This document shows positions 1 through 64,000 of a stretch of DNA of 64,000 bases, in pieces (positions within the stretch are counted from its first letter, which is position 1; each line of letters opens with the position of its first letter). Source of the DNA: Stenotrophomonas sp. WZN-1 (GTDB lineage: Bacteria; Pseudomonadota; Gammaproteobacteria; Xanthomonadales; Xanthomonadaceae); assembly GCF_002192255.1 (NCBI RefSeq), contig NZ_CP021768.1, positions 824,001 through 888,000 on the forward strand, given 5' to 3'. A program made the translations under genes and the position numbers. The notes below the pieces were generated by a model. The model was not told where the DNA came from and made no database searches. It was given only the letters and a program-made list of their open reading frames with translations.

Positions 1-21
1 CTCAGCCGTTGGCCGGAATCC

Positions 22-978
22 TCACAGTTCCGAACGAATGCGCTCGCGCAGTGCCTGCAGATCCTTGGCAAACGCATCGATGCCGGTCGCCAGCTTCTCG
101 GTCGCCATCGGATCGGCCGCCAGGTCGGCTGCGAACTTCGCCGCATCGATCGGCGTCACCGCCACGCCGTCGGCGGCACCAGCCACCAGCTTGCGCGGCA
201 GCTCGCCGTGGTCGGCGTCCAGCTTTTCCAGCAGGTCCGGCGAGATCGTCAGGCGGTCGCAGCCGGCCAGTGCTTCGATCTGCGCGGTCGAACGGAACGA
301 GGCGCCCATCACCACCGTCGGCGAACCACGGCGCTTGAACTCGGCATACACGCCGCGCACGAACTTCACGCCCGGGTCTTCGTCGATGCTGGCCGGGGCC
401 TGGCCGTTGGCCACGTACCAGTCCAGGATGCGGCCGACGAACGGCGAGATCAGGAACGCGCCGGCTTCGCTGCAGGCCAGCGCCTGGGTCGGGTTGAAGA
501 TCAGCGTCAGGTTGCAGTCGATGCCTTCGGCCTGCAGGATGCGCGCCGCTTCCACGCCTTCCCAGGTCGCGGCGATCTTGATCAGGATCTTCTCGCGCGG
601 CACGCCGGCGTCGGCGTACATCTGGATGAACTGGCGGGCCTTGGCCACGGTGGCAGCAGTGTCGTGGGCCTGGTCGGCGTCCACTTCGGTGGACACGCGG
701 CCCGGCACCAGCGTGCTCAGCAGCGCGCCGACGCCGATGGTCAGGCGGTCGGCCACGGCGTGCACCACGGCTTCGCGGTCGCCCGTCTGCTGGCGGCCCC
801 AGGCCAGTTCGCGTTCGATCAGTTCGGCGTAGACCGGCAGGTCCAGCGCCTTCTTCACCAGGGTCGGGTTGGTGGTGCAGTCCACCGGCTGCAGGCGCTT
901 GATGGCGTCGTAGTCACCGGTATCGGCAACGACCACGGACAGTTCGCGCAGCTGGGACAGTTTGGACGGGGTACTCAT
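22..978 (-). CDS. tal: Transaldolase
   Basis: A 318-residue protein with the transaldolase B architecture; the enzyme moves a dihydroxyacetone unit between sedoheptulose-7-phosphate and glyceraldehyde-3-phosphate in the cytosolic non-oxidative pentose phosphate pathway. Visible signatures are the N-terminal 'DCTTNPTLV' and the Schiff-base lysine segment '[12 protein letters not shown]', followed by 'NLTLIF'. The length is that of the E. coli enzyme (about 317). An AGGAG ribosome-binding site lies about 6 bases before the ATG, which fixes the start. The stop codon is close to the window edge and the next gene downstream is out of view. The gene is followed upstream by rnk on the same strand with a 50-base gap. 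Recognition is by family motifs and is secure. Confidence 0.96.
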
Positions 979-1028
979 TACGGCTCCTGGTGCAGGGGGA
1001 TCGAATCGCGCGCGGTGCGCAGCGGTAA

Positions 1029-1433
1029 TCAGGGGCGGTCGTTGTGGACCGCGGTCACGCGCAGGCGCAGCTTGCGGCCGCCGGGCGCGTTCCAGTCGAT
1101 GCTCTGGCCGATGGCCAGGCCGAGCAGGGCACTGCCGACCGGGGCCAGCACGGACACCTTGCCCTCATCGACGTTGGCTTCACGGGGGAAGACCAGGGTC
1201 AGGACGTGCTTCTCGCCCGACACTTCATCTTCGCACTCCACGCGCGAATGCATCATGACGATGCCTTCGGGAATCTGGTCTACCGGCACCACGTTGGCCC
1301 GGTTGAGTTCTTCAGCAAGCGCGAGCGCGGCAGGCGTCTGGCTCAGCGCAGGGGATTCGAGCATGGCGTCCAGGCGGTCCATGTCGAAGGTAGAAACGGT
1401 GATCGACGGCGGCAGGCCGCTGGCGGTGTTCAT
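1029..1433 (-). CDS. rnk: Regulator of nucleoside diphosphate kinase, GreA/GreB-fold (Rnk)
   Basis: A 134-residue protein whose C-terminal half is the GreA/GreB C-terminal FKBP-like fold ('[22 protein letters not shown]'); the N-terminal half is too short to be the Gre coiled coil, which is the Rnk arrangement. Rnk proteins bind RNA polymerase and were named for an effect on nucleoside diphosphate kinase. I place the start at the ATG reading MNTASG because an AAGGAG site sits 6-7 bases before it; an in-frame ATG ten codons upstream has no such site. A terminator-like hairpin separates it from oxyR, so it probably has its own promoter. The exact regulatory role here is inference from family. 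Confidence 0.85.
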
Positions 1434-1460
1434 GGTGAAGCTCCTTGGTTGAAAGCCATG

Positions 1461-1488
1461 CAAAAGGCGGCACCTGCTGGCGCCGCCT
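1461..1488 (-). terminator. Rho-independent terminator after oxyR
   Basis: On the minus strand a 7-bp stem AGGCGGC/GCCGCCT with a 10-base loop is followed by TTTTG. It lies between the oxyR stop and the rnk start and would end oxyR transcription. Confidence 0.6.
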
Positions 1489-1511
1489 GTCTGTATTGTG
1501 GGGACAAATGC

Positions 1512-1541
1512 GGCTGGAATCGACTCCTGACGATTCCAGCC
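1512..1541 (-). terminator. Strong hairpin downstream of oxyR
   Basis: A perfect 11-bp inverted repeat, GGCTGGAATCG/CGATTCCAGCC, around an 8-base loop directly after the oxyR stop. No long T-run follows it, so it may protect the 3' end or work together with the second hairpin 24 bases further on. Confidence 0.5.
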
Positions 1542-1556
1542 CGGTGTTGCGGGGGT

Positions 1557-2519
1557 TCAGCCGTTCAGCGCGGGGCCGGGCAGGGCGGCAGTGTCGCCGG
1601 CGGCGTTGACCGCCTCCAGGGTGAACAGCGCCTGTGGCAGGCGCTTGAACTGGTCGGCCAGCTCCATCAGGAAGTCGTTCATGGCCGAGCTGCGCCGCCA
1701 GATCATGGCGATGCGGCGGCTGGGACGGCCCTCGCCGGTGAAATCGAGCAGGCGGATGTTGTTCGAGCGCGGCACCGGGGGCTGCACCGACAGGCTTGGC
1801 AGCAGGGTGATGCCGACGTCGGCGGCGACCATCTGCCGCAGCGTTTCCAGGCTGGTGGCGCGGAACTCGGACTTCTCGTTGGCACCGAACAGGCGGCAGA
1901 CTTCCAGCGCCTGGTCGCGCAGGCAATGGCCGTCCTCCAGCAGCAGCAGCTTCTGCGTGGCCAGTTCCTGCACGTCCAGGTGTTCGCGGCGGGCCAGCGG
2001 GTGGCGACCGGACACGGCCAGCAGGAACGGTTCCTCGAACAGGAATTCGGCATGCAGCTGGTCGTCGATCACCGGCAGCGCCAGCAACGCGGCGTCGAGC
2101 TTGCCTTCGCGCAGGCGGTCCAGCAGCACGTCGCTCTTTTCCTCGACCAGCAGCAGTTCCAGCTCGGGGAAGCGCTCGCGGATGCGGGGAATCACATGCG
2201 GCAGCAGGTACGGGCCGAGGGTCGGAAAGATCCCCAGGCGCACCGTACCGGCCTCCGGATCGCGGCTGCGACGCGCCGCTTCCTTCAGCTGTTCCACTTC
2301 GGACACGATCACCCGTGCCCGTGCCGCCGCTTCCTGCCCGGCCGGGGTCAGCATCACCTTGCGCGGTGCGCGTTCCACCAGCGGCAGGCCCAGCTCTTCT
2401 TCCAGCTTGCGGATCTGCGTTGACAGCGTGGGCTGGCTGACGAAGCAGGAGGCGGCAGCCCGGCCGAAATGCTTGTGGTCGGCCAGGGCTACCAGGTACT
2501 TCAGATCACGTAGGTTCAT
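1557..2519 (-). CDS. oxyR: Hydrogen peroxide-sensing LysR regulator OxyR
   Basis: A 320-residue LysR-type regulator. Residues 1-60 form the winged helix ('HFGRAAASCFVSQPTLSTQI'), the rest the periplasmic-binding-like sensor domain. The two redox cysteines of OxyR are present at exactly the E. coli positions, C199 and C208, in 'EDGHCLRDQALEVC'. Peroxide oxidises these to a disulfide and the protein then activates peroxide-defence genes. It lies 85 bases downstream of ahpF and 1.9 kb from ahpC, its expected targets, on the same strand. The start ATG (MNLRDL) is the normal LysR start and no better one exists. The C-terminal tail of about 15 residues beyond the conserved domain is variable in this family. 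Confidence 0.95.
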   Translation of the reverse strand: MNLRDLKYLVALADHKHFGRAAASCFVSQPTLSTQIRKLEEELGLPLVERAPRKVMLTPAGQEAAARARVIVSEVEQLKEAARRSRDPEAGTVRLGIFPTLGPYLLPHVIPRIRERFPELELLLVEEKSDVLLDRLREGKLDAALLALPVIDDQLHAEFLFEEPFLLAVSGRHPLARREHLDVQELATQKLLLLEDGHCLRDQALEVCRLFGANEKSEFRATSLETLRQMVAADVGITLLPSLSVQPPVPRSNNIRLLDFTGEGRPSRRIAMIWRRSSAMNDFLMELADQFKRLPQALFTLEAVNAAGDTAALPGPALNG

Positions 2520-2604
2520 CCTTACACCCCAGGGGTAACGGACCGGCTGACGGCATGGTTACCCGGCAGGCAGACAATGTTCCCGGTGATCTGGGAACGG
2601 TGGA

Positions 2605-4197
2605 TCAGGCCGCTTCAGCAACGGCACCGCTGCTGTTGCTTACCGACGAGCGGATCAGGTGGTCGAACGCGCTCAGTGCGGCGGTCGAGCCGGCGCCCAT
2701 GGCGATGATGATCTGCTTGTAGGGCACCGTCGTGCAATCGCCAGCAGCGAATACACCCGGCAGGTTGGTCTGGCCGCGGTCATCGATGACCACCTCGCCA
2801 CGCGGCGAAAGCGCCACCACATCCTTCAGCCACTCGGTGTTGGGCAGCAGGCCGATCTGCACGAAGATGCCTTCCAGCTCGACGCGGTGGGCATCGCCGC
2901 CGACGCGGTCCTTGTAGACCAGGCCGGTGACGCGGCTGCCGTCGCCCAGCACCTCGGTGGTCTGTGCGCTGGTCAGCACGGTGACGTTGGCCAGGCTGCG
3001 CAGCTTTTTCTGCAGCACTTCATCGGCGCGCAGGCTGGAATCGAATTCCAGCAGGGTTACATGCGACACGATGCCAGCCAGATCGATGGCCGCCTCCACG
3101 CCGGAGTTGCCGCCGCCGATCACCGCCACACGCTTGCCCTTGAACAACGGGCCATCGCAGTGCGGGCAATAGGCCACGCCCTTGTTGCGGTACTGGTCTT
3201 CGCCGGGCACGTTCATCTGCCGCCAGCGCGCGCCGGTGGACAGGATCACCGAGCGCGACTTCAGCACCGCGCCGTTTTCCAGCTGCACCTGCACCAGGCC
3301 GTCTTCACCGGCCGGCACCAGCGCGCTGGCGCGCTGCAGGTTCATGATGTCCACCTCGTACTCGCGCACGTGCTGTTCCAGCGCGGTGGCCAGCTTCGGG
3401 CCTTCGGTCTCCTTCACTGAAATGAAGTTCTCGATCGCCATCGTGTCCAGCACCTGGCCACCGAAACGCTCGGCGGCGATGCCGGTGCGGATGCCCTTGC
3501 GCGCGGCATAGATCGCCGCTGCCGCGCCAGCCGGGCCACCGCCGACCACCAGCACGTCGAAGGCGTCCTTGGCGGCGATCTTCTCGGCATCGCGCTTGCT
3601 GGCATTGGTGTCCAGCTTGGCCACGATCTGCTCCAGGGTCATGCGGCCTTGGTCGAACACTTCACCGTTGAGGTACACGGTCGGCACCGACATGATCTCG
3701 CGCTGCTCGACTTCCTCCTGGAACAGGGCGCCGTCGATGGCCACGTGCTGGATGCGCGGGTTGAGCACCGCGGCGAGGTTCAGCGCCTGCACCACGTCCG
3801 GGCAGTTCTGGCAGGACAGCGAGAAGTAGGTTTCGAACTTGTAGTCACCCTCCAGGTTCTGCACCTGCTCGATCAGCTCGGCGGTGGCCTTGGACGGGTG
3901 GCCGCCGACCTGCAGCAGCGCGAGCACCAGCGAAGTGAACTCGTGGCCCATCGGCAGGCCGGCGAAGGTCAGGTGGATGTCCTGGCCCGGCGTGCCCAGG
4001 TCGAAGGACGGCACGCGGCCCTGGCCATCGCGCAGGACCTGCAGCGTGATCTTGTCCGACAGGCTGTCCAGGGTCTGCAGCAGTTCCAGCATTTCCTGCG
4101 ACTTGGCGCCGTCATCGGCGTGCGCGGTGATCTGGATCGGGCGGGTCACGCGCTCCAGATAGGTCTTCAGCTGCGACTGCAGGTTGGCGTCCAACAT
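2605..4197 (-). CDS. ahpF: Alkyl hydroperoxide reductase subunit F
   Basis: A 530-residue flavoprotein that transfers electrons from NADH to AhpC. Order of domains: two thioredoxin-like folds (1-200) with a redox pair C129/C132 in 'CQNC', FAD-binding GxGxxG at about 217-225 ('[12 protein letters not shown]'), the second redox pair C344/C347 in 'CPHC', and the NAD-binding '[12 protein letters not shown]' at about 359-370. All four cysteines needed for electron relay are there. A GGAGAT site precedes the ATG. It lies 225 bases downstream of ahpC on the same strand; that gap carries a large inverted repeat that could lower ahpF expression relative to ahpC. Confidence 0.97.
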
Positions 4198-4270
4198 CGG
4201 GTGATCTCCTGGCTTCAGGCAAACAGGGGGCGTGGCACCGCTGTAGAAGGTAGCGGACCAGCAGGGGGTA

Positions 4271-4349
4271 GGGGTGAACCCAAGACAGCGACCGTGGAAG
4301 GGGCTGGCTGGCCAAGGCGGGCGAGCGTTGGCTGTCTTGGGTTCACCCC
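4271..4349. repeat. 19-bp perfect inverted repeat between ahpC and ahpF
   Basis: Left arm 4271-4289 (GGGGTGAACCCAAGACAGC) and right arm 4331-4349 are perfect reverse complements separated by 41 bases. The element sits inside the ahpC-ahpF transcription unit. It differs from the short GTAG palindromes elsewhere in the window. As RNA it would form a long stem that may limit read-through into ahpF or stabilise the upstream ahpC message. Confidence 0.8.
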
Positions 4350-4422
4350 CACGCCGGCGGGGGGACCGGCACGGGGGTGAAGGGCGCGCCGTGGCGTGGG
4401 GCCACGGCAGGCCGGTACTGCC

Positions 4423-4986
4423 TTAGATCTTGCCGACCAGGTCCAGCGACGGGGTCAGGGTCTTCTCGCCTTCCTTCCACTTGGCCGGGCAAACCTGGTT
4501 CGGGTTGGCGGCGGTGAACTGGGCAGCCTTCAGCTTGCGCAGGGTCTCGGAGACGTCACGGGCGATCTCGTTGGAGTGGATCTCCAGGGTCTTGATCACG
4601 CCTTCCGGGTTGATGATGAAGGTGCCGCGCAGGGCCAGGCCTTCTTCCGGAATGTGCACGCCGAAGGCGTTGGTCAGCTGGTGGGTCGGGTCGCCGACCA
4701 GCGGGAACTGGGCCTTGCCGACAGCCGGCGAGGTTTCGTGCCACACCTTGTGCGAGAAGTGGGTGTCGGTGGTGACGATGTAGACCTCGGCGCCGGCCTT
4801 CTTGAACTCGGCGTAATGGTCAGCGGCGTCTTCGATCTCGGTCGGGCAGTTGAAGGTGAAGGCGGCCGGCATGAAGATCAGGACCGACCACTGGCCCTTC
4901 AGGGTGCTGTCGGAAACCTTGATGAACTCGCCATTCAGGTAAGCATTGGCTTCGAACGGCTGGATCTGGGTGTTGATCAGGGACAT
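4423..4986 (-). CDS. ahpC: Alkyl hydroperoxide reductase subunit C (2-Cys peroxiredoxin)
   Basis: A 187-residue peroxiredoxin that reduces hydrogen peroxide and organic hydroperoxides in the cytosol. The peroxidatic cysteine is C47 in 'FTFNCPTE' and the resolving cysteine C166 in 'NQVCPAKW', both in family context. Length is the usual 187. An AGGAAA site precedes the ATG. It is the first gene of the ahpC-ahpF unit, and an OxyR-like site with a promoter stands about 50-110 bases upstream, so it is expected to be induced by peroxide through the nearby oxyR product. Confidence 0.97.
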   Translation of the reverse strand: MSLINTQIQPFEANAYLNGEFIKVSDSTLKGQWSVLIFMPAAFTFNCPTEIEDAADHYAEFKKAGAEVYIVTTDTHFSHKVWHETSPAVGKAQFPLVGDPTHQLTNAFGVHIPEEGLALRGTFIINPEGVIKTLEIHSNEIARDVSETLRKLKAAQFTAANPNQVCPAKWKEGEKTLTPSLDLVGKI

Positions 4987-5031
4987 CGTTTTTCCTCTGG
5001 GTGAAGGGGTGTGGGTGAATCGACAGGAGCT

Positions 5032-5097
5032 AGGTTACCGGCTCGCTACCGATAAGAACAATCCATTGATTGCATCTATTCGATAGATGCAGGCTAT
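5032..5097 (-). promoter_or_regulatory. ahpC promoter with OxyR-type binding site
   Basis: On the minus strand a -35 TTGTTC (5056-5061) and a -10 TAACCT (5032-5037) are 18 bases apart, ending about 45 bases before the ahpC ATG. Directly upstream are LysR/OxyR-type dyads ATAG-N7-CTAT (5083-5097) and ATTG-N7-CTAT (5065-5079). OxyR contacts ATAG-like tetranucleotides about 11 bases apart; the 11-base offset is met within each dyad, though the two dyads are closer to each other than the full consensus. The rest of the ahpC-prmC gap (5098-5308) shows nothing I can name. Confidence 0.6.
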
Positions 5098-5308
5098 CAA
5101 AAGCCAATGAGCATGCACTGAACCTTGCCGCTCCCATCCTGCAACTGCCTGTGTGACAAGGAAAATCTTCCGGGACGGTTGAATAGGGTCGATAGTCCCT
5201 CCTTATCCCCTTAGGCGGAACCTGAACGGTTTCCAGCTTTTGTGGAGTCGAGCCACGCTCCAGTACTCCGGAAGCAGCCGGGCGCGGGCACGGCTCTACA
5301 ATTGCGGA

Positions 5309-6166
5309 ATGTCTCTGCAACCCGAATCCTCCCTGCGCCAGGTCGTGGCCGAGGCCAGTGCCCGCCTCGGCGGCGTCGACGCCCGCCACGAGGCCGAACT
5401 GCTGTTGCTGCACGTGCTGGACCGCCCTCGCAGCTGGCTGTTCGCACATGCCACCGATCCGCTCGACGTCGCCGACCACGCCGCCTTCGAAGCGCTGTTG
5501 GCCCGCCGCGTGGCCGGCGAGCCGGTGGCCTACCTGACTGGCCGCCGCGGTTTCTGGACGCTGGACCTGGAGGTCGACCCGGCCACGCTGATCCCGCGCC
5601 CGGAAACCGAACTGCTGGTGGAGCTCGCGCTGGATCGCCTGCCGCAGGGCCACGCACTGCAGCTGGCCGACCTGGGCACCGGCAGTGGCGCGATTGCGCT
5701 GGCCCTGGCCAGCGAACGGCCGCAGGCGCAGGTGCTGGCCACCGATGCCAGCCCCGGCGCGCTGGCCGTGGCCGCGCGCAATGCTGCGCGCCATGAACTG
5801 GGCAACGTCCGCTTCGCAGAGGGCGGGCACGACTGGTATGCGCCGCTGCAGGGTGCGCGCTTCGACCTGATCGCCAGCAACCCGCCGTACATCGCCAGCG
5901 ACGACCCGCACCTGGCACGGGGCGACCTGCGCTTCGAACCGGCCACCGCGCTGGCCTCCGGCGTGGATGGCCTGGATGACATCCGCCGCATCGTCGACGG
6001 TGGCAAGGCCCATCTGCTGCCCGGCGGTTGGCTGCTGATCGAGCACGGTTGGGACCAGGGCGCGGCGATCCGCGTGCTGTTCGACACCGCGGGTTTTGCG
6101 GAGGTGCAGACCGTGCAGGACCTGGAGCAGCGCGACCGGATCACCCTGGGTCGGCGTCCGGCCTAG
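5309..6166 (+). CDS. prmC: Peptide chain release factor N5-glutamine methyltransferase
   Basis: A 285-residue SAM-dependent methyltransferase that methylates the glutamine of the GGQ motif in release factors RF1 and RF2. The N-terminal helical domain (1-75) is followed by a Rossmann fold with the SAM-binding '[13 protein letters not shown]' and the substrate-binding 'NPPY' motif in '[10 protein letters not shown]', which is diagnostic for glutamine methylation. I chose the ATG reading MSLQPE since residues further upstream in the frame are low-complexity and unlike the family. Its target RF1 (prfA) is encoded 26 kb away in the same window. Confidence 0.94.
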
Positions 6167-6214
6167 AATGGAGGTTCTCCTGCCCCGGCAGGGCATCACC
6201 CTGGAGCTGCAAGC

Positions 6215-7156
6215 ATGCGTACGCTGTACCCCGCCATCACCCCCTATGACGTCGGCGCCCTGAAGGTCGACGACCGCCACACGCTGTACTTCGAACAGTG
6301 CGGCAACCCGGACGGCAAGCCGGTGGTGATGCTGCACGGTGGCCCGGGCGGCGGCTGCAGCGACAAGATGCGCCAGTTCCACGACCCGTCCAAGTACCGC
6401 ATCATCCTGTTCGACCAGCGCGGTGCCGGTCGTTCCACGCCGCATGCCGACCTGGTGGACAACACCACCTGGGACCTCGTCGCCGACATCGAGAAGCTGC
6501 GTGAGCATCTGAAGGTTGATCGCTGGCAGGTGTTCGGCGGCAGCTGGGGTTCGACCCTGGCCCTGGCCTATGCCGAAACCCACCCGCAGCGCGTGACCGA
6601 GCTGGTCCTGCGCGGCATCTTCATGCTGCGCCGCTGGGAGCTGGAATGGTTCTACCAGGAGGGCGCCAACCGCCTGTTCCCGGATGCGTGGGAGCACTAC
6701 CTGAAGCCGATTCCGTCGGTGGAACGTCATGACCTGATCTCGGCGTTCCACCGCCGCCTGACCAGCGACGACGAAACCACCCGCCTGGAAGCGGCCAAGG
6801 CGTGGGCGGTGTGGGAAGGCGCGACCAGCTTCCTGCACGTCGATGACGACTTCATCAACAGCCACGAAGACCCGCACTTCGCCCTGGCCTTTGCCCGCAT
6901 CGAGAACCACTACTTCGTCAACGGTGGTTTCTTCGAGGTGGAAGACCAGCTGCTGCGCGACGCGCACCGCATCGCCGGCATCCCGGGCGTGATCGTGCAT
7001 GGCCGCTACGACGTGGTCTGCCCGCTGGCCAACGCGTGGGACCTGACCAAGGTGTGGCCGAAGGCGAAGCTGGAGATCACGCCGGCCTCGGGCCATTCGG
7101 CGTTTGAAGCCGAGAACGTGGACGCGCTGGTGCGCGCCACCGATAGCTTCGCCTGA
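6215..7156 (+). CDS. pip: Proline iminopeptidase
   Basis: A 313-residue alpha/beta hydrolase of peptidase family S33 that releases N-terminal proline from peptides. The oxyanion motif 'HGGPGGG' is at 41-47, the nucleophile S110 in 'GGSWGS', the acid D266 in 'GRYDVVCP' and the base H294 in 'SGHSAFE', so the triad is intact. The usual family length is about 313-320. GGAG lies 8 bases before the ATG. X. campestris has a well-studied close homologue. A cluster of three REP elements follows the stop codon. Confidence 0.95.
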   Translation: MRTLYPAITPYDVGALKVDDRHTLYFEQCGNPDGKPVVMLHGGPGGGCSDKMRQFHDPSKYRIILFDQRGAGRSTPHADLVDNTTWDLVADIEKLREHLKVDRWQVFGGSWGSTLALAYAETHPQRVTELVLRGIFMLRRWELEWFYQEGANRLFPDAWEHYLKPIPSVERHDLISAFHRRLTSDDETTRLEAAKAWAVWEGATSFLHVDDDFINSHEDPHFALAFARIENHYFVNGGFFEVEDQLLRDAHRIAGIPGVIVHGRYDVVCPLANAWDLTKVWPKAKLEITPASGHSAFEAENVDALVRATDSFA

Positions 7157-7159
7157 TCG

Positions 7160-7263
7160 GTAGTGCCGGGCCATGCCCGGCGCTGCCAACCCTCATCCAC
7201 GCATGGCGTGGATCTACCGCAGCCTGGTAGTGCCGGCCGCTGGCCGGCATCGCCCGGCGCTAC
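7160..7263. repeat. Cluster of three to four GTAG-headed REP (SMAG-like) palindromes
   Basis: Units: 7160-7186 (GTAGTGCCGGG...), 7194-7217 (reverse orientation of the GTAGATCCACG type), 7227-7249 (GTAGTGCCGGCCGC...), and a short reverse unit ending at 7263 whose GTAG gives the LysR gene its TAG stop. The convergent gene ends pip and the LysR gene flank it. Confidence 0.85.
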
Positions 7264-8144
7264 CACTGCCCTGCCAGCAACGCGTCGGCCAGCACCTGCA
7301 GCTTCGGCGAGTGCTGGCGCGAGGGCGGGTAGATCAACGACAGCGCGCGGCTGCGGCCTTCAAACGGCTGCAGCACGCGTTGCAGGCGGCCGTCGGCCAA
7401 CGCATCGGCCACCGCGAAATCCATTACCTGCACGATGCCGATGCCGGCGATGGCCGCTTCCACCAGCGGATCGCCGCTGTCGAACACCATCCGCGTCGGT
7501 GGCGTGAACTCGCGCAGTTGCCCGTCCTGCAGGAACTGCCAGTCCACCAGCCGGCCACTGCGCAGGTTGCGCACCGCGAGGCACGCGTGATCCTGCAGCG
7601 CGGCCACATCGTCCGGTGCGCCACAGCGGGCCAGATAGGCGGGGCTGGCCACCGTCACCCAGCGCAGTGGCTTCAATGGACGCGCCACCATGCGCTGATC
7701 AGCGATGGTGCCGGTGCGCAGGGCGGCGTCGAAGCCTTCCTCCACCAGATCCACCAGGCGGTCGCTGAGCACGGCCTCCACCTGCAGCTGCGGGTGCTGC
7801 TGCAGCAACGGCGCCAGCAGCGGTACCAGCACCTTGCGCCCGAACATCGATGGCGCGCTGATCTTCAGCGTGCCTGAGGGCGTGCACGGACGGTCGGCCA
7901 ACTGCCGCTCGGCATCGCCGAGGCCGGCCAGCAGCGGCGACACCTGTTCGACAAATTGGCGGCCGTCCGGGGTGAGCGCCACGTTGCGGGTGTTCCGCTG
8001 CAGCAACTTCACTCCCAGGCTGGCCTCCAGCCGACCAATCGCGCGCGACAGGCCGGATTGGCTCAGGCCCAGCTGCCCGGCAGCCACGGTGAAGCTGCGG
8101 GCTTCGGCCACCTGCACCAGCATGCGTACTGCATTGAGGTCCAT
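7260..8144 (-). CDS. LysR-family transcriptional regulator
   Basis: A 294-residue LysR regulator counted from MDLNAV; two in-frame ATGs at 8159 and 8171 are possible but give a non-standard N-terminal extension and none has a ribosome-binding site. Residues 1-60 hold the winged helix ('FTVAAGQLGLSQSGLSRAIG'), followed by the substrate-binding domain. Its effector is unknown. It is transcribed away from the DHA2 efflux gene across a 105-base gap that holds a textbook LysR operator (8197-8216), so it very probably controls that pump. The stop codon TAG belongs to a REP element overlapping the gene end. Confidence 0.88.
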   Translation of the reverse strand: MDLNAVRMLVQVAEARSFTVAAGQLGLSQSGLSRAIGRLEASLGVKLLQRNTRNVALTPDGRQFVEQVSPLLAGLGDAERQLADRPCTPSGTLKISAPSMFGRKVLVPLLAPLLQQHPQLQVEAVLSDRLVDLVEEGFDAALRTGTIADQRMVARPLKPLRWVTVASPAYLARCGAPDDVAALQDHACLAVRNLRSGRLVDWQFLQDGQLREFTPPTRMVFDSGDPLVEAAIAGIGIVQVMDFAVADALADGRLQRVLQPFEGRSRALSLIYPPSRQHSPKLQVLADALLAGQW

Positions 8145-8196
8145 CGAGGCTGCATTCATGCTGAAAATCATGACAGATATGGCTGTTTAGGGGTTT

Positions 8197-8216
8197 ATTG
8201 ATTGGACTGCATCAAT
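8197..8216. promoter_or_regulatory. LysR-type operator between regulator and efflux gene
   Basis: Perfect dyad ATTGAT-N8-ATCAAT, which meets the T-N11-A rule of LysR regulators. It sits in the divergent gap, 34 bases before the efflux pump start. Confidence 0.6.
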
Positions 8217-8249
8217 GAGACTGCGTTCCCCCACCGCGCCAGACCACCG

Positions 8250-9668
8250 ATGCCTTCCCTCAAATACCCGCGCTGGGCGCTGACCCTGCTGGCCACCGCA
8301 CAGCTGATCATCGCCCTGGATGCCACCATCATTTTCGTCGCCCTGCATGACATGGGGCGCGCGCTGCAGATCAACGCGCAGCAGTTGCAGTGGGTGGTCA
8401 GTGCCTACACCGTGGCGTTCGGCGGCAGCCTGTTGCTGGGCGGCCGTGCCGCCGACCTGATCGGCCGCCGCCGCTTCTACCGGCTGGGCATGCTGCTGTT
8501 CGCGCTGGCGTCGCTGCTCGGCGCGCTGGCACCGAATGCCACCCTGCTGATCATCGCGCGCGCGGCGCAGGGTATCGGCGCCGCGTTGCTGTTCCCGGCC
8601 ACGCTGGCGCTGATCAACACGTTGTATGCGGAAGGCCCGGTGCGTAACCGCGCGCTGGCGATCTGGAGCATGGCCAGCGCGGTCGGCCTGGCGCTGGGCA
8701 CGCTGCTCGGTGGCGTGCTGACCCAGGCGTTCGGCTGGCCGGCGGTGCTGGCGGTGATCGTGCCCTTGGCCACGGCGTGTGCGGTCGCAGCCGGTGCATG
8801 GTTGCCGGCCGATGGCCCGCGCGTGCAGGGCCGTTCCTTCGATCTGGCCGGTTGCCTTACCGTCACCGCCGGCGGCAGCCTGCTGGTTACCACCCTGGTG
8901 CAGGGCCCGGAGTGGGGTTGGACTGCGCGGGCCACGCTCATCTGCCTGCTGCTTTCAGCCGTACTGTTGACGGTGTTCGTACAGATCGAAAAGCGCAGCC
9001 GTGACCCGCTGATGCAGTTCGCGCTGCTGCGCCTGCCCGGCCTGCGCGCGGCACTCGGCCTGACCTTCGCCTTCATGAGCAGCTATGGCGTGCAGTACTA
9101 CTTCCTGGCGCTCTACTTCCAGGATGGTTATGGCTGGAGCCCGCTGCAGGCCGGCATGGCCTTCCTGCTGCCGACAGTGGTGTGCACCTCCGGCATCCGC
9201 ATTGCCGAACGCATGCTGCGGCGCCGTTCGCCACGGCAGGTGCTGGCCTGGGGCTTCGCGGCCGGTGCCATCGGCATCACCGCGGTGGCGCTGGCGATGC
9301 CGCATGGCGCCAGCTACTGGCCGCTGCTGCCGGGCATCGTGGTGCTCAGCGTGGGCCAGGGCATGAGCTGGACGGCGATGTGGATCGTGGCCGGGCAGGG
9401 CGTGCCGGGGCCGCAACAGGGAGTGGCGTCCGGCATGGCCGCCACCGCACAACAGATCGGTGGCGCGTTGGGACTGGCGGTACTGGTGATGGTGGCCAAC
9501 GCCTCGCGCGGCACGCAGGTGGCAACCAGCCCTGATGCGCTGCAGGGCATGGTCAATGCGCAGTACGGCGCCGCGCTGTTCGCCACGTTCGGCGTGGTCA
9601 TCGCGCTGGGCCTGCACCCGGCGCCGGTAGACTCGGCAGCGACTGCCTGCCTGGGCAACGACGCATGA
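8250..9668 (+). CDS. DHA2-family MFS drug efflux transporter (EmrB/QacA type)
   Basis: A 472-residue inner-membrane protein with a predicted 14 transmembrane segments, exporting small molecules by proton antiport. Motif D1 of the DHA2 family is seen in TM1 ('ALDATIIFVAL'), motif A between TM2 and TM3 ('GGRAADLIGRRRFYRLG') and the antiporter motif C region in TM5 ('SAVGLALGTLLGGVL'). I start at the ATG reading MPSLKY; a longer non-ATG start at 8202 is less likely. Its stop overlaps the next start as ATGA. The divergent LysR gene probably regulates it. The substrate cannot be told from sequence. Confidence 0.9.
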   Translation: MPSLKYPRWALTLLATAQLIIALDATIIFVALHDMGRALQINAQQLQWVVSAYTVAFGGSLLLGGRAADLIGRRRFYRLGMLLFALASLLGALAPNATLLIIARAAQGIGAALLFPATLALINTLYAEGPVRNRALAIWSMASAVGLALGTLLGGVLTQAFGWPAVLAVIVPLATACAVAAGAWLPADGPRVQGRSFDLAGCLTVTAGGSLLVTTLVQGPEWGWTARATLICLLLSAVLLTVFVQIEKRSRDPLMQFALLRLPGLRAALGLTFAFMSSYGVQYYFLALYFQDGYGWSPLQAGMAFLLPTVVCTSGIRIAERMLRRRSPRQVLAWGFAAGAIGITAVALAMPHGASYWPLLPGIVVLSVGQGMSWTAMWIVAGQGVPGPQQGVASGMAATAQQIGGALGLAVLVMVANASRGTQVATSPDALQGMVNAQYGAALFATFGVVIALGLHPAPVDSAATACLGNDA

Positions 9669-10336
9669 TCGAGCTGCTGGACCTGCAACAGACCCTGCGT
9701 GCCTTCGCGGCCTGCAACGATGACGATGCGGTGTGTGCCTCCTTCGGTTGGGTGCACGCCACCGGGGGCGATCTGCTGCAGGCGCGTTTCTGGTTGCCGT
9801 CATCCAGTGATGAAGCGCTGGATGACGACGGCGAGCGGTCGGCCGCTTCGGCAGCGATGGGGCTGTTCCCGTATCTGGAACCGGCCACGTTTGCCGACGT
9901 GCTGGATGTGCAGAAGCGGCAACGCCCGCTGTCGTCGCTGCAGGACTACGCGCAGGCGCTGGCGTACTACGCCGAGTACGACGCGTTCCAGCAGGTCGAG
10001 GGTATCGACGAGGCCCTGGGCGAAGCGGGTGCTGAGGAACAAGCGGAGGCGGGCGAGGCAGGGGTGGGCGCAGGCATCTTCGCTTCCTTCGATCTGACGC
10101 TGAAGGCGTGCCCGGAGGGGCAGATCAAAGCCGCAGCGCAGCGCGTGGCGCGCCTGCTGGAGATTCCGGTGGGCGAGGCGCTGGCACGCTGCCGTGCGTT
10201 GCCGCTGGTGCTGGGTGAAGCCCTGGATCTTCGCCGTGCGCAGGCGATCAAGGATCAGTTCGAAGCGATCGGTGCGACCGTGCAGGTGCACGGGTTCAAG
10301 CCGTTCCCGTGGATGGATGCGCCCGTATTGCGGTAG
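9665..10336 (+). CDS. Unknown protein with an L7/L12 C-terminal-like region
   Basis: A 223-residue soluble protein that I cannot assign to a named family. Residues 1-115 form a globular part without recognised motifs, 116-137 an Ala/Glu/Gly-rich linker, and 141-209 resembles the C-terminal domain of ribosomal protein L7/L12: both show F-x-x-TLK, a long amphipathic helix, and a closing segment 'KDQFEAIGATVQV' against '[13 protein letters not shown]' of the rplL product in this window. The hinge-plus-CTD layout also recalls L7/L12. It overlaps the efflux gene by ATGA and is therefore translationally coupled to it. The TAG stop comes from the head of a REP element. Function unknown. Confidence 0.8.
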   Translation: MIELLDLQQTLRAFAACNDDDAVCASFGWVHATGGDLLQARFWLPSSSDEALDDDGERSAASAAMGLFPYLEPATFADVLDVQKRQRPLSSLQDYAQALAYYAEYDAFQQVEGIDEALGEAGAEEQAEAGEAGVGAGIFASFDLTLKACPEGQIKAAAQRVARLLEIPVGEALARCRALPLVLGEALDLRRAQAIKDQFEAIGATVQVHGFKPFPWMDAPVLR

Positions 10337-10438
10337 TGCCGGCCGCTGGCCGGCAACCCCAGGTCCGTTGGATCATTGCGGTTGCCGGCCAGCGGCCGGC
10401 ACTACCGATCCTGGGTAAATCCACGCCATGCGTGGATG
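10333..10438. repeat. REP (SMAG-like) pair plus a third unit
   Basis: Inverted pair 10333-10355 (GTAGTGCCGGCCGCTGGCCG...) and 10383-10405, followed by a GTAAATCCACGCC... unit at 10415-10438. The first unit overlaps the stop codon of the upstream gene. It lies between two convergent genes. Confidence 0.85.
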
Positions 10439-10441
10439 GGA

Positions 10442-11239
10442 TCATGCCAAGGCCAGCAACTGCGGCTGCAATGCGCTGAAGATCCGCGCCAGCCGCTCAG
10501 CCCATGCCTGCTGCCCGGCGGCATCGGCGATCAGGTCCTGGCGGATTTCCAGTTCCACATGCACCAGGCCGCGCCCTTCGCCATGCACCGGCACCGCGTA
10601 GTCGCTGGTACTGCTGACCGAATACGGTTCGTTGTCACCCACCACCAGGTCGCCTTCGTCGCGCAGTGCCTGCAGCAGTGCGTGCGCAAAGCGTGTGTCC
10701 TGGTGGTACAGCACGCCGGCATGCCACGGCCGCTGCATGCCGCTCATGACCGGGGTGAAGCTGTGCATCATCACCAGCAGGGTGGGGCGGCCGGCTTCAC
10801 GGCGTGCATCCAGTTCCGCGTCGATGCGTGCGTGGTACGGCGCGTGGATCGCATTGATGCGCTGCTGCCGCTGCGCCGCCGACAACCCGGCATTGCCCGG
10901 CACCACGGTGTGGTCGCTCACTCCCGGGATCAGTGTGGGCGAGGCCAGCGGGCGGTTGCAGTCGATCAGCAGCCGCGAGTAGGTCTGTTCGATCGCCCAG
11001 GCATCGAGCCGTTCGGCCAGTGCGCGGGTGGTGCCGGCAATGCCGATGTCCCAGCCGATGTGGCGGTCGAGTTCGGCCTGTGCCAGGCCAAGCCCGCCCA
11101 GTGCACGCGGCACCTGCTGGCCGGCGTGATCGGCCAGCAGCAGGTACGGCGAGGCGCCCTGCGGCCGGTGGAGGGTGTAGATCGCCGGGTCGTCGGCGCC
11201 CAGCAGCGCCGGCAGTGCGTGCAGGTCGGCGTCAGCCAC
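10442..11239 (-). CDS. N-formylglutamate amidohydrolase family protein
   Basis: A 265-residue protein of the FGase family (zinc-type deformylases, HutG-like). Family signs are 'LLADHAGQQVP', 'DRHIGWDIGIAGTTRALAERLDA', 'TYSRLLIDCNRP' and the late 'MMHSFTPVM'. Family enzymes hydrolyse N-formyl-L-glutamate or similar acyl amino acids. No other histidine-degradation gene is near, so the natural substrate may differ. It is the last gene of a four-gene operon; its ATG overlaps the end of the Nudix gene by 8 bases. Confidence 0.85.
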   Translation of the reverse strand: MADADLHALPALLGADDPAIYTLHRPQGASPYLLLADHAGQQVPRALGGLGLAQAELDRHIGWDIGIAGTTRALAERLDAWAIEQTYSRLLIDCNRPLASPTLIPGVSDHTVVPGNAGLSAAQRQQRINAIHAPYHARIDAELDARREAGRPTLLVMMHSFTPVMSGMQRPWHAGVLYHQDTRFAHALLQALRDEGDLVVGDNEPYSVSSTSDYAVPVHGEGRGLVHVELEIRQDLIADAAGQQAWAERLARIFSALQPQLLALA

Positions 11240-11786
11240 GCGGGCGCCCGTCCAGGTGGTGCTCGATCATCCACAGCCCGGCCCACAGCTTGGCATCCAG
11301 CTCGTAGCCTTCGCCCATCTTCTGCACCAGCCACGCCGCGGCCTCGCTGCGTGGAATCTCGTGCACGGTGATGTCCTCGCTGTCATCACCGCCACCTTCG
11401 CCGATCCGGCGCAGGCCGGTGGCGCGTACGAAGGCGATCTTCTCGCTGCTGGCGCCGGAAGACGTCGGGCCGATCATCAGCACTTCGGCATGGTCGGCGG
11501 TCCAGCCGGTTTCTTCTTCCAGCTCGCGCACGGCCGAGACTTCAATCGATTCGCCCGCATCGATGTCGCCGACCAGACCGGCCGGCATTTCGATGGTGGG
11601 GGCCTGCAGCGGTACACGGAACTGCTCGACGAACAGCACCTTGTCCTGCGGGGTGACGGCGATGATGATCGCGGCCAGGCCACCGGCATGGGTACGTTCG
11701 CTGTATTCCCAGGTGCCGCGCACCAGCATGCGCTGGTACTTGCCTTCATAGACGACGCGCGGGGCTTCGGTGTTGCGCTGGCTCAT
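11232..11786 (-). CDS. Nudix hydrolase, ADP-ribose pyrophosphatase type
   Basis: A 184-residue protein with a complete Nudix box G-x5-E-x7-RELEEETGW, seen in 'GDIDAGESIEV' and following. The glutamates bind the divalent metal that assists cleavage of nucleoside diphosphate-X compounds. The upstream 'GGLAAIIIAV' and 'FVEQFRVPLQAPTIEMPAG' match the NudF/ADP-ribose pyrophosphatase subgroup. The start ATG overlaps the stop of the exonuclease gene as ATGA. The gene sits in an operon with a nuclease and a nitroreductase, which is compatible with housecleaning of nucleotide-related metabolites, an inference. Confidence 0.9.
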   Translation of the reverse strand: MSQRNTEAPRVVYEGKYQRMLVRGTWEYSERTHAGGLAAIIIAVTPQDKVLFVEQFRVPLQAPTIEMPAGLVGDIDAGESIEVSAVRELEEETGWTADHAEVLMIGPTSSGASSEKIAFVRATGLRRIGEGGGDDSEDITVHEIPRSEAAAWLVQKMGEGYELDAKLWAGLWMIEHHLDGRPRG

Positions 11787-12733
11787 GCGGGCTCGCCGGA
11801 ATTGGAAAAGGATGGAGTGGGAAGAGGGTCGGCCACACCGGCGGCATCGAACAGCCGGCGGCGGGTCATCGGGCCGAAGCGCAGGGTCTGGCACAGGCCA
11901 CCGAGCAGCTCCGGGTCGGCCGCCTGGCGCAGCAGCCCGGGCTGGCTGCCCTCCAGCGGCGCGTCCAGCGCGATGGTGGTCAGCTGGCGCCAGAGCTGGG
12001 CGTGCTCGCGCTGTTCGCGCAGGCGCACTGCCATCTGCGCAGCGCCACGCAGGCGCAGGAACGGCACTTCGTCCAGCCGTTCGTACAGCGCATCCATGCT
12101 GCCGAAGTGGGCCAGCAGCACGGCGGCGGACTTGCTGCCAACACCACTGACACCGGGAATGTTGTCCACCGCATCGCCGCACAGCGCCAGGTAGTCGGCA
12201 ATCTGGTGCGCGTGCACGCCGTGCCGTGCCTTCACGCCGGCCACGTCCCAGCGCTGGTTGCGGGCGTAGTCCCACTGCTCGTCGTGGTCGAGCAGCAGCT
12301 GCGACAGGTCCTTGTCGGCGGAGATGATCACTCCGCGATGGCTGCCGCGGTGCACGTGCAGGGCGCTGCCGATCAGGTCGTCGGCCTCGTATTCGTGGTG
12401 GGCCAGGACGGCAAGGCCCAACGCCGCGCACAGGGCCTTGCAGTGCACGAACTGGCGCTTGAGCGCTTCCGGAGCCGGATCACGATTGGCCTTGTAGGCC
12501 GGATACAGCCGATGGCGGAAGCCGCTGTCGAGCGCTTCGTCAAAGGCGATGGCGATATGCAGCGGGCGCTCGCGCTCCAGCAGGTCCAGCAGGAAGCGGG
12601 CGAAGCCGTGCACCGCATTGGTCGGCCAGCCCTGGGCGTCCTGGAACTGGTCCGGCAGCGAGTGCCAGGCGCGGAACACGTAGATGCTGGCGTCGACCAG
12701 GTACAGCGACGGCGGCGGAGCCGGCAGGGTCAT
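11783..12733 (-). CDS. xni: 5'-3' exonuclease / flap endonuclease-like (Xni/ExoIX type)
   Basis: A 316-residue FEN-family nuclease resembling the isolated 5' nuclease domain of DNA polymerase I. Acidic metal-binding clusters are present: 'YLVDASIYVFRAW', 'HEYEADDLIGS', 'ISADKDLSQLL', and the helix-three-turn-helix 'CGDAVDNIPGVSGVGSKSA'. It is longer than E. coli Xni (251), with a C-terminal extension ending in a Pro/Ser-rich tail. Both borders are ATGA overlaps, with the nitroreductase upstream and the Nudix gene downstream. The gene symbol is by similarity; the exact activity is not shown here. Confidence 0.85.
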   Translation of the reverse strand: MTLPAPPPSLYLVDASIYVFRAWHSLPDQFQDAQGWPTNAVHGFARFLLDLLERERPLHIAIAFDEALDSGFRHRLYPAYKANRDPAPEALKRQFVHCKALCAALGLAVLAHHEYEADDLIGSALHVHRGSHRGVIISADKDLSQLLLDHDEQWDYARNQRWDVAGVKARHGVHAHQIADYLALCGDAVDNIPGVSGVGSKSAAVLLAHFGSMDALYERLDEVPFLRLRGAAQMAVRLREQREHAQLWRQLTTIALDAPLEGSQPGLLRQAADPELLGGLCQTLRFGPMTRRRLFDAAGVADPLPTPSFSNSGEPA

Positions 12734-13329
12734 GCCGGCGGCGTCCAGTCCCGCAGCAGGGCCGCCGGGTCGGGGCGCTCGCGCTCGGGCACGTCGGCCC
12801 TGGGCGTACCGATGTGGATGAAGCCGGCAATGCGTTCGCCGTCGACCAGGCCCAGATGGGCCTGCACGACCGGATCGAAGGCCATCCAGGCAGTCAGCCA
12901 CTGCGCGCCGAAGCCCAGCGCCTGCGCGGCCTGCAGCAGGGCGAAGCAGACGCAGCCGGCGGTCATCAGCTGTTCCTGTTCGGGCACCTTCGGGTCCGGA
13001 CGCGGGCTGGCGACCACCACGATCACCAGCGGGGCGTGGCTGAAACGCTGGCGGTCCTTTTCGAACACGGCCTCGCCGGCATGGGGGTCGCGCTGGCGGC
13101 TGCGTTCAGCCAGGAAGTCGCCCAGAGTGTGACGTGCATCGCCGGCGATTTTCAGGAAGCGGAACGGCACGCGCTTGCCATGGTCGGGCACGCGCACCGC
13201 CGAGGCCAGCATCCGCTGCAGGGTGGCCGGGTCCGGTCCGGGCTCGCCCAGTTGCCGCGAGGGCACCGAGCGGCGGGCATCCAGTGCAAGCAGGGCAGCG
13301 GGGTCGGGCATGGAGTCTGAACCGGTCAT
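12730..13329 (-). CDS. Nitroreductase family protein (YdjA-like)
   Basis: A 199-residue FMN-dependent nitroreductase-fold protein. The FMN-phosphate-binding start 'ARRSVPSRQ' and the segment 'VRVPDHGKRVPFRFLKI' are typical of the small YdjA subgroup; 'TAGCVCFALLQAAQALGFGAQWLT' forms the conserved helix before the second flavin-binding loop. First gene of the four-gene operon. The start is uncertain: MTGSDS (13329) is used, MPDPAA (13311) is possible; a TATAAT sits only 12 bases before the first, so the message would be almost leaderless. Confidence 0.85.
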   Translation of the reverse strand: MTGSDSMPDPAALLALDARRSVPSRQLGEPGPDPATLQRMLASAVRVPDHGKRVPFRFLKIAGDARHTLGDFLAERSRQRDPHAGEAVFEKDRQRFSHAPLVIVVVASPRPDPKVPEQEQLMTAGCVCFALLQAAQALGFGAQWLTAWMAFDPVVQAHLGLVDGERIAGFIHIGTPRADVPERERPDPAALLRDWTPPA

Positions 13330-13341
13330 CACGGGTGTTTG

Positions 13342-13347
13342 ATTATA
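13342..13347 (-). promoter_or_regulatory. -10 element (TATAAT) for the nitroreductase operon
   Basis: A perfect TATAAT on the minus strand 12 bases before the chosen ATG; no clear -35 at 16-18 bases. The remaining gap to the DUF1631 gene (13350-13642) has no recognised element except a possible small ORF. Confidence 0.4.
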
Positions 13348-13502
13348 GTCGGGGTGGTCAATGACGCCGTCTGTGTCGCGTCCGGCCCCTGAATACCAAA
13401 CTGTGATGAACATCATGCCACTGGCGGGAAACGGACAGCCGCTTCCCCTCGCCTCGTGGGCCTTGCACGGCTTACGATATCTGTCTTGCCGGGCCGCCGG
13501 TC

Positions 13503-13646
13503 ATGAGGTTTGAAGTGAGGACTGTTTCACTGTCCGCGACGGGCTGGCCGGCCTACCATGGACGTTCCGGTACATGGGGTGTGCCGGTCGTCGCGATGTC
13601 CATGCTGTCTGTCGTACCAGAGAAGGTGGGGAGCCTTCCCGAATGA
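13503..13646 (+). CDS. Possible 47-residue upstream ORF, overlapping DUF1631 gene start
   Basis: An ATG-started frame of 47 codons (MRFEVRTVSL...) whose TGA stop overlaps the ATG of the DUF1631 gene as ATGA, the layout used for translational coupling. No ribosome-binding site or known homology is evident and the composition is ordinary, so it may be chance. Given as low confidence only. Confidence 0.2.
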   Translation: MRFEVRTVSLSATGWPAYHGRSGTWGVPVVAMSMLSVVPEKVGSLPE

Positions 13647-15964
13647 TGAGCGTGCCCACACCGATGGGATCGCCGGGTCGTGACCCGGCCCAGCTCCAGC
13701 TTGCCCGGGACATGGTCCTGCCGGCGCTGTGCCAGGCCTTCGGGGCCGCACTGGCGCGTTTCGACGATGCCCTGTTCGACCGCGCCGGCAATGCCGGCTC
13801 GTCGCAGCTGCTGTTCCTGGACGCGATGCGCGAACTGCGCCGCCGCCGTGAGGACATCGCTGCGGCTTTTGCCGGCCACCTGCAGCAGGCCTGGGCCGCG
13901 TTGGCGGCCGGTGAGCCGCTGTCGGCCGAGGCAACGCTGTCCGGGCCGGCCGAGGATGGCCTGAGCCTGCTGGCCGAACACGTACTGGAATCGCGGTTGG
14001 CGGTGCGCAATTTCGCCACCGTGCTGCTGCGCGACTTCAAGCCGGTGCTGGCGCGGCTGGACCGTCGCCTGGGCCGGCTGATCGGCGGCGCGGAACTGGA
14101 CGCCGACCACAATCCGATCAGCCCCGAACATCTGGGCGTGGCCATTCACGAGGCCTTTGCCGGCTGCGAACTGGCCCCGGAAGTACATCTGGTGCTGATC
14201 AAGCTGTGCGAGCGCGACCTGCGCGCACCGGTCGGCCGCATCTACGAGAAGCTGGACGAGCAGTTGGCCGCGGCCGGGGTGATGTCGCAGATGGGGGCGC
14301 CGCAGCGCCCGCTGTCGGCGGCGCCGGACCCGCGCATGGCCGGGGTGCTGGATGATCTGGTCGAACAGCGCCAGGGCGCAGGCCTTGATTCCGGATTCAG
14401 CGATGACGAGCAGGCCGCACCGGCCTGGGCGCAGCGCTTTGCCGCGCGCTGGTCCGAGCGCCGCGGCCACATGCAGCAGCACCTGGGTGGCGAGGAAGGT
14501 GGCGCCGGCGAGGCCTACGCGGGCCAGCAGGGCATGCTGCTGGAAGCGTTGCACGAACTGCTGCAGCAGACCCGTCACGTGCGTGAGGACGCAACGTCGG
14601 CCGCGCAGGTGGCGATCGGCCAGCAGCGTCCGCTCAGCCAGCGCGAAATGATGTCGGTGCTGTCGCTGCTGCAGGCCACGCCCAGTGCGACGCTGCGTGC
14701 CGCCATCGGCGAGGACGGCGAATCGCTGGCGCAGCGGCTGAAGAGCGAAGTGCTGTCCAGCGCCACCCAGCTTGGCGTGGATCCTGGCCAGACCCGCCTG
14801 GATCCGCAGGACGAGGATGCGATCGACCTGGTCGGCATGCTGTTCGACGTGATGCTGGATGAACGTGAACTGGAAGGCCGCTCGCGCGAACTGATCGGCC
14901 GCCTGGTGGTGCCTTTCGTCAAGGTGGCCATGCTCGACCGCCGCATGTTCGTGCAGAAGACCCATCCGGCGCGCAAGCTGCTCAACTCGCTGGCCGAGGC
15001 CTGCGAGGGCAACACCGGCGAGAGCCAGGCCGAGCGCATGCTGATGGCCAAGGTCGAGGAGATCATCGAGCGCCTGGTGGCCGAGTTCAATGAGAACCTG
15101 GCGATCTTCCTGACCCTGGAAGAAGAATTCCGCGAGTTCCTGGTGCAGCATCGCCGCCGGGTGGAAATCGCCGAGCGACGTGCCGCGGAAACGCAGCGCG
15201 GGCAGGAAAAGCTGGAAATGGCCCGCAGCCGGGCCAGTACGGAACTGGACCGCCGCATCGGCGATGCCACCCTGCCGCCTGCCATTGCCGAGTTCCTGCG
15301 CCAGCCCTGGCAGCACCACCTGACCCTGGCGCTGCTGCGCGAGGGCGAAGAGGGCGCGTCGGTGGCCGAGGCATTGAGCCTTGGCGATGGCCTGCTGGAG
15401 GAAGTGGCCGAGGCCCGTCGCCAGATCGTCGGCAAGCCGTGGCTGCAGGCCTGGCAGCCGGTGCTGGCCAAGGTGTTTGCCAGCGTCGGCGTGCACGGCG
15501 ATGCGGCTACCGGGGCGATCGACGCCCTGCATGACACGTTGCAGGGCATCGCCGAGTCGCGGCCGGAACTGCAGCGCGCGCTGCCCGAGTTGCCGCAGGT
15601 CGCGCTGCCGGCGCCGCCGGTGGCTGAATCGCCAGCGGTGGAACTGGGTGGCCAGATCGACGCCGACGATTTCGACAACGCCGATGCCGACCGCTTCCGA
15701 CGCATGGAAATCGGCAACTGGCTGGACTTCGTCGACAAGGACGGCAAGGTACAGGCGGGCAAGCTGTCCTGGGTCAGCCCGATTTCCTCGCGCCTGCTGT
15801 TCGTCAACCGTCGCGGCGTGCGCTTCTGCGTGGCCTCGCCGGAAGAGCTGGCGGTGATGGTGCGGCTGGGTCGCCTGCGTGCCCACGTTGACGATGGCGC
15901 CTTCGACAGCGCCATGCAGGGCGTGATCGATCGCCTCGACCCGGGCAGCGCCACCCTGCACTGA
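13643..15964 (+). CDS. DUF1631 family protein
   Basis: A 773-residue cytosolic protein of the DUF1631 family, found in Xanthomonadaceae and pseudomonads; no biochemical role is established. It is largely alpha-helical with several Arg/Glu-rich helices (for example 'REFLVQHRRRVEIAERRAAE' near the middle). The C-terminal part ('EIGNWLDFVDKDGKVQAG' and 'WVSPISSRLLFVNRRGVRF') has beta-strand spacing like a PilZ or Tudor-like barrel, so nucleotide binding such as c-di-GMP could be tested, but I do not see the full RxxxR...DxSxxG signature. Start at MMSVPT after a GGTGGGGAG stretch; the next codon is also ATG. Confidence 0.85.
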   Translation: MMSVPTPMGSPGRDPAQLQLARDMVLPALCQAFGAALARFDDALFDRAGNAGSSQLLFLDAMRELRRRREDIAAAFAGHLQQAWAALAAGEPLSAEATLSGPAEDGLSLLAEHVLESRLAVRNFATVLLRDFKPVLARLDRRLGRLIGGAELDADHNPISPEHLGVAIHEAFAGCELAPEVHLVLIKLCERDLRAPVGRIYEKLDEQLAAAGVMSQMGAPQRPLSAAPDPRMAGVLDDLVEQRQGAGLDSGFSDDEQAAPAWAQRFAARWSERRGHMQQHLGGEEGGAGEAYAGQQGMLLEALHELLQQTRHVREDATSAAQVAIGQQRPLSQREMMSVLSLLQATPSATLRAAIGEDGESLAQRLKSEVLSSATQLGVDPGQTRLDPQDEDAIDLVGMLFDVMLDERELEGRSRELIGRLVVPFVKVAMLDRRMFVQKTHPARKLLNSLAEACEGNTGESQAERMLMAKVEEIIERLVAEFNENLAIFLTLEEEFREFLVQHRRRVEIAERRAAETQRGQEKLEMARSRASTELDRRIGDATLPPAIAEFLRQPWQHHLTLALLREGEEGASVAEALSLGDGLLEEVAEARRQIVGKPWLQAWQPVLAKVFASVGVHGDAATGAIDALHDTLQGIAESRPELQRALPELPQVALPAPPVAESPAVELGGQIDADDFDNADADRFRRMEIGNWLDFVDKDGKVQAGKLSWVSPISSRLLFVNRRGVRFCVASPEELAVMVRLGRLRAHVDDGAFDSAMQGVIDRLDPGSATLH

Positions 15965-16016
15965 GTGCTGGCCGCCTGCTAGGATCGGGAAAACTCACCG
16001 ATCAGCGGGGACCTGC

Positions 16017-17096
16017 ATGGCCGTGGCGTTGCTGGGGATCAAGGAGACCGCGCCGGGTGAACGGCGCGTGGCGTTGACGCCGGAAACCGCGCGCAAGCTC
16101 GGTGCCCTCGGCATTACGGTCTGGTACGAGGCCGGCGCCGGCCTTGCCGCCGGCTTCACCGATGCCGCCTATGACGATGCCGGCGCACGTGCCTTCGACG
16201 CGGGCCGCTGGGCCGAGATCGATATCCTGCTGTGCGTGCAGGCGCCCGCTGCGACGGTGCTGGAGCAGCTCAAGCCCGGTGCCAGCGTGGTCGGCCTGCT
16301 GGCACCGGCCACCGATCCGGCGCTGGCCGCGCTGGCGACGGATGATCGCCTGCAGCTGTTCCCGCTGCAGCAGCTGCCGCGCACCACCCGTGCGCAGGCG
16401 ATGGATGTACTCAGTTCGCAGGCCGGCATGGCCGGCTACAAGGCCGCGCTGATCGCCGCCGAACGCGCGCCGCGCTTCTTCCCGATGCTGACCACCGCCG
16501 CTGGCACCGTGCGGCCGGCCAAGGTGCTGGTGATCGGCGCCGGCGTAGCGGGCCTGCAGGCCATCGCCACCGCGCGTCGTCTCGGTGCACAGGTGGAAGG
16601 TTTCGACGTGCGCCCGGAAACCCGCGAGCAGATCCAGTCACTGGGCGCGCGCTTCCTCGACCTCGGGGTGAGCGCGGCGGGCGAGGGCGGCTATGCGCGG
16701 GCGCTGACCGACGAAGAGCGCGCCGAGCAGCAGCGTCGGCTGGCCGACCACCTGCGCGGCGTGGACGTGGTGATCTGCACGGCTGCGGTGCCGGGCCGCC
16801 CGGCGCCGACCATCGTGACCGCGGCAATGGTGGAGGGCATGGCCACCGGCAGCGTGATCGTCGATCTGGCGGCCGAAAGTGGCGGCAACTGCGCACTGAC
16901 CCAGCCGGGGCAGTGCATCGAACACCAGGGCGTGACCATCGATGGCCCGCTGGGCCTGGCCAGTCGCGGCGCGACCCAGGCCAGTGAGATGTATGCGCGC
17001 AACCTGCTCAACTTCGTTGCGCTGTTCGTGCGCGAGGGGCAGCTCGGTTTCGACTGGGACGACGAACTGCTGGCGAAGACGCGCTGGCAGGCGTGA
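16017..17096 (+). CDS. pntAA: NAD(P) transhydrogenase subunit alpha, part 1 (dI)
   Basis: A 359-residue NAD(H)-binding domain of the proton-translocating transhydrogenase, which drives NADPH formation from NADH with the proton gradient. Signs are 'GERRVALTPETARKL', 'LVIGAGVAGLQAIATARRLGA' (Rossmann GxGxxG) and 'LAAESGGN'. It ends where the E. coli PntA continues into its membrane part, so this is the split form in which dI is a separate protein. GGGGA lies before the ATG. Its partners pntAB and pntB are 1.57 kb downstream, separated by three genes on the opposite strand. Confidence 0.93.
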   Translation: MAVALLGIKETAPGERRVALTPETARKLGALGITVWYEAGAGLAAGFTDAAYDDAGARAFDAGRWAEIDILLCVQAPAATVLEQLKPGASVVGLLAPATDPALAALATDDRLQLFPLQQLPRTTRAQAMDVLSSQAGMAGYKAALIAAERAPRFFPMLTTAAGTVRPAKVLVIGAGVAGLQAIATARRLGAQVEGFDVRPETREQIQSLGARFLDLGVSAAGEGGYARALTDEERAEQQRRLADHLRGVDVVICTAAVPGRPAPTIVTAAMVEGMATGSVIVDLAAESGGNCALTQPGQCIEHQGVTIDGPLGLASRGATQASEMYARNLLNFVALFVREGQLGFDWDDELLAKTRWQA

Positions 17097-17121
17097 GCCG
17101 GCAGCGCCGGTTGCCTTCCCG

Positions 17122-17176
17122 GTAGATCCACGCCATGCGTGGATGAACGGCCCAGTGTGCGGACCAAGGTCCGCAC
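17122..17176. repeat. Two REP-like palindromes
   Basis: A GTAGATCCACG... unit (17122-17145) and a 20-bp palindrome GTGCGGACC-AA-GGTCCGCAC (17157-17176), between the convergent ends of pntAA and the DUF3106 gene. Confidence 0.8.
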
Positions 17177-17196
17177 CCACCATGCGGATGCCGGCG

Positions 17197-17658
17197 CTAC
17201 CGCGGCTTTGCCGGCGGCGGGTTGTCGCGCACCCAGTCCTTGCGTTGTTCCGGCGTCATCTGCGACCAGCGCTCGCGCAGCGCGTCGCGCTGTGCCGGCG
17301 GCATGTTGCGCATCTGCCCGAACAGGGCGCGCGCCTGCTCGCGCTGTTCGGGGCTCATGTGCTCGAAGCGGCGCAGGCCGCGGCGGGCCTTGTCCCGCTC
17401 CTCCGGGCTCATCGATTGCCAGCGCTGGCCGTGCGACAGCATGCGCTGACGCTGGCCGGCGTCGGCGCTGTTCCAGCGGTCGCGCAGCGGCGCCAGCAGG
17501 GATTCGCGCTGGGATTCGCTCAGTTGCTCCCACGCAGGCAGCGGCGCGGCCGGTGCGATGCGTGCGGCAGGGGCAGGCGTGGTGTTCTGCGCCAGCGCCG
17601 GAACGGCCGGCAGCAGTGCCAGGGTCAACAGCAGTGGCAGGGTTGGCAGTCGGGACAT
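17197..17658 (-). CDS. DUF3106 domain protein, exported
   Basis: A 153-residue protein with a signal peptide (cleavage after 'PALA', about residue 23), a Pro/Ala-rich spacer, and repeated short helices of the form 'MSPEERDKARRGLRRFEHMSPEQREQ' and 'PPAQRDALRERWSQMTPEQR', the DUF3106 pattern. These repeats resemble Spy/CpxP-like periplasmic helical proteins, so a sensor or chaperone role in the periplasm is possible but unproved. It follows the small membrane protein by 3 bases in the sigma-factor operon, and is likely part of its regulatory circuit. Confidence 0.85.
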   Translation of the reverse strand: MSRLPTLPLLLTLALLPAVPALAQNTTPAPAARIAPAAPLPAWEQLSESQRESLLAPLRDRWNSADAGQRQRMLSHGQRWQSMSPEERDKARRGLRRFEHMSPEQREQARALFGQMRNMPPAQRDALRERWSQMTPEQRKDWVRDNPPPAKPR

Positions 17659-17661
17659 GAT

Positions 17662-17988
17662 TTACTCCATCGCCAGGTCGGTATCGCCCAGCCACAGGTA
17701 CAGATCGGGATTCTCGTCGTAGAGCGCGCCGTTGTCTTCCACTGAAGCAAGCACAGGTGCCGGCGCCGGTCCGGCAAGCGTGCCATGGCCGGTGAACTGC
17801 AGGCCGATGCCCAGTGCCACGACCAGTGAACAGGCGCTGGCCAGCCACCAGCGCCAGCGTCCGCGATGGGCGGCCGTGGCGCCGTGGCGTGCCAGGCGCA
17901 GCCGTGCCAGCGTGGCCGGCGACAGCGCCTGCAGCGACTGCGCGTGCAGGCTGCGCAGGGTGTCATCGGAAGGCAGGGAGCGGTTCAC
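17662..17988 (-). CDS. Small single-pass membrane protein, possible anti-sigma partner
   Basis: A 108-residue protein with a cytoplasmic N-terminal helix region (1-40), one transmembrane segment (about 46-66, 'WWLASACSLVVALGIGLQF') and an acidic periplasmic tail ending 'YLWLGDTDLAME'. Its ATG overlaps the sigma-factor stop (ATGA). By position and topology it could be the anti-sigma factor, but no zinc-binding HxxxCxxC motif is present. Function is inference from context. Confidence 0.7.
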   Translation of the reverse strand: MNRSLPSDDTLRSLHAQSLQALSPATLARLRLARHGATAAHRGRWRWWLASACSLVVALGIGLQFTGHGTLAGPAPAPVLASVEDNGALYDENPDLYLWLGDTDLAME

Positions 17989-18575
17989 GGGTGGGTCTCC
18001 AGATAGTCGTGCAGCGCCTGCCGGGCGCGTGCCAGATGGGTTTTTACCGCGCCTTCGCTGCAGCCCATGGCGCGGGCAGTGGTGGCCCCGTCCAGGTCCT
18101 GCAGCACGCGCAGGGTGAAGGCCTCGCGCTGGCGGGCGGGCAGGCGGCGCAACGCGTCCACCAGCTGCTGGTACTGCTGGCGCTGTTCATGCGCCTGTAC
18201 CGGATCCGGGCCGGGATCGGCCCAATCGATCTCGCCGCCTTCCGCGTCCTGGTTGTCGCGCCAGAACGGCAGGCGGAAGCGGCGCCGGCGCTGCACGTCG
18301 ATCACGCGCCGGCGCAGGATGCTCCAGAACAGCGGCGCCCATTCGGCTGCCGGCTTGTCGGCGTAGTCCAGCATGCGCAGCAGCGCGTCCTGCACCGCGT
18401 CCATGGCGTCTTCGCGCTGGCGCAGGCCGGCCTCGGCGAAGCGGAACGCACGCGGGCCAACACTGGCCAGGAACGCTTCCAGCGATGCCGGCAGGGCATC
18501 GGTCTCGGCGCTCGGGGGGACGGGGCTGCTCACCAGCACAGGGTACGGTTCCTCGCTCGGGGTCACCATCGACAA
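17985..18575 (-). CDS. ECF-type RNA polymerase sigma factor
   Basis: A 196-residue sigma-70 family protein of the extracytoplasmic group. Region 2 is visible at about 45-95 ('EAGLRQREDAMDAVQDALLRML', 'FWSILRRRVIDVQRRRR') and region 4 at about 140-190 ('LPARQREAFTLRVLQDLDGATTARAMGCSEGAVKTHLARARQAL'). The two are linked by an acidic segment. A later ATG (18569) is equally good as the start. It heads a three-gene minus-strand unit with a small membrane protein and a DUF3106 exported protein, placed inside the pnt gene cluster. Confidence 0.9.
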   Translation of the reverse strand: MSMVTPSEEPYPVLVSSPVPPSAETDALPASLEAFLASVGPRAFRFAEAGLRQREDAMDAVQDALLRMLDYADKPAAEWAPLFWSILRRRVIDVQRRRRFRLPFWRDNQDAEGGEIDWADPGPDPVQAHEQRQQYQQLVDALRRLPARQREAFTLRVLQDLDGATTARAMGCSEGAVKTHLARARQALHDYLETHP

Positions 18576-18667
18576 CGCGTGAGCGCCGCTTCGGTTGACG
18601 CCGGGTGCACGCCAGGTTCAGCCCATGGTTATGATGGGCCGACGAAGACAGAGCGGGAGCGTTGCCA

Positions 18668-18988
18668 GTGAGTGACGGGTTCGTAGCGCTGTACATCTTC
18701 ATGCTGGCCGCCATCGCCGGCCACGTGATCATTTCGCGGGTGCCGGTGATCCTGCATACCCCGCTGATGTCGGGCTCCAATTTCATCCACGGCATCGTGC
18801 TGATCGGCGCGATGGTGGTGCTGGGGCACGCGCAGACACCGTTGGAGAAGGCCCTGGGCTTCCTCGCCGTGGTGCTGGGTGCCGGCAATGCCGCCGGTGG
18901 CTACGTGGTCACCGCGCGCATGCTGGAAATGTTCAAGCCGAGCGCGCGCAAGGCCGGCAAGGACGAGCCGAAGGAGCCGCAGGCTTGA
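18668..18988 (+). CDS. pntAB: NAD(P) transhydrogenase subunit alpha, part 2 (membrane)
   Basis: A 106-residue inner-membrane protein with three hydrophobic segments, equal to the C-terminal membrane part of E. coli PntA ('FMLAAIAGHVIISRVPVILHTPLMSGSNFIHGIVLIGA'). It forms part of the proton channel. The start is most likely GTG (18668), with GGGAGC upstream; a TTG two codons earlier is possible. Its stop overlaps the TTG start of pntB. A TATGAT sequence at 18630-18635 could be its -10, consistent with this pair having a promoter of its own, apart from pntAA. Confidence 0.9.
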   Translation: MSDGFVALYIFMLAAIAGHVIISRVPVILHTPLMSGSNFIHGIVLIGAMVVLGHAQTPLEKALGFLAVVLGAGNAAGGYVVTARMLEMFKPSARKAGKDEPKEPQA

Positions 18989-20445
18989 ACATCAGCACCG
19001 TCGAACTGCTCGACTGGCTGGTCAAGGCCAGCTACCTCGTCGCCGCCACGCTGTTCCTGCTGGGCCTGCAGCGCATGGCCTCGCCACTGACCGCGCGCAG
19101 CGGCATCCGCTGGGCCGGGCTGGGCATGCTGCTGGCCACCGCGGCGACCTTCTTCCTGCCCGAACTGCACAACGTGCCGCTGATCCTGGTGGCACTGCTG
19201 CTGGGCGCGGGCCTGGCCTGGTGGTCGGCTGGCAAGGTTGCCATCACCGACATGCCGCAGATGGTGGCGCTGTACAACGGCATGGGCGGTGGCTCGGCGG
19301 CGGCGATCGGCGCGGTGGAACTGCTGCGCTACGCCTTCCTGGCCAACCGTGATACCAGCCACTGGAGCGCGCAGGCGCTGGCCGACCTGGCCGCGCGCCA
19401 GCCGTCGGGCACGGTGCTGCTGCTGGCGGTGGTCGGCGCAGCGATCGGCGCGGTGTCGCTGTCCGGTTCGGTGATCGCCTGGGCCAAGCTGGATGGACGC
19501 CTGGACAAGCGTGTGACCTGGCCCGGCCAGCAGGTGATGAACCTGGTGGTGGCACTGGCGGTGGTGGTGCTGGCGATCATCGCGGCCAGCACGCTCGATA
19601 CCTGGGCGATCGTGGCCTTCTTCGTGCTGGCGCTGGCACTGGGCGTGCTGATGACGTTGCCGATCGGTGGCGCCGACATGCCGGTGGTGATCTCGCTGTA
19701 CAACGCGTTCACCGGCCTGGCGGTGTCGTTCGAGGGCTACGTGCTGGGCAATGAGGCGCTGATCATCGCCGGCATGATGGTCGGCGCGGCCGGCATCCTG
19801 CTGACCCGGCTGATGGCCAAGGCGATGAACCGGCCGATCCGCAACGTGCTGTTCTCCAACTTCGGCGGTGGTGCTGGTGGCGAAGCGCAGGCGATCAGCG
19901 GCTCGCAGAAGCCGATCGAAGCGGCTGACGTCGCCGCGATGATGGCCTTCGCCGAGCGCGTGGTGATCGTGCCCGGCTACGGCATGGCCGTGGCGCAGGC
20001 GCAGCACAAGATATGGGAACTGGCGCAGCGGCTGGGCCAGCGCGGAGTGAAGGTGAAGTTCGCGATCCACCCGGTGGCGGGGCGCATGCCGGGGCACATG
20101 AACGTGCTGCTGGCCGAAGCGGGCGTGCCCTACGACCTGATCGCGGACATGGACGACATCAACCCGGAGTTCGCCAACACCGACGTGGTGCTGGTGATCG
20201 GTGCCAACGACGTGGTCAATCCGGTCGCGCGTACCGACCCGGCCAGCCCGATCTACGGGATGCCGGTGCTGGATGTGGTCAATGCGCGCAACGTGGTGGT
20301 GATCAAGCGCGGCAAGGGCACCGGCTTCGCGGGCATCGAGAATGCGCTGTTCTACGCCGACAACACCCGCATGCTGTATGGCGACGGCGCCGAAGCGGCC
20401 GCATCGCTGGTGAGCGAGCTGAAGGCGCTCGACGGCGGGCATTGA
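18985..20445 (+). CDS. pntB: NAD(P) transhydrogenase subunit beta
   Basis: A 486-residue protein: an N-terminal membrane domain with about nine hydrophobic segments, then the NADP(H)-binding dIII domain ('VVIVPGYGMAVAQAQHKIWEL', 'FAIHPVAGRMPGHMNVLLAEA', 'DVVLVIGANDVVNPVAR', 'IKRGKGTGFAGIENALF'). Start is TTG overlapping the pntAB stop, with AAGGAG 8-9 bases before it; the first residues MNISTVELLDWLV fit the family. Together with pntAA and pntAB it gives a complete enzyme. Confidence 0.94.
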   Translation: MNISTVELLDWLVKASYLVAATLFLLGLQRMASPLTARSGIRWAGLGMLLATAATFFLPELHNVPLILVALLLGAGLAWWSAGKVAITDMPQMVALYNGMGGGSAAAIGAVELLRYAFLANRDTSHWSAQALADLAARQPSGTVLLLAVVGAAIGAVSLSGSVIAWAKLDGRLDKRVTWPGQQVMNLVVALAVVVLAIIAASTLDTWAIVAFFVLALALGVLMTLPIGGADMPVVISLYNAFTGLAVSFEGYVLGNEALIIAGMMVGAAGILLTRLMAKAMNRPIRNVLFSNFGGGAGGEAQAISGSQKPIEAADVAAMMAFAERVVIVPGYGMAVAQAQHKIWELAQRLGQRGVKVKFAIHPVAGRMPGHMNVLLAEAGVPYDLIADMDDINPEFANTDVVLVIGANDVVNPVARTDPASPIYGMPVLDVVNARNVVVIKRGKGTGFAGIENALFYADNTRMLYGDGAEAAASLVSELKALDGGH

Positions 20446-20461
20446 GCGGCGGCTGCGCCCG

Positions 20462-20513
20462 GTAGGTGCGGACCTTGGTCCGCACGCTTCTGCCGGCCAG
20501 CGGCCGGCACTAC
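20462..20513. repeat. REP pair between pntB and the following membrane-protein gene
   Basis: GTAGGTGCGGACC... (20462-20485) and an inverted TGCCGGCCAGCGGCCGGCAC... unit (20491-20513), between convergent genes. Confidence 0.8.
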
Positions 20514-20536
20514 CGAATCCACGAATATCTGCGCGC

Positions 20537-20956
20537 TCAGCGCGCCAGCCAGGCGCCTACGGCCACGGCCACGGCCAGCCACAGCCATTCCACCGCGCCG
20601 TTGGCCAGGGTGATCAGGGTCCAGGCCAGGTGCGGGCCCATCCGCGTGGTGGCGTCCCACAGGTCCAGGCCGATCGAGCCGCCCATCCAGGCGCTGGCGA
20701 TGGCCCAGTTGGCCACGGCGGCCACCAGCAGGGTGCCCAGCACGACCAGGACGATGCGCAACCGGCCCGGGCCCAGTGTGCCCAGGCGCAGCATGAACAC
20801 CAGTTCCAGGGCGGACACTACCGCCATCCAGCCGACCTGTCGGCCGGTCATCAGCGCCAGGACCATCCAGGCGAGGGGAGCAACAAGCAGACCCAGCAAC
20901 AGCATGAGGGGCCAGAGCCAGGTGACGGTCCTGGCACGCGTGGCAATGGAGGACAT
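20537..20956 (-). CDS. Small integral membrane protein, unknown
   Basis: A 139-residue protein with four hydrophobic segments (about 14-34, 41-58, 66-84, 115-136). No family recognised. I start at MSSIATR because GGGAGC lies just before it; an upstream ATG would add 17 unusual residues. It is divergent from sufT across 122 bases. Confidence 0.7.
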   Translation of the reverse strand: MSSIATRARTVTWLWPLMLLLGLLVAPLAWMVLALMTGRQVGWMAVVSALELVFMLRLGTLGPGRLRIVLVVLGTLLVAAVANWAIASAWMGGSIGLDLWDATTRMGPHLAWTLITLANGAVEWLWLAVAVAVGAWLAR

Positions 20957-21078
20957 CGAAGCTCCCTGAAGATCACCCACAGGATACTGTGGTTTGCCGC
21001 AGTGCACCGGCGGTGCCGGGGCGGCTGGGCTAGAATGCCGTCTTGCGTGGCCCCGGCCACGGCCCCATATCGGTCCCC

Positions 21079-21630
21079 ATGTATTCCCGTAGCAGCGAAC
21101 CTGTCCACTTCGAACGCGATTGCGAGGCCGTGATGGTCCCGCAGGGCGATACCGTGACCCTGCCTGCCGGCAGCTATGGGTACATCACCCAGGCGCTGGG
21201 CGGCAGTTATTCGGTGTTCGTCGAGGGCAACCTGTTCCGCATCGCCGGCAAGGACGGCGACGCCATCGGCAAGGAGGCACCGGCACCGCTGGAGCTGCCG
21301 GCCGACGCCACCGATGAGCAGGTGGAACAGTTGGTGTGGCAGCAGCTGCGCACCTGCTTCGATCCGGAAATTCCGGTGAACATCGTCGAACTGGGCCTGG
21401 TCTACGAGGTCGAGATCAAGCACCTGGACGAAGGCAAGCGCGAGATCGACGTGAAGATGACCCTGACCGCTCCGGGCTGCGGCATGGGCGAGATCCTGGT
21501 CGACGACGTGCGCAGCAAGCTCGAAATGATCCCGACGGTGGCCGAGGCCGACGTCGACCTGGTGTTCGACCCGCCGTGGAACCAGCACATGATGTCCGAA
21601 GCGGCGCGGCTCGAGACCGGCATGCTTTGA
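21079..21630 (+). CDS. sufT: Probable Fe-S cluster assembly protein SufT
   Basis: A 183-residue protein with an N-terminal SufT-specific region (1-75: 'VMVPQGDTVTLPAGSYGYITQALGGSYSV') and a C-terminal MIP18/DUF59 domain holding the conserved cysteine in 'MTLTAPGCGMGEILVDDV'. The family assists maturation of Fe-S proteins. No suf operon is next to it in this window, so it acts from a separate locus. Start at MYSRSS is the family start; no strong ribosome-binding site is seen. Confidence 0.9.
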   Translation: MYSRSSEPVHFERDCEAVMVPQGDTVTLPAGSYGYITQALGGSYSVFVEGNLFRIAGKDGDAIGKEAPAPLELPADATDEQVEQLVWQQLRTCFDPEIPVNIVELGLVYEVEIKHLDEGKREIDVKMTLTAPGCGMGEILVDDVRSKLEMIPTVAEADVDLVFDPPWNQHMMSEAARLETGML

Positions 21631-21689
21631 CCCAGGGCCCGCAGTGACGCGGGCCCGGCACTACCCGCAACCAGAACAGGAATCCTCCG

Positions 21690-22784
21690 GTGTCCCAGTC
21701 CATTCCCAGCTTCGCCGTCACCCGTTCGGACCACCCGCGCAGCGCTGAAGAGCGCGCCAAGATCCTGGAGAAGCCGGGCTTCGGCCTGCACTTCACCGAT
21801 CACATGGTGGAAGTGCGCTGGGACAAGGATGCCGGCTGGCACAACGCCAACGTGCGTGCCTACGGCCCGCTGCAGCTGGACCCGGCTGCGGCAGTCCTGC
21901 ACTACGGCCAGGAAATCTTCGAAGGCATCAAGGCCTACCGCCATGCCGACGGTTCGATCTGGACCTTCCGCCCCGACGCCAACGGCCGTCGCCTGCAGCG
22001 TTCGGCGCAGCGCCTGGCGCTGCCGGAACTGCCGGTGGAGATCTTCGTCGAATCGCTGAAGCAGCTGATCGCGGTCGACAGTCAGTGGGTGCCGTCGGCC
22101 GATGAGTCGAGCCTGTACTTCCGTCCGTTCATGATCGGCGACGAAGCCTTCCTCGGCGTGCGCGGCGCGCACAAGGCCGGCTATTACGTCATCGCCAGCC
22201 CGGCCGGTCCGTACTTCGCCAAGGGCGTCGCTCCGGTGTCGATCTGGCTGTCGACGGAGTACGCGCGTGCGGCCAAGGGCGGCACCGGCGCCGCCAAGTG
22301 CGGCGGCAACTACGCTGCCTCGCTGCTGCCGCAGCAGAAGGCGCAGGCACAGGGCTGCTCGCAGGTGCTGTTCCTCGACCCGGTCGAAGGCAAGTACCTG
22401 GAAGAACTGGGTGGCATGAACGTGTTCCTGGTCTACAAGGATGGCACGCTGGTCACCCCGGAACTGTCCGGCAGCATCCTCGAGGGCATCACCCGCGAGA
22501 GCATCCTGCAGCTGGCGCGCGACCGTGGCATGAAGGTCGAAGAGCGCAAGGTCAGCATCGACGAGTGGAAGGATGGCGTGGCCTCCGGTGCGATCAGCGA
22601 AGTGTTTGCCTGTGGCACCGCGGCAGTGGTCACCCCGATCGGCCAGCTGAAGGGCGAGGGCTTCTCGGTGGGCGACATCAACGCGCCGGCCGGCGAAGTG
22701 ACCATGTCGCTGCGCAAGGAACTGACCGACATCCAGTACGGCCGCCTGCCGGACCGCCACAACTGGCTGGTCAAGCTGGGCTGA
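21690..22784 (+). CDS. ilvE: Branched-chain amino acid aminotransferase
   Basis: A 364-residue class IV PLP aminotransferase making leucine, isoleucine and valine from their keto acids. The PLP lysine is in 'GGTGAAKCGGNYAAS'; other family signs are 'YGQEIFEGIKAYRHADG' and 'FACGTAAVVTPIG'. The length and sequence type match the long (mammalian-like, BCAT2) group rather than the 309-residue E. coli form. Start is GTG with AGGA upstream; the N-terminal 'SQSIPSFAVTRSDHP' is family-like. A strong terminator follows. Confidence 0.95.
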   Translation: MSQSIPSFAVTRSDHPRSAEERAKILEKPGFGLHFTDHMVEVRWDKDAGWHNANVRAYGPLQLDPAAAVLHYGQEIFEGIKAYRHADGSIWTFRPDANGRRLQRSAQRLALPELPVEIFVESLKQLIAVDSQWVPSADESSLYFRPFMIGDEAFLGVRGAHKAGYYVIASPAGPYFAKGVAPVSIWLSTEYARAAKGGTGAAKCGGNYAASLLPQQKAQAQGCSQVLFLDPVEGKYLEELGGMNVFLVYKDGTLVTPELSGSILEGITRESILQLARDRGMKVEERKVSIDEWKDGVASGAISEVFACGTAAVVTPIGQLKGEGFSVGDINAPAGEVTMSLRKELTDIQYGRLPDRHNWLVKLG

Positions 22785-22800
22785 TCGCACACGCCGCACT

Positions 22801-22824
22801 GTAGGGCCGAGCCCACGCTCGGCT
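22801..22824. repeat. REP-like palindrome after ilvE
   Basis: GTAG-headed palindrome with stem GCCGAGC/GCTCGGC. Confidence 0.75.
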
Positions 22825-22833
22825 GCTTTCTGG

Positions 22834-22858
22834 AAAGCCCGTCCCCGTGACGGGCTTT
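22834..22858 (+). terminator. Terminator of ilvE
   Basis: Perfect 10-bp stem AAAGCCCGTC/GACGGGCTTT with a 5-base loop, followed by CTGCGTTT. Confidence 0.8.
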
Positions 22859-22873
22859 CTGCGTTTCAGGCCC

Positions 22874-22909
22874 GGGTCAGATCCTTCTGGAGGAAAAGGG
22901 ATCCGACCC
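22874..22909. repeat. Inverted repeat GGGTCAGATCC/GGATCCGACCC
   Basis: 11-bp arms with one mismatch and a 14-base spacer. The rest of the ilvE-protease gap (22910-23230) shows no gene; it should hold the protease promoter and a leader, but I cannot point to a convincing -35/-10 pair. Confidence 0.6.
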
Positions 22910-23230
22910 CGCCGCGACGGACGCCGATGTCGGCAAAGTCATTGCAGGACACGTGATGACCCAGTCAGGTGCGTGCAGGCCGCGAGAAAGTTCCTTCACC
23001 TTCACAAACCCTCGACCCGAGAAGTCTCAGAACGAACATTTCATCTTGCTGAAAAGACGCTGAAAATCTTGTGGTGTCCGGTTTTGGTCATTAGCGTCAT
23101 CTGCACGGCGGATCGATAGGGGGATCCGCTGACTCACCGGTCTTCGAACCTCGCCAACGCAAGCCAGCCCATGGTTCGGGCCGGTGCTTCTGCCGATTCC
23201 GGCATTCACACCACTAGAAAGGGAAATACG

Positions 23231-24970
23231 ATGTCCCAGGTAACGCAACCGCGTGTGCGTCGAGTGTGGGTGGTCCTTGGTGCGTCCGTTCTGTCATCGC
23301 TGCTGCTGGCCACGCCTGCGCTGGCCGGTGACGTCCAGCTCAGCGGCCTGCAGTCCGCGCCGACGCACCAGCGCTTCATCGTGAAGTACCGCGACGGCAG
23401 CGCGCCGGTGGCCAACACCACCGCATTGGCCTCTTCGCTGAAGAGTGCCGCCGCCGGCCTGGCCAGCAGCCAGGGCCGTGCACTGGGCCTGCAGGAGGTC
23501 CGCAAGCTGGCCATCGGCCCGACCGTGGTCAGGACCGACCGCCCGCTCGACCAGGCCGAATCCGAGCTGCTGATGCGCAAGCTCGCTGCCGACCCGAACG
23601 TGGAATACGTTGAGGTCGATCAGATCATGCGTGCGACGCTGACCCCGAACGACACCCGCTTCAGCGAACAGTGGGGCTTCGGTACCTCCAACGCCTCGAT
23701 CAACGTGCGGCCGGCCTGGGACAAGGCCACCGGCACTGGCGTGGTGGTGGCCGTGATCGATACCGGCATCACCAACCACCCCGATCTCAACGCCAACATC
23801 CTTCCCGGCTATGACTTCATCAGCGACGCTGCGATGGCGCGCGATGGCGGTGGCCGCGACAGCAACCCGAACGACGAAGGCGACTGGTACGGCGCCAACG
23901 AGTGCGGCTCGGGCATCCCGGCCTCCAACTCCAGCTGGCACGGCACCCACGTCGCCGGCACGGTGGCGGCAGTGACCAACAACAGCACCGGCGTGGCAGG
24001 CACGGCGTTCAACGCCAAGGTCGTCCCGGTGCGTGTGCTGGGCAAGTGTGGCGGTTACACCTCCGACATCGCCGACGCGATCGTGTGGGCCTCCGGCGGC
24101 ACCGTCAGTGGCGTGCCGGCCAATGCCAACCCGGCCGAAGTCATCAACATGTCGCTGGGCGGCGGCGGCTCCTGCTCGACCACCTACCAGAACGCGATCA
24201 ACGGCGCGGTCGGCCGTGGTACCACCGTGGTGGTCGCCGCCGGCAACAGCAACACCAACGTGTCCTCGTCGGTGCCGGCCAACTGCCCGAACGTGATCGC
24301 GGTGGCAGCCACGACCTCGGCCGGTGCGCGTGCCAGCTTCTCCAACTATGGTTCCGGCATCGACATTTCCGGTCCGGGCCAGAGCATCCTGTCCACCCTC
24401 AACACCGGCACCACCACGCCGGGCAGCGCCACCTATGCGTCCTACAACGGCACCTCGATGGCGGCACCGCATGTGGCCGGCGTGGTTGCACTGATGCAAT
24501 CGGTGGCGCCGAGCCCGCTGAGTCCGGCGCAGGTCGAAAGCATCATCAAGAGCACCGCACGGCCGCTGCCGGGCGCCTGCTCGGGTGGCTGCGGCGCCGG
24601 CATCGTCGACGCCAACGCGGCCGTGGCTGCAGCGATCAATGGCGGTGGCCCGAACCCGGGCGGCAACGTGCTGCAGAACAACGTGCCGGTGACCGGCCTG
24701 GGCGCCGCGACCGGTGCCGAGCTGAACTACACCGTCGCGGTTCCGGCCGGCAGCACCCAGCTGCGCGTGGCGATCAGTGGCGGCAGCGGAGATGCCGACC
24801 TGTACGTGCGCCAGGGCAGTGCCCCGACCGATACCACCTACACCTGCCGTCCGTACCTGAGCGGCAACAGCGAGACCTGCACCATCAACAGCCCTGCCGC
24901 CGGCACCTGGTATGTGCGGGTGAAGGCGTACAGCACTTTCTCGGGCCTGACCCTCAACGCCCAGTACTGA
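23231..24970 (+). CDS. Secreted subtilisin-like serine protease (StmPr type)
   Basis: A 579-residue extracellular protease. Signal peptide 1-33 (cleavage near 'PALAG'), inhibitor I9-like propeptide about 45-132 ('QRFIVKYRDGSAP' to 'VEYVEVDQIM'), peptidase S8 domain about 145-470 with the triad D177 ('AVIDTGI'), H237 ('HGTHVAGT') and S409 ('GTSMAAPH') and oxyanion N339, then a pre-peptidase C-terminal (PPC) domain about 490-579. The layout equals the StmPr extracellular proteases of S. maltophilia, presumably exported by Sec then type II secretion, with propeptide and PPC removed on maturation. Start at MSQVTQ follows GGGAAA; upstream in-frame codons would break the signal peptide. Probable virulence or nutrient-acquisition factor. 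Confidence 0.94.
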   Translation: MSQVTQPRVRRVWVVLGASVLSSLLLATPALAGDVQLSGLQSAPTHQRFIVKYRDGSAPVANTTALASSLKSAAAGLASSQGRALGLQEVRKLAIGPTVVRTDRPLDQAESELLMRKLAADPNVEYVEVDQIMRATLTPNDTRFSEQWGFGTSNASINVRPAWDKATGTGVVVAVIDTGITNHPDLNANILPGYDFISDAAMARDGGGRDSNPNDEGDWYGANECGSGIPASNSSWHGTHVAGTVAAVTNNSTGVAGTAFNAKVVPVRVLGKCGGYTSDIADAIVWASGGTVSGVPANANPAEVINMSLGGGGSCSTTYQNAINGAVGRGTTVVVAAGNSNTNVSSSVPANCPNVIAVAATTSAGARASFSNYGSGIDISGPGQSILSTLNTGTTTPGSATYASYNGTSMAAPHVAGVVALMQSVAPSPLSPAQVESIIKSTARPLPGACSGGCGAGIVDANAAVAAAINGGGPNPGGNVLQNNVPVTGLGAATGAELNYTVAVPAGSTQLRVAISGGSGDADLYVRQGSAPTDTTYTCRPYLSGNSETCTINSPAAGTWYVRVKAYSTFSGLTLNAQY

Positions 24971-24992
24971 GCCCAAGACCCTCTCCAAGGGC

Positions 24993-25020
24993 ACGCCCTG
25001 GCTTCGGCCGGGGCGTTTTT
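24993..25020 (+). terminator. Terminator of the subtilase gene
   Basis: Stem ACGCCCTGGC/GCCGGGGCGT (one mismatch) followed by TTTTT. Confidence 0.8.
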
Positions 25021-25030
25021 GTCTGGGTGG

Positions 25031-25050
25031 GTGCCGACCTTGGTCGGCAC
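25031..25050. repeat. REP-like 20-bp palindrome
   Basis: GTGCCGACC-TT-GGTCGGCAC, perfect, between the convergent protease and asparaginase genes. Confidence 0.75.
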
Positions 25051-25058
25051 GCTGTTCC

Positions 25059-25547
25059 TCAGACGGACTCGAAGCGGTTCGCCGCCACGTTCTTGCGCAC
25101 GTGCTGCGGGTCGAAGATCCGCCCGTTCATCGCGATGTACACGCCGCTCGGCAGCGACTGCACCGCACCGATCGCACAGCCGATGTTGAACTCGGCATCC
25201 GAGCCGCGGAAGCGTGCCGGGCTCAGTGCGCCGGTCATCACGATGGTCTTGTCCGGGATCGTCGCCAGCACCTTGCCGGTCTGCACCATCGAATCGGTGC
25301 CGTGGGTCACCAGCACGTGCCGGGTCGGCTGCGCGGCGATGGTGGCGCGGATCAGTTCGCGGTCCTCATCGTTGATGTGCAGCGAATCCTTGCGCAGGAT
25401 CGGAATCACGTTGAAGCGGAACGTCACGCCCAGCTCGCGCAGGATCATGCCGATCTGCGGATCGCCGATCTGGTAGTCCGACTTGTCGTCGAAATAGATC
25501 TTGTCGATCGTGCCACCGGTGGTGACGACCAGGAGCTCTTCCATCAT
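25059..25547 (-). CDS. Asparaginase-family protein with only the N-terminal domain
   Basis: A 162-residue protein matching the first domain of type I/II L-asparaginases: 'LLVVTTGGTIDKIYFDDKSDYQIG' carries the first catalytic threonine in 'GGTID', and 'LVTHGTDSMVQTGKVL' carries the second in 'HGTDSM'. The C-terminal domain of a normal asparaginase (about 330 residues) is missing and the frame ends cleanly with no remnant downstream, so this is a stand-alone domain family and not a truncation. Whether it hydrolyses asparagine is unknown. The start is one of three nearby ATGs; MMEELL is used. Confidence 0.82.
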   Translation of the reverse strand: MMEELLVVTTGGTIDKIYFDDKSDYQIGDPQIGMILRELGVTFRFNVIPILRKDSLHINDEDRELIRATIAAQPTRHVLVTHGTDSMVQTGKVLATIPDKTIVMTGALSPARFRGSDAEFNIGCAIGAVQSLPSGVYIAMNGRIFDPQHVRKNVAANRFESV

Positions 25548-25623
25548 GTGCATGCGCGAAACCAGGACAGGTACTGCGGCGCGGGGCCAGGAATGCAGAT
25601 GATACGGCCCTGCGGCCGCAGCG

Positions 25624-25959
25624 TCAGCGTCGCTTGCCGAAGCGGGCGCGCAGGCCGGGCAGGCTGGCGCTGAAGATCACCAGCAGCGCCAGCGCGATCT
25701 CGATCAGCGCCAGCCAGCGCGTTTCCGGGTGGCTCCAGGCGCTCATCACGCCGTGGCTGAACCAGCCCAGCGCCAGCACCGAGGCCCAGAATCCGGCCTT
25801 GCGCCAGCCCAGGCGCACGGCGATGGCCAGTGCAAGCGGTGGTGCGGTGAACACCAGCTGGGTCGCCAGCCAATGCTTGTCATTGATGAACCAGCCTGCG
25901 AACAGCGCGGCCAGCCCCATCAGGGCCAGCAGCAGGACCGTGCGAGGCACGCGGTTCAT
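25624..25959 (-). CDS. DUF2069 family membrane protein
   Basis: A 111-residue inner-membrane protein with four hydrophobic segments and the DUF2069 pattern ('GWFINDKHWLATQLVFTAPPLAL', 'AGFWASVLALGWFSHGVM', 'EIALALLVIFSASLPGLR'). Function unknown; in Xanthomonadaceae and pseudomonads it commonly follows wrbA, as here. Its ATG overlaps the wrbA stop (ATGA). Confidence 0.88.
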   Translation of the reverse strand: MNRVPRTVLLLALMGLAALFAGWFINDKHWLATQLVFTAPPLALAIAVRLGWRKAGFWASVLALGWFSHGVMSAWSHPETRWLALIEIALALLVIFSASLPGLRARFGKRR

Positions 25960-26549
25960 CGGGCCAACCGCTGCGCGATGTCGGCCACCCGGCGCCCCAG
26001 TGCGCGCGCCAGCACCGCTTCGTCGTCGGTCGGCTGCGGGTCGTCGGCGGCGCCGGCCACGTGGCTGGCGCCATACGGCGTGCCGCCACTGGTGGTGTGG
26101 CTCAGCGCCGGTTCGGTGAACGGGATGCCGACGATCACGCAGCCGTGGTGCAGCAGCGGCACCTGCATCGACAGCAGGGTCGACTCCTGGCCGCCATGCA
26201 TCGAGGCGGTGGAAGTGAATACGCCGGCCGGCTTGCCGGACAGGGTGCCATTGACCCATTCGGCGCCCAACCCGTCCAGGAAGTGCTTGACCGGCGCGGC
26301 CATGTTGCCGAAGCGGGTGGGGCTGCCGAGCAGCAGGCCCTGGCATTCGACCAGGTCCTGCACGCTCACATAGGGGGCGCCATCGTCGGGTACCGGCGGC
26401 TGCGCGGTCTGGGTCACGGCAGCCACCGGCGGCACCGTGCGCAGGCGCGCGGTCATGCCCGGCACTTCGCCGATGCCCCGCGCGATCTGGCGCGCCAGCC
26501 GTGCCACCGAACCGCCCCGGCTGTAGTACAGCACCAGAATCTCGCCCAT
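25956..26549 (-). CDS. wrbA: NAD(P)H:quinone oxidoreductase, WrbA family
   Basis: A 197-residue flavodoxin-like FMN protein catalysing two-electron reduction of quinones, which avoids semiquinone radicals. Features are the FMN-phosphate loop 'LVLYYSRGGSVARLARQIARG', 'GLLLGSPTRFGNMAAPVKHFLDG', 'KPAGVFTSTASMHGGQESTLLS' and 'GGTPYGASHVAG'. GGAGA precedes the ATG. It is divergent from the YihY-family gene by 77 bases. Confidence 0.93.
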   Translation of the reverse strand: MGEILVLYYSRGGSVARLARQIARGIGEVPGMTARLRTVPPVAAVTQTAQPPVPDDGAPYVSVQDLVECQGLLLGSPTRFGNMAAPVKHFLDGLGAEWVNGTLSGKPAGVFTSTASMHGGQESTLLSMQVPLLHHGCVIVGIPFTEPALSHTTSGGTPYGASHVAGAADDPQPTDDEAVLARALGRRVADIAQRLAR

Positions 26550-26626
26550 CGTGCCCGCTTCTCCTCGTCGTGTGGCTACCAGTATGGCTATCCTGCGAGC
26601 ATTCCGCATCGGGTACCCTTTCGCCG

Positions 26627-27901
26627 ATGGAACCTTTGGATACGCTCAACCTGTGGATGGAGCGCGCGCGGGATCGCGCACGGGCCATCAGTTTCGGCCG
26701 CTTCCTGTGGCATCGCTTCCTCGACGACCGCCTGTTCCAGGCAGCGGCGGCGCTGGCGTACACCACGGTGTTCGCGCTGGTGCCGCTGGCCATCGTGGTA
26801 TTCGGTGTGCTGTCGGCCTTCCCTGTCTTCGACCGCTGGAGCGATCAGCTCAGCGATTACGTGTTTTCCAACTTCGTGCCCTCTGCGGCGCGTGCGGCCG
26901 AGGGCTACCTGCGGCAGTTCTCGGCCAGTGCTGGCCAGCTGACGGCGGCTGGCTTCATCGCACTGGTGGCCTCACTGCTGATCACGCTCAACAGCGTGGA
27001 AGAGACCTTCAACCAGATCTGGCGGGTCGGCTCGACCCGGCCCAAGCTGACCCGCTTCCTGGTCTACTGGACCGTACTGACCCTGGGCGCCATGCTCGCC
27101 GCCGCATCGCTGGCGGTATCGGCGAGGGTGTTCGCGATGCCGTTGTTCGGTACCCAGGAGGGCCGTTGGCTGGCCGAGTTTGCACTGCGCCTGGCGCCGA
27201 TCCTGATCGAGTTCGTCTGCATCACGCTGATGTTCCGGGTGGTGCCGCACCACACGGTGAAATGGCGGCACGCCGTGCCTGGTGCGATCCTGGCGGCGGT
27301 CATCCTGGAACTGGTGAAGTGGGGCATCGGCGCCTATCTTGGCAGCTTCCAGTCCTACCAGAAGCTGTATGGCACGGTGGCCTTCGTGCCGATCCTGCTG
27401 CTGTGGATCTACCTGTGCTGGGTGGCGGTGCTGCTGGGCGCGTCGCTGGCCTCGTCGATGGCCGCCTTCCGCTACCAGCCGGTTGAACTGCGCCTGCCGC
27501 AGGGATATGAGTTCTACGGCCTGCTGCGCCTGCTCGGTCGTTTCCACCATGCCCGTGCCAAGGGCAAGGGCCTGGCCGACGATGAAATCCTGCGCCTGGA
27601 ACCGCTGTTGACCGACTCGCTGCTGCAGGATCTGGCCTGCAACCTGCAGGAGATCGGCCTGCTGCGCCGCGATGAACGCGGCGAGTGGCTGCTCGCGCGC
27701 GACCTGGACCAGGTCAGCCTGGCCGATCTGTACGAATGCACCCAGCTGCGCATCCCGGTGGCCGAGCAGCACCTGCCGTACCGCGACGACAGCCTGGGCC
27801 GTGCCGCATTGGCGGCGCTGGACGATCTGCGACTGCCCCTGCGCGAACGCCTGAAGCGCAAGGTCAGTGATATCTACACCGATTCCGGAGACATGCCATG
27901 A
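26627..27901 (+). CDS. YihY-family inner membrane protein (UPF0761)
   Basis: A 424-residue protein. The first 280 residues form the YihY/virulence-factor-BrkB domain with six membrane segments ('QAAAALAYTTVFALVPLAIVVFGVLSAFP', 'IALVASLLITLNSVEETFNQIWRV', 'YLGSFQSYQKLYGTVAFVPILLLWIYLCWVAVLLGA'). The cytosolic C-terminal part (about 290-424) is a predicted winged-helix region, common in the Xanthomonas/Pseudomonas form. The E. coli protein was once called RNase BN, but that assignment was withdrawn and the function is unknown. The stop overlaps the lipoprotein start as ATGA. Confidence 0.88.
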   Translation: MEPLDTLNLWMERARDRARAISFGRFLWHRFLDDRLFQAAAALAYTTVFALVPLAIVVFGVLSAFPVFDRWSDQLSDYVFSNFVPSAARAAEGYLRQFSASAGQLTAAGFIALVASLLITLNSVEETFNQIWRVGSTRPKLTRFLVYWTVLTLGAMLAAASLAVSARVFAMPLFGTQEGRWLAEFALRLAPILIEFVCITLMFRVVPHHTVKWRHAVPGAILAAVILELVKWGIGAYLGSFQSYQKLYGTVAFVPILLLWIYLCWVAVLLGASLASSMAAFRYQPVELRLPQGYEFYGLLRLLGRFHHARAKGKGLADDEILRLEPLLTDSLLQDLACNLQEIGLLRRDERGEWLLARDLDQVSLADLYECTQLRIPVAEQHLPYRDDSLGRAALAALDDLRLPLRERLKRKVSDIYTDSGDMP

Positions 27902-28473
27902 CCCGCAAGACCCCGTTGCCGCTGCTGCTCCCGTTGACCCTGCTGCTGGCCCTGGCGGCCTGCAAGCCGACCCAGGAGCCTGCCCCGGCGAGCAGCCAGC
28001 CGCCGGCACAGGCGCCGACGCCGACCACTCCGGCGCCGGTCGAGGAAACCCCGGCCGAGCGCACCACCGCCGAGTTCCCGACGTTGAAGATGAAGGCGGT
28101 GGATGGCAGCGACTACGATCTGGCCGCGCATCGTGGCAAGTGGGTGATCGTGAATTTCTGGGCGACCTGGTGTGCCCCGTGCCGCAAGGAAATGCCGGAG
28201 CTGTCGGCGCTGCATGCGATGCGCAGCAACATCGAGGTGGTCGGCCTGGCCTACGAGGACATCGAAGTGCCGGAAATGCAGTCGTTCCTGACCAAGCATC
28301 CGGTGACCTATCCGATCGTGATCGTGGACCCGTTCGATCCGCCCGCGGACTTCGCCACGCCGCGAGGCCTGCCGTTGACGCACCTGCTGGATCCGCAGGG
28401 CAAGCTGGCCCACACCTTCCTTGGCCCGGTGACCGCCGCCGACATCGAAAAGCAGATCGCGGCTGCCAAGTAG
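27898..28473 (+). CDS. TlpA-like thiol-disulfide lipoprotein
   Basis: A 191-residue protein with a lipoprotein signal (lipobox 'LAAC', lipidated cysteine C22), a Pro/Ala/Thr-rich spacer to about residue 55, and a thioredoxin/TlpA domain with the active site C92-A-P-C95 in 'NFWATWCAPCRKEMPEL'. The cis-proline loop is 'RGLPLTHLLD'. It would act in the periplasm anchored to a membrane, most likely as a reductant for disulfides or in cytochrome/copper-site maturation. Translationally coupled to the YihY-family gene. The last base of the stop codon is also the first base of a REP-headed composite element. Confidence 0.9.
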   Translation: MTRKTPLPLLLPLTLLLALAACKPTQEPAPASSQPPAQAPTPTTPAPVEETPAERTTAEFPTLKMKAVDGSDYDLAAHRGKWVIVNFWATWCAPCRKEMPELSALHAMRSNIEVVGLAYEDIEVPEMQSFLTKHPVTYPIVIVDPFDPPADFATPRGLPLTHLLDPQGKLAHTFLGPVTAADIEKQIAAAK

Positions 28474-28699
28474 TAGGTTGGTCGGCAGGGCCTGCGGCCC
28501 TGCACCTGCCGGATCAACGTCAACGTCAAAAGCGTGCATTCTGTGGGATGGAGGGGTGGGTCCGGTTGCGGGGGACGCCGTAAACCCGTCCCTGGGGGCT
28601 TGGCCGCGGCATCCATGCCGCGGACACCCCCGCAACCGGACCCACCCCGCCTTCGACAGATCTCCGCGATCTGCAGTAGATCCACGCCATGCGTGGATG
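28473..28699 (+). repeat. Composite structured element, copy 1 (downstream of the TlpA-like gene)
   Basis: Order on the plus strand: GTAG head at 28473 with hairpin CAGGGCC-TGC-GGCCCTG, an A/C-rich spacer, a long hairpin with 22-bp perfect arms 28553-28574 and 28627-28648 around a 52-base loop that itself folds (CCGCGGCAT/ATGCCGCGG), a 'CGACAGAT' segment, and a GTAGATCCACG... REP unit (28676-28699). It aligns along its whole length with copy 2. Confidence 0.85.
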
Positions 28700-28741
28700 A
28701 ATCTCCATCGGAATCGAATATTTCGAACTGGAATCGAAAAG

Positions 28742-28992
28742 CATCCACGCATGGCGTGGATCTACTGTGTCGACCAAGGTCGACACCCTCCATCAGCCGC
28801 AGAAATCTGTCAGAGGTGGGGCGGTGCCGGAGTGCGGGGTGTCATCCGCATGGATGCGGCTGCCAAGCCTACAAGGACGTACTTGCGGCGTCCCCGCACT
28901 CCGGCACCGCCCCACCACCCCACGGAATACCCGCTGTTGCTGTTGCTCTGGCTTCGGCAGGTGCAGGGTGCAACCCTGCCGAACAACCCTAC
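28742..28992 (-). repeat. Composite structured element, copy 2 (downstream of ppk2)
   Basis: Same order as copy 1 but on the minus strand, starting with GTAG at the ppk2 stop codon (28988-28992 region): hairpin GCAGGG/CCCTGC, spacer, long hairpin with 25-bp perfect arms 28815-28839 and 28892-28916 around a 52-base loop, 'TGACAGAT' segment, an extra 20-bp palindrome (28767-28786), then the reverse REP unit 28742-28765. The 52-base loops of the two copies match at 40 of 52 positions by my count. Confidence 0.85.
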
Positions 28993-29774
28993 TCCTCGAC
29001 CGGGAACGCCTCGATCGGCTTCAGTACATCGTAGTGCTCGCGATGCAGCTTGCCCTTCAGCTTCGGCAGCTCCGGCAACGGCGCATCCACCCGCGTGTCC
29101 GGCAACCGGTCCAGCAGGTTGCGCACCAGGGTCAGTCGCCCCAGCCGCTGATCGTTGAAATCCACCAGCGTCCACGGCGCCGCCTCGCGATGCGTCGCGC
29201 GCAGCATCGCCTCGCGGGCTTCGGTATAAGCGCTGTACTTGCTGCGGGATTTCAGGTCGACCGGGGACAGCTTCCAGCCCTTCAGCGGATCGAGATGACG
29301 CTCGGCGAAGCGCTTCTCCTGCTGCTCCTGGTCCACGCACAGCCAGTACTTGAACAGCAGGATGCCGTCATCCACCAGCAGCTGTTCGAACACCGGCGCC
29401 TGGCGCAGGAACTGCTGGTACTCGGTCTCGCTGCAGTAGCCCATCACCCGCTCGACGCCGGCGCGGTTGTACCAGCTGCGGTCCATCAGCACGATTTCGC
29501 CGGCGGCGGGAAGATGCGAGGCGTAACGCTGGAAATACCACTGCGTGGCTTCGCGGTCGGTCGGCTTGGGCAGTGCGACCACCCTGCATTGGCGTGGGTT
29601 GAGATGCTGGCTGATGGCCTGGATCGCGCCGCCTTTGCCTGCCGTATCCCGTCCTTCGAACAGTACCAGCAGGCGTTGCCCGCTGTGCTGCACCCAGCGC
29701 GCCATCGCGGTCAGTTCCAGCTGCAGCGGCAGCAGTAGTTCGTCGTAGTCCTTGCGCTTGAGCTTGGCCATCAT
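28989..29774 (-). CDS. ppk2: Polyphosphate kinase 2
   Basis: A 261-residue PPK2 that uses polyphosphate to phosphorylate nucleotides, mainly making GTP or ATP from the diphosphates. Walker A-like 'LFEGRDTAGKGGAIQAI', the lid 'MDRSWYNRAGVERVMGY' and 'FKYWLCVDQEQQEKRFAER' are all present. The single-domain length fits class I. The start (MMAKLK) is not supported by a clear ribosome-binding site; the frame is open further upstream. The stop TAG is the GTAG head of the composite element that follows it. Confidence 0.92.
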   Translation of the reverse strand: MMAKLKRKDYDELLLPLQLELTAMARWVQHSGQRLLVLFEGRDTAGKGGAIQAISQHLNPRQCRVVALPKPTDREATQWYFQRYASHLPAAGEIVLMDRSWYNRAGVERVMGYCSETEYQQFLRQAPVFEQLLVDDGILLFKYWLCVDQEQQEKRFAERHLDPLKGWKLSPVDLKSRSKYSAYTEAREAMLRATHREAAPWTLVDFNDQRLGRLTLVRNLLDRLPDTRVDAPLPELPKLKGKLHREHYDVLKPIEAFPVEE

Positions 29775-29817
29775 CACACCACGCGGGGAGGAAGCCGGAG
29801 CGTAACGCAGGGATCGC

Positions 29818-31524
29818 TCAGGGGGTGTCGACACCCTGCCAGCCGTGTTCACCTGCCAGCCGCTGCAGCAGCGCCGACAGATCGCGGGCGAAGCCAGCCA
29901 TGTCGAACAGTCCGCTGTGGTCGCGCGCCTGCGCCAGCTCGGCGCGCAGCGCGGTCAGTGCCGCAGGGTCGTTGCCCAGCGCGCTGGCGGTGGCGATGAA
30001 CGCCGCGTCGTCGGCGACATTCATCCATGCCAGCCCCAGATGGTGATTGAGGCTGCCGGCCACGCGCGCGGCGAAGGTGTCGCCCGGGCAGGTCAGTACC
30101 GGGCAGCCGGCCCACAGCGCATCGGAGGCGGTGGTGTGCGCGTTGTAGGGATGGGTGTCGAGGAACAGGTCGGCCAGCCGATACCGGGCCAGGTACTGCG
30201 GATGCGGCAGCTTGGCCATGAACACCAGGCGTGCCGGGTCCAGGCCGGCAGTCTGCGCGGCGGTGCGCAGGCGGGCGTCGGCCTGGCCGGGGCCGGACAG
30301 CAGCCACAGCACGCTGCCGGGCACGGCCTGCAGCACGGCGAAGGCGCGGCCCATGCTGCGCGGGTTGAGCTTGTAGCTGTTGTTGAAGCAGCAGAACACC
30401 ACGCCGTGTTCGGGCAGCCCGCACTCGGCGCGGGAGGGTGCCGGCTCCAGTACGCGGGTGTTGTCCGAGGGCTGGAAGGCACGTGGGACGCGCAGGACGC
30501 GTTCGCTGAAGTGCGATTCCAGCGATGCCGGCAGCACGAATTCGTCGGCGACCACGGCATCCATCCAACGCGCGCCTGATGTGCCGGGGTAGGCCAGCCA
30601 GTTCAGCTGCAGCGGGGCTGGGCGCATTGCCAGCACTTCGGGCGTGCCGCCGCCGCCCCAGCCGCGCAGGTCGAACAGCAGGTCGATGCCCTGCGCGCGG
30701 ATACGGGCCGCGATGTCGGCATGCCGCAGTGCGGCCACGTCATGCAGGCGGGTCGCGGCCTGCAGGCGTTCGCGGATGCGGCTGCCATCGGCGCGGTTCA
30801 GTGCAAACAGGTGCAGCTGCAGCGCAGGGTCATGACGCAGGTGTTCGAACAGGGCCACGGTCAGCAACCCGGTCGGATGGGCACCGAAGCCATTGGAGAG
30901 GAAGCCGACGCGCAACGGGCCGCGTGCGCGTATCTTCATTGCCGGCAAGGGCCGTACCGAGGCGGTGATCAGCGCGGCGCGCGCACGTGCGCAGGCCAGC
31001 TGCTCGGCAGCGCTGGCGTCTTCGCTGAGGAAGGCGAACGGCTCCACCGCGCCCTGGCCGGAAGCGAGCGCGGCACGTACCTGCGTGGCCAGTGCGTCCA
31101 CGTCCTGCCAGTCGCACAGGCGACGCTGCCAGGCCAGGCGCTGCGCGGCGATGTAGGGTTCGTCCGGCATCAGCGCATGCGCGCGGCGATAGGCCGCCGC
31201 AGCGCCTTCGGCATCGTCGGCATCTTCCAGCGCATGGCCCAGCCACAGCGCGATGCCCGGGTGCTGCGGGGCCAGCGCCGAGGCCTGGCCGAGCAGCCTG
31301 GCCGCGTCGGCATGCGCGCCGGCCATCCAGGCCACGCGACCCAGCCGTGCCAGTGCTTCCGGGTGGTTCGGGCGCAGCTGCAGCGCACGTCGTGCGGCCT
31401 GCTCGCCGGCAGCGATGTCGCCGGCTTCCAGTTCCAGGTCGGCCAGCATCACCCAGGCGACGAAATCGCCGGGCTGGCGTGCGATCGCCTGCTGCAGGTG
31501 CTGCCGCTGCTGCCAGGCCGACAT
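29818..31524 (-). CDS. TPR-containing O-GlcNAc transferase-like glycosyltransferase (GT41)
   Basis: A 568-residue protein, the same length as the structurally known X. campestris OGT. Residues 1-160 are TPR repeats ('AGEQAARRALQLRPNHPEALARLGRVA'), followed by two GT-B lobes: 'GFLSNGFGAHPTGLLTVALFEHL' (the HPT motif with the conserved histidine), 'LNWLAYPGTSG', 'FCCFNNSYKLNPRSMG' (UDP-binding lysine) and 'DTHPYNAHTTASDALWAGCPVLT'. The family links GlcNAc to serine or threonine of cytosolic proteins in eukaryotes; the donor and target of bacterial forms are not established. It lies 5 bases downstream of prfA on the same strand. Confidence 0.9.
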   Translation of the reverse strand: MSAWQQRQHLQQAIARQPGDFVAWVMLADLELEAGDIAAGEQAARRALQLRPNHPEALARLGRVAWMAGAHADAARLLGQASALAPQHPGIALWLGHALEDADDAEGAAAAYRRAHALMPDEPYIAAQRLAWQRRLCDWQDVDALATQVRAALASGQGAVEPFAFLSEDASAAEQLACARARAALITASVRPLPAMKIRARGPLRVGFLSNGFGAHPTGLLTVALFEHLRHDPALQLHLFALNRADGSRIRERLQAATRLHDVAALRHADIAARIRAQGIDLLFDLRGWGGGGTPEVLAMRPAPLQLNWLAYPGTSGARWMDAVVADEFVLPASLESHFSERVLRVPRAFQPSDNTRVLEPAPSRAECGLPEHGVVFCCFNNSYKLNPRSMGRAFAVLQAVPGSVLWLLSGPGQADARLRTAAQTAGLDPARLVFMAKLPHPQYLARYRLADLFLDTHPYNAHTTASDALWAGCPVLTCPGDTFAARVAGSLNHHLGLAWMNVADDAAFIATASALGNDPAALTALRAELAQARDHSGLFDMAGFARDLSALLQRLAGEHGWQGVDTP

Positions 31525-31529
31525 CGTGC

Positions 31530-32612
31530 TCAGCCCGCCGAAAGCTGGGCCAGGGCGTCGACCTGGTGTTCGTGGCTGAGCCGCTGCAGCAGCGGGTCGA
31601 GGTCGCCGGCCAGGATGTTGGGCAGGTCGTACAGGGTCAGGCCTTCCACGCGGTGGTCGGTGATCCGGCCCTGCGGGAAGTTGTAGGTGCGGATGCGCTG
31701 GCTGCGGTCGCCGCTGCCGACCTGCAGGCGCCGCGATTCGGCCTGCGCCGCGTCCTGGCGCTGGCGCTCGGCATCGAGCAACTGCGCCTTCAGGCGCTTC
31801 ATCGCCTTGTCACGGTTGGCGTGCTGGCTGCGCTCGGTCTGGCACTCCACCACCACGCCGGTCGGCACGTGGGTGATGCGGATCGCCGACTCGGTCTTGT
31901 TGACGTGCTGGCCACCGGCGCCGGACGAGCGGAACGTATCCACCTTCAGGTCGGCCGGGTTGATGACGATGTCATCGACTTCGTCGGCCTCGGGAATGAT
32001 CGCCACGGTGGCCGCCGAGGTGTGGATGCGGCCCTGCGATTCGGTGGCCGGCACGCGCTGCACGCGGTGCGTGCCCGATTCGAACTTCAGGCGCGAGAAC
32101 GCACCGCGGCCGACCACGCGCGCCACCACTTCCTTGTAGCCGCCATGCTCACCTGGGTTGTCCGATTCGATCTCGACCTTCCAGCCCTGGCGCTCGGCAT
32201 AGCGGGCGTACATGCGGAACAGGTCGCCGGCAAAGATCGCGGCCTCGTCGCCGCCGGTACCCGCGCGCACTTCCAGGAACAGGTTGCCTTCGTCGCGCGG
32301 ATCGCGCGGTACCAGCAGCAGGGCCAGTTCTTCTTCCAGTTCCTGCAGGCGTGCCTGCGCAGCAGCGATTTCCTCGTCGGCCAGTTCGCGCAGGTCGGGG
32401 TCGGCGCGCATGCCTTCGGCGGCGGCCAGGTCGGCCTTGGCACGGGCTTCATCAGCGAGTGCGGCAGCGACCGGTTCAAGTTGGGCGAATTCGCGCGAAA
32501 GGTCGCGGAAACGGGTGTTGTCGGCGACCACATCGGGTTCGGCGAGCAGGCGTTCCAGTTCTTCGCGGCGCTCGGCCAGCGCTTCCAGCTTACGGCGCAG
32601 GGTCGGCGTCAT
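31530..32612 (-). CDS. prfA: Peptide chain release factor 1
   Basis: A 360-residue RF1 that ends translation at UAA and UAG. The GGQ motif is in '[14 protein letters not shown]' and the UAG-reading PxT tripeptide in 'RVPATES'. Length equals that of E. coli RF1. Its start overlaps the last 23 bases of hemA, so it is coupled to it, as in many gammaproteobacteria. The GGQ glutamine is the target of PrmC encoded at 5.3 kb. Confidence 0.97.
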
Positions 32613-33873
32613 CGGGTCTCACGGGTGGGTGGCGGTAACCCGGCGCAGCCGGGAACAGGCGCTCGGCGGCGCGGGTCAGATCGGCATCGCCACTCAGCGC
32701 GGCGGCGCGCAGTGCGGCGGTCGGCGGATGCAGCAATCGATTGGTCAGGCCATGGGCCAGCAGTTCCAGCACTTCGTCAGCCGGCTTGCCATTGGCCAGC
32801 TGCTGGCGCGCGCGCTCCAGCAACTCGGCGCGGGTGGCCTCGCCGAACGCGCGCAGCTGCCGCAGCGGTGCCTGGTGGGCGCTGGCCTGCTGGGTCTCGA
32901 CGAAGCGCGATACCTGCAGGTCGATGATCGCCTCGGCCTCGGCGGCAGCCTCGCGGCGGCCACGGCGGTTGTCTTCCACCGCGCGTTCCAGGTCATCGAC
33001 GGTGTAGAGGAAGGCGTCGTTGAGCGTGCCGACCTCGGCCTCGATGTCGCGCGGCACGGCCAGGTCGAACAGCAGCATCGGCTTGTGCCGGCGCGCACGC
33101 AGGGCCTTGGCCACCATCTCGCGGTGGATCACTGGCTCGCGCGCGGCGGTGGCCGAGAACACCACGTCGGCCTCGCCCAGGTGGCGGTCCAGTTCGGTCA
33201 GTGGCAGGGCCACGCCGCCATGACGGCTGGCCAGCTCCTGGGCGTGGGCGAGGGTGCGGTTGGCGATCAGCAGTCGCCGCACCTTGCCCTCACTCAGGTG
33301 ACGTGCAGCCAGTTCGATGGTCTCGCCGGCACCGACCAGCAGCACGGTGGAGTCGTCCAGTCGCGCGAACGCGTTCTGCGCCAGGCGCACCGCCGCCGAG
33401 GCCACCGACACCGGGTTGGCGCCGACCTGGGTATCGGTGCGCGCACGCTTGGCCACCGAGAAGGTCTGCTGGAACAGGCGGTCCAGGCGCTGGCCGAGCA
33501 GGCCATGGTCACGCGCGGTCGACCAGGCATCCTTCACCTGGCCGAGGATCTGCGGTTCGCCCAGCACCATCGAGTCCAGCCCGGTGGCGACCCGGAACAG
33601 GTGGCGCACGGCCTCGGCATCGGCGTGCTGGTACAGGTAGCCCTGCAGGTCGCCTGCCTGGCTGTGCAGCCACTGGTCCAGCGCCTGTGCCGACTCGGCC
33701 ACGGCGTACAGCTCGGTGCGGTTGCAGGTGGACAGCAGCACCGCCTCGGCGATCTGCGGGGTATCGCGCAGCGAGCCCAGCGCACGCGGCAACGCCTCAC
33801 CGGCGAAGGCCGCGCGCTCGCGCAGCTCCACCGGTGCGGTCTGGTGATTCAGTCCGAGCACCCACAGGGTCAT
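32590..33873 (-). CDS. hemA: Glutamyl-tRNA reductase
   Basis: A 427-residue enzyme that reduces glutamyl-tRNA to glutamate-1-semialdehyde, the first step of tetrapyrrole synthesis. The catalytic cysteine is C50 in 'STCNRTELY'; the NADPH-binding part has '[16 protein letters not shown]', and '[29 protein letters not shown]' is the family signature. It is divergent from the TPR gene upstream of lolB, sharing a 54-base intergenic promoter region, and heads hemA-prfA. Confidence 0.96.
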
Positions 33874-33927
33874 TGTTCAGTTGCTTGCGATAAGCTGCTG
33901 GCCATTGGACGACATTTTAAGGCCCCG

Positions 33928-35622
33928 ATGCCGACGATGCCCGCATTGATTCGCATCCCCAGTGTTCTGCTGCTGTCCCTGGCCTGTGCCCAGGCCCTGG
34001 CAGCGGTGCCGGCCAAGGCCCTCGTGCGGGCCGCGGCCACTGAGGAACTGGCGCTGGAACCGGTGATGGCCGGTGAATTCGCCCTGCAGGCCGGCAAGCT
34101 GGCTGAGGCCGCGCGCTGGTACCTGCAGGCCGCGCAGCAGACCGATGGCGATGCCGGCCTGGCCGAGCGCGCGACCCGTATTTCCATGCTGGCCAACGAT
34201 GATGCCAGCGCCGCCAAGGGCCTGGCCCTGTGGCAGCAGCGCGCCCCGCGCTCGTTGACCATGCGCAGCGCGGCCGGTGCGCTGGCCATGCGCCAGGGCG
34301 ATGTGAAGGCCGCCCGCACCGAACTGCAGGCCCTGCTGGCCGACCCCGATGAGCGTGGCTGGAAGTTCGCCCTGGCCGCACTGATCGGCGGTGGCCGCGA
34401 CCCGGCGGTGCCGGCGCAGGTGCTGGGCGAGCTGGTCGATGCCAATGCCATTCCACCCAAGATCGAGGCCTGGCAGGAGTTCGGTCGCCTGGCCCTGCGC
34501 ATGGACAAGCCCGAGCTGGCGCGGCGCATGATCGATGAAGTGGTCAAGCGCTTCCCGGAAGAGCCGCGGGTAGCGCTGCTGCGTGCCAGCCAGCTGCAAC
34601 AGGCGGGCGAGACCGACAAGGCATTGTCGCTGCTGCACGATGTCGAGCCGAAGACCCGGCAGGACCCCGAACTGCGCAATGCCGTGGCCATCGCCTACGA
34701 CAACCTGGGGCAGCCAGCAGCGGCCGAGCGCGTACTGGCGTTCGGCCCGCAGGACGTACAGACCTGGGGCATGCGTGCTTCGCTGCTGGCCAAGCAGGGC
34801 GACAAGGCGGCGCTGTCCAACCTCTACAACGAACTGTCGCGGCAGGCGGCCAAGCCGGACCCGGCGCAGCGCCTGTTGCTGGGCAAGATCGCCGAGTACC
34901 TGAAGCGCTATCCCGAGGCGGTGCAGTGGTACCACAGCGTGCCCGGTGGCGATGAACTGAGCGAAGCGCGCCTGCGCGCGGCCAACGCCCAGGCCCTGGC
35001 CGGGCGCCTGCCGCTGGCGCTGGACGAAGTGCATGCGATCCAGTCCGATGCGGTGGTCGATGACGATGTACGCCGCGACGCCTATCTGCTGGAAGCCGAG
35101 CTGCGCCAGCGCGGCGACGACAGTGCCGGCGAACTGGATGCATTGGCCCGCGGCCTGGCCGCCTACCCGGACGACAACGGCCTGCTGTACGCCCGTGCGC
35201 TTACCTGGGAGCGCCGCGACGACATCCCGCGCGCCGAGGCCGACCTGCGCAAGATCCTGGTGACCGACCCGGAAAACGTGCCGGCGCTGAACGCGCTGGG
35301 CTACACCCTGGCCGATCGCACCGGCCGCCTGCAGGAAGCGCTGGAGCTGATCGACCGTGCCCGCGTGGCCGAGCCGGACAACGCCGCCATCGTCGACAGC
35401 TATGGCTGGGTGCTGTATCGCCTGGGCCGCAAGGAAGAAGCGCTGGTGCAGCTGCGCCGGGCCTGGACCCTGGCCAAGGACCCGGAGATCGCCGCCCACG
35501 TCGGCGAGGTGCTGTGGGTGCTGGGCAAGCATGACGAGGCCCGCCACTTCTTCGACGAAGCGGCCAAGCTCGACCCTGAAAACCGCGCGCTGCTGCGCGC
35601 CCGCGAGAAATTCAATCCATGA
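33928..35622 (+). CDS. Exported TPR-repeat protein upstream of lolB
   Basis: A 564-residue protein with a signal peptide (1-24, cleavage near 'AQALA'), then an almost continuous array of tetratricopeptide repeats; the clearest are '[64 protein letters not shown]' type units near 445-510 (cited in part). It corresponds to the large TPR protein found before lolB in pseudomonads and xanthomonads. A periplasmic scaffold role is likely; partner unknown. Its stop overlaps lolB by ATGA. Start at MPTMPA after AAGG. Confidence 0.87.
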
Positions 35623-36278
35623 GTGGTTCCCTGATCCGGCCGCTGCTGTTGGCGGCCGCGACCCTGGCGGTGAGCGCCTGTACCAGCGTCGGCACGCAGA
35701 AGACCCCGGCGCCGACGGTGGTCGAGATTGTTTCAGCTGAAGCGGCGCAGGCCGAAGCGGCGCGCGTGGCGGCCCTGCAGGCACAGCCGGACTGGGCCTT
35801 CCAGGGCCGGGTCGCGGTCAGCAAGGGCAAGGACGGTGGCAGCGGTCGCATCGACTGGAAGCAGGACGGGCGCCGTTATGTGGTCGAGCTGAGCGCGCCG
35901 GTGACCCGGCAGAGCTGGAAGCTGACCGGCGATACCCATTCCGAAGCCGGTCGCCTGGAAGGGCTGGCCGGTGGCACCCGTGACGGTGAGGACGCCCAGC
36001 AGCTGCTGCTCGAGGCGACCGGCTGGGACATTCCGGTCAACCAGCTGCCGGAGTGGATCCGTGGCCTGGTGGCCGGCGATGCTGCCGGTCCGGAGAAGGT
36101 CGAGCGCGACGGTGAAGGCCGGCCGCGCCGCATGCAGCAGATGGGCTGGCAGGTGCAGTACCTGGACTGGTACCCGGCCGACGCCGGACGGCCGGCGCTG
36201 CCGCGCCGGATCGAGGCCAGCAACGGTGACGCCAAGGTGCGCCTGCTGGTGGACCAGTGGGGGCAGGGCACGCCATGA
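35619..36278 (+). CDS. lolB: Outer membrane lipoprotein receptor LolB
   Basis: A 219-residue lipoprotein (lipobox 'VSAC', C21) that takes lipoproteins from LolA and inserts them into the outer membrane. The LolB fold is seen from '[28 protein letters not shown]' to '[39 protein letters not shown]'. Start and stop overlap the neighbouring genes by ATGA on both sides, so the TPR gene, lolB and ispE form one coupled unit, an arrangement shared with many gammaproteobacteria. Confidence 0.93.
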
Positions 36279-37144
36279 GCGGGGCAGTCGACGACGCGGG
36301 CTGGTCCTGGTGGCCGGCCCCGGCCAAGCTGAACCTGTTCCTGCACATCACCGGCCGCCGGGCCGACGGCTACCACGAGCTGCAGACCGTGTTCCGCCTG
36401 CTGGACTGGGGGGACCGCATCGGCCTGCGCCTGCGTGAAGACGGCCAGGTGCGTCGGCAGGGCGAGGGCCTGGTCGGCGTGGCCGAGGCTGAAGACCTGG
36501 CGGTGCGTGCCGCGCGCCTGCTCAAGGAAGTGGCGAATGTCGCCCAAGGCGCGGACATCATCGTGGAAAAGCATGTATCTGCCGGTGGTGGCTTCGGCGG
36601 TGGTTCGTCCGATGCGGCCACCGTGCTGGTGGTGCTGAACCGACTCTGGCAGGCGGGCCTGGACGAAGACGCGCTGGCCGCGCTGGGCCTGCGCCTGGGC
36701 GCCGACGTGCCGGTGTTCGTGCGTGGCCGCAATGCCTGGGCCGAAGGGGTGGGCGAGCGGCTGCAGCCGATCACGCTGGCGCCAGCCTGGTATGTGGTGG
36801 TTGAACCGGGCGTTCATGTTCCTACGCCGGTCCTGTTTGCAGACCCGGATTTGACGCGCGACAGCCCAGTGGCGAAAATAGAGGACTTCGCTTCCGGGAC
36901 CCTGGTCGGGAACGCGTTCGAACCGGTGCTGCGCCGCCGTGAGCCTGCCGTCGAGGCAGCGCTTGCCGCGTTGAGCGACATCGGCGCGGCGCGGCTGACC
37001 GGTTCGGGAAGTGGTTGTTTCGTCGAGTTCGCATCGCAGGCTGCTGCAGAGCAGGGACGGTCGAAGTTGCCGAAGGAGTTGCGGGCAAGGGTGGCAGCGG
37101 GCGTTGCGCGTTCGCCACTGCTGGATGCACTCGAGCAACACTGA
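36275..37144 (+). CDS. ispE: 4-diphosphocytidyl-2-C-methyl-D-erythritol kinase
   Basis: A 289-residue GHMP kinase of the non-mevalonate isoprenoid pathway. '[27 protein letters not shown]' is the N-terminal signature and '[17 protein letters not shown]' the ATP-binding GHMP loop; '[14 protein letters not shown]' is the third motif. The proline usual before the glycine loop is a serine ('VSAGGG'), a small deviation. The ATG overlaps the lolB stop. tRNA-Gln follows 11 bases later and is probably cotranscribed, then prs, the common lolB-ispE-tRNA-prs order. Confidence 0.95.
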
Positions 37145-37155
37145 TTTATCAATGC

Positions 37156-37232
37156 AGGGGCGTCGCCAAGAGGCCCAAGGCACCAGGTTTTGATCCTGGC
37201 ATTCGTAGGTTCGAATCCTACCGCCCCTGCCA
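37156..37232 (+). tRNA. tRNA-Gln (TTG)
   Basis: 77 bases including an encoded CCA. Acceptor stem AGGGGCG/CGCCCCT, anticodon stem CCAGG/CCTGG with loop TTTTGAT giving anticodon TTG (37190-37192), and the T-arm GTTCGAATC. Confidence 0.95.
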
Positions 37233-37369
37233 ATAGCGGCTGTGTCCGCGCCTTCCAGCGCATCACCTGCGCGGGACGTGGAAACAACCGCGGTGTTGTC
37301 AGCAGCAAGGGTCCATCAGGGTCCTTGCCGACTCCGGATCCCCGCCACTCGTCCCCGCCCGAGACAATC

Positions 37370-38332
37370 ATGATGCAAGAGTCCCCGAACCTGCTGGTCT
37401 TTTCCGGCAACGCCAACAAACGTCTGGCGCAGAACATCTGCAAGGAACTGGGGGTTCGCCCGGGCAAGGCGCTGGTCTCGCACTTCTCCGATGGTGAAGT
37501 GCAGGTGGAAATCGAAGAGAACGTCCGCAAGCAGGACGTGTTCGTGATCCAGCCGACCTGCGCGCCGAGCGCGGAAAACCTGATGGAACTGCTGGTGCTG
37601 ATCGACGCGCTCAAGCGCGCATCGGTGGCCAGCGTGACCGCCGTGGTGCCGTACTTCGGCTACTCGCGCCAGGACCGCCGCATGCGTTCCTCGCGCGTGC
37701 CGATCACCGCCAAGCTGGCGGCGAAGATGTTCAGCACCGCTGGCGCTGATCGCGTGCTGACCGTCGACCTGCACGCTGACCAGATCCAGGGCTTCTTCGA
37801 TATTCCGGTGGACAACGTGTATGCGTCCCCGCTGCTGCTGGCCGACATCTGGCGCGCCTACGGCACCGAGAACCTGATCGTCGTGTCGCCGGACGTGGGC
37901 GGCGTGGTCCGCGCCCGTGCGGTGGCCAAGCGCCTGGATGACGCCGACCTGGCGATCATCGACAAGCGCCGCCCGCGCGCCAACGTCTCCACCGTGATGA
38001 ACATCATCGGTGACGTCGAAGGCAAGACCTGCGTGATGGTCGATGACATCGTCGATACCGCCGGCACCCTGTGCGCCGCTGCCGCTGCCCTGAAGGCGCG
38101 CGGTGCGCTCAAGGTCGCCGCCTACTGCACCCACGCGGTGCTGTCGGGCCCGGCGGTGGACAACATCACCAATTCCCAGCTCGACGAGCTGGTGGTGACC
38201 GACACCATCCCGCTGAAGGACGCAGCGCGGGTGTGCAGCAAGATCCGCCAGCTGAGCGTGGCGGAAATGCTGGCCGAAACGATGCGCCGCATCGCCTTCG
38301 GCGAGTCAGTCAGCTCGCTGTACGTCGACTGA
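37370..38332 (+). CDS. prs: Ribose-phosphate pyrophosphokinase (PRPP synthase)
   Basis: A 320-residue enzyme that makes PRPP from ribose-5-phosphate and ATP for nucleotide, histidine and tryptophan synthesis. Features are '[21 protein letters not shown]', '[21 protein letters not shown]', '[15 protein letters not shown]' (metal/ribose-5-phosphate) and the PRPP-binding '[15 protein letters not shown]'. Either of two adjacent ATGs can be the start. The 137 bases upstream may hold its own promoter or processing signals after the tRNA. Confidence 0.97.
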
Positions 38333-38339
38333 GTTTTTC

Positions 38340-38363
38340 GTCCCTGCCGGCAACGGCGGGGAC
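38340..38363. other. Hairpin between prs and rplY
   Basis: Stem GTCCCTGCCG/CGGCGGGGAC (one mismatch) with GCAA loop. There is no T-run after it, so it may be a processing or leader hairpin for rplY and not a terminator. Confidence 0.4.
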
Positions 38364-38442
38364 ATACCCCGGGTGCTTCTGGTCGCGGAAGCATCTTCAA
38401 CCGCCACGCCGCAAGGCAAGGCAACAACCTGAGTAGTCGAAA

Positions 38443-39060
38443 ATGTCGAAGACCCATGAAATCAAGGTCACCAAGCGTGAACTGCAGCGTAAGGGTGCGA
38501 GCCGCCGCCTGCGTCACGCTGGTGTGATCCCGGCCATCGTGTACGGCGGCAACGCCGAGCCGGTCGCCATCAGCCTGGACCACAACGAAATCTGGCTGGC
38601 CCAGCAGAACGAGTGGTTCTATGCCTCGATCCTGGACCTGAACCTGGACGGCCAGGTGCAGAAGGTCCTGCTGCGTGACATGCAGCGCCACCCGTACAAG
38701 CAGCTGATCATGCACCTGGACTTCCAGCGCGTGAACGAGAACGAAGCCCTGACCGCTTCGGTCCCGCTGCACTTCATCAACGAAGACACCTCGCCGGCCG
38801 GCAAGGCTGCCGACGTCGTGGTCACCCACGAACTGAAGGAAGTGACCATCACCTGCCTGCCGAAGGACCTGCCGGAGTCGATCGAAGTCGACCTGGGCGA
38901 GCTGAAGGCCGGTGACGTGGTGTACCTGTCCAACATCAAGCTGCCGAAGGGCGTGGAAATCCCGGCCCTGGCGCTGGGCAAGGACCACGACGACGCCATC
39001 GTCACCGCCAAGGCCGGCAAGGCCGACGCGGCTGACGAAGAAGCGGCTGCCGCCGAGTAA
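38443..39060 (+). CDS. rplY: 50S ribosomal protein L25 (long Ctc form)
   Basis: A 205-residue L25/Ctc protein binding 5S rRNA. N-terminal L25 domain (1-95, 'RRLRHAGVIPAIVYGG', 'VLLRDMQRHPYKQLIMHLDFQRV') followed by the Ctc C-terminal beta domain and an acidic Ala/Glu tail. E. coli has only the 94-residue first domain; the two-domain form is normal in this family. Order prs-rplY-pth-ychF is conserved in proteobacteria. Confidence 0.95.
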   Translation: MSKTHEIKVTKRELQRKGASRRLRHAGVIPAIVYGGNAEPVAISLDHNEIWLAQQNEWFYASILDLNLDGQVQKVLLRDMQRHPYKQLIMHLDFQRVNENEALTASVPLHFINEDTSPAGKAADVVVTHELKEVTITCLPKDLPESIEVDLGELKAGDVVYLSNIKLPKGVEIPALALGKDHDDAIVTAKAGKADAADEEAAAAE

Positions 39061-39067
39061 TACCGCT

Positions 39068-39095
39068 GCGGTGCCTGCCTCCGGGCAGGCACCGC
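39068..39095 (+). other. Strong 12-bp hairpin between rplY and pth
   Basis: Perfect stem GCGGTGCCTGCC/GGCAGGCACCGC with TCCG tetraloop, only 5 bases before the AAGGAA site of pth. No T-run; possible attenuator or RNA-stability hairpin. Confidence 0.55.
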
Positions 39096-39108
39096 ATTGG
39101 AAGGAACC

Positions 39109-39687
39109 ATGGCAGGACTGCGACTGATCGTCGGTCTGGGCAACCCCGGATCGGAACACGCCCGGACCCGGCACAATGCCGGGTTTCATTTCGTTGAGGC
39201 CCTGGCGGAAAAAGCCGGTGCGCGATGGAACGTGGACAGCAAGCTGTTCGGTGAGACCGCCAAGGTCGAGATCGCCGGGCAGGCGGTGTGGCTGCTCAAG
39301 CCCGCCACCTTCATGAACCTCAGCGGCAAGTCGGTCACCGCCGCACAGCGGTTCTGGAAGATCGAGCCGGAAGAAACCCTGCTGGCCCACGACGAACTGG
39401 ACCTGGCGCCCGGCGTGGCGCGGTTGAAGTTCGACGGTGGCCACGGCGGCCAGAACGGCCTGCGCGACACCATCCGCCTGCTCGGCCACGGCAAGTTCCA
39501 TCGCCTGCGTGTGGGCATCGGCCATCCCGGCCACAAGGACCGCGTGGTGGGGTGGGTGCTTGGTCGCCCGTCGAAGGACGACGACGTGCTGATCGCGCGC
39601 GCCATCGACGATGCGATCGATGTGATGCCGCTGGCAGTGCAGGGCGATTTCAGCGAAGCGATGAAGCGGCTGCATACCCCGAAATAG
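39109..39687 (+). CDS. pth: Peptidyl-tRNA hydrolase
   Basis: A 192-residue enzyme that recycles peptidyl-tRNA released from stalled ribosomes. N12 and the catalytic H22 are in 'GLGNPGSEHARTRHNAGFHF'; 'LLKPATFMNLSGKSV' and 'GGHGGQNGLRDTIRLLG' are family motifs. AAGGAA before MAGLRL sets the start; an ATG four codons upstream is less well placed. Confidence 0.96.
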   Translation: MAGLRLIVGLGNPGSEHARTRHNAGFHFVEALAEKAGARWNVDSKLFGETAKVEIAGQAVWLLKPATFMNLSGKSVTAAQRFWKIEPEETLLAHDELDLAPGVARLKFDGGHGGQNGLRDTIRLLGHGKFHRLRVGIGHPGHKDRVVGWVLGRPSKDDDVLIARAIDDAIDVMPLAVQGDFSEAMKRLHTPK

Positions 39688-39690
39688 CCG

Positions 39691-39758
39691 GTAGGTACCG
39701 ACCGTTGGTCGGTACGGAAGCAACCAGACCGGTAGGTACCGACCGTTGGTCGGTACGG
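39691..39758. repeat. Tandem direct duplication of a REP-like palindrome
   Basis: Two identical 27-base copies (39691-39717 and 39732-39758), each GTAGGTACCGACC-GTT-GGTCGGTAC..., in the same orientation 14 bases apart, between pth and ychF. Confidence 0.85.
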
Positions 39759-39828
39759 AGAATGATTGGAAAAGCAGCGCCCATGTCGCTGTTTCCCCAA
39801 TCACTTTCACCCCAGAGAGCTGTCACCC

Positions 39829-40920
39829 ATGGGTATCAAATGCGGCATCGTCGGCCTGCCCAACGTCGGCAAGTCGACCCTGTTCAATGCGCTGACCAAG
39901 GCGGGTATCGCCGCGGCGAATTTCCCGTTCTGCACCATCGAGCCGAACGTCGGCATCGTGCCGGTGCCGGATCCGCGCCTGAACGAGCTGGCAGCGATCA
40001 TCAACCCGCAGAAGGTCATCCCGACCGCGGTCGAATTCGTCGACATCGCCGGCCTGGTCGCTGGTGCCGCCAGCGGTGAAGGCCTGGGCAACAAGTTCCT
40101 GGCGCACATCCGCGAAGTCGATGCGATCACCCACGTGGTGCGCTGCTTCGAGAACGCCGACGTCATCCACGTCAACAACAAGGTCGACCCGATCTCGGAC
40201 ATCGAAACCATCGATACCGAGCTGGCGCTGGCCGACCTGGACAGCGTCGAGAAGGCGCTGAACCGCGCCGAGCGTGCGGCCAAGGGTGGTGACAAGGACG
40301 CCGCGGCGCGCAAGCCGGTGCTGGCCAAGCTGCAGGCCGCGCTGGCCGACGGCAAGTCCGGCCGTTCGGTGGGCCTGGACGAGGAAGAGAAGGCGCTGGT
40401 GCGCGACCTGTTCCTGCTGACCCTGAAGCCGGTGATGTACATCGCCAACGTGCTGGAAGACGGTTTCGAGAACAACCCGCACCTGGAAGCCGTGCGTGCG
40501 CACGCTGCCGCCGAAGGCGCACAGGTGGTGCCGGTGTCGGCCGCGATCGAAGAAGAGCTGTCCCAGCTCGACGACGAAGACCGCGATACCTTCCTGGCCG
40601 ACCTGGGTCTGAGCGAGCCGGGCCTGAACCGCGTGATCAACGCGGCCTACAGCCTGCTCGGCCTGCAGACCTACTTCACCGCCGGCGTGAAGGAAGTCCG
40701 TGCGTGGACCGTCCGCAAGGGCGCCACCGCCCCGCAGGCCGCGGCGGTCATCCACACCGACTTCGAGAAGGGCTTCATCCGCGCTGAAACCATCGCGTAT
40801 GACGACTTCATCAAGTACAAGGGCGAAGCCGGTGCCAAGGAAGCCGGCCGCCTGCGCCTGGAAGGCAAGGAATACCGCGTGCAGGAAGGCGACATCCTGC
40901 ACTTCCGCTTCAACGTCTGA
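39829..40920 (+). CDS. ychF: Redox-regulated ATPase YchF (OLA1/Obg family)
   Basis: A 363-residue P-loop protein that prefers ATP to GTP and associates with ribosomes. G1 is 'GLPNVGKST', G3 '[17 protein letters not shown]', and the C-terminal TGS domain ends '[16 protein letters not shown]'. Length is that of the family. It ends the prs-rplY-pth-ychF series and is followed by a strong terminator. Confidence 0.96.
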
Positions 40921-40945
40921 TCCTTCGGCATCGGATCGACTTCGG

Positions 40946-40968
40946 ACGCCCCGCCCTGTGCGGGGCGT
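40946..40968 (+). terminator. Terminator of ychF
   Basis: Perfect 9-bp stem ACGCCCCGC/GCGGGGCGT with CCTGT loop, followed by TCGCGTTT. Confidence 0.8.
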
Positions 40969-40983
40969 TCGCGTTTCCGGTGA

Positions 40984-41357
40984 TGGACAAAAAAACACCA
41001 CGCTGGGAAACGCTTGCGGTGTGATGTTCGCCGGTACTTGTCCACAGCAAACTCCCATCGCTTTCCACGGCAGATGTGGAAAACCGCGCCCGCCTCTGTA
41101 GAACCGAGCCCATGCTCGGCCTTACACGGCTTTCCCGTGCGGCGTGGACAATTTTTCACCACGCTTCGAAACGCCTGCGTGGCAACACTCCCACCCACTT
41201 GTCCACATCAAATCCCAACCACTCTCCACGAGGGGTGTGGAAAACTGCGAAGGAGCATGGACAAAAAACAGCCACATCCCGAAACGCCTGCTACGTGCGG
41301 TTCGCAGGCACTTGTCCACACCAAACCCCCATCGCTTTCCACGCCGCATGTGGAAAA
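40984..41357. repeat. Three 100-nt repeat units with DnaA-box-like nonamers
   Basis: Units 40984-41083, 41145-41244 and 41258-41357 are each exactly 100 bases and align without gaps; by my count 61 columns are identical in all three. Each begins TGGACAA, has GAAACGC at 24-30, TTGTCCACA at offset 54 (41038-41046, 41199-41207, 41312-41320), and ends with a TCCACG-N6/7-GTGGAAAA hairpin. A GTAG-type REP (41099-41121) lies between units 1 and 2. No intact reading frame runs through all units. Confidence 0.9.
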
Positions 41358-41358
41358 A

Positions 41359-41384
41359 GTGCCCGGCACTCCCTTGCCGGGCAC
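41359..41384 (-). terminator. Terminator of the autotransporter gene
   Basis: On the minus strand stem GTGCCCGGC/GCCGGGCAC with an 8-base loop followed by TTTTTCC. The T-run is the end of the third 100-nt repeat unit. Confidence 0.8.
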
Positions 41385-41392
41385 ATCCCGCA

Positions 41393-44300
41393 TCACCAGT
41401 TGTACGACACGCCCAGCTGGGCGCCGACATCGCGGAAGCCCATGCCGCCGCTCTGCCGGCTCAGTTCACCCCAGCCGCGCCAGCCGCCGGACAGATCCAC
41501 CTGCACGCCGGCCTTGGCTTCGTAGATGTCGCGCGGCAGCTGCCGCTGCAGCCGCTCGCCGTCCATCGCCAGGCCCGCGCCATTGCCGCCGGACCACCAG
41601 TTCACCGCCACGTACGGGTGCACCTGGCCCTGCGCTGCGCTCAACCCACGGCTGTACAGGCGCAGGCCGAGGCGGGTGCTGGTCTCGCCGCCACCGCGGT
41701 CTTCGACCACCGTGCCGTTGGCCTCGACCACGCGGTCGCTGTCATAACGGCTGTGCACCACCTGCAGCTGCGGTTCCAGGTAGATGCCGCGCTGCGCGGT
41801 GCGCCGCAGTGGCAGCACATAGCCGGCCTCGGCCGACGCACTCCAGTTGCGTGCGTCATAGCGCTCCTTCTGCAGGCCTTCGCCCTGCACGCTGTTGCGG
41901 AAGCGGCCGTACTGCAGCCAACCATCGACATAGGCACCGCGTTCCATCCGCGCATCCTGCAGCCAGGTGGCATAGGCACCCACGCTGGTGCCGGTGACCA
42001 CGCCACGCGCGGTGTAGCCGGTCACCTGCGAGCGGCTGTCATTGCGCGCGCGGCCATGGCCGAGCATCGCACCGGCCTGTAGTTCGCCGGCGCCACCCAC
42101 CTCGAAGCGGCGTCCGGCGCCGACCAGCACGCCGCTGATCTGGCCATCGACCTGTACTTGGCGGTTGCGGTCATGGCTGTCGGGCTGCGCGCTGCGAAGG
42201 TGCATCCAGGCCACGGCGTCACTGCCGGCGCCGGCCTGGGCGGCGGGATCACCGGCGCGGTCGTGCAGGCTGTGCCGGAACATGCCCAGCGCGGCGCTGC
42301 GGTTGGCCTGGTAGGCCGCCGGTTCCGGGCGTTCCACCTGCGGGCGCGGCGGATCGATCGGCGGCTCCGGCGGCAACGGCGGATCGATCGGCGGTTGCGG
42401 CGGCGACGGCGGGTCGACCGGCGGCTCAGGCGGCTGCGGCGGGTCGATCGGGGGATCCGGCGGCTGCGGCGGATCGACCGGCGGCACGTATTCCGAGCGC
42501 AGGTACCAGTTGCCATCATCCGGGGTCGACACGCCGCCCTTGAACAGGAAGTAGTCGTAGGCACCGGCGACCGCGCGCCCCTGCAGGCTGAACTGTGCAT
42601 CCGACTGGCCGTCCACGGTGATCAGGCGGATGCCCTCCTGGGTCAGCGCACCGGCGCCGCCGGCATTGCGCACGCTCACGCTGGCGGTGCCGCTGCTGTT
42701 GCCGTTGATCACCAGCTGGTCGCCCAACGAAGTGTCGTCGCCCAGCGCGCGGTTGAAGATCCACTGGCCACCATTGCCCACGTAGTCGCCGCTGACGGTG
42801 ACCGTCTTGAAGCCGTCCGCCGCCGGCGCATCGAAGGCGATGGTGCCGGCGTGTTCGAGCGTGCCGACGCTGGAACTGGCACGTACGTTCCACTGGCTGC
42901 TGCCATCCAGCGCCAGCTGTGCGACCTGGTAGCCGGAGTCGTTGCGCAGGGCACCGCTGAACGTGGTGCCGTTGCCCAGCAGCATGTGCACGTCGGCCGT
43001 CGCGCTGTCGACCACCACATCACCGCGCAGCGTGCTGGCGTCGGCGCTGAAGTCGATGCGGCTGGTCGCCACGCTGCTGCCATCGGTGAATACCGTGTCG
43101 CTGACCCGCAGCAGACGGCCGTTGCCGTCGCCCGCAGTCACATCGCTGCCATTGACGGTCAACGCATGGTTGCTGCCCTGCAGCCAGAACGCGGCGCCGC
43201 TGGTGGTCTCGATGTGGCTGTCATTGAAAGTGGCACGGTTCCAGTACGGGCCGAACGCGGTCAGGTAGGAGCGGTAGCCACCGCTGTTGCTGCCGGTCAT
43301 GCGGATGTCCAGGCGATCGGCCTGGGTCAGCCGCGCGGTGTTCATGTGCACGATGCCAAATACATTCTCGCCGTCGCTGCGGATCGCAACGTTGTCGAGC
43401 AGCGCGGTGGCGGTGGAGCCGCCGATGAACACGCCACCGCCGCCGTTGCCGCGCACGTCGATCACGCCGCCGTTGGCTTCGATGCGGCTGGCGGTGCTGC
43501 CGGTGGAGCCGGTCACGCGCACGCCGTAGGTCGCATCGCCGTGCGTGGTGATCCGGCCACCCTGCACGCTGGCGACGCCGCCGGCGATCTCCACGCCGTA
43601 GCCATAGGTGTCGGTCCAGGTATCAACGGTGCTGTTGGTCAGCTGCAGGCGCGACTCATCACTGGCCAGCCAGAATCCGGAGTAGCCATCGCGCACATCG
43701 AACGCCGCATCGCGGGCGGTCAGCTGGCCCCAGTTGTTGATGTTCACGCCATAGCCGCCAACGGTGTAGAAGCTGCCGCCGTTGATCACCGCGCTGGAAT
43801 AGGTCTTGCTGATGCTGCTGCCGAGCAGGCGCATGCTGCCGCCCACCGAGTGCGCTTCCACGTTCTCCAGCAGCACGCTGCCGCCGCTGTCGATATCGAA
43901 CCAGCCGCCGTCCAGATAGGTGTCGTACAACTCGGCGCGGCTGCCCACGCCATCGACGGCGACGCCGGCGAGGATGCCGCCGGGAGCCAGGGTGATCCGG
44001 CTGTTGCGGATCGTCAGCAGGCCGGCGCTTTCGGCGCGCAGGCGTGCGCCACTGTCGGCGCTCATCTGCAGGGCATCCAGATGCACCTCACTGCCCTTGC
44101 CGGAGGCGCCGGCCAGGCTGCCGACGCCGCCGGTCATCGCAATGCGGCCGCCGGTGTAGCGGATCACGCCACCAGCGGATGCCTGCACGCTGGCATAGCC
44201 GCTGCCGTTGCGGGTGGTATCGATGTCGACATCGCGTGCGTCGATCACGCTGCCGGCACCATTGGCATACAGCGCATAGAAGCCCGTGCCGGTCGCCGGT

Positions 44301-44641
44301 GCGATCGACAGCGTTGCACCGCGCAGCTGCACCTGGCCACCATTGGCGGCTGACACGCCGCTGCCATTGGCGGTCACGTTGATGCGGCTACCCTCGATCA
44401 GCGCATTGCTGCCGGTACCGGTGACCGTAAGTGCGAAGCTGCCCGCGCTGTGGTTGAGGACATCGTCGGCACCCAGCTGCAGGCTGTCACCGTCACTGAC
44501 CTGCAGTGGGCCGGTGAGGTCTGCGGCGTGCGCCGGCAGCGCTGCCCACAGGGCAGTGGCCAGCAGGCTGGGAATGAGGGGAACACGCGTGGCGCGCGCG
44601 CGCCCGTATGCACGGCGGTGCCGTGTGGGGGAGGCGTTCAT
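41393..44641 (-). CDS. Type Va autotransporter with beta-helix passenger
   Basis: A 1082-residue secreted/surface protein. Signal peptide 1-39 (cleavage near 'PAHA'), a passenger of about 680 residues rich in short Gly/Ser/Asn/Thr turns typical of a right-handed beta-helix ('LRGATLSIAPATGTGFYALY', 'GGVIDVRGNGGGGVFIGG'), a proline-rich stalk of five 10-residue repeats PP(V/I)DPPxPPx (about 718-768), and a C-terminal autotransporter beta-barrel ending in the aromatic 'SYNW'. No protease or lipase motif is visible, so an adhesin is most likely. AGGAAG precedes the chosen ATG; the frame stays open upstream. The gene lies downstream of the signalling locus and shares a promoter box with it. Confidence 0.9.
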   Translation of the reverse strand: MNASPTRHRRAYGRARATRVPLIPSLLATALWAALPAHAADLTGPLQVSDGDSLQLGADDVLNHSAGSFALTVTGTGSNALIEGSRINVTANGSGVSAANGGQVQLRGATLSIAPATGTGFYALYANGAGSVIDARDVDIDTTRNGSGYASVQASAGGVIRYTGGRIAMTGGVGSLAGASGKGSEVHLDALQMSADSGARLRAESAGLLTIRNSRITLAPGGILAGVAVDGVGSRAELYDTYLDGGWFDIDSGGSVLLENVEAHSVGGSMRLLGSSISKTYSSAVINGGSFYTVGGYGVNINNWGQLTARDAAFDVRDGYSGFWLASDESRLQLTNSTVDTWTDTYGYGVEIAGGVASVQGGRITTHGDATYGVRVTGSTGSTASRIEANGGVIDVRGNGGGGVFIGGSTATALLDNVAIRSDGENVFGIVHMNTARLTQADRLDIRMTGSNSGGYRSYLTAFGPYWNRATFNDSHIETTSGAAFWLQGSNHALTVNGSDVTAGDGNGRLLRVSDTVFTDGSSVATSRIDFSADASTLRGDVVVDSATADVHMLLGNGTTFSGALRNDSGYQVAQLALDGSSQWNVRASSSVGTLEHAGTIAFDAPAADGFKTVTVSGDYVGNGGQWIFNRALGDDTSLGDQLVINGNSSGTASVSVRNAGGAGALTQEGIRLITVDGQSDAQFSLQGRAVAGAYDYFLFKGGVSTPDDGNWYLRSEYVPPVDPPQPPDPPIDPPQPPEPPVDPPSPPQPPIDPPLPPEPPIDPPRPQVERPEPAAYQANRSAALGMFRHSLHDRAGDPAAQAGAGSDAVAWMHLRSAQPDSHDRNRQVQVDGQISGVLVGAGRRFEVGGAGELQAGAMLGHGRARNDSRSQVTGYTARGVVTGTSVGAYATWLQDARMERGAYVDGWLQYGRFRNSVQGEGLQKERYDARNWSASAEAGYVLPLRRTAQRGIYLEPQLQVVHSRYDSDRVVEANGTVVEDRGGGETSTRLGLRLYSRGLSAAQGQVHPYVAVNWWSGGNGAGLAMDGERLQRQLPRDIYEAKAGVQVDLSGGWRGWGELSRQSGGMGFRDVGAQLGVSYNW
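42337..42486 (-). repeat. 30-nt tandem repeats encoding the proline-rich stalk
   Basis: Five in-frame 30-base repeats inside the autotransporter gene, each encoding ten residues of the PP(V/I)DPPxPPx type. Such arrays can change copy number by slippage without a frameshift. Confidence 0.8.
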
Positions 44642-44808
44642 GCTGATGGACTTCCTGTGGCAGGACGCAGCGAGGCTGCGCGGACTGACGCGGCAGGGCC
44701 GCGTCGCTGCGGAAGCCCCACGCGATGGCGCCTGCAGGCACCATCGGACTTCCGTCCCCGGGGGCGGTGCGGCAACTGCTTGCGCATGCACCATGGCGGG
44801 ATGCGTCC

Positions 44809-44853
44809 AGCCTAGAAATCGTCCTTGTCCGATGGAATCAGGCGTTTCCTAAA
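44809..44853 (-). promoter_or_regulatory. Autotransporter promoter with candidate RcsB-like box
   Basis: Box 44834-44853, minus strand TTTAGGAAACGCCTGATTCC, identical in 19 of 20 positions to a box before the hybrid kinase operon. Nineteen bases further is TAGGCT (44809-44814), a -10-like hexamer in a CTAG context as at the other promoter. It would give a leader of about 160 bases. The remaining 264-base gap between the autotransporter and the regulator gene shows no gene. Confidence 0.5.
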
Positions 44854-44905
44854 GCCATTGCCGGCCCCGTTGCGGGGGCCGGCGGAGTTCAGCCGGGAAT
44901 GGGCC

Positions 44906-45547
44906 TCAGCCGAACAGCGAGGCCTGCAGGCAGTACTCGATCAGCGCCTGGTCGCTGTCCACGCCGAGTTTGCGCATCGCGCTGATCTTCTGCGTGCTGA
45001 CCGTCTTGGCGCTGCGCTGCAGCTGGCGTGCGATGTCGCCCACGCTCATGCCGCTGGTGAACAGGCGGATCACCTCCAGCTCGCGCGGCGACAGGCGCGC
45101 ACGGACCGCATCGGCATCGGCCGGTTCGCTCGCGGCTACCGGCAGCAGTCCCGGGGGGCGGTAGACGCGGTCGGCCAGCACCACGCGCAGGGCCTGTACC
45201 AGGCTGCCCAAACCATGGCTTTTGAGCACCACGCCGCCCGCGCCGGCGGCATACATCGCCGCAACCAACGATGGATTGGACACCATCGTCAGCACCAGCA
45301 GGCGCGTCTCCGGGAAGCTGCGGCGCAGGAACGAGATCAGCTTGATGCCGTCCCCGAAGCGATCGCCCCCCGGCATGCTGTAGTCGGTGATGACCGCCTG
45401 TGGCCGAGTCCGGGTCATCAGCTCGATCAGCGTAGCCGGATCGGCCGCTTCGCCCACGATGTCCAGGTCCAGTTCCCCGGCCAGTACGTCGCGGATGCCG
45501 GCAAGCACGATCGGGTGGTCGTCGGCGATGAGGATCCGTGTGGTCAT
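44906..45547 (-). CDS. RcsB/BvgA-type response regulator
   Basis: A 213-residue NarL/FixJ-family regulator. The receiver domain (1-125) has the acidic pocket 'IADDHPIVLAGIRD', phospho-acceptor D55 in 'VITDYSMPG', and the RcsB-specific 'GDGIKLISFLRRSFP'. The LuxR-type helix-turn-helix is at about 150-205 ('RLSPRELEVIRLFTSGMSVGDIARQL', 'RSAKTVSTQKISAMRKLGV'). It is very like E. coli RcsB along its length. Its ATG overlaps the kinase stop. Expected to receive phosphate from the HPt domain of the adjacent kinase and control the autotransporter and perhaps its own operon. Confidence 0.92.
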   Translation of the reverse strand: MTTRILIADDHPIVLAGIRDVLAGELDLDIVGEAADPATLIELMTRTRPQAVITDYSMPGGDRFGDGIKLISFLRRSFPETRLLVLTMVSNPSLVAAMYAAGAGGVVLKSHGLGSLVQALRVVLADRVYRPPGLLPVAASEPADADAVRARLSPRELEVIRLFTSGMSVGDIARQLQRSAKTVSTQKISAMRKLGVDSDQALIEYCLQASLFG

Positions 45548-48500
45548 GGCAGGGTCGGGTCGTCAGGAGGGGAAGGAGGCGCAGCGTCGCGCAGCGGATG
45601 CAGCAGCTGTTCGAGGCGTTGCTGGAAGCCGGCAAGAGCGGCCGCCTGGGTAGCCAGGTCATCGCCGCCGGCAAGGCACTGTTCGATCTGCAGGCCGCTG
45701 TCCACCAGCGCAGGTGCACCGACGATCACCAGCGCGCCGCGGATGCGGTGCAGAACCTGCACCACGCAGGCCGGATCGGCGGCGGCGATCGCCTGGCGCA
45801 GGCTGTTCAGGTCGGCCTGCATGGTCTGTACGAACAGCGACTGCATCTTCGCCGGAACCTGCAGCGGGGGATCCTTGTCGTGCGACGCGGTGGACGCAGG
45901 GCGCTGCTGCATCGCAGGGGCCGGCGCTTCGCTGTCGGTGATCCGGGTCAGCAGGCGCTGCAGGGCTTCCAGCGTGATCGGCTTGACCAGCACGCCCTGC
46001 ATGCCGGATTCCTGGCAGCGTTGGCGTTCGGCCGGGTCGGCATTGGCGGTCGCGCCGTGGATCGGCACGCTGACACCACGTGCCCGCAATGCGCGGGCCA
46101 GGCCGTAGCCATCCAGCCCGGGCATGTTCAGGTCGGTCAGCACCAGCGCAAACGCGCCCTGCTGCCAGTAGCCCAGCGCTTCATTGCCATCGCTGGCGAC
46201 CACGGCGCGGCAGCCGAGCTGTTCCAGCTGGTCGCGCAGGATCGCCTGGTTGATCGGGTTGTCCTCGGCGACCAGCACCTGCAGGCCGAAATGACGCGTC
46301 GCTGGCAGGCGCCCTTCTGCGCTGGCGGCCAGCGGCTGGCCACTGGCTGCGGCCAGGGCAACCACGATCGCGTCGAACCGATGCAGGCCAACCTGCCAGA
46401 AGCCGTTGATCTGCTGCGGCCGCACGCCGCCTTCGCGGCAGGCGACCACGCGCGGTCCATCCGCCCAAGCGGGCAGCGGGTCGTCCAGGACCAGCTCGAG
46501 CAGCACGGCGGACGATGGCAGGCCTGCTGCGCTGTCTTCCCGGTACACGCTGGCCTGTGCACCGCGCTGCTGCAGGCGCTCGCATAGCGATTGCACCAGT
46601 TCGCGCACGCCGCCCCGCACCTGTATCTGCAGGCCGGCGGGCAGCTGTGGCGCGGGTGACTGCTGTGGATCCGGTGGTGCCGATGGCAGCGGCAGTTCAA
46701 CACTGAAACTGCTGCCCAGGCCGCTCTCGCTGACCACGCGCAGCTGCCCCTCCATCAACGCCACAAGGTGCGCGCAGATGGCCAGGCCCAGGCCGGTGCC
46801 CCGCATCGCATCGGTGCCCGGGTTGGCCTGGAAGAATGGCTCGAACAGATGCGCCTGGTGTTCGCTGGCAATGCCGATACCGGTATCGGCCACCTGCCAT
46901 TGCAGCCAGCAGCGTTGCTCCTGCCAGCGTGCCGAAACGCGGACCACCACGCGCCCGCTGTCGGTGAACTTCAGTGCGTTGCTGATCAGGTTGTTGAGCA
47001 CCTGGCGGATCCGTGCGGCATCTCCACACACCATGGGCGGCACGTCGGCATCGATGCAGGCGTAGAACTGCAGCCCCTTGTTGGCGGCCGCGGCAGCATA
47101 CGAGTCGAGCGCGTCTTCGGTCAGCCGCACCGGATCGAACGGGCTGGGCTCCAGGCCCAGTTGCCCGGCCTCGGCCTTGCTGACATCCAGGATGTCGCTG
47201 ATCAGCTGCATCAGGGTCGAGGATGAACGCTGGATCGTTGCAAGGTAGTCCTGCTGACGCGCATCCAGTGGCGTCAGCCCCAGCAGTTCAAGCGTGCCGA
47301 GCACGCCGTACAGCGGCGTGCGGATCTCATGGCTCATGGTGGCCAGGAACTGGCTCTTCGCGCGGTTGGCCTGGTCGGCGGCGCGGCGCGCCTGCTGCAG
47401 CACCTGTTCGGCTTCATGCTGGCTGCTCAGATCAATGAACAGGCACAGCACCGCCGGCTCGCCGCGATAGCGCGCCGGTGTCGCGGTTACCAGCAGGTGG
47501 CGGCCTTCGGGCGTGGCGTAGGCCAGGCCATCGCCCAGCGTGGTGCCGCCGGCAGCCAGTACGCTGCGCCGCCACGGGCCATGCCAGCCACCGGCATGGT
47601 GGTCCTCGCCCAGCCAGCGGCGGGCGAGGGCGTTGTCCAGCAGCACATTGCCATCGGTACGGCGCAGCAGGCACAGCCCGATCGGCGCGTTGTCCAGGAT
47701 CGTGCGACTGAAGGCCTCGCTTTCCAGCAGGCGCGCGTGGTTGCTGCGCAGCGGCTCGATGACCGAACGCCGGTACGCGCGCAGCACCAGCGTGCCACCC
47801 AGTGCCAGCAGCAGGGCGACCACGGTCGCGCCCAGCAAGGGCCCCTTAGGGTGCTGGAACACCTGCCGCCAGCCGACGTGGTAGACCGCCAGCCAGCCGC
47901 GCTCGCTGCGCATGCGGAACTGCAGGCCATCGAGGCCGGCCTGCCAGGAGGTGCCGGCGTCGCTGGCATCGGCCGCATCGCCCAGCAGGCGCTGGCCATT
48001 GGCATCGAACAGCGACAGCCGCTGGAACACCGGGACACCCAGCACCTGCCGGTAGTCATCGACACGGCCGGGATCGAGCAGGCAGGCCAACGCCGCCTGC
48101 GAGTCATTGCCGTCCTCACCCCACAGGCGCGCATCCTGCGGGGCGTGGGCGATGGCCAGCAGCCAGGTCTGCCGGTCGCGCCACGGCACGCCCACCCAGA
48201 CAATGCCACCGCGCTGCAGCGTCGGCCGCGTACCCATGACCTGATGGATGCCGGCGATCGCCGGGCGCAGGTGATGCGGGCTGTTCTGGCTCGCATCGCT
48301 ACCGGCGATCTGTACCGGTGCCAGCAGCCCGCGCGTGCCTTGGCCATCCACCAGCAGGCATTGTGGCGGTGGATAGCGCGAGGCCGACCAGAACGTGCCG
48401 TAGAAGCGCAGGAAGCGGTCGCCCAGTTCGGTCGGTGGCGAAAGGCTGGCCCCGTCGCTCCCGATCACCGCGAAGTTGGCGAACAACGGCCCGCGCTGCA

Positions 48501-48771
48501 GCTCCACGCTGGCATCGGCCACCGGCTGCCCCCGCGTGCCGACGTCATGCAGCCGCCACTGGCGCAGGAAGCGCTCCTGCTCGCGCAGCGTGCCGTCCAG
48601 GCGGCGGAAGTGGTATTCGATCTTGCTGCGCTCTTCGTTCACCAGCTGCGAGCCGGCCGACAGCAGCAGTCCGGCCTGCAGGGTCGCCAGCACCACCACG
48701 CCGATCAGCAGGGCGTGGACGCGCAGCGAGCGGCGAGCGAGTCGGCGTACAGGAGCGGCCTCGGCCGGCAT
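45544..48771 (-). CDS. Hybrid sensor kinase with HPt domain (RcsC/BvgS-like)
   Basis: A 1075-residue phosphorelay kinase. Two membrane segments (about 20-40 and 311-331) flank a periplasmic sensor of about 270 residues with no recognised fold name; a PAS-like segment follows (about 345-450), then HisKA with H481 in '[12 protein letters not shown]', HATPase ('[11 protein letters not shown]', 'DTGIGIA', 'GTGLGLAI'), receiver domain with D880 in '[10 protein letters not shown]', and a C-terminal HPt with H1008 in '[14 protein letters not shown]'. The HPt is the only one in the locus. It overlaps the response regulator by ATGA. The 124-base gap to the EAL gene has a TTGACG but no matching -10. 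Confidence 0.93.
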
Positions 48772-48895
48772 GGCAGGTCTCGGAGCAGGGGGCGGTCAGC
48801 GGCACCGGTGGCGGCAGCGCAAAGTCCGCCGCCACTGCACAGACAGGATCGTCAATGCCACTTGATGATTTCGTGAAGCTGGCGTGGAATCCGTG

Positions 48896-50116
48896 TCAGC
48901 GCAGGGCGGCTCGCGGCGACTCGTCCACCTGGGGCGCTTCCTCGTCCAGCAGGCGGGTGAACTCGTCCGACGGCAGCGCCTGCGAGATCAGGAAACCCTG
49001 CACCTGGCTGCACCCCAGCTGGCGCAGGGCGGCCAGGTCGGCATCGCTTTCCACGCCCTCTGCCACGATGGTCAGGCCCAGCTGGTTGGCCAGCGCGATC
49101 ACCGTCGACAGGGTCAGGTGCAGGGCCGGGTCGCGCGCGCATCCGCTGACCAGGGCGCGGTCGATCTTGACCTCGGTGAAGGGGGTGTTTACCAGGTTGT
49201 GGACCGAGCTCAGGCCCTGCCCGAAATCATCCTGGGCCAGGCCGAAGCCCTTCATGCGCAGGCGGCAGGCGCCGGCATAGAAATCGCTGACGTGCCGCGT
49301 GGTGCTGTTTTCCATCAGTTCGAAGCACAATTCACCGGGCGTACCGCCGTGGGCCAGGGTCAGCGCCAGCAGCTCGTCGGGCAGGTCCGACTGCTCCAGC
49401 AGGTGAGGGGGCAGGTTGATCGATACCGGCACCCGGAAGCCTTGTTTGCGCCAGCGTGCCTGTGCGCTGATGCTGGCCTTGAGCATCATCCGCAGCAGAT
49501 CGCCCTCCAGCCCGTAGCGGCAGATCGCCGGCAGGAAGCTGCCAGCGGCCAGCGTGCCCAGCTGCGGGTGGCGCCAGCGCACCAGTGCCTCGGCCGCCAC
49601 GACCCGTCCTGACTGCAGTGACTTCTTCGGTTGGAACCAGGCTGTCAGGCTGCCATCGGCCATGGCCTGGCGCAGCTGCGATGCATCCGGTTCGGGCGCA
49701 GCCGCCGCGCGCGTGGGGGCCTCGCCGGCGGCCGGACGGGCCTGCGCCAGGGCCTCGAACAGGGCGTCCACATCGGCGGCGGCCACCGGCTTGGGCAGCA
49801 GGCCGATCACATCCAGCCCCAGCGATTCGGCCATCAGCCGCGCCGAGGTCATCATCCGGCGCGGCGCGGCGCTGACCACCGCAAGGCGGGGCGGGCGCGG
49901 CTGTGCCGCCAGCGCCTGGATGAACTGGATGCCGTCCTGCCCGGGCATCAGCAGGTCACTGACCACCAGGTCGTAGGGCTGGCACGCACACAGTGCGATG
50001 GCCGCATCCACGTCCTCGCAGGCATCGACCTGCACGCCTGCGCGGCTGCCGAACAGGTTGGCCAGGAAGCCGCGCTGGAAGGGCTGGTCTTCCAGGATCA
50101 GGACACGCTGGGTCAT
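48896..50116 (-). CDS. Response regulator with EAL (c-di-GMP phosphodiesterase) output
   Basis: A 406-residue PvrR/RocR-like protein. Receiver domain 1-120 with D54 in 'VVSDLLMPGQDG'; EAL domain about 145-390. The EAL signature is 'AEALVRW'; metal and catalytic residues are kept in 'SINLPPHLL', 'ELMEN' (canonical ELTE), 'QDDFGQGLSS' (canonical DDFGTGYSS), 'KIDRAL', 'EGVE' and 'QGFLIS'. It should therefore be an active phosphodiesterase, although loop 6 differs slightly from the consensus. It joins phosphorelay input to lowering of c-di-GMP. Its start overlaps the upstream kinase stop (ATGA). Confidence 0.92.
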   Translation of the reverse strand: MTQRVLILEDQPFQRGFLANLFGSRAGVQVDACEDVDAAIALCACQPYDLVVSDLLMPGQDGIQFIQALAAQPRPPRLAVVSAAPRRMMTSARLMAESLGLDVIGLLPKPVAAADVDALFEALAQARPAAGEAPTRAAAAPEPDASQLRQAMADGSLTAWFQPKKSLQSGRVVAAEALVRWRHPQLGTLAAGSFLPAICRYGLEGDLLRMMLKASISAQARWRKQGFRVPVSINLPPHLLEQSDLPDELLALTLAHGGTPGELCFELMENSTTRHVSDFYAGACRLRMKGFGLAQDDFGQGLSSVHNLVNTPFTEVKIDRALVSGCARDPALHLTLSTVIALANQLGLTIVAEGVESDADLAALRQLGCSQVQGFLISQALPSDEFTRLLDEEAPQVDESPRAALR

Positions 50117-52884
50117 GCGGGGTCTCCTTGGCGCAGGGCGTTGAGCGCCTTGCGCAGGCGGGCGATGTCGATGGGTTTGCTCAGGTAGCCCTGCATGCCA
50201 CTGGCCAGGCAGCGCTCGCGCTCCTCGGCGGTGGCATTGGCGGTGGCGCCGATCACCGGCACCGGGTTGCCGTCATCGCGCAGCTGGCGGGCCAGCGCGT
50301 GGCCGTCCATGCGCGGCATGTTGATGTCGGTCACCACCAGGTCGAAAGGCTGCTCGCGGCATCGCTGCAGGGCTTCCACGCCGTCCTGTGCCAGCTCCAC
50401 GTCGCAGCCGAGGGTGCGCAGCTGCTCGGCCAGGATCACCCGGTTGATCGGGTTGTCTTCGACGGCCAGCACGTGCAGGCCCAGCGGCATCGGCGTTGCC
50501 GCGCGCGATGTTTCCGGCAGCGCCGCACGTTGCTGCTGCACGTTGGCCAATGCATTGCCGATCGCGGTCATCCCGTGCAGGGTCACCACCAGGCTGCCAT
50601 CGGCCGCAACGGTGGGCTGGTCACCGCCGTCGATCGATGCCACCACGCGGGGGCCTGCCCAGGCCAGCGGCATCCCGGCCTCGCCGTCCATCAGGATCGC
50701 GCCGTCATGGTCCAGCAGTGCAGGGTCGCCCTGCAGGGGCTGCGCGTTGGCGCCCCAGCGGCGCAGCCAGCCGCAGGCACTGTCGACCAGTTCGCGATCA
50801 CGGCCGCGCACCAGGATCGGCGGCTCCGGCTGCAGGGTCGGGCCATCCTCGGCGGCGGCCAGCACCGGCAAGGGCAGGCGCACGCTGAAGCTGCTGCCCA
50901 GGCCGGGTTCGCTCACCACCTGCAGCTCGCCGCTCATCAGGCGTACCAGGCGGTCGCTGATGGACAGGCCCAGCCCGGTGCCCTGCGCACTGGCCGCGCC
51001 ACGGACCTGGCGGAACGGTTCGAACAATCGCGCCTGTTCCTCCGCAGCGATGCCCACGCCGGTGTCGGTGACCTGCCAGGCCAGCACGCTCGATTCGCCT
51101 TCGCGCTGCACCTGGCGCACGCGCAGTACCACCCGGCCATGCTCGGTGAACTTGATCGCGTTGCTGAGCAGGTTGCCCAGCACCTGGCGGATGCGGTCGG
51201 CATCACCGAGCACGCGCGTCGGCAGGCGCGGATCGGTACAGACCAGGATCTGCAGGCCCTTGCAGGTGGCCGACGCGGCGAAGCTGCGCAGCACGCTCTC
51301 GGTCAGCTCGCGCGGCGAGAACGCCGCCGGCTCCAGGCTGAGCTGCCCGGACTCGATCTTGGAAACATCCAGCACATCGCTGATCAACTGCAGGAGGACC
51401 GACGAGGAACTCTCGATCGTGCGCAGGTACTGCGACTGCCGGGCGTCCAGCGAGGTGTGCCCGAGCAGCTCCAGGGTGCCCAGCACGCCGTAGAGCGGAG
51501 TGCGGATTTCATGGCTCATGGTGGCCAGGAACGCGCTCTTGGCCTGGTTGGCCGCATCCGCGGCCTGGCGTGCCGACGACAGCGCGGCCTGTGCCTGGCG
51601 GTGCCGGGAAATGTCATGGAACACGCACAGCAGCACGTCATCGCCCTGGTAGCGGCAGGCCGCGTGCAGCACCTGCAGCTGACGACCATCGCGGGTGGTG
51701 AATTCCAGCCCGCGTCCGCGCTCGCCGGCATGTCCGCGCCATGGCGCCTGCCAGTCGCTGTGTTCGCCTTCTTCGCCAAGCCAGTCGCGCAGCAGTTGAT
51801 TGGAGAGCAGCAGCGCGCGGTCGCTGCGGCGCAGGACGCAGATGCCGACCGGCGCCATGTCGATCACCGTGGAACTGAAATCCAGGTTCTCCAGCAGTCG
51901 GCGGTGTTGCTGCAGGGCCGGCTGGATCAGCTGGAGGTCCACGCGATGCCGCAGCAGGCGCAGCGCGAAGCCGGCCAGCAGCAGCAACAGCACGCAGATC
52001 AGCAGGGGCACCGCCAGGTCGCCCAGCAGCAGCCGTGGCGGCAGGTGGTAGACCAGCCGCCAGCCATCATTGCCAACCCCCTTCACCAGCGCTACGCCGC
52101 GCGGAAGCCCGCCGCTCCACAGCGTGCCGAAGCTGTCGTCCTGGCGCTCCCGCAGGGTCTTCCAGCCCGCACCATCCAGTCGCGGCGCCTGGCTCGACAA
52201 GGCGGGCTGCCCGCCACGGTCGAGCAGCGCATAGCCGCCGATGCCCTGGCCGTCGATCATGCTCGCCGCCGCCGCGCCATCGAGCAGCAGCACCAGCCAC
52301 TGCGCCGGATGGGGTCCCGCCTGTACCGGCTGGGCCAATGCAACGCCACTGTCACCCGGGCGCAGCCAGTACACTGGGTCGGCCCCTTCCACGCCGCCGT
52401 TGCGCGCCTGCAGCACGCGCAGCGATGGCAGGCGCGCCAGGTCGACATCAACCTCACCACCGGCCAGCCAATGCGCGCCCCGTGCGTCGACCAGCAGCAG
52501 GTGCGTCTGCAGCGCCTGCAGCGTGTGCTCGGCGCGCGCTGACAACAGCAGCCGCTGGCCCGGTTGGCCGCCAGCACCCTCCAGCGACACCTGGCGCATG
52601 CCTTCGCTGTCCGTCGCAGGTGCATCCGGGTTGCCCGTCACCACCGAATCGCCCAGGTAGCGCAGCAGGGCTTCGCGCTGGTCGAAATAGATCTGTGCCC
52701 TGTAGGCCGCTGCATTCATTTCGCGGCGATGGGTCGAGATGTCCTCGGTGAATGCCGTGAGCAGGTAGAAGCCGGCCGCGGCGGCCAGGCAGATGAAGAC
52801 GCATACAGTCAGGCAGCGCAGCAGCACCGACGCGGTGGTCGGTGGCACGGCCTGCTGCAGCGAAGGGCGGGAGAAGCGGAACAT
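50113..52884 (-). CDS. Hybrid sensor kinase without HPt (PvrS-like)
   Basis: A 923-residue kinase, first gene of the locus. Membrane segments at about 21-43 and 288-310 flank a periplasmic sensor; then a PAS-like region, HisKA with H458 in '[20 protein letters not shown]', HATPase ('[11 protein letters not shown]', 'DTGVGIA', 'GTGLGLSI') and a receiver with D853 in '[12 protein letters not shown]'. It ends right after the receiver, so phosphate transfer to a regulator needs an HPt from elsewhere, most simply the one in the neighbouring kinase. Its HisKA region is nearly identical to that kinase, pointing to gene duplication. Start at MFRFSR lacks a ribosome-binding site; the -10-like sequence is 5 bases away. 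Confidence 0.92.
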
Positions 52885-52889
52885 GCAAC

Positions 52890-52935
52890 ATGCTAGGGAG
52901 CGGCGCGGATGGCGCGGAATCAGCCGTTTCCTAAA
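52890..52935 (-). promoter_or_regulatory. Promoter of the kinase operon with candidate RcsB-like box
   Basis: Box 52916-52935, minus strand TTTAGGAAACGGCTGATTCC, then 20 bases to TAGCAT (52890-52895), a -10-like hexamer that ends 5 bases before the kinase ATG. The left part contains TTTCCTA on the plus strand, which is the BvgA heptamer, and TAGGAAA as in RcsAB boxes. Identity and spacing shared with the autotransporter promoter support a common activator. Confidence 0.5.
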
Positions 52936-52991
52936 AACCCACCGCGGACCGGGCAGGCGGCAGCCCCTGCCTGGAGGCCGTTCAGGCGGCG

Positions 52992-53020
52992 AAAAAAAAG
53001 AACCCCCGCCGAAGCGGGGG
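52992..53020 (-). terminator. Terminator of the TonB receptor gene
   Basis: Minus strand stem CCCCCGC/GCGGGGG with TTCG loop, followed by TTCTTTTTTTT. Confidence 0.9.
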
Positions 53021-53047
53021 TCTCCTGTATCGGCGCTGGCCCGGCGC

Positions 53048-55786
53048 TTACAGCGCGCTGCCACCGAACTTGTGGGTGTACTGCAGGTTGATCGTGCGGC
53101 CGACGCTGTCGAACCAGGACACGTCGTAGTACGGGTAGGCAGTGTAGGTGCGGTCCTTCGGCGGCATCTTGTTGAACACGTTTACCACCGACAGCGACAG
53201 GCGCGAGTGGTCGTCGAAGCGGTACTGCAGCGAAGCGTTGTAGCGATACGTTGCCCTCACATACGGGCTGTCGCCGCTGTCCCAGTCGAACACCTGGTCG
53301 TAGCTGTCCGAGGTCGGCAGCTTGCCCAGGCGCGAGCCGTAAACCGTTGCCGACCACGCATCCTTCTCCCAGGTCACGCTCAGGCTGGTCTTGGTGCGCG
53401 GGATGTCGAAGCCGCTGTTCACTGCGAACTGGTCTTCGGTGCGGTCGCCCGGGTAGCGCTGGAAATCATGCTTCTTCACCCAGGTGTGGGTGCCGTTGAA
53501 GATGAAGTCGCCGATGCCCGTCTGCAGGCGGTAGCGCAGGCCGACGTCGATGCCCGAAGTGGACTCGCGGGCGACGTTGATCGGCTCCACGCGCACGCCA
53601 TACAGGCGGCCGTCGTTGCTGCGGGTGATGCGGGCGAGCGCATCCACGCAGGTCGGCGAGGTGATGTCGGCGCTGCCCAGGCGGCAGTTCGCTTCGTTGG
53701 CCAGGATCGTGCGCACGTCCATGTCCTGCACCTGGTTGCGCATGTTGATGTCGAACCAGTCCACCGACAGGTCCAGGCCGATCGCCGGCGACCAGACGAA
53801 GCCGGCGCTCCACGACGTGCTGGTTTCCGGGTCGAGCTGGCGATTGCCGGTGCGGCTGCGGACCAGGTTGCGTTCGTAGTCGGCGCAGTCGGTGGCGCCG
53901 TCGGCGCGGCAGCTGTACAGGTCTTCGGCGGTGGTCTCATCGTTGCCGGGGCCGGCGAACACATAGTGCAGGTCCGGCGCACGGAATGCGGTGCCATACG
54001 AACCGCGGACCAGCAGCGTGTCGATCGGGCGCCATTCCAGGCCACCGCTCCAGGTCGCCTTGCCGATGGTGTGGCCGGAATAGCGGTACTGGTCGTAGCG
54101 GCCGGCCACGCTCAGGTTGACCGTCTCGTGCAGCGGCATGCGCAGCTCCGCAGCGGTCGCCCAGCGGTTGCGCGAACCCTTTCCGTCCGAATCCTTCCAG
54201 CTGTAGTAGTAGTACTCGGTCGCCAGCGGATCGGGGTTCAGCGAGTAGGCCTGCTGGCCCACTTCCACGGTCGCGGCAAACCCGGCGTCGCCCCCCGGCA
54301 GGGCGAACAGGGCCGAGTTGGTCAGGGTGAAGGCGGCGGTCTCCGTGCGCGACTTCGGGGTGTAGGTGGTACGCGCGGCGATCGAATCGTACTCGGCGCG
54401 GGTCAGCGGCCGGTACAGGCGTGACGGGTCGGCGTTGTAGATCGGGAAACCGTCGTCATCCACGCCCAGCTGCGGGCCGAGGAACAGGTCATTGGCCTTG
54501 GCGGCGATGATCTGCGCCCAGCTGATCCGCGACTGGTACTGCGAATGGCTCAGCGCCGCTTCGTAGTCCCAGTTGCCGGCCAGGTTGCCCTTGAAGCCGG
54601 TGGTCACGCTGAAGGTCTTCTGCGTGCTGCGCACCATGGCGTTGCGCAGGCCACCCATTTCCTCGGGCGAGAACTGGCGCTGCCAGAACTCGATCTCGCC
54701 GGTGGCTTCGTTGTTGAAATAGCCCGACTCATCGCCGTTGGCATCCATGCGGCCCCACTGGGTGACGTCGCGCATCAGCGACATCGTGTGGTAGCCCAGC
54801 TGCACGTCGGCGAACCACTGCTGGCCATTGTCGAAGTCGTAGCTCAGCGACGCGTAGCCGTTGGCACCGCGGCGCTTGCTGAGGATGGTGCCGTAGCCGA
54901 TCGAGCTGTCGCTGCCGCAGTAGTAGCCGTACTTCGGGCGATAGGCGCGGTAGGTGCTGCCCTGGTTCTGCCCGGCCAGCGCTTCGCAGGTGGCGGCGCC
55001 CGGGTCCAGGTAGTCATCATTGTAGTCGGTGCGCAGGTAGGCACGGCGCGCGATGCGCGAACCCTCGCTGGGGCCGTCCTGGGTCGAGTCCTGGATGTCG
55101 CGCTCATAGGCCCACAGCGGGGTCTGCGACTGCAGTTCGACGCTGTACACCGCGTTGAAGTTGCCACGGCTGAAACCGCTGGCGATGCTCATGTCGAACG
55201 ACTCGCCACCGCCTTCGGTGGTGGTGCCCATGCGCATGTCGATGGTGGTGCCGTCGGCCTTCTTCTTCAGGATGAAGTTGACCACGCCGGCGATGGCGTC
55301 CGAACCATAGATGGCCGAGGCGCTGCCGGTCAGCACTTCAATGCGCTCGATCATCCCCAGCGGAATGTTGGAGACATCGGTGAAGTTGCTGCGGCCCTTG
55401 AACGGCATCGGGAAGTCGGCGATACGGCGGCCATTGACCAGCACCAGCGTGTGGTTCGGGCCGAGGCCGCGCAGGTCCACCTGCTGGGCGCCCGGCGAGA
55501 AGTCGGCGCCGCTGGAAGACTGCTGGCTCTGCGTCTCACCGCCGTTCTGGGTCATTGCACGCAGCACGTCCGGCACGCTGGTGAAGCCGCTGGAGCGGAT
55601 CTGTTCGGCGTTGATCACCGTGATCGGGGCGGGGCCTTCCACCTGGGCGCGCGGAATGCGCGAGCCGGTGACCTGCACCGCGTCCAGTTGTTGAACCGAA
55701 GAGGAAGCCGGTGCCTGGGCGGCCGCAGAAGCAGCCACGCCCATCAACGCCAGCTGGATCGACCACGCCATCGCCTGTCTACGCAT
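53048..55786 (-). CDS. TonB-dependent outer membrane receptor
   Basis: A 912-residue receptor. Signal peptide about 1-23 (cleavage near 'SAAAQ'), plug domain about 45-170 ('VTGSRIPRAQVEGPAPITVINAEQI', 'QVDLRGLGPNHTLVLVNGRRI', 'GSASAIYGSDAIAGVVNFILKK') and a 22-strand barrel closing with 'INLQYTHKFGGSAL'. The sequence is of the large Xanthomonadaceae receptors that import peptides or carbohydrates, not a siderophore-type one by obvious motifs. It is transcribed divergently from cyanophycinase and isoaspartyl peptidase genes, so its ligand may be a beta-aspartyl oligopeptide, an inference. Confidence 0.93.
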   Translation of the reverse strand: MRRQAMAWSIQLALMGVAASAAAQAPASSSVQQLDAVQVTGSRIPRAQVEGPAPITVINAEQIRSSGFTSVPDVLRAMTQNGGETQSQQSSSGADFSPGAQQVDLRGLGPNHTLVLVNGRRIADFPMPFKGRSNFTDVSNIPLGMIERIEVLTGSASAIYGSDAIAGVVNFILKKKADGTTIDMRMGTTTEGGGESFDMSIASGFSRGNFNAVYSVELQSQTPLWAYERDIQDSTQDGPSEGSRIARRAYLRTDYNDDYLDPGAATCEALAGQNQGSTYRAYRPKYGYYCGSDSSIGYGTILSKRRGANGYASLSYDFDNGQQWFADVQLGYHTMSLMRDVTQWGRMDANGDESGYFNNEATGEIEFWQRQFSPEEMGGLRNAMVRSTQKTFSVTTGFKGNLAGNWDYEAALSHSQYQSRISWAQIIAAKANDLFLGPQLGVDDDGFPIYNADPSRLYRPLTRAEYDSIAARTTYTPKSRTETAAFTLTNSALFALPGGDAGFAATVEVGQQAYSLNPDPLATEYYYYSWKDSDGKGSRNRWATAAELRMPLHETVNLSVAGRYDQYRYSGHTIGKATWSGGLEWRPIDTLLVRGSYGTAFRAPDLHYVFAGPGNDETTAEDLYSCRADGATDCADYERNLVRSRTGNRQLDPETSTSWSAGFVWSPAIGLDLSVDWFDINMRNQVQDMDVRTILANEANCRLGSADITSPTCVDALARITRSNDGRLYGVRVEPINVARESTSGIDVGLRYRLQTGIGDFIFNGTHTWVKKHDFQRYPGDRTEDQFAVNSGFDIPRTKTSLSVTWEKDAWSATVYGSRLGKLPTSDSYDQVFDWDSGDSPYVRATYRYNASLQYRFDDHSRLSLSVVNVFNKMPPKDRTYTAYPYYDVSWFDSVGRTINLQYTHKFGGSAL

Positions 55787-55955
55787 GAGGAATTCTCAAA
55801 AATGATGCCGGCCCGCAGAGGAGGGGCCTGTCCCCCATTCAGATTTCCGGAATGGGCGCGCGCATTTAACGCCTTTTTTATGTCCTTGACTACTGGGTCC
55901 CTATCTGGCAAAGAGTGAAAACGCTTGCAAGTCGATTTCGTTCAGGGAGATCAAG

Positions 55956-56975
55956 ATGCAACGCCTCCACCGCACTCTGCGTATCCCTGTTGCCTGGCTG
56001 GTGCTGCTGGTGCTGGCCTGGCCACTGGCTGCGCTCGCACAGGATCTGCAGGGCCCCGGCTTTGCCTATTACGAAGTCGGCGACCTTGAGGCCCCGCGCC
56101 CCGGCCCGCGCGCGCCCGCGATGATGCTGATGGGCGGTGGCGAGTGGGTGCCGGACGCCTTCCAATGGTGGCTGAAGCAGGCCGGCAATGGCCGTGTGCT
56201 GATCCTGCGCGCCTCCGGCGGCGATGAGCTGCAGGACCGCCTGTACCGCGAGATCGGCGGCACCACCGCGGTACAGACCCTGGTCTTCGACAGCCGCCGC
56301 GGTGCCGACGATCCGGCCGTGCTGCGCGTGGTTGCTGCGGCCGACGCCATCTTCATCGCCGGCGGCGACCAGTCACGCTACATCCGCTTCTGGAAGGGCA
56401 CCGCACTCAACCGCGCACTCAATGCACATGTACGCGCCGGCAAGCCGATTGCCGGTACCAGCGCCGGACTGGCGATCCTCGGTGGCTATGCCTACGGCGC
56501 GATGGATGGTGGCAGCATCACCTCGGCCGGAGCCCTGGCCGATCCGATGGGCAGCGCAGTCACCATGGACAGCGGATTCCTGCAGATGCCCTACCTGCAG
56601 CGCGTGGTCACCGACACCCATTTCGACAAGCGTGACCGGCTCGGTCGCCTGATCGTGTTCGTGGCACGCGCCGCGCAGGACAGTGGTGACCCGGACATCG
56701 TCGGCATTGGCGTTGATGAGGACACCGCCCTGTGCGTGGAGCCCGATGGGCAGGCCCAGGTCTACAGCGCCGACGGCGAAGGCAAGGTCTGGGTGGTCAG
56801 CCCCGGCCGTGATGCCGACCGCCTGGTCGAGGGCGAACCATTGCGCTTCCATGCCGTTCCGGTGACCGTGGTCGCCAGCGGCAGCCGCATGCGGCTGGAT
56901 GACTTCCAGGCCGAGGCCGACTACCAGGCCGTGGCCGACGTCAGTGACGGCGAGATCGAAGTCGTGCGACGGTAG
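55956..56975 (+). CDS. Exported cyanophycinase-family peptidase (S51)
   Basis: A 339-residue protein with a signal peptide (cleavage about 'AALA|Q', residue 28) and a peptidase S51 domain. The nucleophile serine is S169 in 'GKPIAGTSAGLAIL'; 'MLMGGGEW', 'IFIAGGDQSRYIRFW' and 'TDTHFDKRDRLGRL' match cyanophycinase, which cuts multi-L-arginyl-poly-L-aspartate into beta-Asp-Arg dipeptides. Because it is exported, it resembles the extracellular CphE type used to feed on cyanophycin made by other organisms. GGAG precedes the ATG. The TAG stop is the head of a REP element. Confidence 0.9.
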   Translation: MQRLHRTLRIPVAWLVLLVLAWPLAALAQDLQGPGFAYYEVGDLEAPRPGPRAPAMMLMGGGEWVPDAFQWWLKQAGNGRVLILRASGGDELQDRLYREIGGTTAVQTLVFDSRRGADDPAVLRVVAAADAIFIAGGDQSRYIRFWKGTALNRALNAHVRAGKPIAGTSAGLAILGGYAYGAMDGGSITSAGALADPMGSAVTMDSGFLQMPYLQRVVTDTHFDKRDRLGRLIVFVARAAQDSGDPDIVGIGVDEDTALCVEPDGQAQVYSADGEGKVWVVSPGRDADRLVEGEPLRFHAVPVTVVASGSRMRLDDFQAEADYQAVADVSDGEIEVVRR

Positions 56976-57038
56976 CGCCGGGCCATGCCCGGCGGCCTTG
57001 CCGCATCGCTCTTTCCGCCGGGCATGGCCCGGCGCTAC
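56972..57038. repeat. REP inverted pair after the cyanophycinase gene
   Basis: GTAGCGCCGGGCCATGCCCG... (56972-56995) and its exact 24-base reverse complement (57015-57038), 19 bases apart. The first unit overlaps the stop codon; the second ends 25 bases before the next gene. Confidence 0.9.
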
Positions 57039-57063
57039 CGAACACTCCCTGGAGACGTACCTG

Positions 57064-58080
57064 ATGAAACTGCGCCTGGCGCTGTCCGCGCTGCTGTCCC
57101 TGCCATTGCTTGCCCAGGCCGCACCGGCCACGTCGCCGCTGCTGGTCATCCATGGCGGCGCCGGCGTCGAGCGCAAGGACCTGTCGCCGGCAGAAGAAAA
57201 GGCCGCGCGCGAAGCGTTGCGCGCCGCACTGCTGAAGGGCCATGCCGAACTGGCGGCCGGTCGCCCGGCGCTTGCAGTGGTCACGGCGGCGATCACCGTG
57301 CTGGAGGACGATCCGACCTTCAACGCCGGCAAGGGCGCGGTGTTCACCCATGACGGCCACAACGAGCTGGATGCCGCGGTGATGGACGGCGCCACCCAGG
57401 CTGCTGGTGCGGTGGCCGGCGTGCAGCGGGTGCGCAACCCGATCCTGCTGGCGCAGACCGTGATGCAGAAGTCCAGGCACGTGATGATGGTCGGGCAGGG
57501 CGCCGAAGCCTTCGCGGCGGAGCAGGGCACTGCCCTGGTGGACCCGTCGTATTTCCGCACGGAGAAGCGCTGGCAGCAGCTGCAGCGCGCGCTGAAGGAA
57601 GAGGCCAATGGCCAGGCACATGCCGACCTGGAGACCGCAAAGCACTTCGGTACGGTCGGTGCGGTCGCACTGGATGCACAGGGGCACCTGGCCGCCGGCA
57701 CCTCCACGGGCGGCATGACCAACAAGCGCTATGGCCGGGTGGGTGATTCGCCGATCATCGGCGCCGGTACCTGGGCCGACGCGCGATGCGCGGTGTCGGG
57801 CACCGGCTGGGGCGAGTACTACATCCGCACCGCGGCCGCGCACGAGATCTGCGCGCGCATGCGCTACCAGGCGCAGACGCCGGAGCAGGCCGGCAAGGGC
57901 GTGATCAACGAGACGATTCCGCAGATGGGCGGCGACGGCGGTGCGATCGTGCTCGCCGCAGACGGTAAAATGGCCACGCCGTTCAACACCCAGGGCATGT
58001 ATCGGGGCTGGATCGGCGCCGACGGCGTCCCCCATGTCGCAATTTTCGCCAGCGAGACCCTGCCGGTCCCCAGGCAATAA
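57064..58080 (+). CDS. iaaA: Isoaspartyl peptidase / plant-type L-asparaginase, exported
   Basis: A 338-residue Ntn hydrolase precursor with a signal peptide (cleavage about 'LAQA|A', residue 19). The autocleavage and nucleophile threonine is T197 in 'KHFGTVGAVALDAQG', with the substrate-binding 'GTSTGGMTNKRYGRVGDSPIIGAG' following. 'VIHGGAGVERK' is the N-terminal signature. It splits beta-aspartyl dipeptides such as beta-Asp-Arg, the product of cyanophycinase encoded just upstream, and also asparagine. Together they would complete cyanophycin breakdown in the periplasm. GGAG lies 11-12 bases before the ATG. Confidence 0.92.
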   Translation: MKLRLALSALLSLPLLAQAAPATSPLLVIHGGAGVERKDLSPAEEKAAREALRAALLKGHAELAAGRPALAVVTAAITVLEDDPTFNAGKGAVFTHDGHNELDAAVMDGATQAAGAVAGVQRVRNPILLAQTVMQKSRHVMMVGQGAEAFAAEQGTALVDPSYFRTEKRWQQLQRALKEEANGQAHADLETAKHFGTVGAVALDAQGHLAAGTSTGGMTNKRYGRVGDSPIIGAGTWADARCAVSGTGWGEYYIRTAAAHEICARMRYQAQTPEQAGKGVINETIPQMGGDGGAIVLAADGKMATPFNTQGMYRGWIGADGVPHVAIFASETLPVPRQ

Positions 58081-58132
58081 CCTTGCGTATCAATGGGTTT
58101 GCGACAGCGTGTGAAAAAGATGGAAAAAAGCG

Positions 58133-58161
58133 TTGACAGCCCCCCGTCCCATCAGCAGAAT
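58133..58161 (+). promoter_or_regulatory. Promoter of the tRNA-tuf operon
   Basis: -35 TTGACA (58133-58138), 17-base spacer, -10 CAGAAT (58156-58161). It lies 57 bases before tRNA-Tyr and is the best sigma-70 match in the window. Confidence 0.75.
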
Positions 58162-58217
58162 AAGCGGCTCACCACCACACACCGCAACGCTTCGGCGGCA
58201 ACGGAATGGGGTGGTAA

Positions 58218-58303
58218 GGAGGGATACCCAAGCGGCCAACGGGGGCAGACTGTAAATCTGCTGGCTTACGCCTTCGGTGGTTCGAATCCACCTCCCTCCA
58301 CCA
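58218..58303 (+). tRNA. tRNA-Tyr (GTA)
   Basis: 86 bases with long variable arm; acceptor GGAGGGA/TCCCTCC, anticodon stem GCAGA/TCTGC, anticodon GTA at 58252-58254, encoded CCA. Confidence 0.96.
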
Positions 58304-58327
58304 GTTTCACGTTGTGACATTCCCGGC

Positions 58328-58401
<74 letters not shown>

Positions 58402-58450
58402 TTGAATGAACTTTGAATCTTATCGAGTTCATGTCATAATGCAAAACTCG

Positions 58451-58526
<76 letters not shown>

Positions 58527-58567
58527 TCTTAAGCATCACCTCTCAGACGAATTCGAGATAAGCAGCC

Positions 58568-59758
58568 ATGGCCAAGGGTAAGTTCGAGCGCACCAAGCCG
58601 CACGTCAACGTCGGCACCATCGGTCACGTCGACCACGGCAAGACCACGCTGACCGCCGCACTGACCAAGATCGGTGCCGAGCGCTTCGGTGGCGAGTTCA
58701 AGGACTACTCCTCGATCGACGCCGCGCCGGAAGAAAAGGCGCGTGGCATCACGATCTCGACCGCGCACGTCGAATACGAATCCCCGACCCGTCACTACGC
58801 CCACGTCGATTGCCCGGGCCATGCTGACTACGTCAAGAACATGATCACCGGTGCCGCCCAGATGGACGGTGCGATCCTGGTGTGCTCGGCCGCTGACGGC
58901 CCGATGCCGCAGACCCGCGAGCACATCCTGCTGTCGCGCCAGGTCGGCGTGCCGTACATCGTCGTGTTCCTGAACAAGGCCGACATGGTCGACGACGCCG
59001 AGCTGCTCGAGCTGGTCGAGATGGAAGTGCGTGAGCTGCTGAGCAAGTACGACTTCCCGGGCGACGACACCCCGATCATCGCTGGTTCGGCCCGTCTGGC
59101 GCTGGACGGCGACCAGAGCGACATCGGCGTGCCGGCCATCCTGAAGCTGGTCGATGCCCTGGACAGCTGGATCCCGGAGCCGGAGCGTGCGATCGACAAG
59201 CCGTTCCTGATGCCGGTGGAAGACGTGTTCTCGATCTCGGGCCGCGGCACCGTGGTGACCGGTCGTATCGAGCGCGGCGTGATCAAGGTTGGCGACGAAA
59301 TCGAAATCGTCGGCATCCGTCCGGTGCAGAAGACCACCGTGACCGGCGTTGAAATGTTCCGCAAGCTGCTGGACCAGGGTCAGGCAGGCGACAACGCTGG
59401 CCTGCTGCTGCGCGGCACCAAGCGTGACGACGTCGAGCGTGGCCAGGTTCTGGCCAAGCCGGGTTCGATCAAGCCGCACACCAAGTTCGAAGGCGAAGTG
59501 TACGTCCTGTCGAAGGACGAAGGCGGCCGCCACACCCCGTTCTTCAACGGCTACCGTCCGCAGTTCTACTTCCGTACCACCGACATCACCGGCGCAGCTG
59601 CTCTGCCGGAAGGCGTCGAAATGGTGATGCCGGGTGACAACGTCAAGATGGTCGTCACCCTGATCAACCCGGTGGCAATGGACGAAGGCCTGCGCTTCGC
59701 CATCCGCGAAGGCGGCCGTACCGTCGGCGCCGGCGTGGTCTCGAAGATCATCGAGTAA
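58568..59758 (+). CDS. tuf: Elongation factor Tu
   Basis: A 396-residue GTPase that brings aminoacyl-tRNA to the ribosome. P-loop '[10 protein letters not shown]', switch '[14 protein letters not shown]', '[12 protein letters not shown]' and 'NKADMVDD' are present; domains 2 and 3 follow with the conserved end '[15 protein letters not shown]'. It lies in the tRNA-Tyr-Gly-Thr-tuf-tRNA-Trp-secE-nusG order, the tufB position of gammaproteobacteria; a second copy is expected in the str operon outside this window. Confidence 0.98.
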
Positions 59759-59860
59759 GCCTGCAGTGCCGGTGGTTGCATAGCGCCGCCGGTTACGCGA
59801 ATGGCGGGCCGGGAACCTCGGTCCGCCTTCGCCGTCTAAGGGAAGGCAAGTTTTCAACGT

Positions 59861-59936
<76 letters not shown>

Positions 59937-59985
59937 TCTGCCCACCTTATCCAGCGGCCTGGGCCGCTAAAGCAGACACAGCCGG

Positions 59986-60399
59986 ATGAATAGCAAGATC
60001 GAACACTCCAAGGACAACTCCGCCCACGGCGGGGATATCGTCAAGTATGTCGCCGCATCGCTGCTGGTGCTGGCCGGTCTGTTCGTCTGGTTCTGGTTCT
60101 CCGCCGACTCTGGTCGCGCCGCCCAGCTGGGTGCGTGGGCAGGTCAGCTGCGTGCGTTGGCGGTCGTGGTCGGTCTGGTTGGCGGTATCGGCGTGTTCAT
60201 GCTGACCGGCAAGGGGCGCGACACCCGCGAATTCCTCTCCGAGTCGCGCTTCGAACTGCGCAAGGTGGTCTGGCCGACGCGCCAGGAAGCCATCCGCATG
60301 ACGTGGGTCGTGATCGTCGTGGTGCTCATCCTCAGCCTGCTGCTGGGTGGCTTCGACTTCCTGATCCAGAAACTGACTCAGTGGTTCCTGAGCCGCTAA
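59986..60399 (+). CDS. secE: Preprotein translocase subunit SecE
   Basis: A 137-residue inner-membrane protein of the SecYEG channel with three hydrophobic segments (about 16-40, 50-72, 105-128). The conserved amphipathic helix '[21 protein letters not shown]' precedes the last one. The three-segment form is that of E. coli. It is followed by nusG after 10 bases. Confidence 0.95.
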
Positions 60400-60409
60400 G
60401 GAGAATTGC

Positions 60410-60970
60410 ATGAAGCGTTGGTACGTCGTTCACGCCTATTCGGGCTTCGAGAAGTCGGTGGCGCAGGCCCTGCGCGATCGCATCGTCCGTGACGGCATGG
60501 AAGAGCGCTTCGGCGACGTCCTGGTCCCGACCGAAGAAGTGGTCGAGATGCGCGCTGGCCAGAAGCGCCGCTCCGAGCGCAAGTTCTTCCCGGGTTACGT
60601 GCTGGTCCAGATCGAGACCCACGAAGAAGCCGGTATCCCGCGCATCGACAACGAAAGCTGGCACCTGGTCAAGGAAACCCCGCGCGTGATGGGCTTCATC
60701 GGCGGCACGGCCGACCGTCCGTTGCCGATCGCCGATTCCGAGGCCGAGGCCATCCTGAATCGTGTTCAGGAAGGTGTCGAGAAGCCGCGTCCGAAGGTGC
60801 TGTTCGAGCCGGGCCAGATGGTTCGCGTTACCGACGGTCCGTTCAACGATTTCAATGGCGTCGTCGAAGAAGTCAACTACGAGAAGAGCCGTCTGCGCGT
60901 CTCGGTGCTGATCTTTGGTCGTGCCACCCCGGTCGAGCTCGAGTTCGGCCAGGTCGAAAAGGCCGTCTGA
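60410..60970 (+). CDS. nusG: Transcription termination/antitermination factor NusG
   Basis: A 186-residue protein with an N-terminal NGN domain ('[18 protein letters not shown]', '[11 protein letters not shown]') and C-terminal KOW domain ('[22 protein letters not shown]'). It binds RNA polymerase and links it to Rho or the ribosome. AAGGAG lies 7 bases before the ATG. Confidence 0.97.
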
Positions 60971-60978
60971 CCCGTCTG

Positions 60979-61031
60979 TCGAGTCGAGCCTTGCTCGACT
61001 CCGGACCAGAAACCGGGCTTGGCCCGGTTTC
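60979..61031 (+). terminator. REP-like hairpin and terminator after nusG
   Basis: A GTCGAGC/GCTCGAC palindrome is followed by the stem GAAACCGGGC/GCCCGGTTTC (61009-61031) with a TTG loop and then GTTCGTTT. Confidence 0.7.
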
Positions 61032-61074
61032 GTTCGTTTACCTGCCGCTTCAGGCAAGTGAAGAAAAAACCTGT

Positions 61075-61228
61075 TATAGTGCGCGGCTCCCCGCTGGGAA
61101 AGCCAGCAGGACGAGGCCGCCGCAAGGTGGCCTTCAGCATGATTTCAAAACGCGATGCCGGGACGCGTGATTCCCGGTCCGATGGGGAGCCTGTTGTCGA
61201 AAGGCGCTAGCACCCGGAGAGCACTCAC
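61075..61228 (+). promoter_or_regulatory. rplK promoter (-10 TATAGT) and L11-operon leader
   Basis: TATAGT at 61075-61080 after an A-rich stretch is a probable -10; the -35 is not obvious. The following 148-base leader contains stable hairpins and probably the L1 autoregulatory site, which in E. coli is located in this leader. Confidence 0.5.
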
Positions 61229-61657
61229 ATGGCAAAGAAAGTTGTCGGTTACATCAAGCTGCAGGTGAAGGCCGGTCAGGCCAACCCCTCGCCGCCGGTC
61301 GGTCCTGCGCTGGGTCAGCGTGGTCTGAACATCATGGAATTCTGCAAGGCGTTCAACGCTGCCACGCAGAAGCTCGAGCCGGGTCTGCCGGTTCCGGTGA
61401 TCATCACGGCCTACTCGGACCGTACGTTCACCTTCATCACCAAGAGCACCCCGGCTACCACCCTGCTGAAGAAGGCCGCTGGCATCTCGTCGGGCTCCAA
61501 GCGCCCGAACACCGAGAAGGTCGGCAAGGTCACCCGTAAGCAGCTGGAAGAGATCGCCAAGGCGAAGGAGCCGGATCTGACTGCCGCCGACCTGGACGCC
61601 GCCGTGCGTACCATCGCTGGCTCTGCCCGTTCCATGGGCCTCGTGGTGGAGGGTTAA
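61229..61657 (+). CDS. rplK: 50S ribosomal protein L11
   Basis: A 142-residue protein of the GTPase-associated centre: '[37 protein letters not shown]' (cited in part) is the N-terminal signature, and the C-terminal RNA-binding domain ends '[12 protein letters not shown]'. GGAG precedes the ATG. Four bases separate it from rplA. Confidence 0.98.
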
Positions 61658-61661
61658 TAAG

Positions 61662-62360
61662 ATGGCACAGACCAAGCGTGAGAAGGCCATCAAGGCCGCC
61701 GTCGTTCCGGGCAAGGCGTACGCCTTCGAGGACGCGATCAACATCCTGAAGAGCGCCACCAAGGCCAAGTTCGTCGAGTCGATCGACGTTGCCGTGCGCC
61801 TGGGCGTCGATGCGAAGAAGTCCGACCAGCAGGTCCGTGGCTCCACCGTGCTGCCGGCCGGTACCGGCAAGTCGGTCCGCGTCGCCGTGTTCGCTCCGGC
61901 CGGTGCCAAGGCTGACGAAGCCCTGGCCGCTGGCGCCGAAGCCGTCGGTATGGACGATCTGGCCGAGAAGATGCAGGCCGGCGATCTGAACTACGACGTC
62001 GTCATTGCTACCCCGGACGCCATGCGCGTCGTCGGTAAGCTGGGCACCGTGCTGGGCCCGCGCGGCCTGATGCCGAACCCGAAGGTCGGCACCGTTTCCC
62101 CGAACCCGGGTGAAGCCGTGAAGAACGCCAAGTCGGGTCAGGTCCGTTACCGCACCGACAAGGCCGGCATCATCCACTGCACCATCGGCAAGGCCGACTT
62201 CGCCGAAGACGCGCTGAAGTCGAACCTGACCGCGCTGCTGCTGGACCTGATCAAGGCCAAGCCGGCCACCTCGAAGGGCACCTACCTGCAGAAGGTTTCG
62301 GTCAGCTCGACGATGGGCCCGGGTGTCACCGTCGACCAGTCGTCGCTGACCCTGAAGTAA
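61662..62360 (+). CDS. rplA: 50S ribosomal protein L1
   Basis: A 232-residue protein of the L1 stalk and translational repressor of the rplKA message. Signatures are '[23 protein letters not shown]' and '[17 protein letters not shown]'. GGAGG overlaps the end of rplK. Confidence 0.98.
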
Positions 62361-62747
62361 TTGTTTCAAGCGGTCACGGTGCCTCGGGTGCCGTGACCGT
62401 GACATTTGAAGGCATCGCTGGCAGTGCATCGCCCGCGGTAGCCGTCAAAGACCGCAGGCGCGGTCGTGGCAATACCGGCGACGGGCATGGAAGCTCGATC
62501 TGGCAAGGAGTCGCCGCCGGAGTAGTCAGGAGCGCTTAATCGATTCCCCGGAATCACCCTGCGTAGATGGTGCCCTTCTGGAGTTTTTCTGGTTCACGCA
62601 CGTCTGGGTTTCCCCAGGTTGGCCCACTCCAGGTCTAGAACGGCCCACCCCCGGAACATCATCCCGATGTTCCCGGCGTCCAGGACGGATGCCGCACAGG
62701 ACCGCACACGGCAGGAGCCGTAAGCGGAGTTCAATAGGAGGAGTGCA
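62361..62747 (+). promoter_or_regulatory. rplJL leader region (L10 leader)
   Basis: 387 bases without a gene between rplA and rplJ. By position it should hold the rplJL promoter and the structured L10 leader to which the L10-L7/L12 complex binds for feedback control. Visible: GGTCACGG/CCGTGACC hairpin just after rplA (62374-62402), which may partly end the rplKA message. I did not fold the rest. Confidence 0.6.
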
Positions 62748-63284
62748 ATGGCTCTCAATCTGTCCCAGAAGCAAGAAGTAGTCGCCGAGCTGGCAGACGT
62801 CGCCGCCAAGGCCCACTCCTTGATCGCAGCCGAATACGCTGGCACCACGGTCGCCCAGATGACCGCGATGCGCAAGCAGGCTCGTGAAACCGGTGTTTTC
62901 TTGAAGGTTGTCAAGAACACCCTGGCTTCGCGCGCCGTTGAAGGCACCGAGTTCGCAGTCGCACAGGACCAGATGGTTGGTCCGCTGCTGTACGCGTTCT
63001 CGCTCGAGGAGCCCGGCGCTGCCGGTCGCCTGATCAAGGAAGCCGCCAAGGGCAACGACAAGCTGAAGGCTAAGGTCGTCGCCATCGGTGGTGAAGTGTT
63101 CCCGGCGAGCCACGTCGACGTGCTGGCATCGCTGCCGACCCGCGACCAGGCCCTGGCTATGCTGGCCCGCGTCCTGACCGAGCCGGTCACGATGTTTGCC
63201 CGCGCCATCAAGGCCGTTGGCGAGAAGCAGGGTGGTGGCGATGTCGCCGCTGACGCTGCCGAGCCGGCCGCCGAGACCGCCTGA
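62748..63284 (+). CDS. rplJ: 50S ribosomal protein L10
   Basis: A 178-residue protein that anchors L7/L12 dimers on the ribosome. '[30 protein letters not shown]' (in part) and '[16 protein letters not shown]' are family motifs; the helix before the C-terminal end binds L7/L12. AGGAGG lies before the ATG. The Ala/Glu-rich tail is somewhat longer than in E. coli (165). Confidence 0.97.
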
Positions 63285-63347
63285 GTTTCGACTTACCGTG
63301 GTTCCTGACGGAACCTCAACCCAGAAAATCATCCAAAGGTATTAATC

Positions 63348-63716
63348 ATGTCCCTTACCAACGAACAGATCGTCGACGCCATCGCCGAGAAGTCCCTGAT
63401 GGAAGTGATGGAGCTGGTCAAGGCCATCGAAGAGAAGTTCGGCGTCTCCGCCGCTGCTCCGGTTGCCGTGGCTGCTGCCGCTGGCCCGGCTGCTGCTGTT
63501 GAAGAGCAGACCGAATTCGTCGTCACCCTGAAGACTGCCGGCGAGAAGAAGGTCGAAGTCATCAAGGCCGTCCGCGCCATCACCGGCCTGGGCCTGAAGG
63601 AAGCGAAGGACCTGGCCGAAGCCGGCGGCGTCCTGAAGGACAACGCTTCGAAGGACGAAGCCGAGAAGATGAAGAAGGACCTGGAAGCTGCTGGCGCGAC
63701 TGTCGAAGTCAAGTAA
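63348..63716 (+). CDS. rplL: 50S ribosomal protein L7/L12
   Basis: A 122-residue stalk protein: N-terminal dimerisation helices (1-33), Ala-rich hinge (34-52), and the globular C-terminal domain (54-121, '[21 protein letters not shown]', '[15 protein letters not shown]', '[11 protein letters not shown]') that recruits translation factors. It serves here as the comparison for the L7/L12-like region in the unknown gene at 9.7 kb. Confidence 0.98.
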
Positions 63717-63757
63717 GCAGTTACCTTGCATCGTCACCGATTCACGGCGATGCAGCC

Positions 63758-63786
63758 AAGGCTGGGGGCGTAAGCCCCCGGCCTTT
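63758..63786 (+). terminator. Hairpin after rplL (partial terminator)
   Basis: Stem AAGGCTGGGGGC/GCCCCCGGCCTT (one mismatch) with GTAA loop, then TGG. It sits where an attenuator between rplL and rpoB is known in other gammaproteobacteria. Confidence 0.6.
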
Positions 63787-63804
63787 GGTCGTTGTTGCGG
63801 TGTT

Positions 63805-63828
63805 GTAGATCCACGGCATGCGTGGATG
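63805..63828. repeat. REP (SMAG-like) palindrome
   Basis: GTAGATCCACGGCATGCGTG... unit downstream of rplL. Confidence 0.8.
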
Positions 63829-63842
63829 TGAAAAACAGCAGG

Positions 63843-63861
63843 AAAAAGCCCAACACGGGCT
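63843..63861 (-). terminator. Terminator-like hairpin on the minus strand
   Basis: Minus strand stem AGCCC/GGGCT with GTGTT loop followed by TTTT; opposite to the rpl-rpo operon. The remaining bases to 64000 hold an 11-bp perfect inverted repeat CAGTTGGAAGT/ACTTCCAACTG (63926-63936, 63974-63984) with an inner dyad, and no gene. Confidence 0.4.
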
Positions 63862-64000
63862 GCAGTCAAACCCCGGCAGGCCAGCGCACGGCGCGGCAGC
63901 GGGGGAGTGGTAGCAGACGAGTTGGCAGTTGGAAGTAGCGGGAGAAGGCGTGCTGGTGCCGGCAATACCAGCGACTTCCAACTGACAATTTCAAGTTCCC

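What the first reader, a model, noticed from the sequence alone, without database searches (positions are those of the whole stretch)
28473..28992. Inverted pair of ~200-nt composite elements with compensatory long hairpins, each starting at a gene's stop codon
The whole gap between the convergent TlpA-like gene and ppk2 is one imperfect palindrome made of two alignable copies. Each copy reads, from the stop codon: GTAG head, short GC hairpin, A/C-rich spacer, a long hairpin, a GACAGAT segment, and a GTAGATCCACG REP. The long hairpins have perfect arms of 22 and 25 bp and loops of exactly 52 nt in both copies. The arms differ in sequence between copies but remain complementary, whereas the loop is conserved (40/52 by my count, with CATGGATG, GCCAAGCC, ACG and CGGCGT common). 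Arm divergence with kept pairing is the mark of selection for RNA or cruciform structure. I know the short SMAG palindromes; I do not know a description of this larger unit.
Basis: partly seen in the sequence, partly recalled or inferred. Interest (0 to 1): 0.8.

Follow-up and report, generated by a model that had tools for sequence, protein, structure and literature searches.

The report
Dispersed hairpins shaped for regulator RsmA
The palindrome between two genes is one pair from a family of over a hundred scattered hairpins whose RNA would carry two copies of the loop that the global regulator RsmA/CsrA is known to grip, which suggests a hidden, genome-wide set of binding sites for it; binding has not been tested.

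Summary
The tlpA-ppk2 gap holds two inverted copies of a long hairpin with 22- and 25-bp perfect arms and 52-nt loops. It is not a local duplication: the genome has about 123 such hairpins, and 49 of 274 sampled genomes of the class, in 39 families, have matches. The window has no Rfam gathering-score hit there.

On the strand opposite to the nearest stop codon, the "loop" is a junction with two small hairpins, each presenting C-ANGGAN-G, the published high-affinity RsmA/CsrA hexaloop. In 85 hits found by the second loop alone, the first hairpin has GGA in its loop in 72 of 79 hairpins found. On that strand G-U pairs outnumber A-C mismatches 82 to 5, so that strand is the selected one.

Most likely it is a dispersed RsmA/CsrA-binding RNA element (decoy or 3'-end clamp). 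Binding and transcription are untested. Copies follow stop codons in both orientations, and in four of 49 element-bearing genomes no CsrA was found. A mobile folded-ssDNA element is the main rival.

The parts
27898..28473 (+).
   Evidence: ORF; gene call
   Evidence: ORF; gene call
28471..28692 (+). copy 1, composite unit in the direction of the tlpA-like gene
28748..28991 (-). copy 2, composite unit in the direction of ppk2
28553..28648 (-). copy 1 hairpin, 96 nt, read on its GGA strand: P1 22 bp, P2 and P3 hairpins
28818..28913 (+). copy 2 hairpin, 96 nt, read on its GGA strand (perfect arms are 28815-28839/28892-28916)
28610..28617 (-). copy 1 P2 hexaloop with closing pair, CATGGATG
28587..28594 (-). 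copy 1 P3 hexaloop with closing pair, CAGGGACG
28849..28856 (+). copy 2 P2 hexaloop with closing pair, CATGGATG
28872..28879 (+). copy 2 P3 hexaloop with closing pair, CAAGGACG
28655..28674 (+). GACAGAT segment next to copy 1
   Evidence: read; GACAG recurs in 76 of 101 own hairpins
28795..28812 (-). GACAGAT segment next to copy 2
   Evidence: read
28676..28699 (+). GTAG REP at the centre, copy 1 side (SMAG type is a recalled name, not tested)
   Evidence: read; inverted repeat I2
28742..28765 (-). GTAG REP at the centre, copy 2 side
   Evidence: read; inverted repeat I2

Best explanation
The pair belongs to a dispersed, high-copy RNA element of Gammaproteobacteria. Its functional product is the RNA of the strand opposite to the nearest stop codon (the 'GGA strand'). 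That RNA folds into a rod of mostly 20-28 bp (P1) of almost any sequence, topped by a three-way junction with two short hairpins, P2 and P3. Each presents ANGGAN, or a pentaloop variant, mostly on a C-G closing pair. The two GGA motifs are 23 nt apart in both window copies, so one RsmA/CsrA dimer could clamp both. When a transcript runs through a copy in the GGA direction (antisense or read-through transcription, or the second copy of an inverted pair) it would expose an RsmA site and so titrate RsmA or tie it to that 3' end. An inverted pair gives one GGA-strand copy to a transcript from either side. Shown here: the structure, the strand bias, the loop conservation, the copy number and the distribution. 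Inferred: RsmA binding, transcription, and the decoy or 3'-end role. Within this statement I put RsmA/CsrA binding at about 0.75 and a decoy or sponge role at about 0.4.
For: (1) Two separate hairpins carry the motif. In 88 unique own copies A, GG and A are invariant in both loops and the closing C-G holds in 88/88 (P2) and 87/88 (P3), while the P3 N positions take four and three different bases. Of 101 long-arm hairpins 100 hold two CANGGANG, the exception losing only the P3 closing G. Counting also hits without long arms, P2 is intact in 102 of 108 (111 core hits less 3 chance hits in coding DNA); P2 lies outside the search pattern. (2) In records found with a P3-only pattern, the neighbouring hairpin has GGA in its loop in 72 of 79 hairpins found (85 hits, 6 without a hairpin); the control on the other side gives 3 of 63 (22 without a hairpin). 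(3) Of the 28 of 100 named-record matches without two CANGGANG, I read 12 as AGGAX or ANGGA pentaloops (sequences). Passages of PMC4005645 describe both as RsmE ligands (leaving out N weakens binding) and define the high-affinity site as an ANGGAX hexaloop directly on a stem. (4) On the GGA strand G-U exceeds A-C 82 to 5 in 60 model-free helices (61 other mismatches; P 5e-19). For 101 own hairpins the tally without a model gives 36 to 14 in the same sense. (5) The host has one CsrA/RsmA match with Thr5, Arg6, Gln29, Arg44 and Glu46 (my count), E 3e-26 to a solved CsrA. (6) In a phylum sample all 34 positive genomes of 398 belong to the same class.
Against: No binding or RNA-seq data were available. 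In tandem gene contexts the GGA strand is as often antisense as sense (own singles 12 antisense, 9 sense of 35; other loci 26 and 21 of 84, crude gene calls), so many copies would need antisense transcription. CsrA was not found in 4 of 49 element-bearing genomes; three are 67-88% complete but G196 is 98% complete. The association of element and CsrA is not significant (P 0.26 for all, 0.14 for good genomes). Copy number is patchy: G165 of the same genus gave no match in two capped searches. Of the remaining exceptions, three A4 loops and one A3 loop lack the first A (TGGAC, CGGAC), three sit on a G-C closing pair, and one A3 loop reads ATGGT. The host also has a CsrB-like stretch after comEA, so a decoy is not obviously missing. 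In PMC7694677 (passages) changing all four GGA of RsmU did not abolish RsmA binding, so GGA counting has limits.
Confidence: 0.62

Rival explanations
1. A mobile, non-autonomous DNA element that is recognised as folded single-stranded DNA of the GGA strand (as REPs are by RAYT transposases or attC sites by integron integrases; comparison recalled). The loops are contact points of an unknown recombinase and the element lands at gene ends.
For: High copy number; at one locus the hairpins are lost or reduced in some relatives (L255, L256, and L257 with a REP array instead); whole-unit swaps and order reversal (L232, L243, L251); both orientations after stop codons; 33 of 33 close pairs in one relative orientation; GTAG REPs at the centre of the window pair. 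G-T wobble on one ssDNA strand would give the same G-U bias.
Against: The arms show no evident shared sequence between families, and the loops follow the RsmA rule including pentaloop variants. No linked recombinase was searched for.
Confidence: 0.2
2. A plain 3'-end structure: a long hairpin that stops exonucleases or transcription at gene ends, with loop conservation for some other reason.
For: A same-strand gene was called upstream of 67 of 101 own hairpins, in 64 of them 40-180 nt before the hairpin; only 1 of 35 single copies lies between divergent genes.
Against: A run of five or more T within 20 nt after the arm occurs in 0 of 101 own hairpins on either strand, and in 1 (GGA strand) and 2 (other strand) of 84 elsewhere. 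An exonuclease barrier would not need two ANGGAN hexaloops, nor select the strand opposite to the upstream gene.
Confidence: 0.12
3. Arms stay paired mainly by mutation (template switching or gene conversion of whole hairpins), not by selection on a fold.
For: Whole-hairpin replacement at one locus is seen; arms fall into three large clusters (39, 27 and 15 of 101) and a tail of small ones.
Against: Correction would treat G-U and A-C alike, but the ratio is 82 to 5; invariant loop positions are not explained.
Confidence: 0.05
4. A recent local inversion-duplication at this locus only.
For: The two copies are inverted and alignable.
Against: About 123 copies in the genome; the two copies carry different arm types, both found elsewhere in the genome.
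Confidence: 0.01

Closest known systems
CsrA/RsmA-sequestering sRNAs (CsrB, RsmY, RsmZ)
   Same: ANGGAN-type loops on C-G-closed stems, several per RNA (PMC4005645, passages)
   Different: Those are sRNA genes with many sites (partly recalled); here two sites on a long rod in over 100 dispersed copies. Rfam RsmY and CsrB models give only below-cut-off hits in this genome
RsmU (Xanthomonas, 3'-UTR of comEA; PMC7694677, abstract and passages)
   Same: RNA downstream of a stop codon that binds RsmA
   Different: Single locus, 77 and 117 nt, sense strand, starting 25 bp after the comEA stop. In X. hortorum no model match lies within 1.3 kb of the comEA domain on the searched locus, so RsmU is not this element
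TwoAYGGAY (RF01731) and reverse complement of Bacillaceae-1 (RF01690), proposed CsrA-binding families (PMC4333381, passages)
   Same: Two hairpins with GGA loops; proposed as CsrA binders from motif matches; for Bacillaceae-1 on the reverse strand
   Different: Neither model is among the 39 matches at E<=10 in this region; discussed there for Clostridia and for Bacillales/Lactobacillales; no dispersed high copy number in the passages read
GTAG REPs / SMAG elements (PMC3733652, start of abstract and passages)
   Same: Dispersed palindromes mostly downstream of genes, often close together in opposite orientation; a REP pair lies at the centre of this unit
   Different: REPs are described as 20-40 bp; this hairpin is about 100 nt with conserved inner loops and free arms

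Membership tests
CsrA/RsmA-binding RNA | ANGGAN (or A(N)GGAX pentaloop) directly on a stem with C-G closing pair | tested here: met
   100 of 101 own hairpins hold two CANGGANG; 24 of 27 in other families and 72 of 100 in named records, 12 of the 28 exceptions there being pentaloops by my reading
CsrA/RsmA-binding RNA | selection for pairing on the strand carrying GGA | tested here: met
   G-U 82, A-C 5. Folded ssDNA of the same strand is not excluded
CsrA/RsmA-binding RNA | binds the protein in vitro or in vivo | not testable with these tools
   no binding data held
CsrA/RsmA-binding RNA | host encodes CsrA/RsmA | tested here: inconclusive
   met in own genome and in 45 of 49 element-bearing genomes; four without, one of them 98% complete
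CsrA/RsmA-binding RNA | GGA strand is transcribed | not testable with these tools
   gene orientation gives no clear answer
TwoAYGGAY (RF01731) | match to the Rfam covariance model | tested here: not met
   absent from the 39 matches at E<=10
CsrB (RF00018) / RsmY (RF00195) | match over the gathering score in the genome | tested here: not met
   hits below the cut-off only
GTAG REP / SMAG | 20-40 bp palindrome with terminal GTAG | tested here: not met
   not met by the long hairpin; the central REPs look like it. Definition from PMC3733652
intrinsic terminator | U-tract after the hairpin | tested here: not met
   run of five or more T within 20 nt: 0 of 101 own hairpins on either strand; 1 and 2 of 84 elsewhere
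RsmU | lies just after the comEA stop codon | tested here: not met
   nearest model match on the X. hortorum comEA locus is about 1.3 kb away; none on the own-genome comEA locus. The list was capped and had missed that match

The most novel reading that the evidence does not exclude
A selfish or domesticated repeat family has spread through Gammaproteobacteria as an RNA that captures RsmA/CsrA. Its 100 or more copies in genomes such as this one form a distributed sponge fed by read-through and antisense transcription, so that total intergenic transcription, not one sRNA gene, helps to set free RsmA. Inverted pairs guarantee a decoy on either strand.
Probability: 0.3. Interest if true: 0.93.

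Novelty: new variant of a known kind. Interest (0 to 1): 0.8.

Why it matters
If true, one of the best-studied bacterial regulators has a large, overlooked class of binding sites that lies in intergenic repeats rather than in sRNA genes or 5' leaders. [quoted passage not shown] It would also give a function, and a strand, to a kind of DNA usually dismissed as palindromic repeats.

Tried and rejected
Rfam: no gathering-score hit at the element in the window, nor in 20 of the 26 loci from other genomes (six were not scanned); the low-E list for the region is largely microRNA families that match long rods and was set aside. RsmU identity: tested through comEA and rejected. Intrinsic terminator: rejected for lack of a T-run. 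A first gene finder called shadow ORFs and was replaced; the version used for other genomes is cruder, so its orientation counts are weak. A pattern for the second half of the loop was typed with a wrong stem length and found nothing. CsrA co-occurrence was tested and is not significant. Literature: searches (library of open PMC papers only) listed nothing that I recognised as this family; I saw their listings, and passages of seven papers (two of these calls are on one paper, so eight papers were opened in all); no paper was read in full. One search listed no paper.

Rows dropped: of 111 core hits in the fetched stretches, 10 lacked long arms and were left out of the 101: five have another palindrome inserted in the P2 loop (432127, 1698517, 2021198, 3272426, 3418194), one has lost the P2 hairpin and 3' arm (679334), one has an 8-bp stem (3290319), and three are chance hits in coding DNA (825143, 836719, 4062036). 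A2 holds the 88 unique hairpins with a 52-nt loop in fixed register. In one search I left out three opposite-strand rows (one of A3, two of A4); identical helices were counted once. The pair count still contains one opposite-strand row. Not all of the roughly 123 own copies were fetched. Of 120 stretches brought in I examined the 80 listed. In one search L258 gave a gap of 0 because its two flanking genes are rearranged; it is left out.

Correction to my notebook: it says A3 covers about 27 families; by the table it is 22.

Full report
What is there. The gap between the tlpA-like gene (stop at 28473, +) and ppk2 (stop at 28989, -) is one imperfect palindrome. It contains two hairpins with perfect arms of 22 and 25 bp and exactly 52 nt between the arms, and a central pair of GTAG REPs. 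The two copies align over the whole unit. The organism is inferred to be a Stenotrophomonas: the best-scoring named record is S. maltophilia D457 (110.4 bits) and the centre carries SMAG-like REPs (recalled name).

It is a family. The loop core has 122 matches in the own genome against 4 for the reversed control. A covariance model of 88 unique copies (R1) finds 133 at E<=0.01 with 150 candidates scored, 123 of them above 70 bits. In the stretches that I fetched I inspected 111 core hits, 101 of which have long arms; 91 of the 101 have a loop of exactly 52 nt. Mean pairwise identity is 0.53 for the arms and 0.82 for the 52-nt loops.

The fold. RNAalifold on the 88 copies gives P1 (22 bp within the 96 nt), a junction, P2 and P3; 32 of 38 pairs show double changes. 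The model built from these copies finds the element in 49 of 274 genomes of the class (15 candidates scored per genome, so copy counts there are floors), in 39 families by my count of the table. Matches from 22 other families (26 loci) have arms with no evident shared sequence, yet 98.0% of cells are paired and the covariation score is 0.942 against 0.14 or less for slid partners (one of the 28 rows is an opposite-strand read, and the alignment was fitted to the model). X. hortorum has 150 listed matches, the scoring cap, and at least one more that the list missed.

The loops. On the strand opposite to the nearest stop codon the two small hairpins read C-ANGGAN-G. In the own genome A, GG and A are invariant in 88 of 88 for both hairpins; the two N of P3 vary (T48 G30 A8 C2 and C57 T29 G2), those of P2 hardly do (T87 C1, T88) but vary between families. 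P2, which lies outside the search pattern, is intact in 102 of 108 core hits (111 less 3 chance hits); in five of the other six another palindrome is inserted there and in one it is deleted. PMC4005645 (passages) defines the high-affinity CsrA/RsmE site as an ANGGAX hexaloop directly on a stem, with C-G closing in RsmZ, and describes pentaloops lacking N (weaker) or X as ligands; PMC3791407 (passages) gives ANGGAN. Two exact CANGGANG are present in 24 of 27 matches from other families and 72 of 100 in named records. Of the 28 exceptions there I read 12 as such pentaloops (10 AGGAX, 2 ANGGA); three have hexaloops on a G-C pair, three lack the first A, and the rest are A-rich, disrupted or cut off. 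The GGA-to-GGA step is 23 nt in both window copies, a distance that as I recall suits one dimer.

An independent loop test. Where a title names a group it is, to my knowledge, gammaproteobacterial (Xanthomonas, Shewanella, Microbulbifer, Marinobacter, Alteromonas, Rheinheimera, Methylotuvimicrobium and others); two MAGs are titled only Proteobacteria. In 85 pattern hits the hairpin just upstream has GGA in its loop in 72 of 79 cases where a hairpin was found; 6 have none, three of them cut off by a contig end. The control on the other side gives 3 of 63, with 22 lacking a hairpin.

Which strand. If a fold is selected as RNA, G-U pairs should be tolerated and A-C should not, and reading the other strand swaps the two. 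In 60 distinct P1 helices found without the model, the GGA strand has 1390 Watson-Crick pairs, 82 G-U, 5 A-C and 61 other mismatches (P 5e-19 for 82 to 5). In 101 own hairpins the counts on the gene strand are 14 G-U and 36 A-C, again favouring the GGA strand (P 0.0026). Model-aligned sets agree (34 to 10, 16 to 3, 137 to 34). Strand-asymmetric mutation of transcribed DNA would, as I reason, push the other way. Folded single-stranded DNA of the GGA strand would show the same bias, so the test fixes the strand but not the molecule. The sequences are related, so these P values overstate the independence.

Context. In the own genome 33 of 33 close pairs (core to core 245-397 bp) have the same relative orientation, with GGA strands pointing outwards. 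A same-strand gene was called upstream of 67 of 101 hairpins, 64 of them within 40-180 nt. The 35 single copies lie in convergent (13), tandem with GGA antisense (12), tandem with GGA sense (9) and divergent (1) gaps. In 84 hairpins of named records the crude counts are convergent 20, tandem 26 (GGA antisense) and 21 (GGA sense), divergent 7, the rest unclear. So copies sit after stop codons, but the GGA strand is not preferentially the mRNA strand. This is the main weakness of a local 3'-UTR model. It is the reason why I favour a decoy produced by read-through and antisense transcription, with inverted pairs giving one GGA copy to either direction; this step is inference.

Evolution at this locus. 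In orthologous gaps of 23 related genomes with both flanks in place (L258 left out because its flanks are rearranged) the units are replaced whole, appear in swapped order (L232, L243, L251), are truncated (L244, L245, L238) or are missing or nearly so (L255, L256, L257). This supports exchange between copies and turnover, and it means that paired arms at one locus need not reflect local compensation. The invariant loop positions and the wobble bias are what argue for selection.

CsrA. The own genome has one csrA/rsmA match with the RNA-contact residues named in PMC4005645. Of 49 element-bearing genomes 45 have PF02599; G008, G069, G100 (75, 88 and 67% complete) and G196 (98%) do not, and a second csrA model finds nothing over its cut-off in them. 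The association is not significant. In a phylum sample 34 of 398 genomes are positive and all 34 are of the same class (10 candidates scored per genome); how many of the 398 lie outside the class is not told. The own genome has no RsmY or CsrB match over the cut-off, but a below-cut-off CsrB match with many GGA motifs follows comEA, so it may hold a conventional decoy too.

Verdict. A widespread, dispersed structured element, absent from Rfam at the thresholds used, with two RsmA/CsrA-type hexaloops. Binding is a strong prediction, the role is open, and the rival of a folded-DNA mobile element is not excluded.

Noticed in passing
own genome C1:1119756-1119842 (+), L260 about 1700-2020: Downstream of comEA lies a stretch rich in CAGGAN motifs with a below-cut-off Rfam CsrB hit (23.2 bits, E 3.2e-4): perhaps a longer Stenotrophomonas counterpart of Xanthomonas RsmU.
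   Followed up: partly
own genome C1:432127, 1698517, 2021198, 3272426, 3418194; L240, L243, L249, L251: A second palindromic repeat of roughly 80 bp is inserted in the P2 GGA loop of several copies, as if that hairpin loop were its target.
   Followed up: no
L121:3112-3745: Four tandem copies of the element with a period of about 180 bp in a Saccharophagus MAG.
   Followed up: no
L222, L224, L225 (viral contigs): Four model matches (48.9 to 70.4 bits) on three contigs of the viral collection; a phage-borne decoy or host DNA in a prophage contig.
   Followed up: no
tlpA-ppk2 gap in L232, L243, L251: The two hairpin types are in swapped order relative to the window, as if the segment between the heads had inverted.
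   Followed up: partly
G165 (same genus) and G012 (same family): G165 has no model match and G012 a single weak one in capped searches, although the own genome has over 100.
   Followed up: no
L257 gap: The same gap in another Stenotrophomonas holds a tandem array of REP units and a GGGGTCGGATCC-type palindrome instead of the hairpins.
   Followed up: no
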